Below, piece after piece: positions 1 through 64,000 of a stretch of DNA of 64,000 nt. Under the pieces are notes generated by a model. The model was not told the origin of the DNA. It saw only the letters and a list, made by a program, of their open reading frames with translations, and searched no databases. This DNA comes from Gemmatimonadota bacterium (GTDB taxonomy: Bacteria; Gemmatimonadota; Gemmatimonadetes; Gemmatimonadales; Gemmatimonadaceae), in the NCBI GenBank assembly GCA_028287235.1, contig JAQBQB010000030.1, forward strand, positions 124,001 to 188,000, read 5' to 3'. Each line of letters starts with the position of its first letter. Positions within the stretch are counted from its first letter, which is position 1. The position numbers were made by a program, and so were the translations under genes.

Positions 1-1265
1 ATCGCGACGTGAATGCGATCAGTCGTGCCGTTTCCGGCGTCGACGTTCATCGTGAGCTGCGAGAGCGGGCGAACAGGTGCGTCGTCGATCGCCGCCATCA
101 CCCGAGCCGTGCGCTCGGCAGCCGACGTTCCGGAGACGGCGCTCGCCGCTGGAACCGACTGGTGATCGCGCAGCGTGAAGGTCGAGCCGAGGGCGGCGTA
201 GCCACCGCGCTGATCGCCGCGCGAGCTACCGTCCTTGGTGTCGCCGTCGGAGCTCGCCGAGCCGCTGTCGCGCTGTGCGATCTGCGCGGCGGTGACTCCA
301 GGAACGGCGGCCTGTTTGTCGGGAGTGCCCGGCTGCGCCGAAACAGCGGCTGTCGCGGCGGTCGCAGATGTGGCGACCGGTCCGACGCGTGCAGCCTGAG
401 CACCCCGAGTCACCTGCGCGACCTGAGTGACTTGGGCGACCTGAGCGATCTGAGCAGCCTGCGCGGGCCGCGCCACTCTGACGTCGGCGACCTGTGCAAC
501 TTGTGCCACCTGTGCGAGGCGTGCGATGGACACCCGTCCCGGGCCTGACGCGTCAGCCGGCGCGACGGGATTCATGGATGTCACATCGTTCGCCGCATTG
601 GCGGTGGCCGTCGTGCCCTTGGTGGGCAACTCGAGATGGCCGGGATCGCGCGCACCGAGAGTGCGCAGTCCTTCTTCGTTGGCGATGCGCTGCAGCGCCG
701 CGTATGCCGCCGGGGCGGCGGTGCCGCCGTCCAGCACGACGTCGACTGCGCGGCCTTGCGTGTGTTTCGAGCTCTGCGTCCAGGTGACCACCGGGCCCGC
801 GGTGTCGCGGCCCTGCGCGTAGAGCGCGTCCTGGCGCGGCTGGGAGCGGAACGTCTCGGCCACCGTCACGTCGTGGCCCGTCTCGGCGTGAACGCGGTCG
901 ATCACACGCGCGAGCTTGGCCTGCAACTCCGGGTTCAACGCGGCGATCGAGTTGATCACTGTGCTTGCCGAGACGGCGTTCGTCGCCGCCGTGGTGCCGG
1001 TCGCGTCGATCGTCACGGCGGTCGAGCCGGTGGCGTCGTCACTCGCCCCCGTCGTCTCCGTCGCGTCTGCCGGCGCATTGGTTCCGTCGAGCTCCGACGT
1101 GCCGACCTTCGGCTTCGGTGCTTCGGGCTTTGGGGCTTGCTGCGCGTGCGCCGTGGCGAGCATGCCGGCGAACCGGTCTCTCGTCTGATCGTCGGTGGTC
1201 GTGTCGCGGACCGGCGTCGAATCCTGGACTGGCATCGGCGCCGCGCTGATTGCGGTGATGGCCAC
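1..1265 (-). CDS. fliK: Flagellar hook-length control protein FliK with embedded M15-type peptidase domain (3' end outside window)
   Basis: My translation reads leftward from GTG at 1265 (TAGTG overlap with the stop of the upstream gene) and stays open to base 1, giving 421 codons. Residues 1-100 are Pro/Ala/Thr-rich, as in FliK N-terminal regions. Residues about 104-213 match the M15 D-Ala-D-Ala/L-Ala-D-Glu peptidase pattern: ETFRSQPRQDALYAQGR, then SKHTQGRAVD (zinc His168, Asp175), then DPGHLEL (Asp207, His210). Residues 250-284 are an AQV/TQV repeat tract. From about residue 384 the sequence (AAERTARVM, then PLSQLTMNVD) looks like the start of the FliK C-terminal domain. FliK normally sets hook length and switches export specificity. 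The last position in the fliE-fliJ operon supports the FliK call; the peptidase domain is not usual in FliK. An alternative ATG lies at 1235. Confidence 0.72.
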   Translation of the reverse strand, partial: MAITAISAAPMPVQDSTPVRDTTTDDQTRDRFAGMLATAHAQQAPKPEAPKPKVGTSELDGTNAPADATETTGASDDATGSTAVTIDATGTTAATNAVSASTVINSIAALNPELQAKLARVIDRVHAETGHDVTVAETFRSQPRQDALYAQGRDTAGPVVTWTQSSKHTQGRAVDVVLDGGTAAPAAYAALQRIANEEGLRTLGARDPGHLELPTKGTTATANAANDVTSMNPVAPADASGPGRVSIARLAQVAQVAQVADVRVARPAQAAQIAQVAQVTQVAQVTRGAQAARVGPVATSATAATAAVSAQPGTPDKQAAVPGVTAAQIAQRDSGSASSDGDTKDGSSRGDQRGGYAALGSTFTLRDHQSVPAASAVSGTSAAERTARVMAAIDDAPVRPLSQLTMNVDAGNGTTDRIHVA

Positions 1266-1849
1266 TATTTCTTCCCTTGCATTGCGAGTTTGCTCAACGT
1301 CGCGACCCGTTCGGGCGGCAGCGCGGTCATGATCGACGCCGCCTGTCGCGGCCCGACATAACCCAGGATGACCTGTACGTCAGTGTCCGTCATGTGCTCG
1401 AGCACCTTGGCCGCCTGCTTCGCGTCCATCGACGTGAACACCTTGGCGATACGTTTCTCCGACGCCTGCTTCATCGTGTCGTTCGCTGCCGCCGCCGCGG
1501 CTGCGGCCGTTGCGCGCGCCGCGAGTGCGGGAACACCGCCGGCCACCATCAGCGGCGGCGGGTTGACCGCGCCGGGCGCGGCCGTCGCGGGCGTAGCTGC
1601 GGCAGGCGCCGCTTTCGCGCTATCACCGACCGGCACCACGGCTGCCGGATGCGCGCTATCGGTGGGAGGCGTGACCGGCAGGCCGGACGCGACGATCGCC
1701 GTGTCGGTTTGCGTCGAATCCTTGTGGGACTTTGACGAGTCGGCCTCCGCGCGCGGCGGATGCACCGTCTTCGTGAGCGCCACCTTGGCACCGGTCGACG
1801 CCGCCGTCGCAATGACGAACGTCAGCACGAACACAACTGCGGGTTTCAT
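1265..1849 (-). CDS. MotE-like flagellar protein with MgtE-N-type C-terminal domain
   Basis: This 194-residue protein has an N-terminal hydrophobic segment (residues about 3-25) that could be a signal anchor, then a low-complexity Ala/Pro/Thr-rich linker to about residue 125. The C-terminal 65 residues (KRIAKVFTSMDAKQAAKVLE, then LGYVGPRQAASIMTALPPER) resemble the MgtE N-terminal / MotE helical repeat domain. Proteins of this design sit between fliJ and fliK in several phyla; MotE in rhizobia is a chaperone for a motor protein. It overlaps fliJ by 4 bp and its stop overlaps the fliK GTG, so it is translationally coupled within the basal-body operon. The exact role is unproven. Confidence 0.75.
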   Translation of the reverse strand: MKPAVVFVLTFVIATAASTGAKVALTKTVHPPRAEADSSKSHKDSTQTDTAIVASGLPVTPPTDSAHPAAVVPVGDSAKAAPAAATPATAAPGAVNPPPLMVAGGVPALAARATAAAAAAAANDTMKQASEKRIAKVFTSMDAKQAAKVLEHMTDTDVQVILGYVGPRQAASIMTALPPERVATLSKLAMQGKK

Positions 1850-2319
1850 GCGCTCGCCGCCCCAGAGTCGTTGCCGGCGTCACGGCGCGAGAAGCGCGTG
1901 AGGGCCAGCTCGTCCATCTGACGCAGATCCTGCGCGTTGTCCTCCACGCGCCAGGTCTGGAAGTGGCGGTCGCGCAACCGGCTCAACACGCGGCGCGCCT
2001 GCAGCGCGGAGGTGAGGTCGGTGCGAGCCTGGGTGACGAGCTGCTCGGCCATCTCCACGCGCGACTGTGCGTCGACGATGTGATGGTTGAGCTGTTCGAT
2101 GACGTACCCGATCGTCTTCAACTGCCCGATCGTGGGCTCACTCGCGTGCGCCGTGCGCAACGCCTGTGAGCCGCTCTGCCGGATTGTCTCCAGGGCCTTT
2201 TGGGCGACGCGCGCCTCGTCGGCGGCACTCTCTGCCTCGGCGAGCTTGGCGGCAACCTGCTGCTCCTGTTGCTCGCGCAACTCCAGGACCTGCTGAAGAC
2301 GGAACTTGAACGCGCTCAT
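1846..2319 (-). CDS. fliJ: Flagellar export protein FliJ
   Basis: The 157-residue product is almost entirely predicted alpha-helix with a long coiled coil (FRLQQVLELREQQEQQVAAK at residues 5-24 and continuing), the signature of FliJ, the central stalk of the FliI ATPase in the flagellar type III export apparatus. Length matches the family (about 145-160). Its ATG overlaps the fliI stop by one base and its stop overlaps the MotE-like start by 4 bp. The C-terminal ~15 residues (Arg/Asp/Gly/Ala) look disordered. Confidence 0.9.
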   Translation of the reverse strand: MSAFKFRLQQVLELREQQEQQVAAKLAEAESAADEARVAQKALETIRQSGSQALRTAHASEPTIGQLKTIGYVIEQLNHHIVDAQSRVEMAEQLVTQARTDLTSALQARRVLSRLRDRHFQTWRVEDNAQDLRQMDELALTRFSRRDAGNDSGAASA

Positions 2320-3650
2320 TACAACCTCCTCGTCGTCTGATCGATCTGTGCCGCGATCGAAACGAGCGCTCGTTTCGTCGCATCCATGGCGGAATACTCT
2401 TCGGGGAGCTGCTGCAGAAACTCCAACACCTGCGGACGAAGCCTGAGCGCGGCGTCGACGCCGCGATCACTCCCCTCGTGATATGCTCCAACGAGGATCA
2501 GGTCTTCTTTCTCTCGGTACGACGACTCGAGACGCCCCACCGCGTTCGCGGCGGCGCGTTGGTCGGGCGTGATCACGTGATCGCGCACGCGGCTCTTGCT
2601 CTCGAGCACGTCGATGGACGGATAGTGGCCGGCTCCGGCCAACTTTCTGGTCAACACGATGTGGCCGTCGAGAATCGACCGGGTCGCGTCGGCGACCGGC
2701 TCATTGAAGTCGTCACCATCCACGAGCACGGTGTAGATGCCGGTGATGCTGCCGTTCTCGTCGGTTCCGGCGCGCTCGAGCAATCGCGGCAGCGCCGCGA
2801 AGACCGAGGGCGGATATCCTTTCGTGGTCGGCGGCTCGCCGACGGCGAGTCCGATCTCGCGCCACGCCATCGCGACGCGCGTGATCGAGTCGACCATCAG
2901 CAGCACTTCCTTGCCCTGCTCGCGGAAATACTCGGCGATGGATGTCGCGACGAGCGCGCCGCGGGCTCGTACGAGCGCCGCCTGGTCTCCAGTCGCAACC
3001 ACGATCACCGACCGCGCGAGGCCGTCGGGTCCGAGCGAATTCTCAATGAAGTCGCGCACTTCGCGTCCGCGCTCGCCGAGCAGCGCGATCACGTTCACGT
3101 CGGCTTTCGCTTGTCGTGCGATCATACCGAGCAGCGTGCTCTTGCCCACGCCCGAGCCGGCGAAGATTCCCACGCGCTGGCCTTTGCCGAGCGTCAGGAA
3201 GCCGTCGATGGCGCGGACGCCTGTCTCGAACGGCTCGGTGATGATCGAGCGGTCGAGCGGATGCGGCGGTTCGGCGGACAGCGGCATGCGCTGCGCATGT
3301 TCGATGGCGCCCTTGCCGTCGATCGGATGTCCGAGTCCGTTGAGCACGCGGCCGAGCAGGCCCGGGCCCACGTCGGCGCCGAAGCTGCGGCCGAGCGGCG
3401 TCACACTCGATCCCGGATGCAAGCCGTCGATGTCGCCGAGGGGCATGAGCATCACGCCGCGCTCGTGAAAGCCGACGACTTCGGCGAGCACGGACTTCTC
3501 TTCGGACAAGCTCGTGACGCGACAGAGCTCACCGAGCCCCACGTCGAGACCCGCGGCCTCGATCACGAGGCCGACGACGCGCGTCACGCGTCCCATGCGG
3601 TACAGGCGCGGCAGATCGCCGATGCGCTTCGCCATGCGATTACGAAGCAT
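2319..3650 (-). CDS. fliI: Flagellum-specific ATPase FliI
   Basis: This 443-residue protein matches the FliI/F1-beta-like ATPase that energises flagellar type III export. A Walker A motif (AGSGVGKST) is at residues 164-172, and the catalytic region contains ALLGERGREVRDFIENSLG. Later motifs include LLMVDSITRVAMAWREIGLA and YPPSVFAALPRLLERAG. Length is normal. The gene overlaps fliH by 11 bp upstream and fliJ by 1 bp downstream. A second in-frame ATG at 3635 is a possible start; 3650 is chosen for coupling to fliH. Confidence 0.97.
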   Translation of the reverse strand: MLRNRMAKRIGDLPRLYRMGRVTRVVGLVIEAAGLDVGLGELCRVTSLSEEKSVLAEVVGFHERGVMLMPLGDIDGLHPGSSVTPLGRSFGADVGPGLLGRVLNGLGHPIDGKGAIEHAQRMPLSAEPPHPLDRSIITEPFETGVRAIDGFLTLGKGQRVGIFAGSGVGKSTLLGMIARQAKADVNVIALLGERGREVRDFIENSLGPDGLARSVIVVATGDQAALVRARGALVATSIAEYFREQGKEVLLMVDSITRVAMAWREIGLAVGEPPTTKGYPPSVFAALPRLLERAGTDENGSITGIYTVLVDGDDFNEPVADATRSILDGHIVLTRKLAGAGHYPSIDVLESKSRVRDHVITPDQRAAANAVGRLESSYREKEDLILVGAYHEGSDRGVDAALRLRPQVLEFLQQLPEEYSAMDATKRALVSIAAQIDQTTRRL

Positions 3651-4323
3651 CGATCTGCGCCATGCGGTGGTAGGCGCGCTCGAGCGCGGTGTCGACGCGG
3701 CCGTCCACGATGCGGTCGCGGCCTTCGATGAGGCAGCCGCCGCGCGAGAGGCGCGGGTCCGCCAGCCAGCTCGCGTCGCGCGAGCCGGTGATCGGCGCGC
3801 TCTGCTTCGCGATGCCGTTGAGCGTCAACATGGAGAGATCGAGCGGATTCACGCGGATGCGCACCGCCTGATCGATCGGAAATTCAGTCAGCGCGCGGCG
3901 AACGAGGTCCGCCACGAGCTCAGCGTCGAGACTCACTTCACGCGCCACGATCTGTCGTGCCACGATCACGGCGATCGCCGCGATGTTCTCTTCGAGAATG
4001 GCGGGCGCCAGCGTCGACGCATCCTGCAGTTGCACGGTGACCTGCGCGAGCACGACGGCGGCTTCGCTCACCTGCGACTGCGCGGCGGCGAAGCCACGCT
4101 GCTCGCCGTCGGCCAATCCACGTGCGTACCCTTCCTGAATCGCCCGGTCGCGCTCCTCGGCGACCATCGCCGCGGTGACGATCGGAACGTTCGGCGAGGC
4201 CGCGGCGCGTTCGCGCGGCACCGCCAGCTCGTTCGGTGCCCACGCGCCGGCCGCCGGTTGCACCGACGCCGCGGGTGTTGCGCGGACGGAGGCATGACCC
4301 GTCGCTCTATACGACGAGGTCAT
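3640..4323 (-). CDS. fliH: Flagellar assembly protein FliH
   Basis: FliH is the FliI-binding regulator and peripheral stator of the export ATPase. The 227-residue product has a disordered Ala/Pro-rich N-terminus, a helical segment with the Gly-repeat style GYARGLADGEQRGFAA (residues about 84-99), and a V-type-ATPase E-subunit-like C-terminus with VARQIVAREVSLDAELVADL. It overlaps fliG by 17 bp and fliI by 11 bp, the standard fliG-fliH-fliI order. Confidence 0.9.
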   Translation of the reverse strand: MTSSYRATGHASVRATPAASVQPAAGAWAPNELAVPRERAAASPNVPIVTAAMVAEERDRAIQEGYARGLADGEQRGFAAAQSQVSEAAVVLAQVTVQLQDASTLAPAILEENIAAIAVIVARQIVAREVSLDAELVADLVRRALTEFPIDQAVRIRVNPLDLSMLTLNGIAKQSAPITGSRDASWLADPRLSRGGCLIEGRDRIVDGRVDTALERAYHRMAQIDAS

Positions 4324-5338
4324 CCGCGCCTCCGCCGACCACGATTTCGCCTGCGTCTTCGAGCTTGCGGATCATTGCCACGATGGCCGTCTGCGCCGAT
4401 TCGATGTCGCGCTTTCTGGCCGGTCCGAGCATCTCCATCTCTTCCTTGAGGGCAGACGACGCGCGGGTCGACATGCCGCCCATGATCTTGTTCTTGACCT
4501 CGTTGCTCGCCGACTTGAGCGCGAGCGCGAGCTCCTTGACGTCGATCTCGCGCAGCAGACGCTGGAGCGACCGCTCGTCGAGACTGACGACGTCTTCGAA
4601 CACGAACATGAGGTTGCGAATCTGCTCGCACAGGCCTGGGTCCTTCTCTTCCACGCCGCGCATGATCGCCTTCTCGAGCGACGGGGTGACGAGGTTGAGC
4701 ACTTCCGCCACGACCGCCGGTCCACCGGAGGTGGTGAGGCTCTGTGCCGGTCCCAGATCGGTCTCGGTGAGGATCGACCGCTCGATCAACACGAGCATGT
4801 CGGGCGACACTTTTTCCATGCGGGCCATACGCAGCACGACTTCCGCGCCGAAGATCGGATCGAGCTCCTTGAGCACCGCCGCCGTGTGGGCCGGCTCGAG
4901 GTGCGCCAGAATGAGCGCCACCGTTTGCGGGTGTTCGCCGCGGAGCATGTTGCCCAACTGCTGCGGATCGGCGTTGCGCAAACGGTGCAGACCCGCCGTT
5001 TCGGAGATCTGCATTTGAATGCGCTTCAACATCGCCGACGCCTTGGGGGCGCCGAACGCTTTTTCCAACACTTCGCGGGCGAACTCCATACCGCCGGCGG
5101 CGATCGAGTCCGCCGCGAACATGACTTCGAGCCACTCGGCGAGAACCGCCTCGGTGGCTTCGTTGCTCACGCGATCCATTCGAGCGATCTCGAACGAGAT
5201 CTGCTCGACTTCTTCCTGTCCGAGCTTCTGCGTGATGAGCGACGCGGATTCCGAGCCGAGGACCATGCACAAGATCGCCGCCTTCTGGGCGCCGTTGAGC
5301 TGGTCGAGCTGGTGTGACCGCGCGAGCGTGATGGCCAT
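4307..5338 (-). CDS. fliG: Flagellar motor switch protein FliG
   Basis: FliG is the rotor protein that binds the MS ring (FliF) and contacts the stator. The 343-residue length is normal. Diagnostic segments are NGAQKAAILCMVLGSESASL near the N-terminus, the EHPQ motif (GEHPQTVALILAHLEP) in the middle domain, and the C-terminal torque region MFVFEDVVSLDERSLQRLLR with its conserved charged residues. The gene lies 3 bp downstream of fliF and overlaps fliH. Confidence 0.97.
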   Translation of the reverse strand: MAITLARSHQLDQLNGAQKAAILCMVLGSESASLITQKLGQEEVEQISFEIARMDRVSNEATEAVLAEWLEVMFAADSIAAGGMEFAREVLEKAFGAPKASAMLKRIQMQISETAGLHRLRNADPQQLGNMLRGEHPQTVALILAHLEPAHTAAVLKELDPIFGAEVVLRMARMEKVSPDMLVLIERSILTETDLGPAQSLTTSGGPAVVAEVLNLVTPSLEKAIMRGVEEKDPGLCEQIRNLMFVFEDVVSLDERSLQRLLREIDVKELALALKSASNEVKNKIMGGMSTRASSALKEEMEMLGPARKRDIESAQTAIVAMIRKLEDAGEIVVGGGADDLVV

Positions 5339-5341
5339 GGC

Positions 5342-6823
5342 TTACGCCTCCTTCAGCCAGGCGCGTACGACACGTGCCGCGACGTCGGGTTGCTGCTCGA
5401 TCGTGGAGTTCACGCGGTCACGCATGGTGTTCGTCGGCATCGCGACGGGCGTCATCGGAGCGGACTGCAGCACCATCTGTGGCACGGAGTTGGACTCGCC
5501 GCGCGGCAGCGACATCACCTGGCGGCCGGTGGAGGCGCCGGGCTTGAGCGACTTGAGGCTGATCAATGCGACGACGATGATGAGTGCGAGGCCGAGCACG
5601 CCGAGTAGCGGACGCTGCGCCGTCTGGACGACGCGCACGATGTCCGTTTTCGGCGCTTCGATCGGCGCGACGATCGTCGGCGCGAACGGCACGCTCACGA
5701 CCGACACGACGTCGCCGCGAGTGCTGTCGGCACCCACGGCGCTGCGCACCATGGTCTCGATCTGCTGCAGCTCGGCGGGGGTGCGCGGCGCCGGCGGCGC
5801 CTTGCTCCCCGCGCCGGGCGCGCGATCGGCGACGAGCACCGCCACCGTCAGACGCTTGAGCGTGCCAGGCGCGGCGACGAAGTTCTCGGTGTTTCGCGTA
5901 TTCTCATAGGTGGTGGACGTGTTGTTCTGGCCGGCGCCGCCCGCGGCGCCCGGCACGATCTCCGCCTTCTGCTCGGCGGCGATCACCTGCTTTTCCGGAT
6001 CGACCGAGGCGCTGGTGCGCTCGACGTGGTCGAAGCTCATCGCCGCGGAGACCTGCACGCGGAGGTTCGTGCCGCCGACCATCTGCGCCACGATCTTTTC
6101 GGCTTTCATGCGAAGGTAGTCTTCGACTTCGCGCTGCATGGAGAGCTGGCGGCTCGTGAGCCCGGTGACGGTGGAGACTTCTTCGCCTTCGGAGAGCAGG
6201 CGGCCGGAGTCGTCGACGATCGTCACGCGCTCGCTCGTCAGCCCTTCCACGCTCGATGCCACGAGGTGGGCGATGCCTTTCACGACCTCGCGATCGGCTT
6301 CGCCCTTCAACTTGAGCACGACGCTCGCTTCGGTCGGGCGATCCGCCGCGGCGAACCCGTCGGTCTCGTGCATCACGAGGTGGACCTGCGCGCCGTCGAC
6401 GCCGCGCATCTTGCCGACGACCCGCTCGAGCTCTCCTTCGAGCGCGCGGCGGTAGTTGATGCGCTGCGTGAAATCGGTCATGCCCCACGACGGCTGGTCG
6501 AAAAGCTCGAGGCCGGGACGACCGGCATTCGGCACGCCGCCCTTGGCCAGCGCAACGCGTGCCTTGGCCAGATCCGGAGCGGCGACCATGATGTCCGCAC
6601 CGCCGCGCTCGAGCTGATACTTCACACTGGCCTGATCGAGCTTGTCCGTCATCGACGCCACGCTCTCGAGCGGAACGCCGGTGAAGGCCGGCACCCACGT
6701 CGGTGCGCTCGCCCACTGGGCCACGGCGAAGATGAGCCCCGCCGCGGCCAGGCCGACGACGAGGATCAGGGCGCGCCGCGGGCCGCCGATACGATCAAGG
6801 AGAGAAGACAACGAATCAGGCAT
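5342..6823 (-). CDS. fliF: Flagellar MS-ring protein FliF
   Basis: FliF forms the membrane-embedded MS ring. The 493-residue product has an N-terminal membrane helix (residues about 15-38), the YscJ-like ring modules (ALEGELERVVGKMRGVDGAQ, VVKGIAHLVASSVEGLT), a variable linker (about 280-320), a second membrane helix (LLGVLGLALIIVVALISL), and a C-terminal FliG-binding tail ending VVRAWLKEA. Size is at the short end of the family (500-560). It follows fliE by 8 bp. Confidence 0.96.
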   Translation of the reverse strand: MPDSLSSLLDRIGGPRRALILVVGLAAAGLIFAVAQWASAPTWVPAFTGVPLESVASMTDKLDQASVKYQLERGGADIMVAAPDLAKARVALAKGGVPNAGRPGLELFDQPSWGMTDFTQRINYRRALEGELERVVGKMRGVDGAQVHLVMHETDGFAAADRPTEASVVLKLKGEADREVVKGIAHLVASSVEGLTSERVTIVDDSGRLLSEGEEVSTVTGLTSRQLSMQREVEDYLRMKAEKIVAQMVGGTNLRVQVSAAMSFDHVERTSASVDPEKQVIAAEQKAEIVPGAAGGAGQNNTSTTYENTRNTENFVAAPGTLKRLTVAVLVADRAPGAGSKAPPAPRTPAELQQIETMVRSAVGADSTRGDVVSVVSVPFAPTIVAPIEAPKTDIVRVVQTAQRPLLGVLGLALIIVVALISLKSLKPGASTGRQVMSLPRGESNSVPQMVLQSAPMTPVAMPTNTMRDRVNSTIEQQPDVAARVVRAWLKEA

Positions 6824-6831
6824 TTATTACA

Positions 6832-7164
6832 TCATCCCATGTTCACAACGGACTTGTACGCATCCATCAGCTTGTTGCGAAGCTCGACGAGCATCTCCAA
6901 CGAGATCTGTGCTTCTTCCGATGCGGCCATCACCTGGTGAAGCTCCACCGGCTCGCCGCGCACGAAGCGCGAGATGTAATCCTGCGCCGTTTCCTGCTGG
7001 GTCGAGACTTCTCCGATCGCGCGCTTGAGCGAGTCGCCGAACGACGTGCCGCCCTCCGGGATCTGAAAGCGCGAGAGGCCGCCTTCGCCGGCGATGTCGA
7101 GCCCAATGCGGCGCGGGCCGCCAACGCCGCCCGCGGCGCCAATGCCACCGATCGGAGCGGTCAT
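6832..7164 (-). CDS. fliE: Flagellar hook-basal body adaptor FliE
   Basis: FliE links the MS ring and export gate to the proximal rod. The 110-residue protein carries the family C-terminus: SFGDSLKRAIGEVSTQQETA, then FVRGEPVELHQVMAASEEAQ and LVELRNKLMDAYKSVVNMG. The N-terminal 25 residues are Gly/Ala-rich. It begins one base past the end of the small unknown gene upstream, within the operon. Confidence 0.93.
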   Translation of the reverse strand: MTAPIGGIGAAGGVGGPRRIGLDIAGEGGLSRFQIPEGGTSFGDSLKRAIGEVSTQQETAQDYISRFVRGEPVELHQVMAASEEAQISLEMLVELRNKLMDAYKSVVNMG

Positions 7165-7165
7165 G

Positions 7166-7516
7166 TCAGATCTTCACGTCGAGGCGGCCGCCGCGAGACG
7201 CCGGCATCTCCGCCGACTTCATCTCGCGCAGCGCGCGTCCGTAGGTGAGCGGGCCCATGGCGCCCGCCTTGGCGAAGAAGCCACGCTCTTCGGCCGACAG
7301 CACGCTCCACAGCGCGGGGTCGGTTCCGGGGGGCGGCTCGGCGGGCACGCTCTGCTGTGCCGGCTTGGCGATCGCGGACTTCTGCGCGGGCAGAGCTGCG
7401 GGACTCTGCAGTCCGGTGGTGCCGGGCTGCTGCGTCTGCGTGCGGCCACTGTCCCGGAGGGGAAGCGGTGTGGCCGGACGCGAGATGCTGGAGTTGCTGA
7501 TTCCGTAAATGCTCAT
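7166..7516 (-). CDS. Uncharacterised small protein encoded between flgC and fliE
   Basis: I do not recognise this 116-residue protein. Residues 1-62 are Pro/Gln/Ser-rich and probably disordered. Residues 63-100 form a compact block, GTDPALWSVLSAEERGFFAK then AGAMGPLTYGRALREMK, that looks like a conserved helical motif. There is no signal peptide or membrane helix. It lies in the same orientation and reading direction as its neighbours, 33 bp after flgC and one base before fliE, so it should be co-expressed with rod and adaptor genes. A role in rod/adaptor export or assembly is inferred from position only. Confidence 0.75.
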   Translation of the reverse strand: MSIYGISNSSISRPATPLPLRDSGRTQTQQPGTTGLQSPAALPAQKSAIAKPAQQSVPAEPPPGTDPALWSVLSAEERGFFAKAGAMGPLTYGRALREMKSAEMPASRGGRLDVKI

Positions 7517-7549
7517 TTCACTCTGCTAGTTAAAACGATGTAAAACGAT

Positions 7550-8188
7550 TTAGATGTCGATTGCTTTGTGCAGCATCGCTCTCGCCACTTGGAACACCGT
7601 GGCGTTGGCTTCGTAGATCCGGCGCGAGTTCATGAGATCCATGAGCTCGTCCGTCATGTTCACGTTCGGCATCTTCACGTAGCCGTTCTTGTCGGCGTCA
7701 GGGCTGCCCGGGTTGTAGACCATCGGGCCTGCCGTGGGGTCGGAGAAGATTCCGGTGACGCGTACGCCGCCGGTGACGTCGGCGGAATCCGTCGTGACAC
7801 CGGTCGCGCTGGACAGTGCCTGCGCGGTGGCGGCGGCCGTTGCAGCTACACCGGCAATTCCGCCGGCAGCCGGTGTCGCCGTGCTCGTCGTGCTGCTCGT
7901 CGTCGTGATGGCGCCGGGAACAGTCGCGGTGGTGCTGGCGGTGGTGCTCGCGGTGTTGGTCGCGGCCATCGGCTCGATCGCTTCGAGCTGCACGTAACGG
8001 CGCTGGTAGGGTCCGCCCTGCGCGGTGCGCGTGGTCTCGACGTTGGCGAGATTCTGCGCGATCACGTCCATCCGCATCCGCTGCGCCGACAGTCCGCTCG
8101 ACGCGATGGCGAGCGCGCTGAACATCGGGCGCGGCGCGTCCGGTCGTTGCGGCGTGTAAGGCTGAGAGGTAATGGCAGGGAGTGTCAT
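7550..8188 (-). CDS. flgC: Flagellar proximal rod protein FlgC with Ala/Thr-rich insertion
   Basis: FlgC is a proximal rod subunit. Both conserved ends are present: ALAIASSGLSAQRMRMDVIA with QNLANVETTRTAQGGPY, and the C-terminal SPDADKNGYVKMPNVNMTDE then SRRIYEANATVFQVARAML. At 212 residues it is longer than usual FlgC (about 135-150), because residues about 73-140 are a Thr/Ala/Ser/Gly tract with no family counterpart. The start at 8188 leaves an extra ~21 residues; an ATG at 8125 (MFSALAIASSG) fits the family N-terminus better, but neither has a strong ribosome-binding site. Confidence 0.9.
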   Translation of the reverse strand: MTLPAITSQPYTPQRPDAPRPMFSALAIASSGLSAQRMRMDVIAQNLANVETTRTAQGGPYQRRYVQLEAIEPMAATNTASTTASTTATVPGAITTTSSTTSTATPAAGGIAGVAATAAATAQALSSATGVTTDSADVTGGVRVTGIFSDPTAGPMVYNPGSPDADKNGYVKMPNVNMTDELMDLMNSRRIYEANATVFQVARAMLHKAIDI

Positions 8189-8210
8189 GGATTACTCGGA
8201 GTCGGCTGCG

Positions 8211-8498
8211 TTACTTGAGCGCGGAGCGGAGTTGCGCGTACGCCTTCTCGAGAAGCTTTTCGGTCGCCTCGTAGCGCAGCTGCTCGTCGGCGAGCGACGT
8301 CATCTCGGCTTCGAGATCGACCGGGTCTCCCGCGCTGGCCTTGCCGGTGGCGGGGTCGATCGGCAGAGCGAACCCACTTCCGTTCACCGATGCCTGCGCC
8401 ACTCGGCTCGCAATGGCGCGCGTTCGCTGCGCGCTCAGATCGAGCGCATCCTTGAGGTCGTTGGCATTGGTGGTGCGGCCGATGACGCCGAAAGACAT
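8211..8498 (-). CDS. flgB: Flagellar proximal rod protein FlgB (short form)
   Basis: The 95-residue product begins MSFGVIGRTTNANDLKDALD and ends with the FlgB-like helix DLEAEMTSLADEQLRYEATE / KLLEKAYAQLRSALK. Typical FlgB proteins are about 130 residues. Here the usual motif NxANxxTPGx is reduced to RVAQASVNGSGF, and the central variable region is almost absent. Position directly before flgC makes FlgB the best call. ATG at 8498 was chosen because residues upstream of it do not look like family sequence; the upstream frame continues to 8570. Confidence 0.82.
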   Translation of the reverse strand: MSFGVIGRTTNANDLKDALDLSAQRTRAIASRVAQASVNGSGFALPIDPATGKASAGDPVDLEAEMTSLADEQLRYEATEKLLEKAYAQLRSALK

Positions 8499-8609
8499 GA
8501 GAACAGGGGGGCAGTTGGCGGTAGTCAGGATCGAAGCGGGAGGGCGAGCCAATCCTGTGATGCGGCACACAGCAAAGGCAGGCCGTGGACCAGGATTTTG
8601 GGACCTGAA

Positions 8610-8642
8610 AAAGGCCGCGATCCAGGGAGGATCGCGGCCTTT
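8610..8642 (-). terminator. Rho-independent terminator of the acetamidase gene (possibly bidirectional)
   Basis: A perfect 14-bp stem (AAAGGCCGCGATCC, 8610-8623, pairing with 8629-8642) has a 5-base loop. On the minus strand the stem is followed by a run of T (complement of the A run at 8608-8612), so it would stop transcription coming from the acetamidase gene before it reaches flgB. Confidence 0.85.
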
Positions 8643-8679
8643 AAGTTGTTGAATGGCAATAGCTTGTGACGTCAGTCCA

Positions 8680-8707
8680 GACCCTGGACCCTAAACCCCA
8701 GACCCCG
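8680..8707. repeat. Short degenerate heptamer tandem repeat (GACCCTG-like, four units)
   Basis: Four consecutive 7-base units read GACCCTG, GACCCTA, AACCCCA, GACCCCG. They lie between the terminator and the end of the acetamidase gene. No hairpin or coding role is apparent. Confidence 0.5.
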
Positions 8708-8781
8708 TCGTTGGGTAGGTAAAAACCTCCACCTAGGCACTTTCTGCCGAGCCGTTCGTGGCGGCAGGAACGTCCGGTCGA

Positions 8782-9918
8782 CTATTGGCGCGGAGTTGTC
8801 CCAACGAAAATCGCCTTGGGAATCATGACGTGAACGCCCACCGGACCGTCGACCAGCTGCGTTACATCGACGTCGCCGGCCACGCTCACGAGTTGGTAGG
8901 CGTCCTCGCGCGTCATCCCTTTGACCTGGACGAGGAGCTCGATCGCCTGGCGAACAGCCAGCTTTGTCGCCTGGGTGAGGTCCTTGTCGATCCCCATGGC
9001 GATGTAATGGGTGGGCGTCTCGCCTCGGGGCCACGTGAGGTGCATGTCCTTGCGAACGACGAGTTGGATTTGGCCGGCGAGTGAGGTTTCCATGGCAGTG
9101 ATGTCGACTTCGCCGTTGCCCTGGCCGGCGTGTCCGTCGCCGAGCTCGAGCAGGGCGCCCTTGGTCCAGATGGGGATGTAGAGCGTGGTTCCGGTCACCA
9201 GCTCCTTATTGTCGAGGTTGCCGGCGTGGATGCCTGGAGGCGCGCTGTTGACCCGGCCCATTGAGGGCGGCGGCGCCACGCCGACGCTTCCGAAGAACGG
9301 CCTCAGTGGTATGGTAATGTTCGGGCCAAAGCGGCCGAGCATGCGGACGGTGTCGAGCTCGATGATTTTCGACTGCGATTTGCCGGGAAAATCTTCGGGA
9401 AGGAAGCCGCTTCGCGGTCCAAAGGAGTTGCACGCGTAATCGATCGCCGGCTTGATCGACTTGAAGCGCACCTCGAGCACGTCGCCGGAGTCCGCCCCTT
9501 CTACATAGATGGGGCCCGTGAGGATGTGGCCTCCCGGGCCGGTCTTCATCGTGGGGCGCGCCGCGTAGATGTCCTTCGCCAACTGCTCCACGCGGTTCGA
9601 GTCCAGCCCGGCGCGGACGAGCGACGTGGGACTGCACGTCGAGAGCGCGCGGACGGTGACTTCGTCGCCGGAATTTACGTGTAGCACCGGCTCGCCTGCG
9701 GCGTCATACCATCCCCACGCGACGGTCTTCGGCGTCGGCATGAGTGTGTACGACCTCCCGGTCGCCGGGGCGGGCCAGCTCGTGGCTCGCGCGCCGGCCG
9801 GTGTGCCGGCCGATGTGCCGGCCGGCGTGCTCGCCGACGACGACGGGGTGTGGCAACCCAGTGCCGACACCCCGCTCGAGATCACCATCATCAGTCCGAA
9901 TCGTGCCGTGGTCCTCAT
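8782..9918 (-). CDS. Acetamidase/formamidase family lipoprotein
   Basis: This 378-residue protein belongs to the FmdA/AmdA family, which hydrolyses short-chain amides to ammonia and the acid. A lipoprotein signal ends at SALGC (Cys22), so it should be exported and lipid-anchored, followed by a Thr/Ala/Pro linker. Family segments include LHVNSGDEVTVRALSTCSP, GPIYVEGADSGDVLEVRF, PPGIHAGNLDNKELVTGTTL, and LLELGDGHAGQGNGEVDITA. The start overlaps the stop of the upstream sigma-54 activator by 4 bp, so the two are co-transcribed. Substrate is not predictable. Confidence 0.88.
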   Translation of the reverse strand: MRTTARFGLMMVISSGVSALGCHTPSSSASTPAGTSAGTPAGARATSWPAPATGRSYTLMPTPKTVAWGWYDAAGEPVLHVNSGDEVTVRALSTCSPTSLVRAGLDSNRVEQLAKDIYAARPTMKTGPGGHILTGPIYVEGADSGDVLEVRFKSIKPAIDYACNSFGPRSGFLPEDFPGKSQSKIIELDTVRMLGRFGPNITIPLRPFFGSVGVAPPPSMGRVNSAPPGIHAGNLDNKELVTGTTLYIPIWTKGALLELGDGHAGQGNGEVDITAMETSLAGQIQLVVRKDMHLTWPRGETPTHYIAMGIDKDLTQATKLAVRQAIELLVQVKGMTREDAYQLVSVAGDVDVTQLVDGPVGVHVMIPKAIFVGTTPRQ

Positions 9919-11366
9919 TCGCCTCCTCCAGCGTCGGCGTCGAGCTTCGCGCCGTTGAGTTTATTTCGTAACGTTCTGACACTAATTCCCAACAGCTCCG
10001 ACGCCTTCGTGCGATTGCCGCTCGACACCTCGAGCGCCCGCTCGATCAACTTCGCCTCGGCCTCGTTCACGTTGAGCGACGTCAGCACCACGGCGCCCTC
10101 TGGCACCGCCATTGTCGCGGTGGCCGTGCCGCCGCCCACCATGGTGAGAAAGTCGTTCGAGATCCGTGTGGGCGTGGGGCCGCTCCATGCCCCACTTAGA
10201 CCGAAACGCTGGCCGTCGAAAGCGTGCATGGGGAGCAGCTTTTCGCCCGTCAGGATCACCGCCCGCTCTACAGCGTGTTGCAGCTCGCGGACGTTACCCG
10301 GCCAGTCGTACGCCTGCAACAGCTCGATTGCGTCGTGGGAGATTCCGGAAATGTCCTTGCCGATCTCCTGCGCGTAGTGCGTCGCGAACCGGTAGGCGAG
10401 GAGGGCGATGTCTTCCTTCCGCTCGCGCAGGGCGGGGAGCCGCACCGGGATGACGCTCAATCTATAGTAGAGGTCCTGCCGGAACTGGCCGGCCGCGGCG
10501 AAGGCCGCGAGGTCGCGGTTGGTCGTCGCGACGATGCGGACGTCGACTTTGATCGCGGTGGATCCGCCCACGCGCTCGAACTCCTGCTCCTGGAGCACGC
10601 GCAGGAGCTTGGCTTGGAGGTCGAGGCGCATCTCCGAGATTTCGTCGAGGAGCAGCGTACCGCCGTTGGCCCGCTCGAACGCGCCTTCCACGCGTTTGAT
10701 CGCACCCGTGAACGCGCCCTTTTCATGGCCGAACAGGGCACTTTCGATCAATCCCTCGGGAAGCGCCGCGCAATTCAGCTTGATGAACGGGCCGTCGCGG
10801 CGATCGCTCTGGGCGTGGATCGACCGCGCGAAGAGCTCCTTGCCCGTTCCCGATTCGCCCTCGAGCAGCACCGTGGCGCGAGTCGGGGCCGCGGTGGCTA
10901 TCGTCTGGAGCACCCGCCGGATGGCCGAGCTGTCGCCAATGATCTGGCGCTCGTTTCGGTATTCCATCACTTCTTTCCGGAGCCGCTCGTTTTCCCGGCG
11001 AAGGCGTACGACCTCGAGGGCCTGGTTCACGGCCAGCTCGAGCTGCTCGGGGCGGACGGGCTTCGTTATGTAGTCGATCGCCCCGGCTTTGATCGCCGCG
11101 ACCGCGTGCTCGATGCTGCCGTAGCCGGTCAGCATGATCAGCGGGGTCTCGTATCCCTCCTGCCTGAGCAGGGCGAGGAACTCGAGCCCCGTGAGCCCCG
11201 GCATCCGGTAGTCCGAGATGATCAGGTCCACGGCACCCCCCGCCAGGGCTTGGAGGGCCTGCGGGACGTTGTGCGCCGATACTGTCTGATGGCCGGCCCG
11301 CTCGAGCGTATCCTGGAGGATCAGCCCGATCGCCGGTTCGTCATCGAGACAGAGAATCGTTGCCAT
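9915..11366 (-). CDS. NtrC-family sigma-54-dependent response regulator
   Basis: A 483-residue activator with three domains. The receiver is at residues 1-120, with phospho-acceptor Asp52 in ISDYRMPG and LTGYGS / TKPV. The AAA+ domain (about 142-370) has Walker A GESGTGKE (170-177), the sigma-54-contacting GAFTGA loop (217-222), LLLDEISEM and IVATTNRDL. The C-terminal Fis-type helix-turn-helix contains RALEVSSGNRTKASELLGIS. It should open sigma-54 promoters when phosphorylated. It lies between two flagellar blocks, which suggests an FlrC/FleR-like role, but no partner kinase is adjacent and I found no convincing -24/-12 promoter near the flagellar genes. Confidence 0.95.
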   Translation of the reverse strand: MATILCLDDEPAIGLILQDTLERAGHQTVSAHNVPQALQALAGGAVDLIISDYRMPGLTGLEFLALLRQEGYETPLIMLTGYGSIEHAVAAIKAGAIDYITKPVRPEQLELAVNQALEVVRLRRENERLRKEVMEYRNERQIIGDSSAIRRVLQTIATAAPTRATVLLEGESGTGKELFARSIHAQSDRRDGPFIKLNCAALPEGLIESALFGHEKGAFTGAIKRVEGAFERANGGTLLLDEISEMRLDLQAKLLRVLQEQEFERVGGSTAIKVDVRIVATTNRDLAAFAAAGQFRQDLYYRLSVIPVRLPALRERKEDIALLAYRFATHYAQEIGKDISGISHDAIELLQAYDWPGNVRELQHAVERAVILTGEKLLPMHAFDGQRFGLSGAWSGPTPTRISNDFLTMVGGGTATATMAVPEGAVVLTSLNVNEAEAKLIERALEVSSGNRTKASELLGISVRTLRNKLNGAKLDADAGGGE

Positions 11367-11388
11367 AGAAAGATTTTAGGACAGCCGC

Positions 11389-11416
11389 TCAAGTTCGCGC
11401 GGCAGGGTGCCGATAC
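11389..11416 (+). promoter_or_regulatory. Probable sigma-28 promoter of flgL-fliW
   Basis: TCAAGTTC (11389-11396) and GCCGATAC (11409-11416) are separated by 12 bases, close to the flagellar sigma-28 consensus TAAAGTTT-N11-GCCGATAA. It lies about 130 bp upstream of the flgL ATG. Confidence 0.6.
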
Positions 11417-11547
11417 TCGGAGAAGACGCGTGGGTCCGCCGGCGCGCAACCCCCGGCGGGGACGAGGCAAGCGGGAAGCGAGACGAGGGGAAACCCTTCG
11501 ATCCTTCCCTCATCCCCGTCCCTCCTCCCACTTCCCGCGAGGTAGGC

Positions 11548-12453
11548 ATGCGAATTACCAGTAATATGATGACCTCCCAGCAGCTCGCTGGGTTGCAGAC
11601 GAACATGGCACTGTTGCAGAAGGCGCAACAGCAGGTCACGTCGGGGAAGCGCCTCAGCGCGCCGTCGGACGATCCCATGGCGACCATGTCGATCATGCAG
11701 TCGGGAAGCTCGCTTCGTGCGCTTGAACAATATCGCACCAGCGTGCAGAGCGCATCGAGCCGCCTCGGGATCGAAGATTCGGCGCTGCAGCAGCTCAGCG
11801 ACCTGATGTCGCGGGCCAAAGTGCTCGGTGTGCAGGCCTCCGGCGACACCGCGACCGCGTCGACTCGCACGCTCGCGAACACCGAGGTCCAGCAGATCTT
11901 CCAGGACATCGTCGCGATCGGCAACACCAAGTACGGCAAGGAGTATCTGTTCGGCGGCCAACAGAGCGCGACCGAACCGTTTGCCGCTACAGGAAGCGGA
12001 GCGACGCTCGACTACACGAGCACGAACCCGTCGGGACAGCGTGCGGTCGGCATTGGCGACGGGCAGACGCTCGCGCCGAACCACGACGGCACACAGATCC
12101 TGGTCAACACGGGCGTCCTCGACGCCGTCAAGTCACTCTCGGCCGCGCTCGATCCCACGTCGTCGACCTATGGGCAGGCGGGCATCTCCGCGGCGCTCAC
12201 GAAGATCGATGCCGCCTCCAACGCGGTGCAGTCGGTGGTTGGCGACACGGGTGCAACGGCGAACTCGCTCACCGTGGCGGGCCAGAACATCGACGCGCTC
12301 AAGCTCAACCTCACGACGTTCAAGTCGAATCTCGAAGAAGTCGACGTCGAGACGGCGATGACCGAGTTGACCACCCGTCAGGTGGCGTACCAGGCGGCAA
12401 TGCTCGCGACCTCCAAGGTCATGGGTCTTACACTCACTGATTATCTGCGATGA
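11548..12453 (+). CDS. flgL: Flagellar hook-associated protein 3 FlgL
   Basis: FlgL is the second hook-filament junction protein. The 301-residue product starts MRITSNMMTSQQLAGLQTNM, and has the flagellin-like N-terminal helix block with TSGKRLSAPSDDPMA and the C-terminal DVETAMTELTTRQVAYQAAM. ATG 11548 is preceded by GAGGT at about the right distance, so the longer upstream frame was not used. Its stop overlaps the fliW start by 4 bp. FlgK is not in this window. Confidence 0.93.
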   Translation: MRITSNMMTSQQLAGLQTNMALLQKAQQQVTSGKRLSAPSDDPMATMSIMQSGSSLRALEQYRTSVQSASSRLGIEDSALQQLSDLMSRAKVLGVQASGDTATASTRTLANTEVQQIFQDIVAIGNTKYGKEYLFGGQQSATEPFAATGSGATLDYTSTNPSGQRAVGIGDGQTLAPNHDGTQILVNTGVLDAVKSLSAALDPTSSTYGQAGISAALTKIDAASNAVQSVVGDTGATANSLTVAGQNIDALKLNLTTFKSNLEEVDVETAMTELTTRQVAYQAAMLATSKVMGLTLTDYLR

Positions 12454-12926
12454 GCCAGTTGACGCTCGTGGGCGCTGAGCCCGAAGAGCTGATCGTTCGG
12501 TCGGACCTGTTGGGAGATCTCACGCTTCGCCCCAGCGACACGTTCACCTTTCCGCAGGGCATCCTCGGCTTTCCGGAATGCCGCAAGTTCGGGATCGTGC
12601 GCGGGGGAAACGATCGTTTGTACTGGATGCAGTCGCTGGAATACTCGGCGCTGGTCTTCCTGCTCGTCGATCCGTTCGCGGTGTTCGACAACTACGCCGT
12701 CGACGTGCCGCCGTCGCACCTCATGCAGCTCGGCGCGCTGAACCCGGCCGACATCGCGCTACTCGCCTTCGTCACGCTGCCCGGGCAGACCGGCGAGCCG
12801 CCGACGGTGAATCTGCAAGGGCCGCTGGCGATCAACTTTCGCACGCGGCGCGCCAAGCAGATCGTGTTCGCGGAGGCGGAGTACGGGGTGCGTGTGCCGG
12901 TGGATCTGAACAACGTGATCGCCTAG
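12450..12926 (+). CDS. fliW: Flagellar assembly factor FliW
   Basis: FliW binds flagellin and antagonises CsrA, coupling flagellin synthesis to export. The 158-residue product has the family pattern: FTFPQGILGFPECRKFGI, YWMQSLEYSALVFLLVDPFA, and LLAFVTLPGQTGEPPTVNLQ then GPLAINFRTRRAKQIVF. Length is normal. It is co-transcribed with flgL and sits immediately before flagellin. A csrA gene, often adjacent to fliW, is not present here. Confidence 0.95.
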   Translation: MSQLTLVGAEPEELIVRSDLLGDLTLRPSDTFTFPQGILGFPECRKFGIVRGGNDRLYWMQSLEYSALVFLLVDPFAVFDNYAVDVPPSHLMQLGALNPADIALLAFVTLPGQTGEPPTVNLQGPLAINFRTRRAKQIVFAEAEYGVRVPVDLNNVIA

Positions 12927-12935
12927 AGAATTCTC

Positions 12936-12961
12936 AAAACCTTCGCTCTCGCGAAGGTTTT
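12936..12961 (+). terminator. Terminator-type hairpin after fliW
   Basis: An 11-bp perfect stem (AAAACCTTCGC / GCGAAGGTTTT) has a TCTC loop. It starts 10 bp after the fliW stop, with the four T of the right arm acting as the 3' U run. It separates flgL-fliW transcription from the flagellin promoter. Confidence 0.75.
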
Positions 12962-12974
12962 GCGCAGACGGCGC

Positions 12975-13001
12975 TAAAGTCGGACGAGCAACCGACGATA
13001 A
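12975..13001 (+). promoter_or_regulatory. Sigma-28 promoter of flagellin gene
   Basis: TAAAGTCG (12975-12982), an 11-base spacer and GACGATAA (12994-13001) match the sigma-28 consensus TAAAGTTT-N11-GCCGATAA in both boxes and in spacing. The expected start of transcription near 13008 gives a leader of about 70 nt before the flagellin ATG. Confidence 0.85.
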
Positions 13002-13036
13002 TGAACACCAGCGACGACGACATAGCCATCGCTACC

Positions 13037-13074
13037 GGAGCACGGACGCTCCAAAGAACAGTTCATGGAGGAAC
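13037..13074 (+). promoter_or_regulatory. Two tandem CsrA-type hairpins in flagellin leader
   Basis: Hairpin 1 (13037-13052) is GGAGC-[ACGGAC]-GCTCC. Hairpin 2 (13061-13074) is GTTC-[ATGGAG]-GAAC. Both present the CsrA hexaloop consensus ANGGAN. The GGA of hairpin 2 is part of the Shine-Dalgarno GGAGG (13067-13071), nine bases before the ATG. CsrA bound here would block translation, as at Bacillus hag, and FliW encoded just upstream would relieve it. The base pattern is seen; the regulation is inferred. Confidence 0.72.
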
Positions 13075-13080
13075 ACCACG

Positions 13081-14904
13081 ATGCGTATCAACACGAACGT
13101 CAGCGCGCTCACCGCGCTCAGCAACCTGAACAAGGTTCAGGATGCGATCGGCAGCTCGATGCAGAAGCTCTCCTCGGGCTTCCGTATCAACAAGGCGGGC
13201 GACGATGCAGCCGGACTCGGCATCTCGAACCAGATGGGCGCCGACATCAAGGCGATGACGCAGGCCTCGCGTAACGCGGAGCAGGCGGGTTCTGTGCTTC
13301 AGATCATGGACGGCGCAACGTCGAACGTCCAGTCGATCCTCGAGCGCATGAAGGAACTGGCTGCGCAGTCGGCTTCGGACACCGTCGATTCTGGCGCCCG
13401 CGGCAAGATCGACAGCGAGTTCGGCACGCTGACGTCGGAACTCGATCGTATCGTCTCCACCACGAAGTTCCAGGGTGCCTCGCTTCTGAACGGCACGTTC
13501 GGCAGCAAGGTCACGAACCTGGGCACGGTGAACGCGGCCGCGGTCGGTAGCCTCACTGGCGCGACCCACGTGGGCAGCGTCACGGTGTCGACGGCTTCGA
13601 CCCTTTCCGGCATCGCCGGCAACGTGACCGCTTCGGTCGTCAACAACGGCACGAACACCCTGGGCACGATCTCGGGTGCGACGGCGACGTTGGCCGTCCT
13701 GAACCCGACCTACGTCAACGGCCTGACGGCTGGTGGCAACCTGACCGTGACCAGCACCTCGAAGCAGACGGACCTGGCTGGTGTCAGCGGCGGAACGAAC
13801 ATCATCAGCGCCACCGTGACGGCCATTGCGGTTGGAGCGGGTGGTAGCGACGCGGCGAATGCCGCGACCCTCGCCCCGGGCACCTATCACGTTGGTCACG
13901 TCGGCGCGGCGCAGTCCGGCTCGACAGACCTCGTGGCCCTGTTCGACTCGAACAACGTGAAGGTTGCCGGTAGCGACACCACCTTCAACTCGAACGACGT
14001 TGCCATCACCTTCGCCGGTACCGGCGTCAAGCTGACGGTTGCCGGTACGACGACCGCCGCCGCTTTCGACACCGCGACGACGACCGCGAACGCGTTCACC
14101 GTGAAGCAGGAGTACAACCTGAACGTGTCCGGCGGCACGCCGCTGCAGGGTGCGCAGGCGCAGCAGACCGTGATCGACGACGGCACGGCGCAGACCGTGA
14201 CGTTCTCGAACTACGGTATCAACCTCGACATCGCGTCGGGCCCGGGTAACTACAACAACCTGAACAACAAGACCATCTCGGTCACCGCCGACAAGGCTGT
14301 GCAGCTCGACGGCACGACCACGGCTGGCGCGCCGGTTACCGCGAAGGTCAAGCTGAACGCGAACCCGGCCGCTCAGAACCTCGACTTCAACGCCACCTTC
14401 GGTGTGCACATCGTGCTCGGCGCTGGCGCGACGGCCTCGAACCTCGGCACCGAGTTCACGGCCGGCACGAACAAGATCGTCCAGAACAGCGGCACCTCGG
14501 CGCAGTTCCTCGTCAGCTCCTCGCAGAGCTACACGGGCAACGACTTGATCAGCCTTGCCGCGATCGATCTCACCTCGACCACGCTCGGCGTCAGCCGCGG
14601 CGCGATCGATCTGACCACGGCGGCCAGCGCGCAGACCGCGCTGACCACGATCGACAACGCAATCACCTCGGTTGGAACGGCGATCGGCTCGATCGGTGCC
14701 GCTGAAAACCGCGTGATGTACGCGAACACGAACGTCAAGACGGCGATCCAGAACTTCACGGCGGCGCAGTCGGCCATCAAGGACGTCGACATGGCGCAGG
14801 AAATGACGACCTTCTCGAAGAACCAGATTCTGTCCCAGGCCAGCACCGCGATGTTGGCGCAGGCGAACCAGCTTGGCCAGAGTGTCCTCAAGCTGCTCCA
14901 GTAG
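13081..14904 (+). CDS. fliC: Flagellin
   Basis: The filament subunit, 607 residues. The conserved N-terminal D0/D1 (MRINTNVSALTALSNLNKVQ, SSGFRINKAGDDAAGLGIS) and C-terminal D1/D0 (AAENRVMYANTNVKTAIQNF then QEMTTFSKNQILSQASTAML) are intact. The middle ~330 residues (about 140-490) are a Thr/Ala/Val/Gly/Asn-rich surface region. Transcription is predicted from the sigma-28 promoter at 12975 and translation control by CsrA/FliW through the leader hairpins. A strong ribosome-binding site GGAGG precedes the start. Confidence 0.97.
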   Translation: MRINTNVSALTALSNLNKVQDAIGSSMQKLSSGFRINKAGDDAAGLGISNQMGADIKAMTQASRNAEQAGSVLQIMDGATSNVQSILERMKELAAQSASDTVDSGARGKIDSEFGTLTSELDRIVSTTKFQGASLLNGTFGSKVTNLGTVNAAAVGSLTGATHVGSVTVSTASTLSGIAGNVTASVVNNGTNTLGTISGATATLAVLNPTYVNGLTAGGNLTVTSTSKQTDLAGVSGGTNIISATVTAIAVGAGGSDAANAATLAPGTYHVGHVGAAQSGSTDLVALFDSNNVKVAGSDTTFNSNDVAITFAGTGVKLTVAGTTTAAAFDTATTTANAFTVKQEYNLNVSGGTPLQGAQAQQTVIDDGTAQTVTFSNYGINLDIASGPGNYNNLNNKTISVTADKAVQLDGTTTAGAPVTAKVKLNANPAAQNLDFNATFGVHIVLGAGATASNLGTEFTAGTNKIVQNSGTSAQFLVSSSQSYTGNDLISLAAIDLTSTTLGVSRGAIDLTTAASAQTALTTIDNAITSVGTAIGSIGAAENRVMYANTNVKTAIQNFTAAQSAIKDVDMAQEMTTFSKNQILSQASTAMLAQANQLGQSVLKLLQ

Positions 14905-14923
14905 TTCGAGCCCGCTTGAAGAA

Positions 14924-14966
14924 CTCCCGAAGGCGGAAGGGCACTTTGCCCTTCCGCCTTCGGGAG
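14924..14966 (+). terminator. Strong hairpin after flagellin
   Basis: A perfect 20-bp inverted repeat (14924-14943 with 14947-14966) with a 3-base loop begins 19 bp after the flagellin stop. No T run follows, so it may act as a terminator, an mRNA 3' stabiliser, or both. Confidence 0.75.
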
Positions 14967-14986
14967 CTTCGGCTATCTGCCGATAC
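14960..14986 (+). promoter_or_regulatory. Possible sigma-28 -10 element upstream of fliD
   Basis: GCCGATAC at 14979-14986 equals the -10 box upstream of flgL, and the same CCGATACT string occurs before flgL and flgM. The -35 position (TCGGGAGC) is poor and overlaps the right arm of the flagellin hairpin, so this is weak. Confidence 0.3.
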
Positions 14987-15023
14987 TCTCCGACAGATAC
15001 AGTCGAACATTGAGGAATAAGGA

Positions 15024-17753
15024 ATGACGACTCCGCTCACGAGCATCCAGGGTTTGGGCAGCGGCATCAAATGGCAGGACTTGGTCGATCAGCTCATCGC
15101 TGTCGACACCTCCCAGCAGCTCACGCCCATCACCAACTCGTCGGCGTCCAAGACGGCGACGATGAACGGGTGGACGCAGTACGGTACCGCGGCCGCCACG
15201 TTGCTGACGTCCGTGAGCGGACTCACGAACGGCTCGGCCTTCGGTGCCGTGGGGATCTCGGCGCCGAACAGCGCGACCACCGGCCGCACGCTGCTCACGG
15301 CGAGCGCGGCGGCGACGGCGACTCCCGGCACCTACAACGTGCAGGTGCTCAGCACCGCCGCGGCGCAGCAGCTCAGCGGCAACGTCGTGTCCGACGCCAC
15401 CGCGGCACTCGGTGTGAGCGGGCAGTTCATCGTCGGCGGCAAGGTGGTCACCGTCGCCAACACCGACTCGGTCAACGCCATCCGCGACAAGGTCAACGCG
15501 CTGAATACCGGCGCGTCGGCCACGCACGTGTCGGCGTCCGTGCTCCAGTTGGGCGGCTCGTCGACGCGCCTCGTATTGTCGAGCGATCTGGGCGGCGCCG
15601 CCGGCGTCGACCTGCGCGACGCGCGCGCCACCGGTGCCGCGCCGAGCCTGATCACACAGCTCGGGTTCATCGATGGAAAGACGACGAATCTGGGAGCCGA
15701 CGGCGCCGCGCGCAGCGCGTTCTTCTCGAGCTCCTCGCAGAACGTCTCGCTGTTGGCGACCGGAGTCTCGTCCTATCCCGCGTCGAGCACGATCAACGTC
15801 AACGGTCACGCGGTCACCGTCGACGTGCAGAATCAGAGTCTCGCGGCGATCGCGGCGAGCATCAATGCGGCGCAGCCGAACACGGCGTCGGTCGAGACCG
15901 TGACCAACGGCGGCACGACGACGTATCGGCTCGCCATCGCCGGCACCGTGACCGCAACGGCGGCCGCGGGCTCGCAGCCGGTGCTCGACCTGCTTGGTCT
16001 GTCGCGCGGAACCACGGGCGTGGTGCAGCAACAGCTCTCGACGTCGAACGTGCTCCTGGATTCGAGCGGCGTCACGGCGACGGGCTCGACGACGTTGCTC
16101 GGGCTCAAGATCTCCGGCGGGATCGGTGCGCAGGTCGGCGACACGTTCACCTTCGCCGGCACCAAGGCGGACGGCACGACTCCCGTATCGCTCACCGAGA
16201 CGGTCGACGGCACGAAGACGATCGACCAGATGCTGAGCGACATCAGCACGGCCTTCAGCGCCACGGGCCGTCACGTGACCGCGTCCGTCGCCGGCGGAAA
16301 GATCTTGCTGACTGACGACGTGGGCGGCGATTCCGGACTTTCCTTTTCCGCGACCGCGAGCAACCAGAGCGGAGTCGCCGATCCTGTTACCGGCGCGAAC
16401 GTGAGCTTCGGCAGCGCGGCGACGACCGCGGTGGGACGCAAGCGTGAGCTGACGGCTGGCACCGACGCGCGCGTGCTCGTCAACGGCATCGGGTTGAACC
16501 GATCGAGCAACAGCATCAGCGACGCCATCCCGGGCGTGACGCTCAATCTGCAGCAGGCAGAGGCCGGAACGACTATCGCCGTGACCGTGTCGCGCGACTC
16601 GAGCAAAGCGGCGGCGGCGATTCAGTCCTTCGCGTCGGCGTACAACGCGCTGCAAACGTTCGTCACGTCGGCGATCGCGTCGGGCGGCGCGCTGCAGTTC
16701 AACGCCGCCGTGCGCTCGTCGTTCAACAGCATCAAGAACACGCTGCTCGTCAGCATCCCCGGTTTGCCGTCCGGCAGCACGTACAGCAGTGCCGCACTGG
16801 TCGGCGTGGCGCTCGACAAGACGGGGAAGCTCGTCGTCGATTCGACCGCGCTCAATGCCGCGCTCGCGGCCAACCCGGGTGCGGTCAAGGCGCTCTTCCA
16901 GACCAATGGCGTGGCCGCGGCCGCGAACTTCAGCTATCTCACGTCCACGGACAAATCGGCGGCCGGCGCGTATGACGTGAACATCACGCGCGCGGCAACG
17001 AACCCCGCGGTGACCGGCACGGCGACCAACTTCGCGTACGTCGCCGGCGCAACGCCGGACACGTTCACGATCAGCGATTCCAGCTCGGGGAAGTCGGGTT
17101 CCATTTCGCTCGCGACCGGCGACACGCCCGACTCCGTTGCCGCCAAGTTGAACACGTTGTTCCAGGCGCAGGGACTGCGGCTCGCCGCGTCGAACGTGGC
17201 CGGAAAGCTCACGCTGAAGGGACTCGACTACGGTAGCAGCCCGTCGTTCACGATCGGATACACGACCGCGAACGGCATCAACGTCGCGGGCCAGCTCGGC
17301 ATCGCGGCGGGCATCGTGCGCAACGGACTCGACGTGCAGGGCAGCTATGCGAGCGGCGGTACGACCTACGCGGCGACGGGTGCCGGCCAGACGCTCACGG
17401 GCGCAGTGGGCACGGCGGTCGAGGGGCTGGCGGTCTCGTACAGCGGCAGCGCGGACGTCGCCACGAGCCACCTCGATTACGCCGTGGGCGTCGCCGGACA
17501 GGCGGGGCGGATCGCCAATTCGATCAGCGCCACGGACGGCACCGTTTCCCTTCAGACGGCGGCCCTGCAGAAGAGCATCGCCGACCTGGCGACCCGCGCG
17601 ACCTCCGTGCAGGGACGCCTCGATCGGACCAAAACGGCGCTGCTAAAGCAGTTCACCGACATGGAAACGGCGCTCTCCAAGATCACCGCGCAGGGCACCT
17701 GGTTGACACAACAGATCAATGCGATGAACGGTGTTAAGAGCTCGGGCAACTGA
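15024..17753 (+). CDS. fliD: Flagellar filament cap protein FliD
   Basis: FliD caps the growing filament and folds flagellin. The N-terminus SIQGLGSGIKWQDLVDQLIA and the C-terminal helix block (LATRATSVQGRLDRTKTALL then KQFTDMETALSKITAQGTWL) are diagnostic. At 909 residues it is much larger than usual FliD (450-650). The extra length lies in repeated Ala/Thr/Ser-rich beta modules, including flagellin-hook-IN-like segments such as TINVNGHAVTVDVQNQSLAA and ADGTTPVSLTETVDGTKTID. The next gene, fliS, follows after 16 bp. Confidence 0.93.
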   Translation: MTTPLTSIQGLGSGIKWQDLVDQLIAVDTSQQLTPITNSSASKTATMNGWTQYGTAAATLLTSVSGLTNGSAFGAVGISAPNSATTGRTLLTASAAATATPGTYNVQVLSTAAAQQLSGNVVSDATAALGVSGQFIVGGKVVTVANTDSVNAIRDKVNALNTGASATHVSASVLQLGGSSTRLVLSSDLGGAAGVDLRDARATGAAPSLITQLGFIDGKTTNLGADGAARSAFFSSSSQNVSLLATGVSSYPASSTINVNGHAVTVDVQNQSLAAIAASINAAQPNTASVETVTNGGTTTYRLAIAGTVTATAAAGSQPVLDLLGLSRGTTGVVQQQLSTSNVLLDSSGVTATGSTTLLGLKISGGIGAQVGDTFTFAGTKADGTTPVSLTETVDGTKTIDQMLSDISTAFSATGRHVTASVAGGKILLTDDVGGDSGLSFSATASNQSGVADPVTGANVSFGSAATTAVGRKRELTAGTDARVLVNGIGLNRSSNSISDAIPGVTLNLQQAEAGTTIAVTVSRDSSKAAAAIQSFASAYNALQTFVTSAIASGGALQFNAAVRSSFNSIKNTLLVSIPGLPSGSTYSSAALVGVALDKTGKLVVDSTALNAALAANPGAVKALFQTNGVAAAANFSYLTSTDKSAAGAYDVNITRAATNPAVTGTATNFAYVAGATPDTFTISDSSSGKSGSISLATGDTPDSVAAKLNTLFQAQGLRLAASNVAGKLTLKGLDYGSSPSFTIGYTTANGINVAGQLGIAAGIVRNGLDVQGSYASGGTTYAATGAGQTLTGAVGTAVEGLAVSYSGSADVATSHLDYAVGVAGQAGRIANSISATDGTVSLQTAALQKSIADLATRATSVQGRLDRTKTALLKQFTDMETALSKITAQGTWLTQQINAMNGVKSSGN

Positions 17754-17769
17754 GCCGATAGTAAATGGC

Positions 17770-18171
17770 ATGAGCTACTCAAACTATGCCTCCCAGGCGA
17801 ACAAGTACCGCGAGCGGGAAATCGTCGCCGCTTCGCCTGCGAAGCTCGTCGTGATCGTCTACGATCACGTGCTGTCCAGTCTCATGCGTGCCCGCGCGGC
17901 GGGCGACGCGAAGAACATCGAGCTGCGCCTCGATTCGCTCGGTCGCGCGCGCGCGGGCATCATGGAATTGCTCGCCACTCTCGACGTCGACAAGGGCGGC
18001 GCCCTCGGCGTGAACCTGCGCTCGATCTATGGCTTCGTGTTCACGCAGCTCATGGATGAGTCGCGGAACCCCGAGGCCAAGCGCCTCGAGCGCTTGATCG
18101 CCATCGTCACCGACCTGCGCGACGCGTTCGCGACGATCGGCGCCGACAGCGCGCAGGTTTCGGCGGCCTGA
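17770..18171 (+). CDS. fliS: Flagellin export chaperone FliS
   Basis: FliS binds the C-terminus of flagellin and prevents premature polymerisation. The 133-residue product starts SYSNYASQANKYREREIVAA and has the classic PAKLVVIVYDHVLSSLMRAR and LDVDKGGALGVNLRSIYGFV segments. ATG 17770 is chosen because the family N-terminus begins there; the frame extends upstream into fliD. Its stop overlaps the next start (TGATG). Confidence 0.94.
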   Translation: MSYSNYASQANKYREREIVAASPAKLVVIVYDHVLSSLMRARAAGDAKNIELRLDSLGRARAGIMELLATLDVDKGGALGVNLRSIYGFVFTQLMDESRNPEAKRLERLIAIVTDLRDAFATIGADSAQVSAA

Positions 18172-18611
18172 TGTCCGCCAGTCGCTCGAGCGCTATCGCG
18201 CTCCACGTGGAGGCCGCCAAGCGGCTGCTCGGGGAGCTCGAGCAGCACTCGGCTACGGCACTTGGTGCGCTCGGACGCGACAGCGGCTCGGACTTCTTCG
18301 CGGCTGTGGAAGAGCGCGATCACGTGCTCGAGCAGCTGAACACCGTGGTCGAAGCGCTTGCACACGAGCGCCACGAGATCGAGCAGCCCGGCGCCGAGCA
18401 CGACGACCGCACTGGAGCGCTTCTCGCCGAAATGGCGCGGGCAGCCGCGGCAGCGCTGGAGTCGCACGAGAATCTCGTCGCTCGCACGCAGCAGGAGCGC
18501 GACCGGCTCGCCGGCGCGTTGCAGCGTACGAACCGCGCCGATTCGGTGGCCGATCAGTATGCCGTCGCATCGAGCGGCGTTCCGCAGCGAACCCTTTCGG
18601 TCAGAGGGTGA
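18171..18611 (+). CDS. FliT/FlgN-like helical flagellar chaperone (tentative)
   Basis: This 146-residue, almost entirely helical protein (HVEAAKRLLGELEQHSATAL, then ERDHVLEQLNTVVEALAHER) lies between two fliS-type genes and overlaps both neighbours by one or two bases. FliT, the chaperone of FliD, usually follows fliS, and FlgN has a similar helical design. Sequence alone does not separate the two. The final ~25 residues look disordered. Confidence 0.6.
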   Translation: MSASRSSAIALHVEAAKRLLGELEQHSATALGALGRDSGSDFFAAVEERDHVLEQLNTVVEALAHERHEIEQPGAEHDDRTGALLAEMARAAAAALESHENLVARTQQERDRLAGALQRTNRADSVADQYAVASSGVPQRTLSVRG

Positions 18612-19024
18612 TGCAGATGGCCGAGCCGCTGATGAGACACGAAGCCGCGAATTCGGCGACTTCTCGCGTTCGGGGGGGAGGACTCACCCGGGGCGAGGCG
18701 CCGGTCGACGAGCAGAGCATTCCGGACCAGTACGAGCTCTTGCTGGGCAAGATCGCTCGGGCGGAGCGCGAGCTCGAGGAAGGCGGCTCGGAAGGCCGGA
18801 GCAGCCACTTGGAGGAGGCGTCGGGGATCGTTTTCGATCTCCTGTACAGCCTGGACTTCAAGAATGGCGGCGAGCTGGTGCCTCGTTTGGCGGCGCTGTA
18901 TGGCTACATCGCGAACGAGCTTTTGAACGTAGGACGGAGCGGAGATCGCGTACAATTAGCACATCTTCGCGACATGATAACGACACTAAGGCAGTCTTGG
19001 TACGGGACTAAGAACGCGGCGTGA
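18611..19024 (+). CDS. Second FliS-like chaperone
   Basis: The 137-residue product has a FliS-type C-terminal half: DQYELLLGKIARAERELEEG, then FDLLYSLDFKNGGELVPRLA and LYGYIANELL, followed by LRDMITTLRQSWYG. This matches the LD-x-GGE-x-LxxLYxY pattern and the terminal W of FliS. The first ~35 residues are non-conserved. It is clearly diverged from the fliS at 17770. ATG 18611 overlaps the upstream TGA and follows AGAGGG. Confidence 0.75.
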   Translation: MQMAEPLMRHEAANSATSRVRGGGLTRGEAPVDEQSIPDQYELLLGKIARAERELEEGGSEGRSSHLEEASGIVFDLLYSLDFKNGGELVPRLAALYGYIANELLNVGRSGDRVQLAHLRDMITTLRQSWYGTKNAA

Positions 19025-19028
19025 GGCG

Positions 19029-19055
19029 TTGGAACAGGCCTGTCCAACTTTTTTT
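19029..19055 (+). terminator. Rho-independent terminator of the fliD-fliS operon
   Basis: The arms TTGG-A-ACA and TGTCCAA pair around a GGCC loop with one bulged A, followed by a run of seven T (19049-19055), five bases after the stop of the second fliS-like gene. Confidence 0.75.
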
Positions 19056-19065
19056 CATCCGGCGC

Positions 19066-19092
19066 TAAAGCTTTCCCGGGTACGTCCGATAC
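19066..19092 (+). promoter_or_regulatory. Sigma-28 promoter of flgM operon
   Basis: TAAAGCTT (19066-19073), an 11-base spacer and TCCGATAC (19085-19092) match the sigma-28 consensus in boxes and spacing. It implies that sigma-28 drives its own anti-sigma factor and the following chemotaxis genes. Confidence 0.82.
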
Positions 19093-19111
19093 TCAGGTGC
19101 GGAGGGAACAC

Positions 19112-19423
19112 ATGCAAATCTATCCGAAGAACACTGGGCCGCTGCGCCCGGACATCACCCGCACCTCTCAGCCCGCCGACGTCTCGGACCGTGGTTCGGT
19201 CCAGCCGATCGGGTCGGCGCCATCCGCATCGGACCGTTCGGACAAGGTTCAGATCTCGGATGCTGGACGTGCGCTTGCCGCTCGCGGCGAACGCGCTGGG
19301 TCGGCAGGGCTGGATCCCGCACGGGCTGACGCCATTCGTGGCCGCATCCTGAGCGGAGCATACGATACGCTGCAGGTTGTCGACGCGGTGGCGCGCCGGC
19401 TCCTCGACACTGGGGATCTCTGA
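19112..19423 (+). CDS. flgM: Anti-sigma-28 factor FlgM
   Basis: FlgM holds sigma-28 inactive until it is exported through the finished hook. The 103-residue product has the disordered N-terminal half and the family C-terminus: SDKVQISDAGRALA, then LDPARADAIRGRILSGAYDT, LQVVDAVARRLLDTGDL. ATG 19112 follows GGAGGGA; an in-frame GTG at 19097 has no such site. The conserved operon position after filament genes supports the call. Confidence 0.9.
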   Translation: MQIYPKNTGPLRPDITRTSQPADVSDRGSVQPIGSAPSASDRSDKVQISDAGRALAARGERAGSAGLDPARADAIRGRILSGAYDTLQVVDAVARRLLDTGDL

Positions 19424-19454
19424 TCTCCGTTCCGATTCACTCACGGACCGTGCA

Positions 19455-19832
19455 ATGAAGTTCCTCGTCGTCGACGACTCTGTCACGATGCGTCGAATCA
19501 TCATGAACGCGCTCGAGCGCATCGGCTACACCGAAGCGGTCGAGGCCAGCAACGGACACGAAGCGCTCGGTCTGTTCGACGCGAGCATCGGGTTCATCAT
19601 CACCGACTGGAACATGCCCACGATGAGCGGGCTCGAGTTCGCGCGGAGCGTCCGCGGGAACCCCTGCGGTTCCTCGGTGCCGATCCTCATGGTCACCACC
19701 CGTGGTGCCCGCGAGGACATCGTCGCCGCGGTCGAAGCGGGGGTGAACAACTACATCCTGAAGCCCTTCACGCCGTCGGTGCTGAAAGACAAGATCGACC
19801 GGCTTCTGGCGTCCGTCGAAGCAGCGGCATAA
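19455..19832 (+). CDS. cheY: Chemotaxis response regulator CheY
   Basis: The single receiver domain of 125 residues has the acidic pair Asp7/Asp8, phospho-acceptor Asp51 (IITDWNMP), Thr81 and Lys103 (YILKPF). MKFLVVDDSVTMRRIIMNAL and TDWNMPTMSGLEF are typical of CheY rather than other receivers. It lies directly before cheZ and cheA. Phospho-CheY would bind the FliM switch (not in this window). Confidence 0.95.
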   Translation: MKFLVVDDSVTMRRIIMNALERIGYTEAVEASNGHEALGLFDASIGFIITDWNMPTMSGLEFARSVRGNPCGSSVPILMVTTRGAREDIVAAVEAGVNNYILKPFTPSVLKDKIDRLLASVEAAA

Positions 19833-19842
19833 GGAAATTCAG

Positions 19843-20526
19843 ATGAGACCCCCGGAAGAGCTGCTGTATGACTCGGAAGCGTCGCTGCGGCTCGTCGATC
19901 ACGCGATCGAGGAGCTGAGCACCTCGGGGGCGGACCTGGATCGCGATGCACGCATCCTCCTCGAGCACGCGATCGCCCAGCCGGGTGGATTCGCCGAGTT
20001 GTCGCGGACGCTGCTTCGCGCATACACCGAGACTGCCGGCATCGTCATCCGCATTCGCGAAAGCTGTGGAATGGCTGACGACGCGGGCGTCGACAAGCTG
20101 CAGCAGATGCACGGCCGCCTGCGCGAGGTGTCGTCGGCCACCGAACTGGCGGCGACGGACATTCTCGACGGCTTGAGCCGCACGGTGCAGCTCGTCGAGC
20201 AGCTCGACGCGCCCGTCGCGCTTTCCGACGAGGACCGTCACCGCATGGTCGCCTCGGTGCGCGACGAGTTGAGCGGCGTGATGAACCACCTGCAGTTCCA
20301 GGACATCACGGCGCAGCAGCTCGGCCACATCGCCAGCCTCCTGGGCGACATGCATCGCCGCATCAATCAGATCGTGACGGTATTCGAGCAGCCGGCCGCT
20401 CTGTTCGCGCGAGACGAGTCGCTCGCCGGCTCCTTCGACCCCAACGCGACGACGACCCCGTCGGCGGATCGCCAGGCGGTGGCCGATGAGATCTTCGCTA
20501 TCCGCGCCGAACGCAAGACGGCCTGA
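19843..20526 (+). CDS. cheZ: CheY-phosphate phosphatase CheZ
   Basis: CheZ removes phosphate from CheY. The 227-residue product is a long helical hairpin with the active-site segment MNHLQFQDITAQQLGHIASL, in which the Asp and the catalytic Gln of the F-Q-D-[LI]-T-x-Q motif are kept. The C-terminal CheY-binding peptide is recognisable only loosely (ADRQAVADEIFAIRAE). The cheY-cheZ-cheA order supports the call. CheZ is best known from Proteobacteria; here it occurs beside a P5-less CheA. Confidence 0.92.
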   Translation: MRPPEELLYDSEASLRLVDHAIEELSTSGADLDRDARILLEHAIAQPGGFAELSRTLLRAYTETAGIVIRIRESCGMADDAGVDKLQQMHGRLREVSSATELAATDILDGLSRTVQLVEQLDAPVALSDEDRHRMVASVRDELSGVMNHLQFQDITAQQLGHIASLLGDMHRRINQIVTVFEQPAALFARDESLAGSFDPNATTTPSADRQAVADEIFAIRAERKTA

Positions 20527-20554
20527 CGTTCACCCGGCTGACGGCCTGCTTCCG

Positions 20555-22183
20555 ATGTCTTCCGCCGCCGATCCCGCTGGCGCCGCTGCTGCCCCAGAGT
20601 TGAACGAAGTTGCGCTCCGCCTCGACGATCTCGAGGCGGGGCGCGCTGACGCGCTCGCCGCGCTGCGTCCCGCGCTGCATCGCGTCGTCGTCTCCTCCGG
20701 CATCAGCGGCGCGGTCAAGACGCTCGTGGTGCAGGCGCTGCTGCTGCTCGACGATCCGCGCATTGCCGACGGCCGCGCCGGCGCGCCCTTCCTCCACAAG
20801 ATTCGCAAGCTCGTCGACGCGGCCCGTGCCGCGCACGCCGACGGCGCCGCCATGCCGGCCACACGAGCGACGCAGGCGGGGCGCGCCGAGTTCAGTCCCG
20901 ACGCGCTTCTGTCGCCCAACACCGATCGCGGTCTCGTTGAAGAGTTCGTGCTCGAGAGCCGCGAGCAGCTCGAGATCGCCGAGTCCGCGTTGCTCAGGCT
21001 CGACACCGATCCCGACGATGTCGACGCGCTCGACACGCTCTTCCGCGCGCTGCACACCATCAAGGGCACGTCGGCATTTCTTGGCGTGGAGCACGCGACG
21101 GAGCTCGCGCACCACGCCGAGTCGCTGCTCGTGCGTGTGCGGTCGGGTGCGGCGGTGTGCAGCGGCGAATTGTCGAATCTCGTATTCCGCAGCATCGACA
21201 TGCTCGACTCGATGCTCGTGTCGATCGAACGCGCGGCCGACGGCGAGACGGCGATGCTTCCCGACGGATTCCGTCCGCTGTTGGGCATTCTTCGCGACGG
21301 CCCCACGTCGGACGTGCAGGAAGGCGAACGCGGACGCCGCTCGGGCAAGATGCGCCGCCTGCGCTTCGCCGACACCAGCGTGCGCGTTCGCTCGGCCGAT
21401 CTCGACCGCCTCGTGGGCGTGGTGCGCGAACTGGTGCTCACGCATACGATGTTGTCGCGCGACCCCGCGTTGCGCGCCGGCGCGAACCAAGAGCTCGGCC
21501 GCAAGATCGCGCACGCCGAGCGGCTGGCGTTCGAGCTCGAGGAAGTGGCGACGGAGCTGCGCACCGTGCCCTTCGCGCCTACGATGCAGAAGCTCGCGCG
21601 GCTCACGCGCGACGTTGCGTACCAGAGCGGCAAGTCCATCGAGCTCGTGACCGAAGGCGATGAGATTCTCGTGGAGCGCACGATGGCCGACGCGCTCGCC
21701 GATCCGCTGCTGCACATGGTACGCAACGCGATCGACCACGGCATCGAGTCCACGGCGGCGCGGCGGCTCGCCGGCAAGCCCGACGCGGGACAGTTGCGCG
21801 TGACCGCGCAACGGCTCGGCACGCAGCTCGTCATCGAGATCTCCGACGATGGCCGCGGCATGCGTGTGGAGGAGCTGGTGCGCACGGCCGTGGAGCGCGG
21901 CCTGATCAACCCCGACTCCCCGCTCTCCGACCAGGAAGCGTTTGCCCTGATTTTCCGACCCGGCTTCTCGACGGCCGCGGTGGTCACCGAGCTTTCCGGA
22001 CGGGGCGTCGGCATGGACGTCGTCCGCACGAACGTGGAGCAGGTCGGCGGCGCGATCGAGACTGCCTCTCGCGTAGGCCAGGGAACGACGTTTACCATTC
22101 GTCTCCCGTTCCGGTCGCAGCCGGCGCGCAGCCCGCAGCAAACCTGGGTGGATTCGCAGAGGACGATCGGCCTGATCGCATGA
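20555..22183 (+). CDS. cheA: Chemotaxis histidine kinase CheA lacking the P5 (CheW-like) domain
   Basis: This 542-residue CheA has a ~120-residue N-terminal extension, then an HPt domain with phospho-acceptor His167 in LFRALHTIKGTSAFLGV. The dimerisation helix region (SADLDRLVGVVRELVLTHTM) and kinase domain follow, with N box LHMVRNAIDHG, G1 ISDDGRGM, GFSTA and GRGVGMDVVRTNVEQVGGAI. The protein ends about 25 residues after TTFTIRLPF, where the ~130-residue P5 domain that binds CheW and receptors should begin. Start ATG 20555 lies 28 bp after cheZ. The stop overlaps the next start by 4 bp, and I see no frameshift hiding a P5 downstream. Confidence 0.93.
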   Translation: MSSAADPAGAAAAPELNEVALRLDDLEAGRADALAALRPALHRVVVSSGISGAVKTLVVQALLLLDDPRIADGRAGAPFLHKIRKLVDAARAAHADGAAMPATRATQAGRAEFSPDALLSPNTDRGLVEEFVLESREQLEIAESALLRLDTDPDDVDALDTLFRALHTIKGTSAFLGVEHATELAHHAESLLVRVRSGAAVCSGELSNLVFRSIDMLDSMLVSIERAADGETAMLPDGFRPLLGILRDGPTSDVQEGERGRRSGKMRRLRFADTSVRVRSADLDRLVGVVRELVLTHTMLSRDPALRAGANQELGRKIAHAERLAFELEEVATELRTVPFAPTMQKLARLTRDVAYQSGKSIELVTEGDEILVERTMADALADPLLHMVRNAIDHGIESTAARRLAGKPDAGQLRVTAQRLGTQLVIEISDDGRGMRVEELVRTAVERGLINPDSPLSDQEAFALIFRPGFSTAAVVTELSGRGVGMDVVRTNVEQVGGAIETASRVGQGTTFTIRLPFRSQPARSPQQTWVDSQRTIGLIA

Positions 22184-23103
22184 CAATTCCGGTATTGCAC
22201 CCGCACGAGTCGTGGACGCGAATGGTCATCGCGATCTCCGGCTCGAGCGGGCTCATTGGCTCGGCACTCGTCCGCGCGCTCGACGCGCACGGGCACGAGA
22301 TCCGTCCTCTCGTGCGGCGCGCGGCGCGAACGCCGCTCGAGATTTCGTGGGATCCGGAGGGCGGAACGATCGACACGAGCCGCCTCGAGGGCGTCGACGC
22401 CGTGGTCAATCTCGCGGGCGAAAATATCGCGCAGCGCTGGACGGGCGGCGCCAAGCGCCGTATTCGCGACAGCCGCGTGAAGGGCACGGCGCTGCTCGCG
22501 CGAACGCTGGCGCTGCTTTCCGCCAAGCCGCGCGCCTTTCTGAGCGGTTCGGCGGTGGGTATCTACGGCGATCGCGGCGACGAGACGCTGGACGAAGCGA
22601 GCGCACCCGGCTCGGGTTTTCTCGCGTCTGTCTGCAAGGACTGGGAAGCGGCCACCGCGCCGGCGAGTGATGCGGGCATTCGCGTGATACATCTTCGTAC
22701 GGGCATCGTGCTCTCTTCCACCGGCGGCGCGCTCGCGAAGATGCTCCCGGTTTTCCGCCTCGGCGCCGGCGGCCGATTGGGCAGCGGGAAGCAGTGGATG
22801 AGCTGGATCTCCCTCACCGACCACATCGAGGCGACGGCGTCTCTGCTGCGCAACGACTCCGCGGCGGGAGCGTACAACCTCGTGGGTCCGAACCCGGTGA
22901 CGAACGCGGAGTTCACGCGAACGCTGGCCAACGTGCTCCGCCGCCCCGCGGCGCTCACCGTTCCGCGGTTCGCGCTCGCGCTAGCGCTAGGCGAGATGGC
23001 GGACGAAACGGTGCTCGCCAGCCAACGCGTGCGGCCGCGCCGGTTGCTCGAGTCGGGTTACGCGTTCGGACGGCCGACCCTCGAGGCCGCACTGCGCGCG
23101 TAG
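22180..23103 (+). CDS. TIGR01777 family (YfcH-like) NAD(P)-binding epimerase
   Basis: A 307-residue SDR-type protein. The Rossmann motif is ISGSSGLIGSALVRAL (residues about 18-33). Family marks are VVNLAGENIAQRWTGGAKRR, SGSAVGIYGDRGDETLDE, LRTGIVLSSTGGALAKMLPV and WMSWISLTDHIEA. YfcH-type proteins are conserved but their substrate is unknown; some resemble plant cell-division inhibitor homologues. The start overlaps the cheA stop (ATGA). An in-frame ATG at 22222 is closer to the Rossmann motif and could be the true start. Confidence 0.9.
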   Translation: MTIPVLHPHESWTRMVIAISGSSGLIGSALVRALDAHGHEIRPLVRRAARTPLEISWDPEGGTIDTSRLEGVDAVVNLAGENIAQRWTGGAKRRIRDSRVKGTALLARTLALLSAKPRAFLSGSAVGIYGDRGDETLDEASAPGSGFLASVCKDWEAATAPASDAGIRVIHLRTGIVLSSTGGALAKMLPVFRLGAGGRLGSGKQWMSWISLTDHIEATASLLRNDSAAGAYNLVGPNPVTNAEFTRTLANVLRRPAALTVPRFALALALGEMADETVLASQRVRPRRLLESGYAFGRPTLEAALRA

Positions 23104-23104
23104 G

Positions 23105-23893
23105 TCAGGCAATCAGCGCACTCAACCGATCGGAGAACACCCGGCTCGCCGTAAGCCGCGTGCCGTCGCGCATGATCACGATGTACTCCCCATGGAACCA
23201 CGGCTCCAGCTCCTTGATCCGATCGATGTTCACGATCGCCGAGCGGTGGATGCGAACGAAGGTCTTGGGGTCGAGCTTCGCCTCCATGTTCTTCATGCTC
23301 TCGCGCAACAGGTGCGCTTCGCTCTTGGTGTGCACCTTGACGTAGTTCCCAGAGGCTTCCACCCAGTCGATCTCCTCGGTGCGGACGAAGAACACGCGGC
23401 CGCTCGACTTGATGATGAGGCGCTCGGGGTACTTCCGCTCTTCGTGAAGCTCCTCGAGCAGCGAGACGATGCGCGAGTCGATGACCGGACCCTGCGCGTG
23501 GTTGCGCGCGAGCTGTCCGCGCGCGCGCTCGAGGGCCTTCTCGAAGCGCGTCTGGTCGAACGGCTTGAGAAGGAAGTCGAGGGCGTGGATCTCGAAGGCG
23601 CGAATGGCGTGTCCGTCGTGCGCGGTGACGAAGACGATCGCCGGCAGGTTCGTGGGCTCGAGGTTCTCGACCACCTCGAAGCCGTCCATGCCCGGCATCT
23701 GCACGTCGAGGAACACGAGATCGGGCTGGGCACGCTCGATCGTTTCCACGGCGCTCGCGCCGTCGGAGCAGATGGCGACGATCTCGACGTCGGGCTGCAG
23801 CTCGAGCAGCGACGAGATGCGGTCGCGTCCGAGCTCTTCGTCGTCGACGATCACCGCGCGGATCTTCTTCGATTCATTGGAGGAGGAAGTCAT
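23105..23893 (-). CDS. LytTR-family response regulator
   Basis: The 262-residue regulator has a receiver (residues about 12-130) with phospho-acceptor Asp in DLVFLDVQMPGMDGFEV and LLKPFDQTRF. A LytTR DNA-binding domain follows (RLIIKSSGRVFFVRTEEIDW, VEASGNYVKVHT, FVRIHRSAIVNIDRIKELEP). It overlaps the upstream sensor kinase by one base, so the two form a LytS/LytR-type pair. The target genes are unknown. Confidence 0.95.
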   Translation of the reverse strand: MTSSSNESKKIRAVIVDDEELGRDRISSLLELQPDVEIVAICSDGASAVETIERAQPDLVFLDVQMPGMDGFEVVENLEPTNLPAIVFVTAHDGHAIRAFEIHALDFLLKPFDQTRFEKALERARGQLARNHAQGPVIDSRIVSLLEELHEERKYPERLIIKSSGRVFFVRTEEIDWVEASGNYVKVHTKSEAHLLRESMKNMEAKLDPKTFVRIHRSAIVNIDRIKELEPWFHGEYIVIMRDGTRLTASRVFSDRLSALIA

Positions 23894-25125
23894 CAGTCAG
23901 CCGCCGTTCGTTCATATGGGTGGAAGGGAATCGCCATGGTCACGTGCACGCCCTCACCGGGCGCGCCGCGGAGCGAAAAGGCATGTCGATCGCCGTACAG
24001 GTGCGCCAGCCGTTGGCGGGTGCTCGCCAGGCCGACGCCTTCCTTGTGGCCCGAGCGAAGTCCGCGTCCATCGTCGACGACGTCGCAGCGGAGCATGTCA
24101 CCCTCGCGCCGGACGGAAATTGCGATCGAGCCCTGGCCAAGGTCGCCGAATCCGTGACGAAACGAATTTTCGACGAGGGGTTGGAGAAAGAGATTGGGCA
24201 CGCGGGCGTCGCGCGTCTCCGGGTCCACGTCGAGTGAGACGCGAAGTCGGTCGCCGAACCGGATCGACATGATCTCCATGTAGCGCTGGAGAAAGTCGAG
24301 CTCCGACTGAAGCGGTACTTCCTGCGCGCCGATGTTTTGCAGCGACATGCGAAGCAGGTCGCTCAACGCCGCCACCATCGAGTCAGCACGGCGCACGTCT
24401 TTGTGCATCAGGGCCGAAATCGAATGGAGCGTGTTGAACAGAAAGTGGGGCTGGAGCTGCATGCGCAGCATCTGCAGCTGTGCCTGGGCGAGGCGGGCCT
24501 CGAGCTGCGAGGCGCGGAGCGCACGGTCCTTCGAGACGCGATAGTAGACGACGGCGTGATGGATGATGACGATCACGCAGAAGACCAGGGCGTCGAGCAC
24601 CGTCCAGGAGAGCAGGGACTGCCCGAAGAACTGCGGCAGGTTGGCGAGGGTGACCCCGGCTGCCATTCCGGCCATCGCGACCGAGAAGATCGCGACGTGG
24701 ACGACAACGAACATCACCATGGCGCCGAGCTGCACGGCCCAATTCCGGGCCCGCTGGTGCCCCCAGACGGGGAATCGCTTGGCGACGAACATCACCAGAG
24801 GCGTGAGGAGCGCCCAGGAGTACGTGAAGATCAACTCGGCCGGCACGAGCTGCGTGAGCGAAACCGGGTCGCCCACGAGCCGGCTGTAGAAATACCGCTC
24901 GATGGAGTAGAGGACCGCGATGATCGTGGCCACGCCGAACACCACCAGGGTGAACCCCACCTGGCGCCCGCGAATGGCGGCCTGATCGGCTGCCCGCGTG
25001 AGTCCTAGAATGCTGTATTCGCCCGTTTGCGCGAACGGCTCGGGCTGGGCCGGCGTGCGCGACAGAGAGGGACGGTTTCTCAACGTCGTCAGAAAATCCG
25101 CGTCCGAGAGCAGTGGGGCCGACAT
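23893..25125 (-). CDS. LytS-like membrane sensor histidine kinase
   Basis: A 410-residue kinase of the His_kinase (PF06580) type. An N-terminal cytoplasmic segment is followed by four or five membrane helices (residues about 40-175, e.g. VGFTLVVFGVATIIAVLYSI). The phospho-acceptor helix is MLRMQLQPHFLFNTLHSISA, and the ATPase domain has NLFLQPLVENSFRHGF and DVVDDGRGL then GVGLASTRQRLAHLYG. No separate extracellular sensor domain is visible, so sensing is probably by the membrane segment. It partners with the LytTR regulator downstream. Confidence 0.94.
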   Translation of the reverse strand: MSAPLLSDADFLTTLRNRPSLSRTPAQPEPFAQTGEYSILGLTRAADQAAIRGRQVGFTLVVFGVATIIAVLYSIERYFYSRLVGDPVSLTQLVPAELIFTYSWALLTPLVMFVAKRFPVWGHQRARNWAVQLGAMVMFVVVHVAIFSVAMAGMAAGVTLANLPQFFGQSLLSWTVLDALVFCVIVIIHHAVVYYRVSKDRALRASQLEARLAQAQLQMLRMQLQPHFLFNTLHSISALMHKDVRRADSMVAALSDLLRMSLQNIGAQEVPLQSELDFLQRYMEIMSIRFGDRLRVSLDVDPETRDARVPNLFLQPLVENSFRHGFGDLGQGSIAISVRREGDMLRCDVVDDGRGLRSGHKEGVGLASTRQRLAHLYGDRHAFSLRGAPGEGVHVTMAIPFHPYERTAAD

Positions 25126-25261
25126 TGGTCCTCAGGTGTTACTACCGGAAACCGCCGCCGACAGTTTCGTCCCGGCGCTAATCCGTTAGACACCGCAACG
25201 TGAAAAAGGGGACCCGGGGCCGCTGTAGAGGTTTTGTAATGGCGGAGTGGCCGATTCGTGA

Positions 25262-25306
25262 CACGAGAAGGCCCCTCCGATTTTGCGGTCAGAGGGGCCC
25301 CTCGTG
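25262..25306 (-). terminator. Hairpin downstream of amidase gene
   Basis: Nested inverted repeats CACGAG/CTCGTG and GGCCCCTC/GAGGGGCC form a long stem around a ~14-base loop, about 60 bp past the amidase stop on the minus strand. It lacks a clear T run. The rest of 25126-25369 holds nothing else I recognise. Confidence 0.6.
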
Positions 25307-25369
25307 CCGACGGCCGAGGTGTTCACTCCCCCGGATCCATCGATGTGGTGAGATGCATCGGGCGTGCCG

Positions 25370-27169
25370 TTAGGCGAATTGCGGCGGGTGCTTTTTGTGG
25401 AAATCCGTGGCCGACTGGAAGGCGTGGGCCACGACGAGACTCTTTTCGTCCTGGAAGATCGGGCCCATGATGTACATGCCGGTTGGCAAGGGCACGGTGA
25501 CCGGGGGCGGCGGCGGCGGTGCCGCGGCGCGCGTCGTATCGCCGCCTCGTCCAGCGCCGCCGCGGCCGCCGCGGCCGGCCTGCGGAATCGCGAAGCCGGT
25601 CGGCACCACGATCGACGGCGTCCCGGTGATGTTCGTGAGCGAGGTGTTCTCCTGCGGCGTGACGACGACGTCGTACTTCGAGAAGAGGTCCCACATCTGG
25701 TTCATCGCCGCGACGCGGACGCGATTGGCGTTCACGTAGTCCACGGCCGGAATGAACTGCGCGGCGCGGAAGGTGTTCGGCCAGGTGCTGTACGGCTCGA
25801 GCTCCTTGATCTTGCTGTTCAGCGTGTCGGGCTCGAACGCCGCCCCGCACTCGGAGTTTAGAATAATTGAATCCAAGTATCCATAATTCGGCGCGGGAAT
25901 CTCGATCGGCTCGAGCTTGGCGCCCCGGGCCTCGAGCACCTTGAGGAAGTTCATCGCCTCGGGGATCGGCGTCGTCGTGCCGTCGGGAGAGCGCCGGTCG
26001 AAGCTCGACTTGAAGTACGCGATCTTGAGCTGCGACAGCTTGGTGCCGGCATTCCAGTTGAACGGGTACTGCTTCACCGAGTAGTCGATGCCGTCCGGCC
26101 CCTGGATCGCGTCGAAGACGAGCGCGCAGTCTTCGGCGCTGCGGCAGATGGGGCCGAGCTTGTCCGTAGTCCAGGAGAGCGCCATGGCGCCGGCGCGCGA
26201 AACGCGACCGAAGGTCGGACGAAAGCCGGACACGCCGTTCGTACGCGAGGGCGACGTGATCGAGCCATTCGTCTCCGAGCCGATGCTGAAGCCGACGCAG
26301 CCCGCGGCGGTGGCCGACGCCGGGCCAGCCGATGAGCCGCTCGCGCCGGGCGAGAGCTGCTCGGGGATCCACGGATTCCTCGTGTAGTCCTTCCACCAAT
26401 GGTTGCCCTGCGCCAGCGAGCCGAGGGTGAGCTTGGCGATGAGAATCGCGCCCGCTTCGTCGAGCCGCTTCACGACGGTGGCTTCGTAGTCGAACGTCTG
26501 ATTCTGGTAGAGGCCCGCTCCCCACGTGGTGGGATAGCCCTTCACGGCGAGAAGATCCTTCGCGCCCCACGGAATGCCGTGCAGTGGACCGCGATACTTG
26601 CCGCGCGAAATCTCGGCGTCCATCTCCTTGGCCTGCTTGAGCGCGCGCTCCTCGGTGAGATTCACCACGAAGTGCAGCTGCGGGTCATAGCGCTTGAGCC
26701 GCGAGAGATACATCTCGGTGAGCTCGGAGGGCTTCACCTTGCGCGTGCGCACGAGCTCCGAGAGCTGCGTCACCGGCGCGTAGGCCAGCTCCTCGAGGCT
26801 GCCCGGACGCGCCATGACCGGCACCTTGCTGCGCACCGTCATCGTCTTGCTCTTCTTGGCGAGCTCCTTTCCGGGAGGCACCGGGTCGAACACGATGGCC
26901 GGAAGCATGCTCTGGTCGAGCGGCTCTTTGTGCAGCTGCTTGAGAGTGTCGCGCATCGTGGTGAGGCTGCGCAGCATGGCGGTGCGCTCCTCATCGGAGA
27001 AGCTGAGACCGGAGATCTCTTCCGCCGACGCGATCATCTCCTTCGTGATTTCGGGACCTTGCTGTTGTTGGAGTTGGCCCCACAACACGCCCGGCATCAA
27101 CGTCGATCCGAGACCGATGGAGCCGAAGTAGGTCATGAAGGCGCGGCGGTCGTACTTGGTGTCTGACAT
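25370..27169 (-). CDS. Tat-exported amidase-signature family protein
   Basis: A 599-residue amidase-signature enzyme. A twin-arginine signal (DRRAFMTYFGSIGLGSTLMP) indicates folded export. The Ser-cisSer-Lys triad region is present: Lys in HGIPWGAKDLLAVKG, and GASGSSAGPASATAAG then GFSIGSETNGSI. The family hydrolyses amide bonds (glutamyl, fatty-acid or aryl amides); the substrate here cannot be told. Near the C-terminus a Gly/Arg tract and a run of six Pro (about residues 530-560) interrupt the fold. ATG 27169 is chosen because it precedes the signal; the frame continues upstream without family sequence. Confidence 0.9.
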   Translation of the reverse strand: MSDTKYDRRAFMTYFGSIGLGSTLMPGVLWGQLQQQQGPEITKEMIASAEEISGLSFSDEERTAMLRSLTTMRDTLKQLHKEPLDQSMLPAIVFDPVPPGKELAKKSKTMTVRSKVPVMARPGSLEELAYAPVTQLSELVRTRKVKPSELTEMYLSRLKRYDPQLHFVVNLTEERALKQAKEMDAEISRGKYRGPLHGIPWGAKDLLAVKGYPTTWGAGLYQNQTFDYEATVVKRLDEAGAILIAKLTLGSLAQGNHWWKDYTRNPWIPEQLSPGASGSSAGPASATAAGCVGFSIGSETNGSITSPSRTNGVSGFRPTFGRVSRAGAMALSWTTDKLGPICRSAEDCALVFDAIQGPDGIDYSVKQYPFNWNAGTKLSQLKIAYFKSSFDRRSPDGTTTPIPEAMNFLKVLEARGAKLEPIEIPAPNYGYLDSIILNSECGAAFEPDTLNSKIKELEPYSTWPNTFRAAQFIPAVDYVNANRVRVAAMNQMWDLFSKYDVVVTPQENTSLTNITGTPSIVVPTGFAIPQAGRGGRGGAGRGGDTTRAAAPPPPPPVTVPLPTGMYIMGPIFQDEKSLVVAHAFQSATDFHKKHPPQFA

Positions 27170-27207
27170 AAGGATGGGCGAGGGTCGAAGGGCGTGGTAC
27201 ACGCGCA

Positions 27208-28212
27208 CTAATCCTGCCCGTTGGGTGCAGGTGCCCGCAAGATGCCGCGGCCGTCCCATCGCCACGCGACGTGCGGCGAAAGGAGATGCGCGCCGCCGAT
27301 CCACCGATCGATTCCGGCGACGTCCATCCAGTCGAGATCCCCATCGAGGGCGCGGCGTCCGTCGTCGGTGATGGCGACGCGCGCCTGGAGCATCGAGCCG
27401 TTATGGAGCGCGTTCTCGAGCGTCACGAGGGGAAGCGGACCGCGCGCGAGATCGCGGAGCCGGCGCCAGAAGGTCCAGTCGCCCATGAAGACGCGCTCTT
27501 CGGTCTGTTGTTGCGCCGGGAACAGATCGATGAAGCGCATGTCGCCGTCGCGACGCAGGATCTCGAGAATCGAGCGCTCGGTGCGCGGAAGACCGGTTCG
27601 CGCATCGGGAAAGTCCTCGAGCAAGCGGCGCATCGCGCCATCGAGGAAGGGGAGCGCGCTGGTGTCGCGCGCGAGCAGGCGCTCGATCGCCCGTGGATCA
27701 TCACCGGTGAAAGCGCTCCACATGGCCTGGCCGAGGGAGAGCTGCCGCTCGGAGACGCGCCGTCTGGTGTCGAGCAGCGACGCGAGCTGGTCGGGCGTGA
27801 GCTGGCCCAGTCCGAAGAACGGCTCGACCGCGGGAAATTCTCCGATGCAGATGAGGCTGAGCGTGTAGTGGCGCGCCGGCTGGCGCGCGAACCAGTCGAG
27901 CTGTCGCACGAGGAGGAGCTGATCGTGGAGGTCGTGCTCGAACCAGAGGACCACCTCGTCGGCCGTTGCTGCTCGGGCCATGCCGCGATCCCAGCGCTCG
28001 TGCATGGCGAGCGCCTCGTCGTACGAGATGAATTCGCCGGCGTGGAAGCGGGCGCGCGCCTCACGAAACGTGGCATCGTCCACGTCGCGGGGCACGGGGC
28101 CCTCGTACAGCACGTCGCCCCAGACCGTGATCTCGCCGGGAACGCCCGACTGCTCGAGGCCGATGCGCGTGGCGTCGCCGTTCAATATGTGCAGCATCGT
28201 GCGCTGTGACAT
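27208..28212 (-). CDS. DUF1835 domain protein
   Basis: The 334-residue protein has the DUF1835 pattern: MLHILNGDATRIGLEQSGVP, VWGDVLYEGPVP, then VLWFEHDLHDQLLLVRQLDW. The C-terminal half has FPDARTGLPRTERSILEILR and a winged-helix-like end (GRRALDGDLDWMDVAGIDRW). Function is unknown for the family. It lies upstream of the amidase on the same strand with a 38-bp gap. ATG 28212 is chosen for the family N-terminus. Confidence 0.85.
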   Translation of the reverse strand: MSQRTMLHILNGDATRIGLEQSGVPGEITVWGDVLYEGPVPRDVDDATFREARARFHAGEFISYDEALAMHERWDRGMARAATADEVVLWFEHDLHDQLLLVRQLDWFARQPARHYTLSLICIGEFPAVEPFFGLGQLTPDQLASLLDTRRRVSERQLSLGQAMWSAFTGDDPRAIERLLARDTSALPFLDGAMRRLLEDFPDARTGLPRTERSILEILRRDGDMRFIDLFPAQQQTEERVFMGDWTFWRRLRDLARGPLPLVTLENALHNGSMLQARVAITDDGRRALDGDLDWMDVAGIDRWIGGAHLLSPHVAWRWDGRGILRAPAPNGQD

Positions 28213-28382
28213 CGTGTGCTCTCCGTCGCCCGGCCGTAAGGCATGGGCATCGAATGTACGCCGAGATTCGACGCCGCGGCGTTGCAATCCGGCGGTGAGG
28301 CCCTATATCCAGGCCAGTGGCAACGAGTTGCGGCCAGCTGAAACCAGCAGGCGTCATCTCTCGTTGTTCTCTCCGAAGACAT

Positions 28383-28637
28383 ATGACAACAATCATTCTC
28401 GAGGGTGTCCTGTTCGTCGCGTTGCTCGCGGCAATCGGTACCCTTTTTTACTTGGTGATCGTGTACTTCACGCCAGTAGGTGTTCGGCTTCGCCAGAGGC
28501 AAAACCGAATGCGACTCGACCGCGCGGCCGAGCTGGTGTGTCCGATTCACGGACCGCGCTCAACCACCGATCTGGTTCGCCTCACCAGCGGGGAATTGCT
28601 GTGCCCCGATTGTTACAAGGAGACTGTCCATGGGTAG
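28383..28637 (+). CDS. Small membrane protein with C-terminal zinc-ribbon-like Cys pair
   Basis: An 84-residue protein. Residues 5-30 form one membrane helix (ILEGVLFVALLAAIGTLFYL). The cytoplasmic tail has CPIHGPRSTTDLV then LLCPDCYKETV, giving a CxxH and CxxC arrangement that could bind zinc. I do not recognise the family. It precedes the SPFH gene on the same strand and may be co-expressed with it. Confidence 0.7.
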   Translation: MTTIILEGVLFVALLAAIGTLFYLVIVYFTPVGVRLRQRQNRMRLDRAAELVCPIHGPRSTTDLVRLTSGELLCPDCYKETVHG

Positions 28638-28695
28638 CTCGATCGGCGATCGTCTGTCGTCCGTCGGTTTCGACCACTTGAACGGAGGCAGCGAC

Positions 28696-29562
28696 ATGGG
28701 TCGAAAGATCCGTCGCGTGCTCGGAGTGATCGTGGTGCTGCTCGCCGCGCTCGTGCTGCTGCCGACGACGATCACGTACGTGAACCCCGGCTTCGTGGGC
28801 ATCGTCATTCACCGCGCCGGCGGCGGCGTGGACAAGACGCCGCTCGGGCCCGGGCTTCACTTGAAGAATCCGTTGACGACGGGCATCGAAGAGTATCCGG
28901 TGTACATGCAGACGCTCGTGCTGGCGAAAAATCCCGTCGAGGGCTCGCCCGCCAACGAGGAGATCAACGTCAACAGCAAGGAGGGACAGCCGATCTCGCT
29001 CGACGTGTCGATGAGCTTCGAGCTGGACCAGGACAAGACGCCGGCGCTGTACTCCACGTTCCGCCGCGACATCTCGTCGATTCAGCACGGCTACGTGAAG
29101 CAGTCGATTCGCCAGGCGCTGCAGGAAGTCGTCGGCAACGAGGAGATCGCCGCGGTGATCGGACCGAAGAAGGCCGAGGCGGTGAATCAGACCCAGCTGC
29201 TGCTGTCGCAGCGGCTCGCGCAGTACGGTATCATCGTGAAGCAGTTCACGATCAACGAGCTGCGCGCGCCGCCGGCGGTGATCGAAGCGATCAATCAAAA
29301 GAACGTCATGCAGCAGCAGTCGCTCACGGCGCAGAACGAGCTGCAGAAAAACACTTTCAACGCGCAGGGCGACTCGATCAAGGCCGCGGGTCAGGCGAAG
29401 GCGATTCTTTCGTTGGCCGAATCACAGGCGAAAGCGAACGAGCTGCTGAGCCGCAGCATCACGCCGAACCTGGTGCAGTACGAGATGGCGAAGAAGTGGG
29501 ACGGCAAGATGCCGCAGGTGAGCGGCTCGGCGATTCCGATGATCCAGATGCCGAAGCCGTGA
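28696..29562 (+). CDS. SPFH/Band 7 (prohibitin-like) membrane protein
   Basis: A 288-residue protein with one N-terminal membrane helix (VLGVIVVLLAALVLLPTTIT) and an SPFH domain (YVNPGFVGIVIHRAGGGVDK, LGPGLHLKNPLTTGIEEYPV, QPISLDVSMSFELDQDKTPA). A helical C-terminal region with Ala/Glu-rich coiled coil follows. SPFH proteins form large membrane-bound rings that organise membranes or proteases. ATG 28696 is preceded by GGAGG at 7 bases; an upstream ATG at 28630 is less likely. It converges with ycnI. Confidence 0.9.
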   Translation: MGRKIRRVLGVIVVLLAALVLLPTTITYVNPGFVGIVIHRAGGGVDKTPLGPGLHLKNPLTTGIEEYPVYMQTLVLAKNPVEGSPANEEINVNSKEGQPISLDVSMSFELDQDKTPALYSTFRRDISSIQHGYVKQSIRQALQEVVGNEEIAAVIGPKKAEAVNQTQLLLSQRLAQYGIIVKQFTINELRAPPAVIEAINQKNVMQQQSLTAQNELQKNTFNAQGDSIKAAGQAKAILSLAESQAKANELLSRSITPNLVQYEMAKKWDGKMPQVSGSAIPMIQMPKP

Positions 29563-29574
29563 TCGAAATGCTCG

Positions 29575-30168
29575 TCAGCTTTTTCTCAGCGCCAATCCCA
29601 GGCTGACGACGGACAACGCGAGCGCCGCGATGGCAATGCCCATCGTTCTCGACGTGCCCGAGCCACCAGCGCCGGCGGAGATCTTCGTGATCGACGCCGG
29701 CGTTTTGCTGCCCGCCGGTCCGGTCCACTCCACGCGGTTGCCGTCGGCGTAGGTCTGGAACGCCGGCCACTGAACCTCGGCGTCGGTCTTGGGGTTCACG
29801 GCGACGAAGGGGAACTCGACGAAGCGTTCCGGCTCGAGCGTGCCCGTCCACACGGCGGCGACGATGCGCTTCGCCGAATCGCGTACCACCTCGAGCTGCC
29901 AGCCCGGCACGTCGCCGAACGAGCTCACTCTGACGTCGGCGGGAAACCGGAGCTCGACGCGCGTGGTGGCGACGTTCTTCTCGTTCGGTACGCGAAGGAC
30001 GTAGCGCTCGTAGGCGCCCGGCGCGGACGCCTTGGGAAAGACCACCGCGTGGCCGAAGAGGAGCGTGGGAACGATCAACGTCAGCGCGATCGCGGCGCAC
30101 GAGATGAGAACGCTGCGCGGAGTCGTGCGCGTGGTCGTGCGTGCGGTCGTGTGTGCGGAGGATTTCAT
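29575..30168 (-). CDS. YcnI-like (DUF1775) copper-associated membrane protein
   Basis: The 197-residue protein has an N-terminal signal (LISCAAIALTLIVPTLLFGH) with the mature start HAVVFPKASAPGAYERYVLR, in which the first His is the proposed copper ligand of YcnI. The core beta domain (VELRFPADVRVSSFGDVPGW) and a C-terminal membrane helix (IAIAALALSVVSLGLALRK) complete the family layout. It overlaps the copCD stop by 4 bp, and the CopC-CopD-YcnI grouping indicates periplasmic copper handling. Confidence 0.87.
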   Translation of the reverse strand: MKSSAHTTARTTTRTTPRSVLISCAAIALTLIVPTLLFGHAVVFPKASAPGAYERYVLRVPNEKNVATTRVELRFPADVRVSSFGDVPGWQLEVVRDSAKRIVAAVWTGTLEPERFVEFPFVAVNPKTDAEVQWPAFQTYADGNRVEWTGPAGSKTPASITKISAGAGGSGTSRTMGIAIAALALSVVSLGLALRKS

Positions 30169-31484
30169 TGCGGCGATTCCGGAGTGACCGGTGGACGTGG
30201 CTCGCCGGCGACCGCCGGCGGCGAAACGTAGGCGAGAAGTCCGCCCAGGAGAACGACGAGACCGACAATCGCGATCTCGCGCGCCAGCGAGGCGCGAAAC
30301 GCGTCGGTGGGATGCGGCGCGTCTGGCGACAGCGTGATGCGCGGCAGCATGCGATAGCGATGGTGCGCGCCGAAGGCGACGAGCACACCGAGGCCAGCGA
30401 CCTTGGCCGCGACGATGGTACCGTACGCCGACACCAGATCGTGCAGCGGAACGAGGAGCAACGTCTGGGCAACGCCGGAGAGCGTGACGACCACGACCGC
30501 CGTGAGCGCGACCGTGGACACTCGCGACGCCTCCACGGCGAAGGTGCCGGCGTCGGTTCGCTCGCGCGCGACGAGCCAGAGCAGGCCACCGATCCACGCC
30601 GCCATGGCCGCGAGATGCAGTGCCTTGGACGGTACCGCAAGCATTGGATGCACGGCAGCCGAGTGTCCGACAGCGGCGCTGGCGAGCAAGGGGAGCATCG
30701 CGAGACCGAGCGCCAACCCCGGCCTGCGCGCCAGCGCGAGCGCCCAGAGCGGAGGAATCGCCAACAGCGTGCGCCAGAGCTCCGCTCGCCCAACGGCGCT
30801 TTCGACAGCGGTGGAGAGCCACGCCGCATCGACGCGATGGTCGGGTGAGGCATTCAGTAGCCAAGCACCGAAATGTGCGCCGAGGAGTAGCGGTGCGGCC
30901 ACCGCGAGCCAGAGCGCGAGCCGCGCCGGACGCGTGCCGAGTCCCGCGCCCAGCCAGACGATGAAGAACAGGAGACCCGCGGCGGCGGCGATTGCGCCGA
31001 CGCCAAGTCCGCGAAGAAGCGCGGGCACGAGCGGTGCCCCGACGAACGTCGGTCCCCACGTCGTCGCCGGATTTGCCACCGCCTCGGGCGGAGGCGCTCC
31101 GCCATGTCCCACGGAAAACAGATAGCTTCCGCCGACCGGGTGTCCGTCGGCGGAGACCACGTGCCATGCGACGCGATATTCGCCGGGCGCCAGTGCCGAA
31201 AGGGTCGAAAGCGGCGCGACGAGCGCGTGCACGTCGTGCGGGTCGCCGCCCACTGGGAGCGGTGTCGTCCGCCCGTCGCCACCGACGATGGCGATCGCCG
31301 ACAGGCTCGGCTCGATCGCCTCGCTGAACAGGAGACGGATGCGCGAGGGGCTCGCGGCGAGGATGCTACCCGCGGCGGGCTCCGACGACAGCAACATGGC
31401 GTGCGCGTTCGCCGTGGTGTGCACGAGCAGCGTGAGCACGGCGCTCAATGCCAGGCTCCGCGGCAGCCATCGGGCGCGAAGCAT
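30165..31484 (-). CDS. CopC-CopD fusion copper transport protein
   Basis: A signal peptide ends near TANAHA; the mature protein starts HAMLLSSEPAAGSILAASPS (copper-ligand His in CopC). The CopC beta domain contains RLLFSEAIEPSLSAIAIVGG and WHVVSADGHPVGGSYLFSVG. About eight membrane helices of CopD follow, e.g. AAWIGGLLWLVARERTDAGT. CopC binds copper in the periplasm and CopD moves it across the inner membrane. I use ATG 31484 (439 residues) because the signal starts there; an ATG at 31514 is possible. Coupled to ycnI downstream. Confidence 0.88.
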   Translation of the reverse strand: MLRARWLPRSLALSAVLTLLVHTTANAHAMLLSSEPAAGSILAASPSRIRLLFSEAIEPSLSAIAIVGGDGRTTPLPVGGDPHDVHALVAPLSTLSALAPGEYRVAWHVVSADGHPVGGSYLFSVGHGGAPPPEAVANPATTWGPTFVGAPLVPALLRGLGVGAIAAAAGLLFFIVWLGAGLGTRPARLALWLAVAAPLLLGAHFGAWLLNASPDHRVDAAWLSTAVESAVGRAELWRTLLAIPPLWALALARRPGLALGLAMLPLLASAAVGHSAAVHPMLAVPSKALHLAAMAAWIGGLLWLVARERTDAGTFAVEASRVSTVALTAVVVVTLSGVAQTLLLVPLHDLVSAYGTIVAAKVAGLGVLVAFGAHHRYRMLPRITLSPDAPHPTDAFRASLAREIAIVGLVVLLGGLLAYVSPPAVAGEPRPPVTPESPQ

Positions 31485-31617
31485 GCTTCCGTTTGTCGAG
31501 GACCACCGCACCATGAGGGATACCAAACCGCGTGTGCACGTGTAAGTTGGACCCGCGGACGGCGCCCGATCGCGCCGGATCGCGCCGGCGCCCATCATAT
31601 CGGCTCGAGGTCGCGCA

Positions 31618-32052
31618 GTGACAACAGCGCCCAACACGGTGTTGCTCGTAGAGGACAACGAGGACAATCGCATCATCTACGCGACGGCGCTACGGTTCGC
31701 TGGCTATGAGGTCATCGAAGCGATCACGGGGACCGAGGGCGTCCATTTCGCGCGGACCAGACGTCCCGATCTGATCCTCATGGACATCTCCGTCCCGGAG
31801 CTCGACGGCTGGGAGGCGACGGCAATCATCAAGGCCGATCCGGAGACGAAGCACATTCCTGTAGTCGCGGTAACGGCGCACGCGCTTCCGGGCGACGAAG
31901 CGCGGAGCAGGGCAGCGGGCTGCGACGGCTACCTCGCGAAGCCGATTGCGCCGGGCAAGCTGCTCGTGGAAGTCGACCGATGGTTTGGACGTACGACGTC
32001 GTCGTACACGCCGGCGCGATCGCAGGACAGCTCCACGAATCCACCCCGCTGA
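31618..32052 (+). CDS. Single-domain response regulator
   Basis: A 144-residue receiver: acidic patch VEDNEDNR, phospho-acceptor Asp56 (DLILMDISVPELDGWEA), VTAHA, and Lys in GYLAKPIAPGKL. The pattern is that of receivers of hybrid-kinase pathways (DivK-like) rather than CheY. A GTG start at 31618 is used. The C-terminal ~20 residues are Ser/Thr/Pro-rich. No kinase is adjacent. Confidence 0.9.
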   Translation: MTTAPNTVLLVEDNEDNRIIYATALRFAGYEVIEAITGTEGVHFARTRRPDLILMDISVPELDGWEATAIIKADPETKHIPVVAVTAHALPGDEARSRAAGCDGYLAKPIAPGKLLVEVDRWFGRTTSSYTPARSQDSSTNPPR

Positions 32053-32090
32053 GGTGGCTTGAGCGGTTGGTATGGGATGTAGCTTACCGT

Positions 32091-32576
32091 ATGCCAATCG
32101 TTCCGTTCGAATCACTGCCCGACAGCGCGCGGATCTGGGTGTTCGCGAGCGATCAGTCGCTCGGCGGCGCCGTCGCTGATACGTTGCTCGCCGCGGTCGA
32201 TCAGTTTCTCGCCGACTGGAAGGCGCACGGTGTGCCGCTTCGCTGCGCACGCGACTGGCGCGACGGCCGTTTTCTCGCGGTGGGTGTCGACGTGACGGCG
32301 GAAAATGCGTCGGGCTGCTCGATCGACGGATTGTTCCGCGTGCTGCAGCAGCTCGAAAAGACGATCGGCACGCGCCTCGTGGGAGGAGGACGCGTGTTCT
32401 ATCGCACGAGATCCGGTATCGAGGCCGCGTCGCGCGACGAGTTCGCGGAACGCGTGAAGCAGGGAGAAGTTGCGAGGGAGACGCCGGTGTTCGACACGAG
32501 CATCACCGGTGCGTCCGATTGGCGGAACAGATTCGAGCAACCGGCAGGAAAGGGGTGGACGGCTCGGTACTTCTGA
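32091..32576 (+). CDS. Conserved protein of unknown function
   Basis: A 161-residue soluble protein: MPIVPFESLPDSARIWVFAS, FLADWKAHGVPLRCARDWRD, VGVDVTAENASGCSIDGLFR. The SGCSID signature with W-x-x-H-G upstream is seen in a conserved family found in several phyla; I know of no assigned function. ATG 32091 is chosen because family-like sequence begins there. It converges with the DapA-like gene across a long inverted repeat. Confidence 0.75.
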   Translation: MPIVPFESLPDSARIWVFASDQSLGGAVADTLLAAVDQFLADWKAHGVPLRCARDWRDGRFLAVGVDVTAENASGCSIDGLFRVLQQLEKTIGTRLVGGGRVFYRTRSGIEAASRDEFAERVKQGEVARETPVFDTSITGASDWRNRFEQPAGKGWTARYF

Positions 32577-32592
32577 AGGTCGTCGTGGCTGA

Positions 32593-32891
32593 GAGGCCAC
32601 TAGGTCGGGACGATTGCCGGGGTTCGCGGATGACGCGGAAACTGCCGTGGATCAAAACGGATCTCTCCACGCGCAGCGAGAGCTGCACGCGCAACGAGCC
32701 CGGACGACATTTTCTTTGGAACAGACGCTCAGGACGCCACGAGTAGCATCCCGAGCGTCTGTTCCCCAAGAGAGCGTTCGTCGGGGCTCGTTGCGAAGGG
32801 CTCCGTCTCCGTAGAGGAGCGATCCGTCGTAATTCGCGGCCGTTTCCGCGTCATCCGCGAACCCCGGCAATCGTCCCGACCTAATGGCCTC
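32593..32891. repeat. ~300-bp inverted repeat between convergent genes
   Basis: Outer arms 32593-32642 and 32842-32891 match as reverse complements at 49 of 50 positions. Inside, weaker matches continue (GCAACGAGCCC on both sides), and a 13-bp perfect inner pair (32718-32730 with 32753-32765) flanks the centre. The stretch 32577-32904 has no gene I believe: frames in both arms encode the same RDDCRGSRMTRK because they are copies of one repeat. It may be two opposed copies of a ~150-bp non-coding repeat. Confidence 0.85.
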
Positions 32892-32904
32892 CCGCAGCAT
32901 CGAC

Positions 32905-33924
32905 CTATCGAATTTCGGGATAGCTCCGCATCACGCGCGTAATCTCCTCCGCCTGTCCATCCGACAGATGTTCTCGCGGGTCGAGTGTCCAAATCCCGTC
33001 GAGCAATTTCTCCCGCCGGAGCACCTCATGAATTCCGGGAATGCATCCGGAGAACCCATTTCTGGCGTCGAACACAGCCCCGTTTGCGTCGGTGAGCGCG
33101 GCGGCGAGTGAGAGGAGGGAGGCCGGAATCGAATCCGCGACTCTCGCCCGTTTGATGAGCTCGAGCATCCTGACCGCCGCTCCGGTCCAGACTGCCCACT
33201 GGCCGAGCAGCCCGCCGTCGATCCAGCGTACCACTGTCGCGCCGCCCACGCTCACTGGAAATGGCGTGAGGAGATCGGCGACGATGTTGTCGTCGTTGCC
33301 GGTGTAGAGCGCGATGTCGTTCCGCCCTGCTTCCACGACCGCGCGCACGACGTCGATCGTTTGATAGCGATTGAAAGGCGCGATCTTGATCGCCCAGACG
33401 TTCGGGATCTCCGCGAACTCGGCCCAGAACCTATACGACAGCACGCGTCCGCCGACCGCCGGCTGGAGATAAAAGCCGAAGAGCGGAATCGTTTCGGCGA
33501 TGATGCGGCAGTGCTCGATCAGCTCCGACTCGGGCTCCGTCTTCCAGTCGCCGAGGCTGAGCAGCGCGGCGTCGTAGCCGATGGCCGCGGCGATCTCGGC
33601 TTCGGTACGCGCCTGCGGCGTGTGACCGACGACGCCGGCGATCATCGCGAACGGCCGCGTGTCGCCCACGGCCGCGCGGGCTTCATCCATCGCGAGCTCG
33701 AGCACCGGGCGATACAGCCCGACGGCGGAATCGCGAATGGCGAACTGCGTCGTGTGCACACCCACGGCGACTCCGCCGGCGCCGGCGTCCACATAGTAGC
33801 GCGTGAGTCCGCGCTGTCGCCGCTCGTCGAGCGTGCGCCGGGCCGTGAGCGCGAGCGGATGCGCGGGAATCACCTGTCCATTGCGCAGATGCTCGCGCAC
33901 GCTCGACCGCTCAGAACTTTCCAT
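32905..33924 (-). CDS. DapA-like (dihydrodipicolinate synthase family) aldolase
   Basis: A 339-residue (beta/alpha)8 aldolase/lyase-type protein. The Schiff-base Lys is likely in NVWAIKIAPFNRYQTIDVVR. The segment YVDAGAGGVAVGVHTTQF takes the place of the usual GTTGE loop, so substrate specificity is probably not that of lysine synthesis. Other segments are FGFYLQPAVGGRVLSYRFWA and ALYTGNDDNIVADLL. It overlaps the epimerase upstream by 14 bp, and the two may act in one sugar-acid or related catabolic route (inference). Confidence 0.83.
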   Translation of the reverse strand: MESSERSSVREHLRNGQVIPAHPLALTARRTLDERRQRGLTRYYVDAGAGGVAVGVHTTQFAIRDSAVGLYRPVLELAMDEARAAVGDTRPFAMIAGVVGHTPQARTEAEIAAAIGYDAALLSLGDWKTEPESELIEHCRIIAETIPLFGFYLQPAVGGRVLSYRFWAEFAEIPNVWAIKIAPFNRYQTIDVVRAVVEAGRNDIALYTGNDDNIVADLLTPFPVSVGGATVVRWIDGGLLGQWAVWTGAAVRMLELIKRARVADSIPASLLSLAAALTDANGAVFDARNGFSGCIPGIHEVLRREKLLDGIWTLDPREHLSDGQAEEITRVMRSYPEIR

Positions 33925-34915
33925 CGCGCGCCTCGAACTTGGTTGGTTTGCCGAGAAGCGGCCCGCCGCTCTCGACCCATTGCGCGACCAGCTCGAGTAA
34001 CCGCGTCGTCTGCATCTCTGGCGCGGCGAACGTGGAACGCATGCGCGACGTGGCGCTGAGCAGCGCGTCGGGCCGTTCGGTGCCGGTGATCTGCGCGGAA
34101 ACGTTGAATCTGTCGCCGAACCACTGCGCGATCGTGCGTACCGACAGCTGCTCGTCGCCCGTGACGTTGACGACGAACGGCGGCGAGGACACGCGCGTCA
34201 GACACTCGAGCGCAATGCGGTTTGCGTCGCCTTGCCAGATCACGTTCACGTAACCCATGTCGACGGCAACCGGTTCGCCGCGCTTCACCTTGAGCGCGAC
34301 GTCGACGAGCACGCCGTACCGCAGGTCGATCGCGTAGTTGAGCCGCACGATCGCGATGGCCGTTCCGTGCCGCTCGGCGTAGAGCTCGAACACCCGCTCG
34401 CGGCCCACGCACGACGCTGCATATTCGCCCACCGGGCCAAGCGCGTCGTCTTCGCGCGAGCCGCCCGAAGACGCCGGCGTGAGCGGGTACACATTTCCCG
34501 TGGAGAACGCGACGATTCGCGAATCGCGGAATCGCTCCGCGCAGTTTGCCGGCACCAGCGTGTTCATGCCCCACGTCAGCGCAGGCGCTCCGGTGGTGCC
34601 AAATTTTTGTCCCGCCATGAAGACCACGTTCGGTGCGTCGGGCAATCGCGCGACGGCGCTGCGGTCGAGCAGATCGCAGCGAATGGTCTGGACGCCGGCG
34701 TCGTTCAGCGCGCGCTCGGCGGCGGGAGAGGACCAGCGGGACACGGCCACGACTCTTCGCCCGTCCGTGACCGCGCGGGCCGCCATACGAGCGAGCGTTG
34801 GACCCATCTTCCCGCCCGCGCCCAGGATCATCACGTCGCCCGCGCAAGCCTCCAACGCCGCGACGGTCTCCGGCCGCGGCGCCGACAGCAGCTCGTCGAG
34901 CTCCGCCTCGTTCAT
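33911..34915 (-). CDS. NAD-dependent epimerase/dehydratase family protein
   Basis: A 334-residue protein with the Rossmann motif DVMILGAGGKMGPTLARMAA (residues 27-46), then RCDLLDRSAVARLPDAPNVV, VAFSTGNVYPLTPASSGGSR, and a substrate-domain end. The catalytic YxxxK of SDR epimerases is not evident: the segment PVGEYAASCVGRERVFE has Tyr then Arg downstream, so activity may differ. ATG 34915 overlaps the sufE stop by 4 bp. It is coupled to the DapA-like gene. Confidence 0.82.
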   Translation of the reverse strand: MNEAELDELLSAPRPETVAALEACAGDVMILGAGGKMGPTLARMAARAVTDGRRVVAVSRWSSPAAERALNDAGVQTIRCDLLDRSAVARLPDAPNVVFMAGQKFGTTGAPALTWGMNTLVPANCAERFRDSRIVAFSTGNVYPLTPASSGGSREDDALGPVGEYAASCVGRERVFELYAERHGTAIAIVRLNYAIDLRYGVLVDVALKVKRGEPVAVDMGYVNVIWQGDANRIALECLTRVSSPPFVVNVTGDEQLSVRTIAQWFGDRFNVSAQITGTERPDALLSATSRMRSTFAAPEMQTTRLLELVAQWVESGGPLLGKPTKFEARDGKF

Positions 34916-35373
34916 CCCGCGGCGGCTTCCTGCGCGGCCTGTTGCGCGTACCGCTTGATACGCCCTACCATCGCATTCAATCCGACCTCGCGTCCCGACA
35001 GTCCGATGCCCTCCATCAATTGCTGCACGAAGTCGTTTGGAATGGCGAGCGTTGTTTCCGGCGGCTGGTCGTTGATCGCCGAGAAGAGAATCGACAAGAA
35101 CGCGGCGATGGTGGGCGATTGGCGAATGTTGAGGTCGGCATAGAAATGCATCTTGCCGTCGTGGTGCTCCGGGAACAGATCGACCCGTGTTTGGCACTCG
35201 GGTACCGAGAAGCTGCCGCGCTCGACCTCCCGGAAACGTTCGGGTAATGGCTCGAGCTTCTTGGAGTAGTGCACCAATGCCTGCATCTTTTCCTCACGCT
35301 CCATCGCCTGAAAGCGCGACAGCACGCGAGCGATGGTCGGCGGAATCTGTCCTGGTGACGTCGTGTCGCTCAT
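34912..35373 (-). CDS. sufE: SufE family cysteine-desulfurase activator
   Basis: SufE accepts sulfur from SufS for Fe-S cluster assembly. The 153-residue product has the acceptor Cys60 in GSFSVPECQTRVDLFPEH and the family segments MQALVHYSKKLEPLPERF, ADLNIRQSPTIAAFLSILF and GIGLSGREVGLNAMVGRIKR. No other suf gene is adjacent. It is the first gene of a three-gene overlapping run with the epimerase and DapA-like genes, an unusual combination. Confidence 0.92.
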   Translation of the reverse strand: MSDTTSPGQIPPTIARVLSRFQAMEREEKMQALVHYSKKLEPLPERFREVERGSFSVPECQTRVDLFPEHHDGKMHFYADLNIRQSPTIAAFLSILFSAINDQPPETTLAIPNDFVQQLMEGIGLSGREVGLNAMVGRIKRYAQQAAQEAAAG

Positions 35374-35456
35374 TCGTCGGATTCAAGTGATGCGCGAGCG
35401 CGGCGTCAAGTCAGTCGCGAACACAACTCGAATACCAACTGGAGGGAAGTCGCAGG

Positions 35457-35885
35457 ATGCCAACACGCAGCGCGCAGGCGAAATGGGAGGGTGGCCTCAA
35501 GGACGGACGCGGATCGTTCAGCGGCGCCACCGGTCTCGGTGGGCAGTACAACTTCAGCTCGCGCTTCGAGAACGGCACGGGATCGAATCCCGAGGAGCTG
35601 CTCGCCGCGGCCGAAGCGGCCTGCTACAGTATGGCGCTGAGCGCCGGCCTCGAGGGGAACGGAACGCCGGCGAAGAGCGTGGAGACGAAGGCCGCGTGCA
35701 CCATCGAAAAGGTCGGCGACGGGTTTTCGATCACGAAGATGCAGCTCGACGTGACCGCGGTCGTGCCGAACATCGACGACGCGACGTTCCAGCGCATCGC
35801 CGCCGCGACGAAAGAGGGATGTCCGGTGTCCAAGGCGCTCAAGGGCAACGTCGACGTTCAATTGAAGGCGGCTCTCGCGTCATGA
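35457..35885 (+). CDS. OsmC-family peroxiredoxin
   Basis: The 142-residue thiol peroxidase has the two redox cysteines of OsmC/Ohr: Cys56 in ELLAAAEAACYSMALS and Cys122 in KEGCPVSKALKGNV. It also has the N-terminal AKWEGGLKDGRGSFSGATG. The pattern is nearer OsmC than Ohr. It would reduce organic hydroperoxides in the cytoplasm. It is divergent from sufE, with about 80 bp between the two starts. Confidence 0.93.
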   Translation: MPTRSAQAKWEGGLKDGRGSFSGATGLGGQYNFSSRFENGTGSNPEELLAAAEAACYSMALSAGLEGNGTPAKSVETKAACTIEKVGDGFSITKMQLDVTAVVPNIDDATFQRIAAATKEGCPVSKALKGNVDVQLKAALAS

Positions 35886-35923
35886 TCCGCGGCCGGCAGA
35901 TTCCGCGCTGTTCGATGCGGGCG

Positions 35924-36229
35924 TCAGCCGGCGTAGTACTCCTTGATGCACATCGTGACGACACGCTGGAGGAGCCGGACCTGGTCTTCCTGCTCCTTCA
36001 TCGCTCGTACACTCGGCAACGAGTGCCAAATGTCTTTCAACACGATGAGGAGTCGCTCGGGAAGGATGGACCGGTCACGTGCTTCGCGCGCCATGATGTG
36101 GAGCGCGGCACCGAGCCGCTCGCCGCGTGAGGGGGCGGCCACGTACTCGATCAGAGCGATGCGAACCGCGTCGATAGTCTCGTCTGCCAGCGCGTTCGCG
36201 TCCGGGGTCGAGTCGTGCGCCATCATCAT
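35924..36229 (-). CDS. Hypothetical helical protein
   Basis: A 101-residue, mainly helical soluble protein (DETIDAVRIALIEYVAAPSR, LPERLLIVLKDIWHSLPSVR). No signal or membrane helix. I do not recognise a family. It is transcribed towards osmC, with reading direction opposite to both neighbours. Codon use looks normal for the window. Confidence 0.6.
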   Translation of the reverse strand: MMMAHDSTPDANALADETIDAVRIALIEYVAAPSRGERLGAALHIMAREARDRSILPERLLIVLKDIWHSLPSVRAMKEQEDQVRLLQRVVTMCIKEYYAG

Positions 36230-36379
36230 GGAATTACACGCGTGCGAGGTGCGAAAAGACGAACGTGCGGCGTTCGGCGAAGCGAAGCATGGTAGCCGTG
36301 GCGACGAATGTTTACCAGGGACGAGTCTCCGTCAAGGCCAGGACGAAAACATCGGCCGCTGTTTCAACGATCTTAGCGA

Positions 36380-36748
36380 ATGAACGATTCGGGAGTGCTC
36401 ATCTTCTCGACCGACCCGCTCGCCGCGGCGCTGCTCGGCGCTGCGGTGGAGCTCGCTGGATTCGTCGTTCATTTTCCGCACGCTGGCGAGTCGCCGCGAG
36501 ATGCGTTGATGCGCACGCGGCCCACCGTAGCTCTCGTGGACTGCGACCACGAAGAAGCGTGCACCGAATCGTTCTTCGGACCCGCGATGATGGCCGGAGC
36601 CACGATCGGCATCTTCAGCTCCAAGCACTCGCGCCGCACGTTGGAGCCGATCGCCGCGCAGTTCGGCGTGCGCACGTTCGGCCTGCCGATCGACTTCGAC
36701 GAGCTGTCGTCGATTCTCGCCGCCGCGGCCGCGAAACGAACCACTTGA
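36380..36748 (+). CDS. Degenerate receiver-like protein
   Basis: The 122-residue protein folds like a receiver by pattern: GVLIFSTDPLAAALLGAAVE, VALVDCDHEEACTESFF, IGIFSSKHSRR, FGLPIDFDELSSILAA. The Asp of ALVDCD is in the phospho-acceptor position, but the acidic pair near the N-terminus and the K-P pair (here LPIDF) are missing, so phosphorylation is doubtful. A phosphate-independent binding role is possible. It reads towards the cupin gene, 62 bp away. Confidence 0.65.
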   Translation: MNDSGVLIFSTDPLAAALLGAAVELAGFVVHFPHAGESPRDALMRTRPTVALVDCDHEEACTESFFGPAMMAGATIGIFSSKHSRRTLEPIAAQFGVRTFGLPIDFDELSSILAAAAAKRTT

Positions 36749-36810
36749 TCCGTTGCCCGCCCGAGGGCACGCTTAGTGTCCACCGCCACGCCAACCTCCC
36801 GACCAAAGAC

Positions 36811-37194
36811 ATGACACAGCCAACCGCTGAACGCTCCGTCACGTGGTACCGCTGGGACGACATGCCGCGCGAGACCGTCTCGCCGCTGCTCGACCGCCGC
36901 CTCATCACCTGCGAGCGGATGATGATCGCCCACGTGTACCTGAAGAAAGGCTGCATCGTGCCGAAGCATTTCCACGAGAACGAGCAGATCACCTACATCC
37001 TCGAGGGTGCGCTCAAGTTTCACATCGGCGACGACCAGAAGGAGGAAGTGATCGTGCGCGCCGGGGAAGTCCTCACGATTCCGTCCAACGTGCCGCACAT
37101 GGCCGAGGCGCTCGAGGACACGCTCGACGTGGACATCTTCAACCCCCCGCGGCAGGACTGGCTGGCCAAGACCGACTCGTACCTCCGGAAATAA
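36811..37194 (+). CDS. Cupin-domain protein
   Basis: A 127-residue single cupin. Motif 1 is VPKHFHENEQITYILEGALK (metal ligands His, His, Glu) and motif 2 is GEVLTIPSNVPHMAEALEDT (final His). Such proteins are small metal-binding enzymes or sensors, often dioxygenase- or isomerase-like. It is followed after 3 bp by an SDR gene, suggesting the two act on related substrates. ATG 36811 is the family start; the frame extends upstream. Confidence 0.9.
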   Translation: MTQPTAERSVTWYRWDDMPRETVSPLLDRRLITCERMMIAHVYLKKGCIVPKHFHENEQITYILEGALKFHIGDDQKEEVIVRAGEVLTIPSNVPHMAEALEDTLDVDIFNPPRQDWLAKTDSYLRK

Positions 37195-37197
37195 CCC

Positions 37198-37989
37198 ATG
37201 GATCTGGGACTTCGTGGGAAGGTGGCGCTCGTGGCCGCGGCGAGTCGCGGCCTCGGCCGCGCCATCGCGGACGAGCTGGCCGCCGAGGGCGCCACGCTCG
37301 TGCTGTGCGCGCGCGGCGCGGACCAGCTTGACGCCGCCAAGCAGGACATTGCGCAGCGCACGGGCGTGGATGTGCGTGCCGTCGTCGCCGATCTCTCCAA
37401 ACTCGAAGACGTGCAACGCGTGACGACCGAAGCGCTGTCCGCATTCGGGCGGGTCGACGTGTTGGTCACCAACGCGGGCGGTCCTCCCGCCGGCACGTTC
37501 GAGACGCACGACTGGGAAACGTGGGAGCGCGCCGTGAACCTCACGCTGCGGAGCGTCGTCGAGATGACGCGCGCCGTGCTACCGGGCATGCGGCAGCGGA
37601 AGTGGGGGCGCGTCATCAACGTGACGTCGATCGCCGTGAAACAACCGGTCGACAATCTCATCCTGTCGAACAGCGTACGCGCCGCCGTGACCGGCTTTGC
37701 CCGCACGCTGGCGAACGAAGTCGCGACCGACGGCGTGACGGTGAACAACATCCTGCCCGGCTACACGCGCACCGAACGCGTGGAGGAGTTGGCCACGGCG
37801 ACCGCGAGCAAAGAAGGGCTCACGCAGCGCGACATCGTGTCGCGGTTCGAGAGCCAGATTCCAATGCGACGGCTCGGCGAGCCGCCGGAGTTCGCCGCGC
37901 TCGCGGCGTTCCTGGCCTCGGAGCGGGCGAGCTACATCACGGGGCAGTCGATTGCGGTGGACGGCGGGTGGATTCGGGGCCTCGTCTGA
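37198..37989 (+). CDS. SDR-family oxidoreductase lacking the catalytic Tyr
   Basis: A 263-residue short-chain dehydrogenase fold: cofactor loop AAASRGLGRAI (residues 13-23), DVLVTNAGGPPAGTFETHD, NVTSIAVKQPVDNLILSNSV, and the C-terminal GQSIAVDGGWIRGL. At the YxxxK position the sequence reads S157-N-S-V-R161, so the usual Tyr is Ser and Lys is Arg. This variant is known from a divergent FabG-like subgroup. The substrate is unknown. It lies 3 bp after the cupin gene. Confidence 0.9.
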   Translation: MDLGLRGKVALVAAASRGLGRAIADELAAEGATLVLCARGADQLDAAKQDIAQRTGVDVRAVVADLSKLEDVQRVTTEALSAFGRVDVLVTNAGGPPAGTFETHDWETWERAVNLTLRSVVEMTRAVLPGMRQRKWGRVINVTSIAVKQPVDNLILSNSVRAAVTGFARTLANEVATDGVTVNNILPGYTRTERVEELATATASKEGLTQRDIVSRFESQIPMRRLGEPPEFAALAAFLASERASYITGQSIAVDGGWIRGLV

Positions 37990-38028
37990 GCGCTCGCACG
38001 CGCGCTCCCCTGCGCGCCGGCGAGCAGC

Positions 38029-39147
38029 TCAGCTCTGGGCCTGCGGCTGCGCTCCCACGGCCAACTCCTTCGCCATCGGTCCCTGGTGGTACACCGTGCG
38101 GCTCGGCAGCGCGAACTGCACGCTTTCGCCGGCAAAGCGGCGGAGCACCTCGAGATTGATGGCCTGCTGAATGTCCATGTACTTCTTGTAGTCGGGGTCG
38201 AGCACGAAGTAGACGGTCTCGAGGCGGATGGCTGACTCGCCGAAGCTCGCCACGTGACTGCGATCGAACTTCACCGGGCTCTGCGCGGACACGATCTCCT
38301 CGACGATCTTCGGAAGTCTCGCGAGGACGTCGGTCGGCGTGTCGTACGGAATGTCGAGATTGAACAGCACGCGCCGCTGGTACATGCGGCGGAAGTTTCG
38401 CAGGCGGCTCTTCAGCAGGTCGCCGTTGCCGATGATGATCTGCTCGCCCGTGACGCTGCGCAGCCGCGTCGTCTTGAGGCCGATGTGCTCGACCACGCCG
38501 GTGATCTGGTCGACGCCAATGTTGTCGCCTACGTCGAACGGCTTGTCGAACACGATCGCCAACGCGGCGAGCACGTCGCCGAGAATGTTCTGCACCGCCA
38601 GCGCCACGGCGATGCCGCTCACGCCGAGGCCCGTGATGAGCGGCGTGATCTCGATCGCGAACACCGACTTGAGCGCGGTGATGATGGCGAGAACCCAGAG
38701 CAGCACCTTCGCGCCCACGCCCATGGCGCTGATCATCGCCACGCTGGTGCGGTCGCTCTCCTGCGTGCGGTTCGACAGGTGGTGCTTCATCCAGTACGAG
38801 ATCGCCGCCGCGCCCCACACCGCGAGCTGCCACAGCAGCACGAGCTTGGACACCGGCGCGACGAACGGCTGTACGCGGCCGAGGTGCAGCGCGCTGGCGC
38901 CCGTGAGGATCGCGATCGTCAGGCACACCCACGTGCGCGTTTCGGCCAGCATTGCGACGATGACGTCGTCGATCTGATTCGTCGTGCGCTCGGCCAGCGC
39001 GCCGATCCGCGATACGAGCACGCGGCGAGCGAGGATCAGCACGAAGAACATGACCGCGGCGGTCAGTGCCGCAGTCAGCCACGCCTCCACGGAGTTGCCG
39101 AGGAACTGGCGGTTGAGGACGTCGGCGACGGGAGCGGGAACGATCAT
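38029..39147 (-). CDS. Small-conductance mechanosensitive channel (MscS family)
   Basis: The 372-residue protein has four or five membrane helices, with the pore helix region GVSGIAVALAVQNILGDVLA followed by ALAIVFDKPFDVGDNIGVDQ, and the MscS beta domain (GVVEHIGLKTTRLRSVTGEQ, IIIGNGDLLKSRLRNF). The cytoplasmic alpha/beta end is present. It should open on membrane tension during osmotic downshock. ATG 39147 is chosen; an ATG at 39195 adds 16 residues of no clear use. Confidence 0.93.
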   Translation of the reverse strand: MIVPAPVADVLNRQFLGNSVEAWLTAALTAAVMFFVLILARRVLVSRIGALAERTTNQIDDVIVAMLAETRTWVCLTIAILTGASALHLGRVQPFVAPVSKLVLLWQLAVWGAAAISYWMKHHLSNRTQESDRTSVAMISAMGVGAKVLLWVLAIITALKSVFAIEITPLITGLGVSGIAVALAVQNILGDVLAALAIVFDKPFDVGDNIGVDQITGVVEHIGLKTTRLRSVTGEQIIIGNGDLLKSRLRNFRRMYQRRVLFNLDIPYDTPTDVLARLPKIVEEIVSAQSPVKFDRSHVASFGESAIRLETVYFVLDPDYKKYMDIQQAINLEVLRRFAGESVQFALPSRTVYHQGPMAKELAVGAQPQAQS

Positions 39148-39216
39148 CGGATGACGCGTGACATTCGCCCAATGATAATGAGAGTCGGAGTACAACGCCT
39201 ACAGCGCCGATGGCGC

Positions 39217-40722
39217 CTACAGCGCCGCCGCGGCTTCCATCTCGGGTGATGTCCGGCGGCGCGCGACGACGAGACCACCGTCGCAGGCGTCGCAGTTTCC
39301 GCACTGCCAGCCCGGCTCGAACTCCTCGCCGAAATACTCGAGAATGAAGCGCGTGCGGCACTGCGCACTCTGGCAATAGTTGATCATCGCGCGGAGCTTG
39401 GCACGATCCTGGATGCGGCGCTGCTCGTAATCGGTGAGGTCGGCGCTCAGATCCACCGACGTGAGCCGGCTCTTCGAGACGCGCTCCCAGCTTCCTCCGC
39501 GATACTCGCGCACCAGTCCGTGGCGCTTGAGGAGCACGAGGACGATCCGTGCTTTGCGGCGCGCCACCCCTGACTGCTCCGCGAGATCCTCGAGCATCAC
39601 GGTCTCGGTGAGCGGCACTTGCTCGAGCACCAGCGCCACCTTCGCCGCTTCCTCGACGTCGGGATACTTGCCGCCGAGAAAATAGGACTGCACGCGGCTG
39701 TCCTCGACGCGATAGAACAGCGTGCATACGGCCGGAAGTCCGTCGCGGCCGGCGCGCCCCGCCTCTTGGTAATACGACTCGACCGACCCCGGAAAGTGAT
39801 AGTGGATCACGAACCGCAGGTCCTGCTTGTCGATGCCGAGTCCAAAGGCGTTCGTCGCGATGATCGCTTTGTACTCGTCGGCCATGAAGCGGTCCTGCGT
39901 CTCCTTCCGCTCGTTCCCGCCCAACTTTCCGTGATACAGTCCCACGGGAAAGTTCGGCGAGAACTGTGCGTGCAGACGCTCGGCTTCCTTGACCGTCGCG
40001 ACGTAGATGACGCCGACACCGGGGCTTTCGCGGAGCAATGTCTCGAGCGCCGCGTCTTTCGTCGCCTGATTCACGGTGCGCTTGACCTGAAAGCGCAGGT
40101 TGGGCCGCGCGAAGCCGGTGACGGTGATGTGCGGGTCGTCCATCCCGAGCTGTCGCGCGATGTCGGCGCGGACTTCGGCCGTGGCGGTGGCGGTGAGTGC
40201 CAGCACCGGGGGACGTCCCAGGCGATTGACGACAGAGCCGAGGGTCAGATAGTCGGGGCGGAAGTCATGTCCCCATTGGCTGACGCAGTGGGCCTCGTCG
40301 ATGACGAACAGGCTCACGGTGCGCGTGAGGAGCTGCTCGAAGAAATCACGATCCTTGAACCGCTCGGGCGTGAGATAGAGAATCTCGCCGCCTCCGTCGC
40401 CGACGCGCTGCGCGAGGTCGCGCGCCTGCACGTCAGTGAGGTGCGAGTGCATGGCCAGCGCGTCGATGCCGTGTGCCGCGAGCTTGTCCTGCTGGTCCTT
40501 CATCAGCGCGATGAGCGGGCTCACGACCACGGTGAGCCCCGGCAGCATCAGCGCCGGCAGTTGATAGACCAACGACTTGCCGCTGCCCGTGGGCATGACG
40601 ACGAGCGCATCGCGGCCGTCGAGGACGGCCCGCATCGGTTCCCACTGGCCCTTTTGAAAATCGGCATGCCCAAAGCGGCCGACGAGAACGTCGCGCGCTT
40701 TGGTCTGAAGTTTCGAAGGCAT
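39217..40722 (-). CDS. recQ: ATP-dependent DNA helicase RecQ
   Basis: A 501-residue 3'-5' helicase for recombination and repair. Walker A is [14 protein letters not shown] (from residue 43), the DEAH box [20 protein letters not shown] (139-158), motif [20 protein letters not shown] zinc-binding/RQC region has the Cys set [10 protein letters not shown] ... WQCGNCDAC. The C-terminal HRDC domain of longer RecQ proteins is absent, as in many short RecQ forms. Confidence 0.95.
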
Positions 40723-40833
40723 CGCCGTGGTTCAAAGGCAGGAACCGGACCGCAAGCCGTGTCCGCCTCATATGGAACCAGGGCTGCCGGCGGCGGTTAT
40801 CTTGAAGACGGATCCATCAACCCCTGTCCTGCC

Positions 40834-41748
40834 ATGCTCATCAAGAAACCCGACGACATCAAATCTTCGGAGATCACGTCCGAAGAGTCCTACGTGAACC
40901 GCCGCAAGTTCTTGGCGGTGGCCGGCGTCGCCACGGCGGGCGTGCTGGGCTCCGGGCGCATCCTGTCGGCGATGACACCGGCGAAACGGCAGGACGACAA
41001 GCCGAACAGCTGGACTGAGATCACGACGTACAACAATTACTACGAGTTCGGCACCGGCAAGGGAGATCCTTCCCAGAACGCGACGAACTTCCGCACCAAG
41101 CCGTGGACGGTGAAAGTGGACGGGCTCGTGAAAAAGCCCGCCGACTATCAGTTCGAGGACCTCGTCAAGCCGTACAAGCTCGAGGATCGCACCTATCGTT
41201 TTCGGTGCGTCGAGGCGTGGTCGATGGTCATTCCCTGGCAGGGTATTCCGCTCGCCGAGATGATCAAGCGTTTCGAGCCGTTGCCGAGCGCGAAGTACGT
41301 GCAGTTCACGACGATCATGGCGCCCGATCAGATGCCGGGACAGCGCCAGCCGATTCTCCCGTGGCCCTATGTCGAAGGCCTGCGGATGGACGAGGCCATG
41401 CACCCGCTCACCCTCATGGCGACCGGGCTGTACGGCAAGACGCTCCCGAACCAGGACGGCGCGCCGCTGCGTCTGATCGTGCCATGGAAGTACGGCTTCA
41501 AAGGGATCAAGGCCATCACGCGCATCTCGTTCGTGGAGAACCAGCCCAAGAACACCTGGCAGCTCGCCAACGCCGACGAGTACGGCTTTTTCGCCAACGT
41601 GAACCCCGAAGTCGACCACCCGCGGTGGACACAGTCGAGCGAGCGGCGCATCGGTCAGTTCCGCCGTCAGAAAACGCTCATGTTCAACGGCTACGCGGAG
41701 CAGGTGGCCAAGCTGTATACGGGCATGGATCTGAGGAAGAACTTCTGA
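40834..41748 (+). CDS. msrP: Protein-methionine-sulfoxide reductase catalytic subunit MsrP
   Basis: MsrP (YedY) is a periplasmic molybdenum enzyme that repairs oxidised methionines. The 304-residue product has a Tat signal (NRRKFLAVAGVATAGVLGSG) and Mo-ligand Cys125 in YRFRCVEAWSMVIPWQG. It also has YNNYYEFGTGKGDPS and LRLIVPWKYGFKGIKAITRI, as in the family. The heme partner msrQ follows downstream, separated by a repeat region. ATG 40834 is chosen since it starts the Tat region. Confidence 0.95.
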   Translation: MLIKKPDDIKSSEITSEESYVNRRKFLAVAGVATAGVLGSGRILSAMTPAKRQDDKPNSWTEITTYNNYYEFGTGKGDPSQNATNFRTKPWTVKVDGLVKKPADYQFEDLVKPYKLEDRTYRFRCVEAWSMVIPWQGIPLAEMIKRFEPLPSAKYVQFTTIMAPDQMPGQRQPILPWPYVEGLRMDEAMHPLTLMATGLYGKTLPNQDGAPLRLIVPWKYGFKGIKAITRISFVENQPKNTWQLANADEYGFFANVNPEVDHPRWTQSSERRIGQFRRQKTLMFNGYAEQVAKLYTGMDLRKNF

Positions 41749-41760
41749 GCGTCGCACCAT

Positions 41761-41832
41761 GTCATTCTGAAGGGCGACACGACGAAGGATCGCGCTCCAT
41801 GCGAGGCGATCCTTCGCTGCGCTCAGGATGAC
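41761..41832. repeat. REP-like palindromic element
   Basis: An 11-bp perfect stem CGAAGGATCGC / GCGATCCTTCG (41783-41793 with 41806-41816) sits inside weaker outer pairing GTCATTCTGA / CTCAGGATGAC. The ends resemble the widespread bacterial GTCATCCTGAG...GATCCTTCG intergenic palindromes. It lies 12 bp after the msrP stop. Confidence 0.7.
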
Positions 41833-41895
41833 CGGGGGCCGCGCTCGGATGACCGGGGGCCGCGCTCGGATGACCGGGGCTGCACTCGGATGACC
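41821..41895 (+). repeat. Tandem 21-22 bp repeat before and into msrQ
   Basis: Units at 41821-41842, 41843-41863, 41864-41884 and a partial at 41885-41895 share the core CTC(A)GGATGACCGGGG. They look like amplification of the right end of the REP-like element. The last partial unit contains the ATG at 41890. Confidence 0.85.
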
Positions 41896-42531
41896 AAACC
41901 ATCGCCCCTCAGTATGACGCGTGCAGTGAAAGCCGGAGTGTTCATTCTCTGCCTCCTCCCGCTCGCCTACCTCGCCTGGCAATTCTTCCACGACGGACTC
42001 GGCGCGAACCCGATTCGCGACGCCGAGATCCAGACCGGGCTGTGGACGATTCGCTTCCTCGCGGTAGCGCTCGCGGTCACGCCGATCCGCCGGATCTTCG
42101 GCTGGAACTTCCTCGTGAAGTACCGCCGGATGCTCGGCCTGTTCACGTTTTTCTACGCATGCGTGCACCTCGCCATGTGGGCCGGCGTCGACTGGTTCTT
42201 CGCCTGGGCCGACATGTGGCAGGAGATCGTGAAGCACAAGTACATCCTGATCGGGATGCTCACCTGGCTGATCATGCTGCCGTTGGCGATCACGTCGACC
42301 AAGGGCTGGGTGCGGCGGCTCGGAAAACGATGGGTGCGTCTGCATCGTCTCGTCTATGTCGCCGCCGTCACCGGCACCATCCACTATTTGTGGTCCGTGA
42401 AGAAGGACACGTTCTATCCGCTCGTCTACTTCCTCACCTTCGCCGTGTTGCTTGGCTACCGGGTCATCTCCGCGCGGCGGAAATCGACGCCTGCAGCGCG
42501 TCCACGATCCGGCGCATCTCAGGCGGCATAG
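41890..42531 (+). CDS. msrQ: Heme membrane subunit MsrQ
   Basis: MsrQ (YedZ) passes electrons from the respiratory chain to MsrP. The 213-residue (or 205-residue) product has about six membrane helices with conserved family segments WTIRFLAVALAVTPIRRIFG, MLGLFTFFYACVHLAMWAGV and LHRLVYVAAVTGTIHYLWSV, containing the heme-ligand His residues. ATG 41890 lies inside a tandem repeat; ATG 41914 (MTRAVKAG) is equally likely and better placed before the first helix. Neither has a clear Shine-Dalgarno. Confidence 0.93.
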   Translation: MTKPSPLSMTRAVKAGVFILCLLPLAYLAWQFFHDGLGANPIRDAEIQTGLWTIRFLAVALAVTPIRRIFGWNFLVKYRRMLGLFTFFYACVHLAMWAGVDWFFAWADMWQEIVKHKYILIGMLTWLIMLPLAITSTKGWVRRLGKRWVRLHRLVYVAAVTGTIHYLWSVKKDTFYPLVYFLTFAVLLGYRVISARRKSTPAARPRSGASQAA

Positions 42532-42567
42532 TGCCGTCGTCGGCGCGCACCACCTTCGTGCGCTGCG

Positions 42568-42834
42568 TCACGAATCGGTGGCTTCGGCCGAGAGCGTGCC
42601 GCTCGCCGACTCGAGCGACGCTGAGCAGGGCGTCGAGCAGATGGGGCGTTGGAGATACACGAACGATCGGTCGTTGTGGTTTACGACGCGATCGGCCGAC
42701 AGCGCGGCGATGCCGCCTTCCTCCACGACCTCGACTTTATCGTAGGCTCCCGCGCCGGGTGGCGCCGTCGAGCTCGTGGAACAGCTCGCGATCGCCAACG
42801 CGGCGACGGCGAATACGACGAGATGCTGTTTCAT
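42568..42834 (-). CDS. Small putative lipoprotein
   Basis: An 88-residue protein with a lipoprotein signal (MKQHLVVFAVAALAIASC, Cys18) and a short mature part (YDKVEVVEEGGIAALSADRV, FVYLQRPICSTPCSASLESA) containing two further Cys. No family is recognised. It runs opposite to its neighbours. ATG 42834 is used; a longer frame begins at 42861. Confidence 0.65.
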   Translation of the reverse strand: MKQHLVVFAVAALAIASCSTSSTAPPGAGAYDKVEVVEEGGIAALSADRVVNHNDRSFVYLQRPICSTPCSASLESASGTLSAEATDS

Positions 42835-42851
42835 TGCGCTATTGTTGTAGG

Positions 42852-44051
42852 GTGAAGCCAACTACACCGCCCAACCGACTCTCTGCGTTCGCGGTCACCG
42901 CGCCCGGTCTCGAAACGCTCTGCGCCTCGGAGCTCGCCGACCTCGGCATTCGCGCGTTGCCCGAAGAGGGAGGCGTGGCGTGGAAGGGATCGCTCGAGTC
43001 GATCGCGCTCGCGAACCTCTGGCTTCGCACGGCGAGCCGCGTGCTCGTGCGCGTCGCCGAGTTCAAGGCGACCGCGTTTTTCGAGCTCGAGCTCAACGCG
43101 AAACAGATTCCGTGGAAGCGGTTCGTCGCCGCCAACTCGGAGGTCGAGTTCCGCGTGACCTGCCACAAGTCGAAGCTCTATCACAGCGACGCCGTGGCAC
43201 AGCGCTTCGCGACGGCCGTGGAGTGGAACGTCAAGGGCGCCAAGGCGACGCGCTCGAAGGCGTCCGACGACGACGAGTCGCTCCCGCCGGGCGATCGACA
43301 GCTATTCATCGTCCGCTTCGTGCGCGACGTGTGCACGGTGAGCGTGGACTCGTCGGGCGCGCTGCTGCATCTGCGCGGCTATCGCCAACAGCTCGCCAAG
43401 GCTCCGCTGCGCGAAACGCTGGCCGCCGGAGTGCTGCTCGGCAGCGGATGGACGGGCGACACGCCGCTCGTCGATCCGATGTGCGGCGCCGGAACAATTC
43501 CGATCGAGGCGGCGCTCATCGCGCGGCACATGGCGCCCGGTCGCGCGCGCACCTTTGCCTTTCAGCGATGGCCGGAGACGGATGCTACGATGTGGGCGTC
43601 GCTGCTCGACGCCGCGCGCGCCGGCGAGCTGCCGAAGTCCCCAGTCGCGATCGCCGGCTCCGATCGTGACGACGGCGCCATCGCCGCGTCGCGCGCCAAC
43701 GCCGAGCGTGCGGGAGTGAGCGGGGACGTCGACTTCAGCGTGCAGCCGATCTCCGCGCTGACGCCGGCCGACCCGCCCGGACTGATTGCGTCGAACCCGC
43801 CGTACGGCGTGCGGATTGGTGACACTACCGGTTTGCGGAATCTCTACGCGCAGCTCGGCAACGTCGCACGCCGCCAGCGGCCCGGATGGGAGCTGGCGCT
43901 GCTGTCGGCGGACCGGCCGCTCGAGCAGCAGACGAAGTTGGCGTTCGAGGAGCGGTTTCGTACGCGCAATGGAGGCATTCCGGTGCATCTCGTCGTCGCG
44001 CGAGTCCCTGCTGTTCCGGCAGGCAAACAATCCACGGGAGCTTCAACGTGA
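42852..44051 (+). CDS. RlmL-like THUMP-domain RNA methyltransferase
   Basis: A 399-residue class I methyltransferase. The N-terminal ferredoxin-like/THUMP region (FAVTAPGLETLCASELADLG, RLFxK-type segment WKRFVAANSEVEFRVTCHKS) precedes the SAM-binding DPMCGAGTIPIEAALIARHM and the catalytic SNPPYGVRIG, typical of N2-guanine methyltransferases acting on 23S rRNA or tRNA (RlmL/Trm14 type). A GTG start at 42852 follows TTGTAGG. The stop overlaps the next GTG by 4 bp. Confidence 0.88.
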   Translation: MKPTTPPNRLSAFAVTAPGLETLCASELADLGIRALPEEGGVAWKGSLESIALANLWLRTASRVLVRVAEFKATAFFELELNAKQIPWKRFVAANSEVEFRVTCHKSKLYHSDAVAQRFATAVEWNVKGAKATRSKASDDDESLPPGDRQLFIVRFVRDVCTVSVDSSGALLHLRGYRQQLAKAPLRETLAAGVLLGSGWTGDTPLVDPMCGAGTIPIEAALIARHMAPGRARTFAFQRWPETDATMWASLLDAARAGELPKSPVAIAGSDRDDGAIAASRANAERAGVSGDVDFSVQPISALTPADPPGLIASNPPYGVRIGDTTGLRNLYAQLGNVARRQRPGWELALLSADRPLEQQTKLAFEERFRTRNGGIPVHLVVARVPAVPAGKQSTGAST

Positions 44052-44959
44052 AGAAGACGCATCGCATCCAGCGCGCCGTCGTGGTGACGGCGCTTTTCAG
44101 CGTCGCGGCGCGCAGCCCACTGCTCGCGCAATCCGATGACTGGTCGGCCGTCGACCGCGCCCTTGGCCGCGCCGGCGCGGCGCAGCCCGGCAACGTGCAC
44201 AAGTTCAGCTTTCCGCGCTCAGACCTGAGCGTCACCGTGAATGGCGCGCCGGTCCGCGCCGGCCTCGCGCTCGGCTCGTGGATCGCGTTCAAGCGCACCG
44301 CCAACGGACAGTCGATGGCGATGGGCGATCTCGTGCTCACGCAGGACGAAGTCCCGAAGGTGATGGCCAAGCTGCAGGCCGGCGGCGTGGAGCAGACGGC
44401 GGTGCACAATCATCTGCTGGGCGAGACGCCGCGCGTGATGTACATGCACATCATGGGCATGGGAGATCCGGTGAAAGTCGCGACGGCGATTCACGACGCG
44501 CTGGCATTGAGTGCGACACCGATGGGTCCAATGACACCGGGCACCACGCCGATGACGCTCGACACCGTGCGCGTCGCCGGAGCTCTGGGTGTCGCCGGCA
44601 AGAGCAGCAACGGCGTGTATCAGATCGGCGTGCCGCGGCCGGAAACGATTCGTGAAGCGGGCGAGGAGATTCCGCCGTCGATGGGCCTCGCGACCGCGAT
44701 CAACATTCAACCCACGTCGAACGGCCGTGCGCTGGCGACGGGCGACTTCGTGCTGTTGCCGGCTGAAGTGAATCCGGTGCTCCGCGCGCTCAAGGCGAAT
44801 GGGATCGCCGTGACTGCCCTGCACAGCCATCTGCTCACCGACCAGCCGCATGTGCTGTTCATGCACTTCTGGGCCGACGACGACGCGATGAACGTCGCGC
44901 GCGGTTTGCGCGCGGCGCTCGACGCCACGGCGATGGCGCCCGGCCAAGCGCGGAAATAG
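44048..44959 (+). CDS. Exported DUF1259 (LppY/LpqO-type) protein
   Basis: A 303-residue secreted protein (signal VVVTALFSVAARSPLLAQ). It contains two tandem copies of a domain: GDLVLTQDEVPKVMAKLQAG, HNHLLGETPRVMYMHIMGMG in the first and GDFVLLPAEVNPVLRALKAN, HSHLLTDQPHVLFMHFWADD in the second. The paired HxHLL and M-H motifs suggest metal binding. The family function is not established. The GTG start overlaps the methyltransferase stop (GTGA). Confidence 0.85.
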   Translation: MKKTHRIQRAVVVTALFSVAARSPLLAQSDDWSAVDRALGRAGAAQPGNVHKFSFPRSDLSVTVNGAPVRAGLALGSWIAFKRTANGQSMAMGDLVLTQDEVPKVMAKLQAGGVEQTAVHNHLLGETPRVMYMHIMGMGDPVKVATAIHDALALSATPMGPMTPGTTPMTLDTVRVAGALGVAGKSSNGVYQIGVPRPETIREAGEEIPPSMGLATAINIQPTSNGRALATGDFVLLPAEVNPVLRALKANGIAVTALHSHLLTDQPHVLFMHFWADDDAMNVARGLRAALDATAMAPGQARK

Positions 44960-44970
44960 TTCGGAGAGGG

Positions 44971-45438
44971 ATGAGCGCGGCCAGAATCGTCTCACTCAAC
45001 TGCTCGAACGGCGGCGTACCCAAGCTGCCCGTGGATGCGGCGTGGGCGTCGAGCAACGGAATGGAAGGCGACCGCCAGCGCAATTTGAAGTATCACGGCG
45101 GTCCCGACCGCGCGCTGTCGCTCTATTCGCTGGAGCTGATCGAACGGCTCCAGCGCGAAGGGCATCCGATCGCGCCCGGCTCGGCGGGCGAGAACGTCAC
45201 GATCGGCGGGCTCGATTGGACGCGAATGCTACCCGGCGCGCGGCTCGAGATGGGCGACGTTTTGATCGAGCTCACGAGCTTTGCCGTGCCGTGCAAAACG
45301 ATCCGCGCCGCGTTCGCCGGCGAGGAGTTCACGCGGATCTCGGACAGGATCTATCCGGGATGGAGCCGGGTATACGCTCGTGTGCTCAGCGAGGGCCTAC
45401 TCCAAGTAGGAGCGCGAGTTACGCTGTCCGAGGGTTAG
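44971..45438 (+). CDS. MOSC-domain protein
   Basis: The 155-residue product has the MOSC layout: GMEGDRQRNLKYHGGPDRAL, PGSAGENVTIGGLDWTRM, PGARLEMGDVLIELTSFAVP and Cys in PCKTI. MOSC proteins handle sulfur and molybdenum-cofactor ligands; small stand-alone forms relate to YiiM. The conserved Cys is present. It follows the DUF1259 gene by 11 bp. The ~240 bp after it (45439-45676) hold no gene I recognise. Confidence 0.9.
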   Translation: MSAARIVSLNCSNGGVPKLPVDAAWASSNGMEGDRQRNLKYHGGPDRALSLYSLELIERLQREGHPIAPGSAGENVTIGGLDWTRMLPGARLEMGDVLIELTSFAVPCKTIRAAFAGEEFTRISDRIYPGWSRVYARVLSEGLLQVGARVTLSEG

Positions 45439-45676
45439 CGATTCAGCGCCTGTGTCCGGTTTTTGCAGTCTATGGCCTCGCATCGCCGGACTGCACTCGA
45501 CCGTACGGAAGAGCCCGGCATTACTCTTGAAGTAGGCCTCACTAGGCGAGCTCGGCTCGCATGACCGGCGCGTCCGTCGTCCCGGCCATCGCACGCATCC
45601 CAGAAAGTGTCCTGACCACCGCTCGTTTCTACGTCGGTGGTTGTCGGCATCGTACCCCTATCGTCAGGAGCTGACC

Positions 45677-52659
<6,983 letters not shown>

Positions 52660-52675
<16 letters not shown>

Positions 52676-53532
52676 GGCCGAAGCGGTCACTGAATGGTCC
52701 ACCCATTTCTTACGATGCCGAGCTCGAGCGAGTCGAGATCGAGTTGTTGTTGGAGGGCGTGTTCCGTCACTATGGATTCGATTTCCGTTCGTACGCCTAT
52801 GCTTCCATCCGACGCCGGTTATGGAAACGAATCGAAGCCGAAGCGCTGAGCTCCATCTCCGAGCTGCAGGCCGTGGTGCTCCACGACCCCTCGGCGATGG
52901 AGCGGCTGTTGCTCGATCTGTCGGTGAGCGTCACCGCCATGTTCCGCGACCCCGGGTTCTACCAGGTGTTCCGGAACGAGGTGGTGCCGCTACTGCGGAC
53001 GTATCCGTTCATCCGCATCTGGCACGCCGGGTGTTCCACGGGCGAAGAGGTCTACTCCACGGCCATCGTCCTCCAGGAAGAAGGACTGCTCGACCGAACG
53101 CGCGTCTACGCGACGGACATCAACGACGCGGTGCTGCAGCAGGCGAAGGCGGGCATCTTTCCGCTGAACCGCATGCAGGAGTACACCGAGAACTACATTC
53201 GCGCGGGCGGCAAGCGCTCATTTTCCGAGTACTATACGGCCAAATACGACGGAGCGATCTTCAGTCCGTCGTTGACGCAGAACGTCGTGTTCTCGCAGCA
53301 CAACCTCGTCACCGACCGCTCGTTCAGCGAGTTCAACGTCATCTTCTGCCGAAACGTCCTGATCTATTTCGATCGCGATCTGCAGAACCGCGTACACTCG
53401 TTGTTCTACGACAGTTTGGCGATGTTTGGAGTGCTCGCGCTGGGAAGCAAGGAGTCGTTGCGTTTCTCGCAGTACGAGCCGTGCTACGAGAAGCTCGATC
53501 CGCGGGAAAAGCTGTACCGGAAAGTCAGGTAG
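52660..53532 (+). CDS. CheR-type protein methyltransferase
   Basis: CheR methylates glutamates on chemoreceptors using SAM. The 290-residue protein has the N-terminal helical domain ([20 protein letters not shown]), the SAM site [38 protein letters not shown], and [23 protein letters not shown] 52660 overlaps the kinase 3' end by 16 bp. There is no chemoreceptor in this window, so the target may be the HAMP kinase or a remote protein (inference). Confidence 0.93.
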
Positions 53533-53534
53533 TC

Positions 53535-54134
53535 GTGGCTTACGAGATCATCGTTGTCGGAACTTCCTGGGGCGGCCTGTCCGCCCTGCGCGAGCTGATC
53601 GCCGGTCTGCCGAAGACGTTCAGGTTACCGCTCGTCGTCGTGCAGCACCGTCACAGACAGTCGGACCATTTGTTGACGACACTCTTACAGGACCGAACCC
53701 CGCTGAACGTCTGCGAGGTGGAGGACAAGGCGCCGATGACGGCGGGTAACGTGTACGTGGCGCCGGCGGATTATCATCTGCTCCTCGAGCGCGGCTACTT
53801 CTCCCTGTCCACCGACGATCCCGTGCGATTCAGCCGGCCGTCCATCGACGTCACCTTTCAGTCGGCGGCGGACACGTACGGCGCGCACGCCGTAGGTGTG
53901 GTGCTCACCGGCGCGAACGCCGACGGAGCGACGGGCCTCAAGCGGATCTTCGACCGCGGCGGCCTGGCGATCGTGCAGCTGCCTGCGACGGCCGAGAGCC
54001 CCGCCATGCCGGCCGCGGCGCTCGCGTGCGTGCCGCAGGCGAGCGTCATGACCATCGAGGAGATATCGGCCGCACTCGCGGCGCTGCCAATCGCCGCGCC
54101 GGTGGCGAACACTCCGTCGCCGGGAGCGCGATGA
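53535..54134 (+). CDS. CheB-type methylesterase domain without receiver
   Basis: A 199-residue stand-alone CheB catalytic domain. The triad is visible: Ser11 in VVGTSWGGLSAL, His38 in VVVQHRHRQS, and Asp in VVLTGANADGATGLKRIF. The usual N-terminal receiver and linker are absent, so activity is not controlled by phosphorylation in the standard way. A GTG start at 53535 lies 2 bp after cheR. The stop overlaps the next gene by 4 bp. It would remove methyl groups or deamidate glutamines on the CheR target. Confidence 0.93.
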   Translation: MAYEIIVVGTSWGGLSALRELIAGLPKTFRLPLVVVQHRHRQSDHLLTTLLQDRTPLNVCEVEDKAPMTAGNVYVAPADYHLLLERGYFSLSTDDPVRFSRPSIDVTFQSAADTYGAHAVGVVLTGANADGATGLKRIFDRGGLAIVQLPATAESPAMPAAALACVPQASVMTIEEISAALAALPIAAPVANTPSPGAR

Positions 54135-55858
54135 CCACGACGGAGCACCCTGTTCCGGTGGACATCCTCCTCGTCGACGACCGCGCGGAGAATCTCCTCG
54201 CGCTCGAGGCGATCCTCGAGCCCCTCGGCCAGCACCTCGTGCGCGCGCGCTCCGGCGAAGAGGCGCTGCGCTGTCTGCTCGACCGGGATTTCGCGGTGAT
54301 CCTCCTCGACGTGCAGATGCCGGGGCTCAACGGCTTCGAGACCGCGCAGCTCATCAAGTCGCGCGAGCGGACGAAGTTCATCCCGATCATCTTCCTCACC
54401 GCGATCAGCAAGGACGACGAGTACGTCTTCCAAGGGTATTCGGTTGGCGCGGTGGACTACATGTTCAAGCCGTTCCAGCCGGCGATCCTCCGCTCCAAGG
54501 TGCAGGTGTTCGTCGACCTGTATCTGCAGCAGTTGCGCATCACCGAGCAGGAACAACGGCTTCGCGACGTCGAGGTGCGTGAGCTCGAGCTGCGGCACAT
54601 GCACGAGCTCGTGCAATCCGACGCGCGCTTCCGCGAGATCGTCGGCTCGGCGATGGACGCGATCATGGTGTTCGACAGCAACGGCGTCGTGACGCTCGTG
54701 AACGGAGCGGCCGAGCGCATGTTCGGCGCGAAGACGGCCGAGGCGGTGGGCAAGGAGATCACCCGCTTCTTTCCCACCGGCATGAGCACGGATTTCGTGA
54801 CGACGATCTGCGCGACCGCCGAAGCGCAGCGAGGCGCCGACAAGCCGACATCGGCTGTCCGCCCCACGTCGCTCACCGGCTGCCGTGCCAACGGCGAGAC
54901 CTTTCCGATCGAGGCGTCGGTTTCCTGTCTCGACACCGCCAACGGCCGGACGTACACGCTCATTGCGCGCGACATCTCCGAGCGGGTGCGCCACGAGGAA
55001 GAGCTCAAGCAGCAAGCCGACTCGCTGGCCGGGTCGGCGAAGGAGCTGCAGGACCTCAACGAGGAGCTGCACCGCCGGCAGCTCGATCTCGAGCGCGCCA
55101 TGACGGCGCGCAGCCGGTTCTATGCCTCGATGAGCCACGAGCTGCGCACGCCGATCAACGCGGTCCTTGGCTACAGCACGCTGCTGCTCGAGCGCATCTA
55201 CGGCCCGCTGAACGACAAGCAGGCCGAGGGCATCGAGCGCACGCAGAAGGCGGCGCGCCACCTGCTCGAGCTGGTGAACGACGTGCTCGATCTGTCCAAG
55301 ATCGAAGCCGGCAAGATCGACCTGCGGCTGCAGCCCGTGGAGTTTCCGTCGCTCATCGAAGATCTGTTCATCACTGTTCGCCCGCTTGCCGACGAGCACG
55401 GGTCGGCGCTCGCGCTCACACAGTCGCGCCGCGAGCCGATCAAGATCATCTCCGACCCGCGGCGCGTTCGTCAGATTCTGCTCAACCTGCTCTCCAACGC
55501 CATCAAGTTCGGACGCGGCCTGCCGATCAACGTCATGTGTACGGCGACGGACGACGACGGCGTGCTGATTGAAGTGACCGACCACGGCGACGGTATCTCC
55601 GCCGAGGATCAGGAGCGGATCTTCCACGAGTTCGTCCAGCTCGGCAAGACACAGCTTCAGGACGGGACTGGGCTCGGACTCCCCATCTCGCGCCGGCTCG
55701 CCGAGCTGTTGCGCGGCTCCCTCAGTGTCGAGTCGACGCTCGGAAGCGGCAGCACCTTCCGGCTGCAGTTGCCGGCCTCCGCCGAGTCGCGGCCCGTTCG
55801 GCTCGTGGAGCAGGAAGCGCCGCGGGACACGACCGCGGTTCCCGTCTCTGGTGATTGA
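54131..55858 (+). CDS. Receiver-PAS-histidine kinase
   Basis: A 575-residue soluble sensor. The N-terminal receiver (about 1-130) has Asp60 in FAVILLDVQMPGLNGFETAQ and Lys in YMFKPF. A helical linker precedes a PAS domain (about 165-290, AMDAIMVFDSNGVVTLVNGA). HisKA has His336 ([20 protein letters not shown]), and the ATPase domain has LLNLLSNAIKFG, VTDHGDGIS and GTGLGLPISRR. Receiver-first kinases can take phosphate from another kinase, so the giant HAMP kinase upstream is a plausible partner. It overlaps cheB (ATGA). Confidence 0.94.
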   Translation: MTTTEHPVPVDILLVDDRAENLLALEAILEPLGQHLVRARSGEEALRCLLDRDFAVILLDVQMPGLNGFETAQLIKSRERTKFIPIIFLTAISKDDEYVFQGYSVGAVDYMFKPFQPAILRSKVQVFVDLYLQQLRITEQEQRLRDVEVRELELRHMHELVQSDARFREIVGSAMDAIMVFDSNGVVTLVNGAAERMFGAKTAEAVGKEITRFFPTGMSTDFVTTICATAEAQRGADKPTSAVRPTSLTGCRANGETFPIEASVSCLDTANGRTYTLIARDISERVRHEEELKQQADSLAGSAKELQDLNEELHRRQLDLERAMTARSRFYASMSHELRTPINAVLGYSTLLLERIYGPLNDKQAEGIERTQKAARHLLELVNDVLDLSKIEAGKIDLRLQPVEFPSLIEDLFITVRPLADEHGSALALTQSRREPIKIISDPRRVRQILLNLLSNAIKFGRGLPINVMCTATDDDGVLIEVTDHGDGISAEDQERIFHEFVQLGKTQLQDGTGLGLPISRRLAELLRGSLSVESTLGSGSTFRLQLPASAESRPVRLVEQEAPRDTTAVPVSGD

Positions 55859-55905
55859 CAGTGGGGCGGTTGGCGCGGTAGGCTCACGCACCCACTCCCC
55901 ACGAC

Positions 55906-57498
55906 ATGACGCCAAACCGTCGCGATTTTCTCAAGGCCGGAGCCGCTGGCGCGGCGATTCTGGCCGCTCCGCGCTTGCTGTCGGCCGCGGGCACGCCGAT
56001 GACGCTCGCCGCTCCGCCCAGCGAAACCTTCGCCGACGATCTGGCTGCTGAAGCGCTCGGTGCCGCGCGCGATGCCGGCGCATCGTACGCCGACGTGCGC
56101 ATCGGCCGGTACCGGCGGCAATCGATCAACACGCGCGAGCGTCAGATCACCGGCGTGGCCGACACCGAGTCGTATGGGATGGGCGTGCGGACGATCGTGA
56201 ACGGCGCATGGGGATTCGCCGCGACCAGCAACATGACGAAGGACGGCGCGGTGAAAGTGGCGCGCGAAGCCGCTCGTCTCTCGCGCGCGGCCAAGTCGGC
56301 GCAGAAACGCCCTGTGGAGCTCGCGCCTGCGCCTGTGGCCAAGGGTACGTGGATGACGCCGATCGTGCGCGATCCGCTCGACGTGCCGATCGAAGAGAAG
56401 GTGGCGCTGCTCTTCGCGACGAACGAGGCGGCGCTCAAGGTGAAGGGCGTGCGCTTCGTCACCTCCGGACTGCAGCTGCTGCGCGAGGTGAAGACCTACG
56501 CGAACTCCGAGGGTTCGGCCACGACGCAGACGTTCGTGCGCGTCGGCCCCACCTTCTCGGCGACGGCAGTGGGTAACGGCGGATTTCAACAGTATGAAGA
56601 GGAGCTCGCCCCGCGCGGCGCGGGCTGGGAATACGTCGCCTCGCTCGACATGCCCGGCCATGCCGGCGAGTGGGCGCAGATCGCCGTCGAGAAACTCAGC
56701 GCGCGCTCGGTGGATCCGGGCCGCTACGACGTGATCATCAACCCTCAGAATCTGTGGCTCACGATCCACGAGTCCATCGGCCATCCGACGGAGCTGGACA
56801 GAGCCATGGGCTACGAGGCGAACTTCGCCGGCACGAGCTTCGTGGCGCCGCCCGAGAAGATGCTTGGAAAGCTCAAGTACGGATCGGAGCTGCTGAACAT
56901 CCAGTGCGACCGCACGCAGGAAGGCTCGCTGGCCCGCGTCGCCTGGGACGACGAAGGCGTGGCCGCGGACAAGTGGCTCGTCATTGAACAAGGTATATTC
57001 AAGGATTATCAAACCACGCGCGAGCAGGCCGCGTGGATCAGCAAGTTGAACGGCGTGAGCCGGTCGCACGGCTGCTCGTTCGCCGATTCGTGGGACAGCG
57101 TGCAGTTCCAGCGCATGCCGAACGTGTCGCTCCTTCCGGGCACCGCGGAGCGCAGTTTGGACGATCTCGTCGCGGCGACCGACCGCGGGATTCTCATCAA
57201 GAATCGCGGCTCGTGGTCGATCGACCACCAGCGCTACAACTTCTCGTTCTCCGGCCAGGCGTTCTACGAGGTGAAGGGCGGCAAGGTCGCCGGCATGCTG
57301 AAGGACGTCGCCTACCAGTCCAACACGCCGGTGTTCTGGAGCGCGATGGACATGATCGGCGGTCCGAGCTCCTATTGGCTCGGTGGCGCCTTCAACGACG
57401 GCAAGGGAGAACCGTCGCAGTCGAACTCCGTGAGCCACGGCTGCCCGCCGGCGCGCTTCCGGAACATCAACGTCGTCAACACGGGGAGAGAAGGCTGA
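55906..57498 (+). CDS. TldD-family metalloprotease subunit with Tat signal
   Basis: A 530-residue TldD-like protein. It starts with a twin-arginine signal (NRRDFLKAGAAGAAILAAPR). The metal-binding HExxxH is His288-Glu289-x-x-x-His292+ (TIHESIGHPTELDRAMGYEA), and the C-terminal SNSVSHGCPPARFRNINVVN is present. TldD/TldE heterodimers cut unfolded or modified peptides; the cytoplasmic pair has no signal, so an exported form is unusual. Its stop overlaps the TldE start (TGATG). Confidence 0.93.
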   Translation: MTPNRRDFLKAGAAGAAILAAPRLLSAAGTPMTLAAPPSETFADDLAAEALGAARDAGASYADVRIGRYRRQSINTRERQITGVADTESYGMGVRTIVNGAWGFAATSNMTKDGAVKVAREAARLSRAAKSAQKRPVELAPAPVAKGTWMTPIVRDPLDVPIEEKVALLFATNEAALKVKGVRFVTSGLQLLREVKTYANSEGSATTQTFVRVGPTFSATAVGNGGFQQYEEELAPRGAGWEYVASLDMPGHAGEWAQIAVEKLSARSVDPGRYDVIINPQNLWLTIHESIGHPTELDRAMGYEANFAGTSFVAPPEKMLGKLKYGSELLNIQCDRTQEGSLARVAWDDEGVAADKWLVIEQGIFKDYQTTREQAAWISKLNGVSRSHGCSFADSWDSVQFQRMPNVSLLPGTAERSLDDLVAATDRGILIKNRGSWSIDHQRYNFSFSGQAFYEVKGGKVAGMLKDVAYQSNTPVFWSAMDMIGGPSSYWLGGAFNDGKGEPSQSNSVSHGCPPARFRNINVVNTGREG

Positions 57499-58910
57499 TG
57501 CCCAAGTCCCTCTTCGCCGCCGCCGACGCGGACTTCCTCTCGCGCGACCAGGCCAAGGCGCTCGCCGACCACGTGCTGTCGTTCGCCAAGGCCGACGAGA
57601 CGCGCGTCAACATCGCCAGCGCGTGGAACGGCAACACGCGCTTCGCCGGCAACGAGATCACCACGAGCGGCGGTACCACCGACACCATCGTGACCGTGAC
57701 GTCCACGGTCGGCAAGCGCCGCGCGTCGGCGACGACGAACGTGCTCGACGACGCCAGCCTCGCGCGCACCGTGAGCTTCGCCGAGCAGCTCGCGCGTCTG
57801 AGCCCCGACGATCCGGAGCTCATGCCCGAGCTCGGACCGCAGCAGTACGCCACGGTCAACGGCTACTTCGACGGCACCGCGAACCTCACGCCGGAAATCC
57901 GCGCCGCCGCCGTGAAGCGCGCGATCGACACGGCGGAGCAGAGCGGCCGCGCCGGCGGAAATGTTTTTGTCGCGGGCTTTCTCCAGGCAAACGCGGGTGC
58001 GCAGGCCGTGGCAACGAGCCGCGGACTCTTCGCGTATCATCGCGGCACGAACGGCGATCTCGGAACCACCGTGCGCACGCCCGACGGAACGGGTTCCGGC
58101 TGGGCGCGCGCCGGCGCTCGGGACTGGAGCTCCGTCGATCCGGCCGCGGTCGGCCGCATCGCGGCGCAGAAAGCGGTGGCGAGCAAGACGCCCAAGGCGG
58201 TGGAACCCGGCCTCTATACAGTGATCCTCGAGCCGAACGCTGTCGCGCAGCTCATTCCACAGCTCGTCGGCTCCTTCAATGCGCGCGCCAACGACGAAGG
58301 GCGCGGCACGTTCAGCAAACAGGGCGGCGGTACGAAGCTCGGCGAGAAGATCGCCGACGAGCGCGTGACGATCTACTCCGATCCGGCCGACCCCGATCTG
58401 CTCGCACAGCCCTTCGCGCCCGATGGATTGCCGCTGCACCGTCTCGTCTACGTCGAGAACGGGATTCTCAAAAACTTCTCGTACGACCGGTACTGGGCGC
58501 AGAAGCAGGGGAAGCCTGCGACCGGCGGCGGTGGGGGACGCGGCGGCGGCGGCGGAGGAGGAGGTGGTGGTGGCGGCGGCGCCGGAATCAAATTCGTCGG
58601 CGGCACGAAGACGACCGAGGAGCTCATCGCCGGATGCGCGCGCGGCATCCTCGTCACGCACTTCTTCTACATCAACACCCTCGATCCGCGCACCGTGCTG
58701 CTCACCGGCCTCACGCGCGACGGAACCTTCCTCGTCGAGAAGGGAAAGATCACGCAGGCGGTGAAGAACTTCCGCTGGAACGAGAGTCCGCTCTTCATGC
58801 TGAACAAGATCGAGGAGATCGGCCGCGCGCAACGCACGGGCGCCGGGCAGGTGATGCCCTCGCTTCGCGTGAAGGACTTCAACTTTGCTTCGCTCTCAGA
58901 CGCGGTGTAG
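57498..58910 (+). CDS. TldE/PmbA-family protein with poly-glycine insertion
   Basis: The 470-residue partner of TldD. Family segments: WNGNTRFAGNEITTSGGTTD, DGTGSGWARAGARDWSSVD, DGLPLHRLVYVENGILKNFS, RNPxx-like EELIAGCARGILVTHFFYIN and GRAQRTGAGQVMPSLRVKDF. It has no metal motif, as expected for TldE. Between residues about 340 and 360 is a run of Gly (with one Arg), absent from the family. It has no signal of its own, so it may travel with TldD through Tat. Confidence 0.92.
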   Translation: MPKSLFAAADADFLSRDQAKALADHVLSFAKADETRVNIASAWNGNTRFAGNEITTSGGTTDTIVTVTSTVGKRRASATTNVLDDASLARTVSFAEQLARLSPDDPELMPELGPQQYATVNGYFDGTANLTPEIRAAAVKRAIDTAEQSGRAGGNVFVAGFLQANAGAQAVATSRGLFAYHRGTNGDLGTTVRTPDGTGSGWARAGARDWSSVDPAAVGRIAAQKAVASKTPKAVEPGLYTVILEPNAVAQLIPQLVGSFNARANDEGRGTFSKQGGGTKLGEKIADERVTIYSDPADPDLLAQPFAPDGLPLHRLVYVENGILKNFSYDRYWAQKQGKPATGGGGGRGGGGGGGGGGGGGAGIKFVGGTKTTEELIAGCARGILVTHFFYINTLDPRTVLLTGLTRDGTFLVEKGKITQAVKNFRWNESPLFMLNKIEEIGRAQRTGAGQVMPSLRVKDFNFASLSDAV

Positions 58911-58962
58911 CGCGGTCTGACGCGGTGTAACGCTCACCCGTTCGTCGGGAGCGAGCGCACGA

Positions 58963-59241
58963 TCAGATCCGCTTTTCGATCTTGCGCAGCGCGCGCAGCA
59001 ATGGCGTGAGGTCCCGCGTCGCGAGCTCCGGATGCTGGAGCTCGTCCGCTTCGGCTTGATGCAGACGCCGGCCGATCTGCGTGTCCGATGCTCCGCGCGC
59101 GAGGAGGTTGTACACCTCGTGCGCGTACGCGCCGTAGCCCGCCGGCGGCTCGGACTGCGAGCGCATGTCGCTCGGGTCCCATTGCTCGAGCAGCAGTTGT
59201 CCAATTTCCACTTCGAGCGCGGCGCGATCCTCGGCAGCCAT
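58963..59241 (-). CDS. Small conserved protein (DUF1871-like pattern)
   Basis: A 92-residue helical protein with IGQLLLEQWDPSDMRSQSEP, then GYGAYAHEVYNLLARGASDT and QIGRRLHQAEADELQHPELA. The WDP-near-N-terminus, YAHEVY and RGAS pattern matches small proteins often labelled DUF1871. Function is unknown. ATG 59241 is used because residues upstream of it do not look conserved. Confidence 0.7.
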   Translation of the reverse strand: MAAEDRAALEVEIGQLLLEQWDPSDMRSQSEPPAGYGAYAHEVYNLLARGASDTQIGRRLHQAEADELQHPELATRDLTPLLRALRKIEKRI

Positions 59242-59332
59242 GGTCACTCCAGGATGAGGGAAGAGCTCCAATCCCACCCGGTGAACACGCGGGTCAGCGC
59301 GCCGCGAAGTCAAGAGCGAGTCTTCGCCGATC

Positions 59333-59839
59333 TCACCAGCTCACGCCGAGTGTCAATTCCGTGGCGCTCGACCCGAACGACGATCCGATTCCCCGCACTC
59401 GCGCCTCAGCGCGCACGCCGAACCCGGTAAGCGGAATTCCGACGCGAATGCCCGCCGCCGCGGAGAGCGTGAAGTCGTTGCGGCGGGGGTCGGGACCACT
59501 CACGGCCCTGAACCAACCACCGCCGATTCCGATGTACGGCTTCACGAGCACGGGCAGAAGTTGCCACTGCAGCTGTGCTTCAGGAATCACGTACGTGCGA
59601 TGCACGCCGTTCTCGTTCGGGCGAAACACGCCGAGGCTTCCCTCGGCCACCGCGATCAGCAGCGGAATCTCCAGCCGCAGCGCGCCGAAAGGCGCCGTTC
59701 CCGTGCCCGAGAGATTGTAGTGCGACACTCCGCCCATCAGGCTCACGCTTGGAATGGGAAGCTGCGCGTGAGCGTGACGGGGAGCGAATAGGGCCGCCGC
59801 GGCGGCAAGGACGACGAATCGCGAAATGAGTCGAGGCAT
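59333..59839 (-). CDS. Exported beta-barrel-like outer-membrane protein
   Basis: A 168-residue protein with a signal peptide (FVVLAAAAALFAPRHAHA). The mature part alternates hydrophobic and polar residues in short strands (VSLMGGVSHYNLSGTGTAPF, VKPYIGIGGGWFR, AAGIRVGIPLTGFGVRAEAR) and ends in a C-terminal aromatic (GVSW), as in outer-membrane beta-barrels. No specific family is recognised. Confidence 0.75.
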   Translation of the reverse strand: MPRLISRFVVLAAAAALFAPRHAHAQLPIPSVSLMGGVSHYNLSGTGTAPFGALRLEIPLLIAVAEGSLGVFRPNENGVHRTYVIPEAQLQWQLLPVLVKPYIGIGGGWFRAVSGPDPRRNDFTLSAAAGIRVGIPLTGFGVRAEARVRGIGSSFGSSATELTLGVSW

Positions 59840-59893
59840 GGAACGCCCGTGCCGCGATTTTCGCGCCACCTGCCGAACCGGCCGGCGCACCGG

Positions 59894-60832
59894 TCAGAAC
59901 TCGAAGGGTTTTTCCGTCGCCATCGCCTGCCAGGCGCGCGCCACGCGCGCCGTCGGCAGCCACGCCGTGGGAAAACCTGGCGCCGGCCCCTCTGCCACCG
60001 GCGCGAACGTCTTCGACTTGAGATCTCCGATGAACCCCGACTTCGAGTCGAGTGCCACGAGCGCGGCGCCGTCGCCGAGCCGCATGGGCAGCACGTCGTC
60101 GAAGAAGGCGATCGACATGTCGCGCGACCGGCCGACGATGTGCGCCGCCGCCGGCTCCTCCGCCAACGCCCAGAGCGCGCCGGCGCGGCGGTTCACGGCG
60201 AACAATCCGACGATGGTGTTCGTGCGAAACTCGAGATCCTTGCCCCCAACGAAGAGAATGCCCGGCACCTCGCGCGCAGCGCGCGGCACCAGCGCCGAGT
60301 AGTAGATCCCACCCTTGTTGACGACGAACGCCGCTACGCGCTCCGGCTTCCATGCCGTGAACTCGTAGTTGAACTGTCCGCCCGCCGACATACCCCAGAA
60401 GACCAGCGGCGCGGCATTCAGCTCAGCGTGCTGCGCGCGCGCCGCGAGCTTCGAAAGCGCATCGAGCAGCGCCTGACCGCTGCCGCGTGACACGTTGACG
60501 TAGTCTTCGATGAAATTCTGATCGTGCGGCTTGTCGGTAAACCGACAGGCGATCACCGCGAGCTTGTGTCGCGCCGCGAACGCTTGCCACACGGTGTCTT
60601 GGGCCATCGCTCGTCCGTCGCCGTTCGAGCCGGGCACGAGCACCAGCGTTCCCCGCAGCGCGCCGGCGACGTTCGGCGTCCAGAACCGGAACTCCGCCTT
60701 GTCGTAGTTGTTGCCCGCCGGGATGGTTTCTTCGAGCAGCCCGGCCGCCGGCGTTTGCGCGGTGGCCGGGCGCAGCGCCGCAACGCCGAGCAGGAGCGCC
60801 GAGGCGAATCTATGGATGTTGTTGCCGAACAT
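59894..60832 (-). CDS. Secreted alpha/beta-hydrolase-like protein
   Basis: A 312-residue protein with a signal peptide (FASALLLGVAALRPATA) and an alpha/beta-hydrolase core. The nucleophile elbow is VFWGMSAGGQFNYEFTAWKP (Ser in GMSAGG), preceded by LVLVPGSNGDGRAMAQDTVW and followed by AFVVNKGGIYYSALVP. It probably acts as an esterase or carbohydrate esterase. Substrate unknown. Downstream on the same strand is the barrel-like protein. Confidence 0.8.
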   Translation of the reverse strand: MFGNNIHRFASALLLGVAALRPATAQTPAAGLLEETIPAGNNYDKAEFRFWTPNVAGALRGTLVLVPGSNGDGRAMAQDTVWQAFAARHKLAVIACRFTDKPHDQNFIEDYVNVSRGSGQALLDALSKLAARAQHAELNAAPLVFWGMSAGGQFNYEFTAWKPERVAAFVVNKGGIYYSALVPRAAREVPGILFVGGKDLEFRTNTIVGLFAVNRRAGALWALAEEPAAAHIVGRSRDMSIAFFDDVLPMRLGDGAALVALDSKSGFIGDLKSKTFAPVAEGPAPGFPTAWLPTARVARAWQAMATEKPFEF

Positions 60833-61013
60833 GTGTTCTCCTGTATGAGCCCTCTGTCATCCCGATGAGCAACGCAACGAGCTCGGGAGTGCTCAAGCTG
60901 CATGACCGGTTGGAGCGAGTCTAGAGAGGCGAGAGACGAGCCGAAGCGGAACTGTGAGCTGCCTCACGCGTCGCCCCTCTCGCCGGTTCCTTGTCAGAGA
61001 TATATTCTCCTCC

Positions 61014-61436
61014 ATGCGAGTGCTGTGCGTTGGCCGTCATCCGTTTCTGAGCGAGCATCTCGGACGGTTCTTCGAGAACCTCGGGGTCGACTGCATACCC
61101 TGCGTGGGATTGCGTGAGGCGTTGGACCTCGTGCCCACGATCGATCCCGACGCCGTGATCTGCGATTACGATCTGCTCGCTACGATGTCGCTGGCCGAGT
61201 GGGAGAGCGACCCGCTGCTGCGAGACATTCCCGTCATCGCCGTGAGTCTCACCAGGCATCCGGGTGAAGCGCATCTCATGGATGTGAACGGCATCGCCGG
61301 CTTCCTCTACTTGCCGACACTCCAGCCCGAGGATGCGCAGCGCGTGCTCGGCGCGGTGCGGCGGAAACGTGCCGGGATCAACCCGCCGGCCGCGCTTCCG
61401 TGGCCGGCCACGACACCACGCGCGCAACTCCATTGA
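61014..61436 (+). CDS. Receiver-like protein overlapping a histidine kinase gene
   Basis: A 140-residue receiver-type domain: MRVLCVGRHPFLSEHLGRFF, DAVICDYDLLATMSLAEWES, IPVIAVSLTRHPGEAHLMDV, GFLYLPTLQPEDAQRVLGAV. The phospho-acceptor Asp (ICDYD) is present, but the acidic pair and the Lys of the KP motif (here LPT) are missing, so it may not be phosphorylated. The 3' end overlaps the next kinase gene by 37 bp. A Pro/Ala tail of about 25 residues follows the domain. Confidence 0.8.
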   Translation: MRVLCVGRHPFLSEHLGRFFENLGVDCIPCVGLREALDLVPTIDPDAVICDYDLLATMSLAEWESDPLLRDIPVIAVSLTRHPGEAHLMDVNGIAGFLYLPTLQPEDAQRVLGAVRRKRAGINPPAALPWPATTPRAQLH

Positions 61437-62806
61437 CCGGTCCCGGAGCCGACGCTCCAACGTTCTTTTCAGCCAAGCGCTTGCTCGATGCGCTAGCCGC
61501 CACCAGCGCCGACGGCGCGCAGCGGCGCGTCATCCTTGGCAGTCTCGCCGATCGCGAGATCGACGCCACCATTCGCCGCGACGAGGGCGAGCTTCGCGTC
61601 GGATTTCCGAGCGCCGCGGCAACCGACGACAGCGAGCCGCTCCGCCGCTTGGCGCGCCAGCTCGCCGGCGAGAGCGACACGCCCGCACTGCTCGAGATCC
61701 TCTGCACCGCGGCGGCGGCGCAATGCGCGGCGAACGGCGCCGGTGTCCTCAAGGCGGTCTCTAATGAAGGCGAGCTGGTCGCCGCCGTGGGCCCGCTCAC
61801 CGTGGCGCGCGGGCGGCGCTTTGCGCTGCCTGGATCGCTCGCGCGCGAAGTGTTGCGGACGCGCGACGTGGTGTCCGTCACCGACTTCAGCAGCTCGGCG
61901 CGTCCGCTCGCGAAGGTGAGTCCGGAGTTGCGGGTCGGACCCATGCTGCTCGCGCCGCTCATCGCGCATGAGCTCATCCTCGGCGTGCTGGCGGTGACAC
62001 GCGACATCGGCGCGCCGCCCTTCTCGAAGCGCGAGGCACACCGGCTCCGCGCCATCGCCGATTACGCGGCGCTCGCGCTGTGGAAGGCCGAGTCGCTCGA
62101 GCAGGCACAGGCGGCTGATCGAGCGAAGAGCCGTTTTCTCGCCACGGTATCGCACGAGCTGCGTACGCCGCTCACCGCGCTGGCCGGTTACGAGGAGTTG
62201 CTCGTCGACCAGGTCATCGGCCCGCTCTCGGAGAGCCAGCTCGATGTGCTCGAACGCATGCGGTCGGTGACCCAGCACCTCGCGGCGGTGATCGAAGAGG
62301 TGCTCGCGTTCTCGAGCCTCGACGAAGGACGCGAGACGGTGCGGACCACCGACTTCCTCGCGGCAGATCTGGTTCACGCCGCGGCTGCGGTGATCGAGCC
62401 GCTCGCGCGCCAGAAGCACCTCGCCTTCAAGTCCATGGTTCCCGACGCGCCGCTCCGCATGACGAGCGACGTCGACAAGATCCGGCAGATCCTCGTCAAC
62501 CTCGCCGGGAACGCGGTCAAGTTCACCGACGCCGGCGAAGTGGGACTCGAGCTGCGCAGGAGAGATGGCGACGTTTGCTTCATCGTTCGCGACACGGGCA
62601 TCGGCATTGCCCGGCGCGACCTCGACCGTCTTTTCCGGCCGTTCGCCCAGCTCGATACCGGACTGACCCGCCGCCACGGCGGAACTGGGCTCGGCCTCTA
62701 TATCTCCCACCGATTGGCCGAGCTCCTCGGCGGCCGAATCGAGGTGGAATCCGAGCCCGGAAAGGGCTCGGCGTTCACGCTCGTTCTGCCAGGCGACGAG
62801 CCCTAA
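61400..62806 (+). CDS. Soluble GAF-domain sensor histidine kinase
   Basis: A 468-residue kinase without membrane helices. Residues 85-230 form a GAF-like sensor (ALLEILCTAAAAQCAANGAG, MLLAPLIAHELILGVLAVTR). HisKA has His252 ([20 protein letters not shown]). The ATPase domain has [33 protein letters not shown] and HGGTGLGLYISHRLAELLGG. A GTG start at 61400 is used inside the upstream gene. Signal and target are unknown; the overlapping receiver-like protein is a candidate partner. Confidence 0.92.
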   Translation: MAGHDTTRATPLTGPGADAPTFFSAKRLLDALAATSADGAQRRVILGSLADREIDATIRRDEGELRVGFPSAAATDDSEPLRRLARQLAGESDTPALLEILCTAAAAQCAANGAGVLKAVSNEGELVAAVGPLTVARGRRFALPGSLAREVLRTRDVVSVTDFSSSARPLAKVSPELRVGPMLLAPLIAHELILGVLAVTRDIGAPPFSKREAHRLRAIADYAALALWKAESLEQAQAADRAKSRFLATVSHELRTPLTALAGYEELLVDQVIGPLSESQLDVLERMRSVTQHLAAVIEEVLAFSSLDEGRETVRTTDFLAADLVHAAAAVIEPLARQKHLAFKSMVPDAPLRMTSDVDKIRQILVNLAGNAVKFTDAGEVGLELRRRDGDVCFIVRDTGIGIARRDLDRLFRPFAQLDTGLTRRHGGTGLGLYISHRLAELLGGRIEVESEPGKGSAFTLVLPGDEP

Positions 62807-62871
62807 GTCACGGCAGGATAGAGACGTCCGGCCCGTATCCCCTCCCTCCGGGCTCTCATTAGATTTGGGGC

Positions 62872-64000
62872 ATGTCCAGCCTCCCCATCACGGGCGTCTT
62901 CAACGACGGCTACATCGCGGATGTGTACGAGTCGTACCGCCGGGATCCAGCCTCCGTCGATGAATCGTGGCGCCAATTCTTCCGCGTCGCGGAACAGCTC
63001 GTTGGCGCGGGTGGCGCGCCGGGCGCGTACGACGCCTCTCTCCTTCGGAAAACGGCCGCCGCCGCGTCGCTCCTCGGGGCCATCCAGCGCCACGGCCATC
63101 TCGCCGTCCAGCTCGATCCCCTCGGGACCCCGCCTCCCGGCGCCGCCGAGCTGAAGCCGGAATTTCACGGCATCGCCGAAGCCGACCTGCGCCAGATCCC
63201 GGCGTCCGCGCTGGGTTACGACGGCGCCGGCACCGCGGCGGACGTCGTGCAGAAGATGCGCGAGTGGTACTGCGGCGCGATCGCATATGAGTTCGAGCAT
63301 CTCGGCGAAGAGGGCGAGCGGCAGTGGTTCCGCTCGACCATCCAGTCGGGCGAAGCGACGACTCCGCTCACCGACGGAGAGAAGCGCGCGCTCCTTCAGC
63401 GCCTCACCGACGTCGACGGCCTCGAGCGCTTCCTCGGCAAAGCCTACGTCAGCGTGAAGCGCTTCTCGATCGAAGGCGTCGATCTGCTCGTTCCCATGCT
63501 CGACGAGGCGATCGCCGCGGGTGCCAAGACCGGCGCGCGCGTCACGATCATCGGCATGGCGCACCGGGGGCGGCTCAACGTGCTCACCCACGTGATGGGC
63601 AAGTCGTATCGCGCGCTGCTCGAGGAGTTCGAAGGACATCATCCGGATACGAACGCCGAGAGTGACACCGGCGACGTGAAGTATCACAAGGGCTATCGCG
63701 GCACGCGTGACATTCCCGGCGCCGGCCAGGTCGAGATCGAGCTCATTCCAAATCCGAGCCATCTCGAGGTCGTGAATCCCGTCGTGGCAGGCATCGCCCG
63801 CGCGCGCCAACGCGTGAAGGGCGCCGCACCGAACACGCGCGACGAGCCCAGCGTGCTGCCCGTCGTCGTGCACGGCGACTCGTCGTTCCCGGGCGAAGGG
63901 GTCGTGCCCGAGACGCTCAACATGTCGCTCCTGCGCGGCTATCGCGTGGGCGGCACGCTGCACATCATCGCGAACAACCAGGTCGGCTTCACTACCGATC
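62872..64000 (+). CDS. sucA: 2-oxoglutarate dehydrogenase E1 component (5' part)
   Basis: My translation from ATG 62872 gives 376 codons open to the window end. The N-terminus FNDGYIADVYESYRRDPASV then DESWRQFFRVAEQLVG is the E1o N-terminal motif that docks to E2. The segments AYEFEHLGEEGERQWFRSTI, GMAHRGRLNVLTHVMGKSYR, KYHKGYRG and IPNPSHLEVVNPVVAGIARA match the thiamine-diphosphate E1 of the 2-oxoglutarate dehydrogenase complex (TCA cycle). The C-terminal half lies outside the window. Confidence 0.95.
   Translation, partial: MSSLPITGVFNDGYIADVYESYRRDPASVDESWRQFFRVAEQLVGAGGAPGAYDASLLRKTAAAASLLGAIQRHGHLAVQLDPLGTPPPGAAELKPEFHGIAEADLRQIPASALGYDGAGTAADVVQKMREWYCGAIAYEFEHLGEEGERQWFRSTIQSGEATTPLTDGEKRALLQRLTDVDGLERFLGKAYVSVKRFSIEGVDLLVPMLDEAIAAGAKTGARVTIIGMAHRGRLNVLTHVMGKSYRALLEEFEGHHPDTNAESDTGDVKYHKGYRGTRDIPGAGQVEIELIPNPSHLEVVNPVVAGIARARQRVKGAAPNTRDEPSVLPVVVHGDSSFPGEGVVPETLNMSLLRGYRVGGTLHIIANNQVGFTTD

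Follow-up and report, generated by a model that had tools for sequence, protein, structure and literature searches.

The CsrA-FliW-flagellin switch has been studied experimentally in Bacillus, Clostridioides and Campylobacter. The hag leader of Bacillus subtilis has two sites, BS1 (A51-A55) and BS2 (C75-G82), that are approximately 25 nt apart (PMC8523840). A CsrA dimer can bridge sites separated by 10-63 nt, with an optimum of more than 18 nt (PMC7652899). In Clostridioides difficile, the effect of CsrA on FliC is relieved by FliW (PMC8523840). In Campylobacter jejuni, CsrA acts on the flaA mRNA and FliW antagonises it through V51 and N55 (PMC4894983, PMC7829508); both residues are needed for full FliW binding, and the V51A and N55A substitutions weaken binding (PMC7829508).

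Here we describe a flagellin leader from Gemmatimonadota that is very likely a CsrA-responsive translational switch, with CsrA, FliW and flagellin acting as a partner switch as at Bacillus hag. This would extend the switch to another phylum. What is new is the Gemmatimonadota-wide occurrence of the predicted sites; the switch itself was already known from Bacillus. In the titles and abstracts of the open-access literature, we found no report of a CsrA-FliW flagellin switch from Gemmatimonadota.

The flagellin locus and its leader

The window, that is, the whole stretch of 64,000 nt that was analysed, contains the + strand gene order flgL, fliW, flagellin, a fliD-like gene and fliS, followed by a weak match to FlgM. 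The features are as follows.

11407..12453, + strand: flgL, overlapping the start of fliW (TIGR02550, 200.9 bits against a cut-off of 127.2)
12450..12926, + strand: fliW, 158 amino acids (PF02623, E 3.9e-31), with no second FliW gene detected in this genome
12937..12963 (approximate), + strand: inverted repeat AAAACCTTCGC...GCGAAGGTTTT, 3' of fliW, read from the sequence
12975..13000, + strand: sigma-28-type promoter TAAAGTCGGACGAGCAACCGACGATA, a pattern match that starts 106 nt upstream of the ATG
13037..13052, + strand: hairpin 1, with arms GGAGC (13037-41) and GCTCC (13048-52) and loop ACGGAC (13042-47)
13061..13074, + strand: hairpin 2, with arms GTTC (13061-64) and GAAC (13071-74) and loop ATGGAG (13065-70)
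13067..13071, + strand: Shine-Dalgarno GGAGG, read from the sequence
13081..14904, + strand: flagellin gene, 607 amino acids (PF00669, 131.6 bits; NCBIfam flagellin models also match)
15024..17753, + strand: fliD-like gene
17731..18171, + strand: fliS
19097..19423: weak FlgM match (24.1 bits, below the NCBIfam cut-off of 40.75)

Among solved structures, the top match of the FliW protein is itself a FliW (5dmb_A, E 8.6e-17). FlgL aside, a single copy of flagellin was found in the genome. Its best named relative, with 63% identity, is from a Gemmatimonadetes metagenome-assembled genome (L072), and hairpin 1 is also present in the leader of that gene; this relationship suggests that the window belongs to Gemmatimonadota. 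The genome encodes FliA (225 bits, above the family cut-off), and the sigma-28-like pattern, TAAAG-N-CGACGATA at -106 from the flagellin ATG, is found in 83 of 104 related leaders compared to 24 of 588 background windows. The inverted repeat is probably a terminator that splits fliW from the flagellin unit.

An earlier note on this DNA had described two tandem hairpins, 8 nt apart, between the sigma-28 start and the ATG, with both loops matching the ANGGAN hexaloop consensus and the second loop covering the Shine-Dalgarno. The coordinates and letters proved exact, as did both loops, and GGAGG lies in loop 2 and reaches one base into the 3' arm. The distance from GGA to GGA is 23 nt. Hairpin 1 is probably a high-affinity CsrA site and hairpin 2 is probably a second one. 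The predicted folding energy of hairpin 1 alone is -7.3 kcal/mol and that of hairpin 2 only -1.5 kcal/mol. When the 88-nt leader is folded whole, its stability is unremarkable (z -0.90), and thus the case for the hairpins rests on comparison and not on folding energy. An Rfam scan of positions 12000-15000 gave nothing near the leader; three sub-threshold matches elsewhere were judged to be chance. Upstream of hairpin 1 (13010-13033) there is a further apparent hairpin with a different loop (GCGAC...CGC here) that apparently occurs in many leaders. The alignment of the relatives' leaders yields no consensus structure for that element.

Hairpins of this kind are rare in random sequence. Counting Watson-Crick hexaloop hairpins with a stem of at least 4 bp in Markov-generated leaders of 74 nt with matched dinucleotide composition, we found one such hairpin in 0.12-0.15% of leaders and two in 0 of 200,000. 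Windows from the same loci had a background rate of 15/11,600 (0.13%) for hairpins of the hairpin 1 type. The whole window contains, on both strands, four such hairpins compared to 2.15 expected, and two of the four are those in the flagellin leader. The other two (58084 on the + strand and 60353 on the - strand) are consistent with chance expectation.

Conservation of the two sites across Gemmatimonadota

Hairpin 1 is supported by compensatory changes. In a first set of 118 genomes (this genome and its relatives), 37 have a flagellin of this type, and hairpin 1 is present in all 37 of the leaders, with its GGA 33-39 nt upstream of the start codon. The 5' arms vary (GGAGC, GAGGC, AGGGA, GGGGA, GGGGC and GGGAC), yet the stems still pair. 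Double changes occur at 6/6 pairs, and the covariation score is 0.588, compared to 0.246 for shuffles and at most 0.176 for slid structures. Hairpin 1 is the sole structure that RNAalifold predicts from the leader alignment of this set.

The same pattern recurs in a second set, 395 genomes of the phylum, which contributed 71 held-out leaders absent from the first. Hairpin 1, with a stem of at least 4 bp, is present in 66 of the 71. For the 89 distinct hairpins, the score is 0.619 (0.240 for shuffles, at most 0.180 for slid structures), and there are 131 double-changed cells compared to 36.8 in shuffles, with compensatory changes at all six pairs. Mapped onto a tree built from the flagellins of 36 species, the type of the five-pair stem switches at least 12 times with pairing kept, which means that the compensatory changes did not all descend from a single event. 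The invariance of A-N-GGA among the scored hairpins is partly built in, because that form was required in picking sites; a departure from it could show in the 5 held-out failures. The earlier note would have given way had the stems not been conserved while the GGA drifted; we found the reverse, stems that covary around a GGA that stays. The leader hairpin thereby gains phylum-wide covariation evidence.

Five leaders from another family (f5; genomes G145, G221, G307, G238 and G219) carry one more A-N-GGA hairpin, 17-22 nt before hairpin 1, so that two or three hexaloop hairpins stand in a row.

The constant part of site 2 is the A-N-GGAG over the Shine-Dalgarno, and its stem is lineage-dependent. 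A-N-GGAG is the downstream site in 95 of the 103 leaders that have site 1, and a stem of at least 3 bp surrounds it in 55 of the 103. In the first set, 61% of the cells of hairpin 2 are paired, and its covariation is above that of shuffles, but far less uniform than that of hairpin 1. Of the 100 leaders with both sites, 88 have a GGA-to-GGA spacing of 20-26 nt, which falls within the range that a CsrA dimer can bridge.

Similar arrangements are found in flagellin leaders of other phyla. An A-N-GGA hairpin of at least 4 bp, 28-60 nt before the start, is present in 39 of 78 such leaders, and in 21 of the 39 another hairpin is found close to the Shine-Dalgarno. Among these records are Bacillota, Krumholzibacteriota, Myxococcota, Chloroflexi and actinobacterial sequences. 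These leaders are consistent with an old and widespread arrangement, and with an old role for CsrA in flagellum assembly.

CsrA and FliW in the phylum

The earlier note had found no csrA beside fliW and had placed the partner elsewhere in the genome, and that is where it is. A genome lacking csrA would have counted against the reading in that note, and the gene is present. There is one copy of csrA, encoding 80 amino acids, 9 nt 3' of flgK on the same strand and 30.6 kb before fliW, beyond the window. The protein matches TIGR00202 above the cut-off, and its nearest solved relatives are CsrA proteins. It keeps Arg44, which binds RNA, and the FliW-contact residues Val51 and Asn55. Among 30 aligned CsrAs, Arg44 is found in 30, valine or isoleucine at position 51 in 30, and Asn55 in 27. 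The kept V51 and N55 support control of CsrA by FliW. In the other three CsrAs (genomes G037, G065 and G027), position 55 is threonine, and FliW is present there.

Flagellin, CsrA and FliW have nearly the same distribution. In the first set, FliW is found in the same 37 genomes as flagellin; CsrA occurs in all of these and also in G111. In the second set, flagellin was found in 102 genomes, CsrA in 102 and FliW in 97, with nearly identical genome lists. The exceptions, many of which are incomplete assemblies, are G111, G123 and G150, which have CsrA but not this flagellin, and G154, G231 and G270, which have flagellin but not CsrA. G270 has a flagellin match with no leader hairpin (its start codon is unsure), and neither CsrA nor FliW was found there; it is a possible natural negative control. 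Three genomes of one genus (g40; G086, G090 and G314) have a FliW profile match that is split in two, with approximately positions 50-75 left out, as if this inner stretch had been deleted or had diverged. Four genomes of family f11 (G118, G119, G120 and G122) each have about four flagellins, a weaker match that resembles FlgL and two copies of csrA; several of their flagellin leaders bear both hairpins.

The flagellin leader is the best match in its own genome to the covariance model of the leader (29.3 bits). The other matches in this genome have 19-24 bits, and the best of these (L153), with 23.7 bits, is apparently within a coding region. This search used the covariance model only and scored 150 of 2,323 candidates. 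It would pass over single sites that lack a hairpin, so the CsrA regulon may be wider. It is conceivable, though we lean somewhat against it, that CsrA in Gemmatimonadota is a dedicated flagellin regulator with about one mRNA target per genome that is lost with the flagellum, and that some lineages have multiplied the sites (one more hairpin upstream) or the proteins (two CsrAs with about four flagellins). Because flagellin, CsrA and FliW occur together almost without exception, the phylum is suited to studying a CsrA with, perhaps, a single main target.

A predicted switch and its known counterparts

From the sequence, we infer CsrA binding, bridging and repression, antagonism by FliW, and binding of FliW to flagellin. 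RNA polymerase directed by FliA would produce a leader of approximately 75 nt. One RNA-binding pocket of a CsrA dimer would occupy the stable hairpin 1 and the other the weak A-N-GGAG 23 nt downstream, and CsrA on the Shine-Dalgarno would keep ribosomes from starting flagellin. Unsecreted flagellin would hold FliW, the product of the adjoining gene. Once the hook is done and flagellin is exported, free FliW could bind CsrA near Val51 and Asn55 and remove it, and flagellin translation would then keep pace with export. Two observations speak against this account: the stem of hairpin 2 is weak here and absent from about half of the leaders, and Asn55 is replaced by Thr in 3 of 30 CsrAs.

CsrA might bind this leader and yet mainly govern the stability or localisation of the mRNA, not the access of ribosomes. 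The stability of some messages is known to be controlled by CsrA (PMC5694010), and the Campylobacter flagellin mRNA is localised via the CsrA-FliW network (PMC4894983). However, site 2 lies on the Shine-Dalgarno and its position relative to site 1 is kept across the phylum, which fits ribosome blocking, and we consider a main role in stability or localisation unlikely.

It is more improbable still that the hairpins act without CsrA, by plain occlusion of the Shine-Dalgarno or by stabilising the RNA. The Shine-Dalgarno does sit in a stem-loop, and 5' hairpins are able to stabilise mRNA. However, stem 2 is weak and often absent, and the genomes that have flagellin are nearly the same as those that have CsrA. 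We reject a masking or stabilising hairpin that is independent of CsrA because hairpin 1 lies well away from the Shine-Dalgarno, and because its A-N-GGA-N loop, which a mere stabiliser would not need to hold constant, persists amid changing stem pairs. Lastly, the stems are short and the folding energy of the whole leader is ordinary, as might be expected of chance hairpins with no function, but the low rates in random and background sequence, the recurrence in held-out leaders and the covariation leave that reading a negligible probability, conservation having already refuted it.

We therefore return to a CsrA-responsive translational switch and to the systems that it most resembles. FliW and CsrA are both encoded here, as in B. 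subtilis. In B. subtilis, fliW and csrA are adjacent, whereas csrA here follows flgK, at a distance from fliW; the phylum is also a different one, and CsrA binding here is predicted. The likeness to the two-site layout of Bacillus hag that the earlier note had drawn agrees in the number of sites (CsrA sites at hag, predicted ones here), in their spacing (about 25 nt there and 23 nt here) and in the overlap of the second with the Shine-Dalgarno (PMC8523840, PMC7652899). The fliC gene of C. difficile is similar in having a leader, of 91 nt, with two predicted CsrA sites (PMC8523840), but it belongs to another phylum and has been studied genetically, whereas the present analysis is one of sequence. 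As in the CsrA of C. jejuni, V51 and N55 are both present in the CsrA of this genome. Finally, the predicted arrangement is like that of Escherichia coli glgC, in which a CsrA dimer bridges a high-affinity upstream hairpin to a site on the Shine-Dalgarno (PMC7652899); unlike the gene described here, glgC is not a flagellin gene, and its control is by sRNAs and not by FliW.
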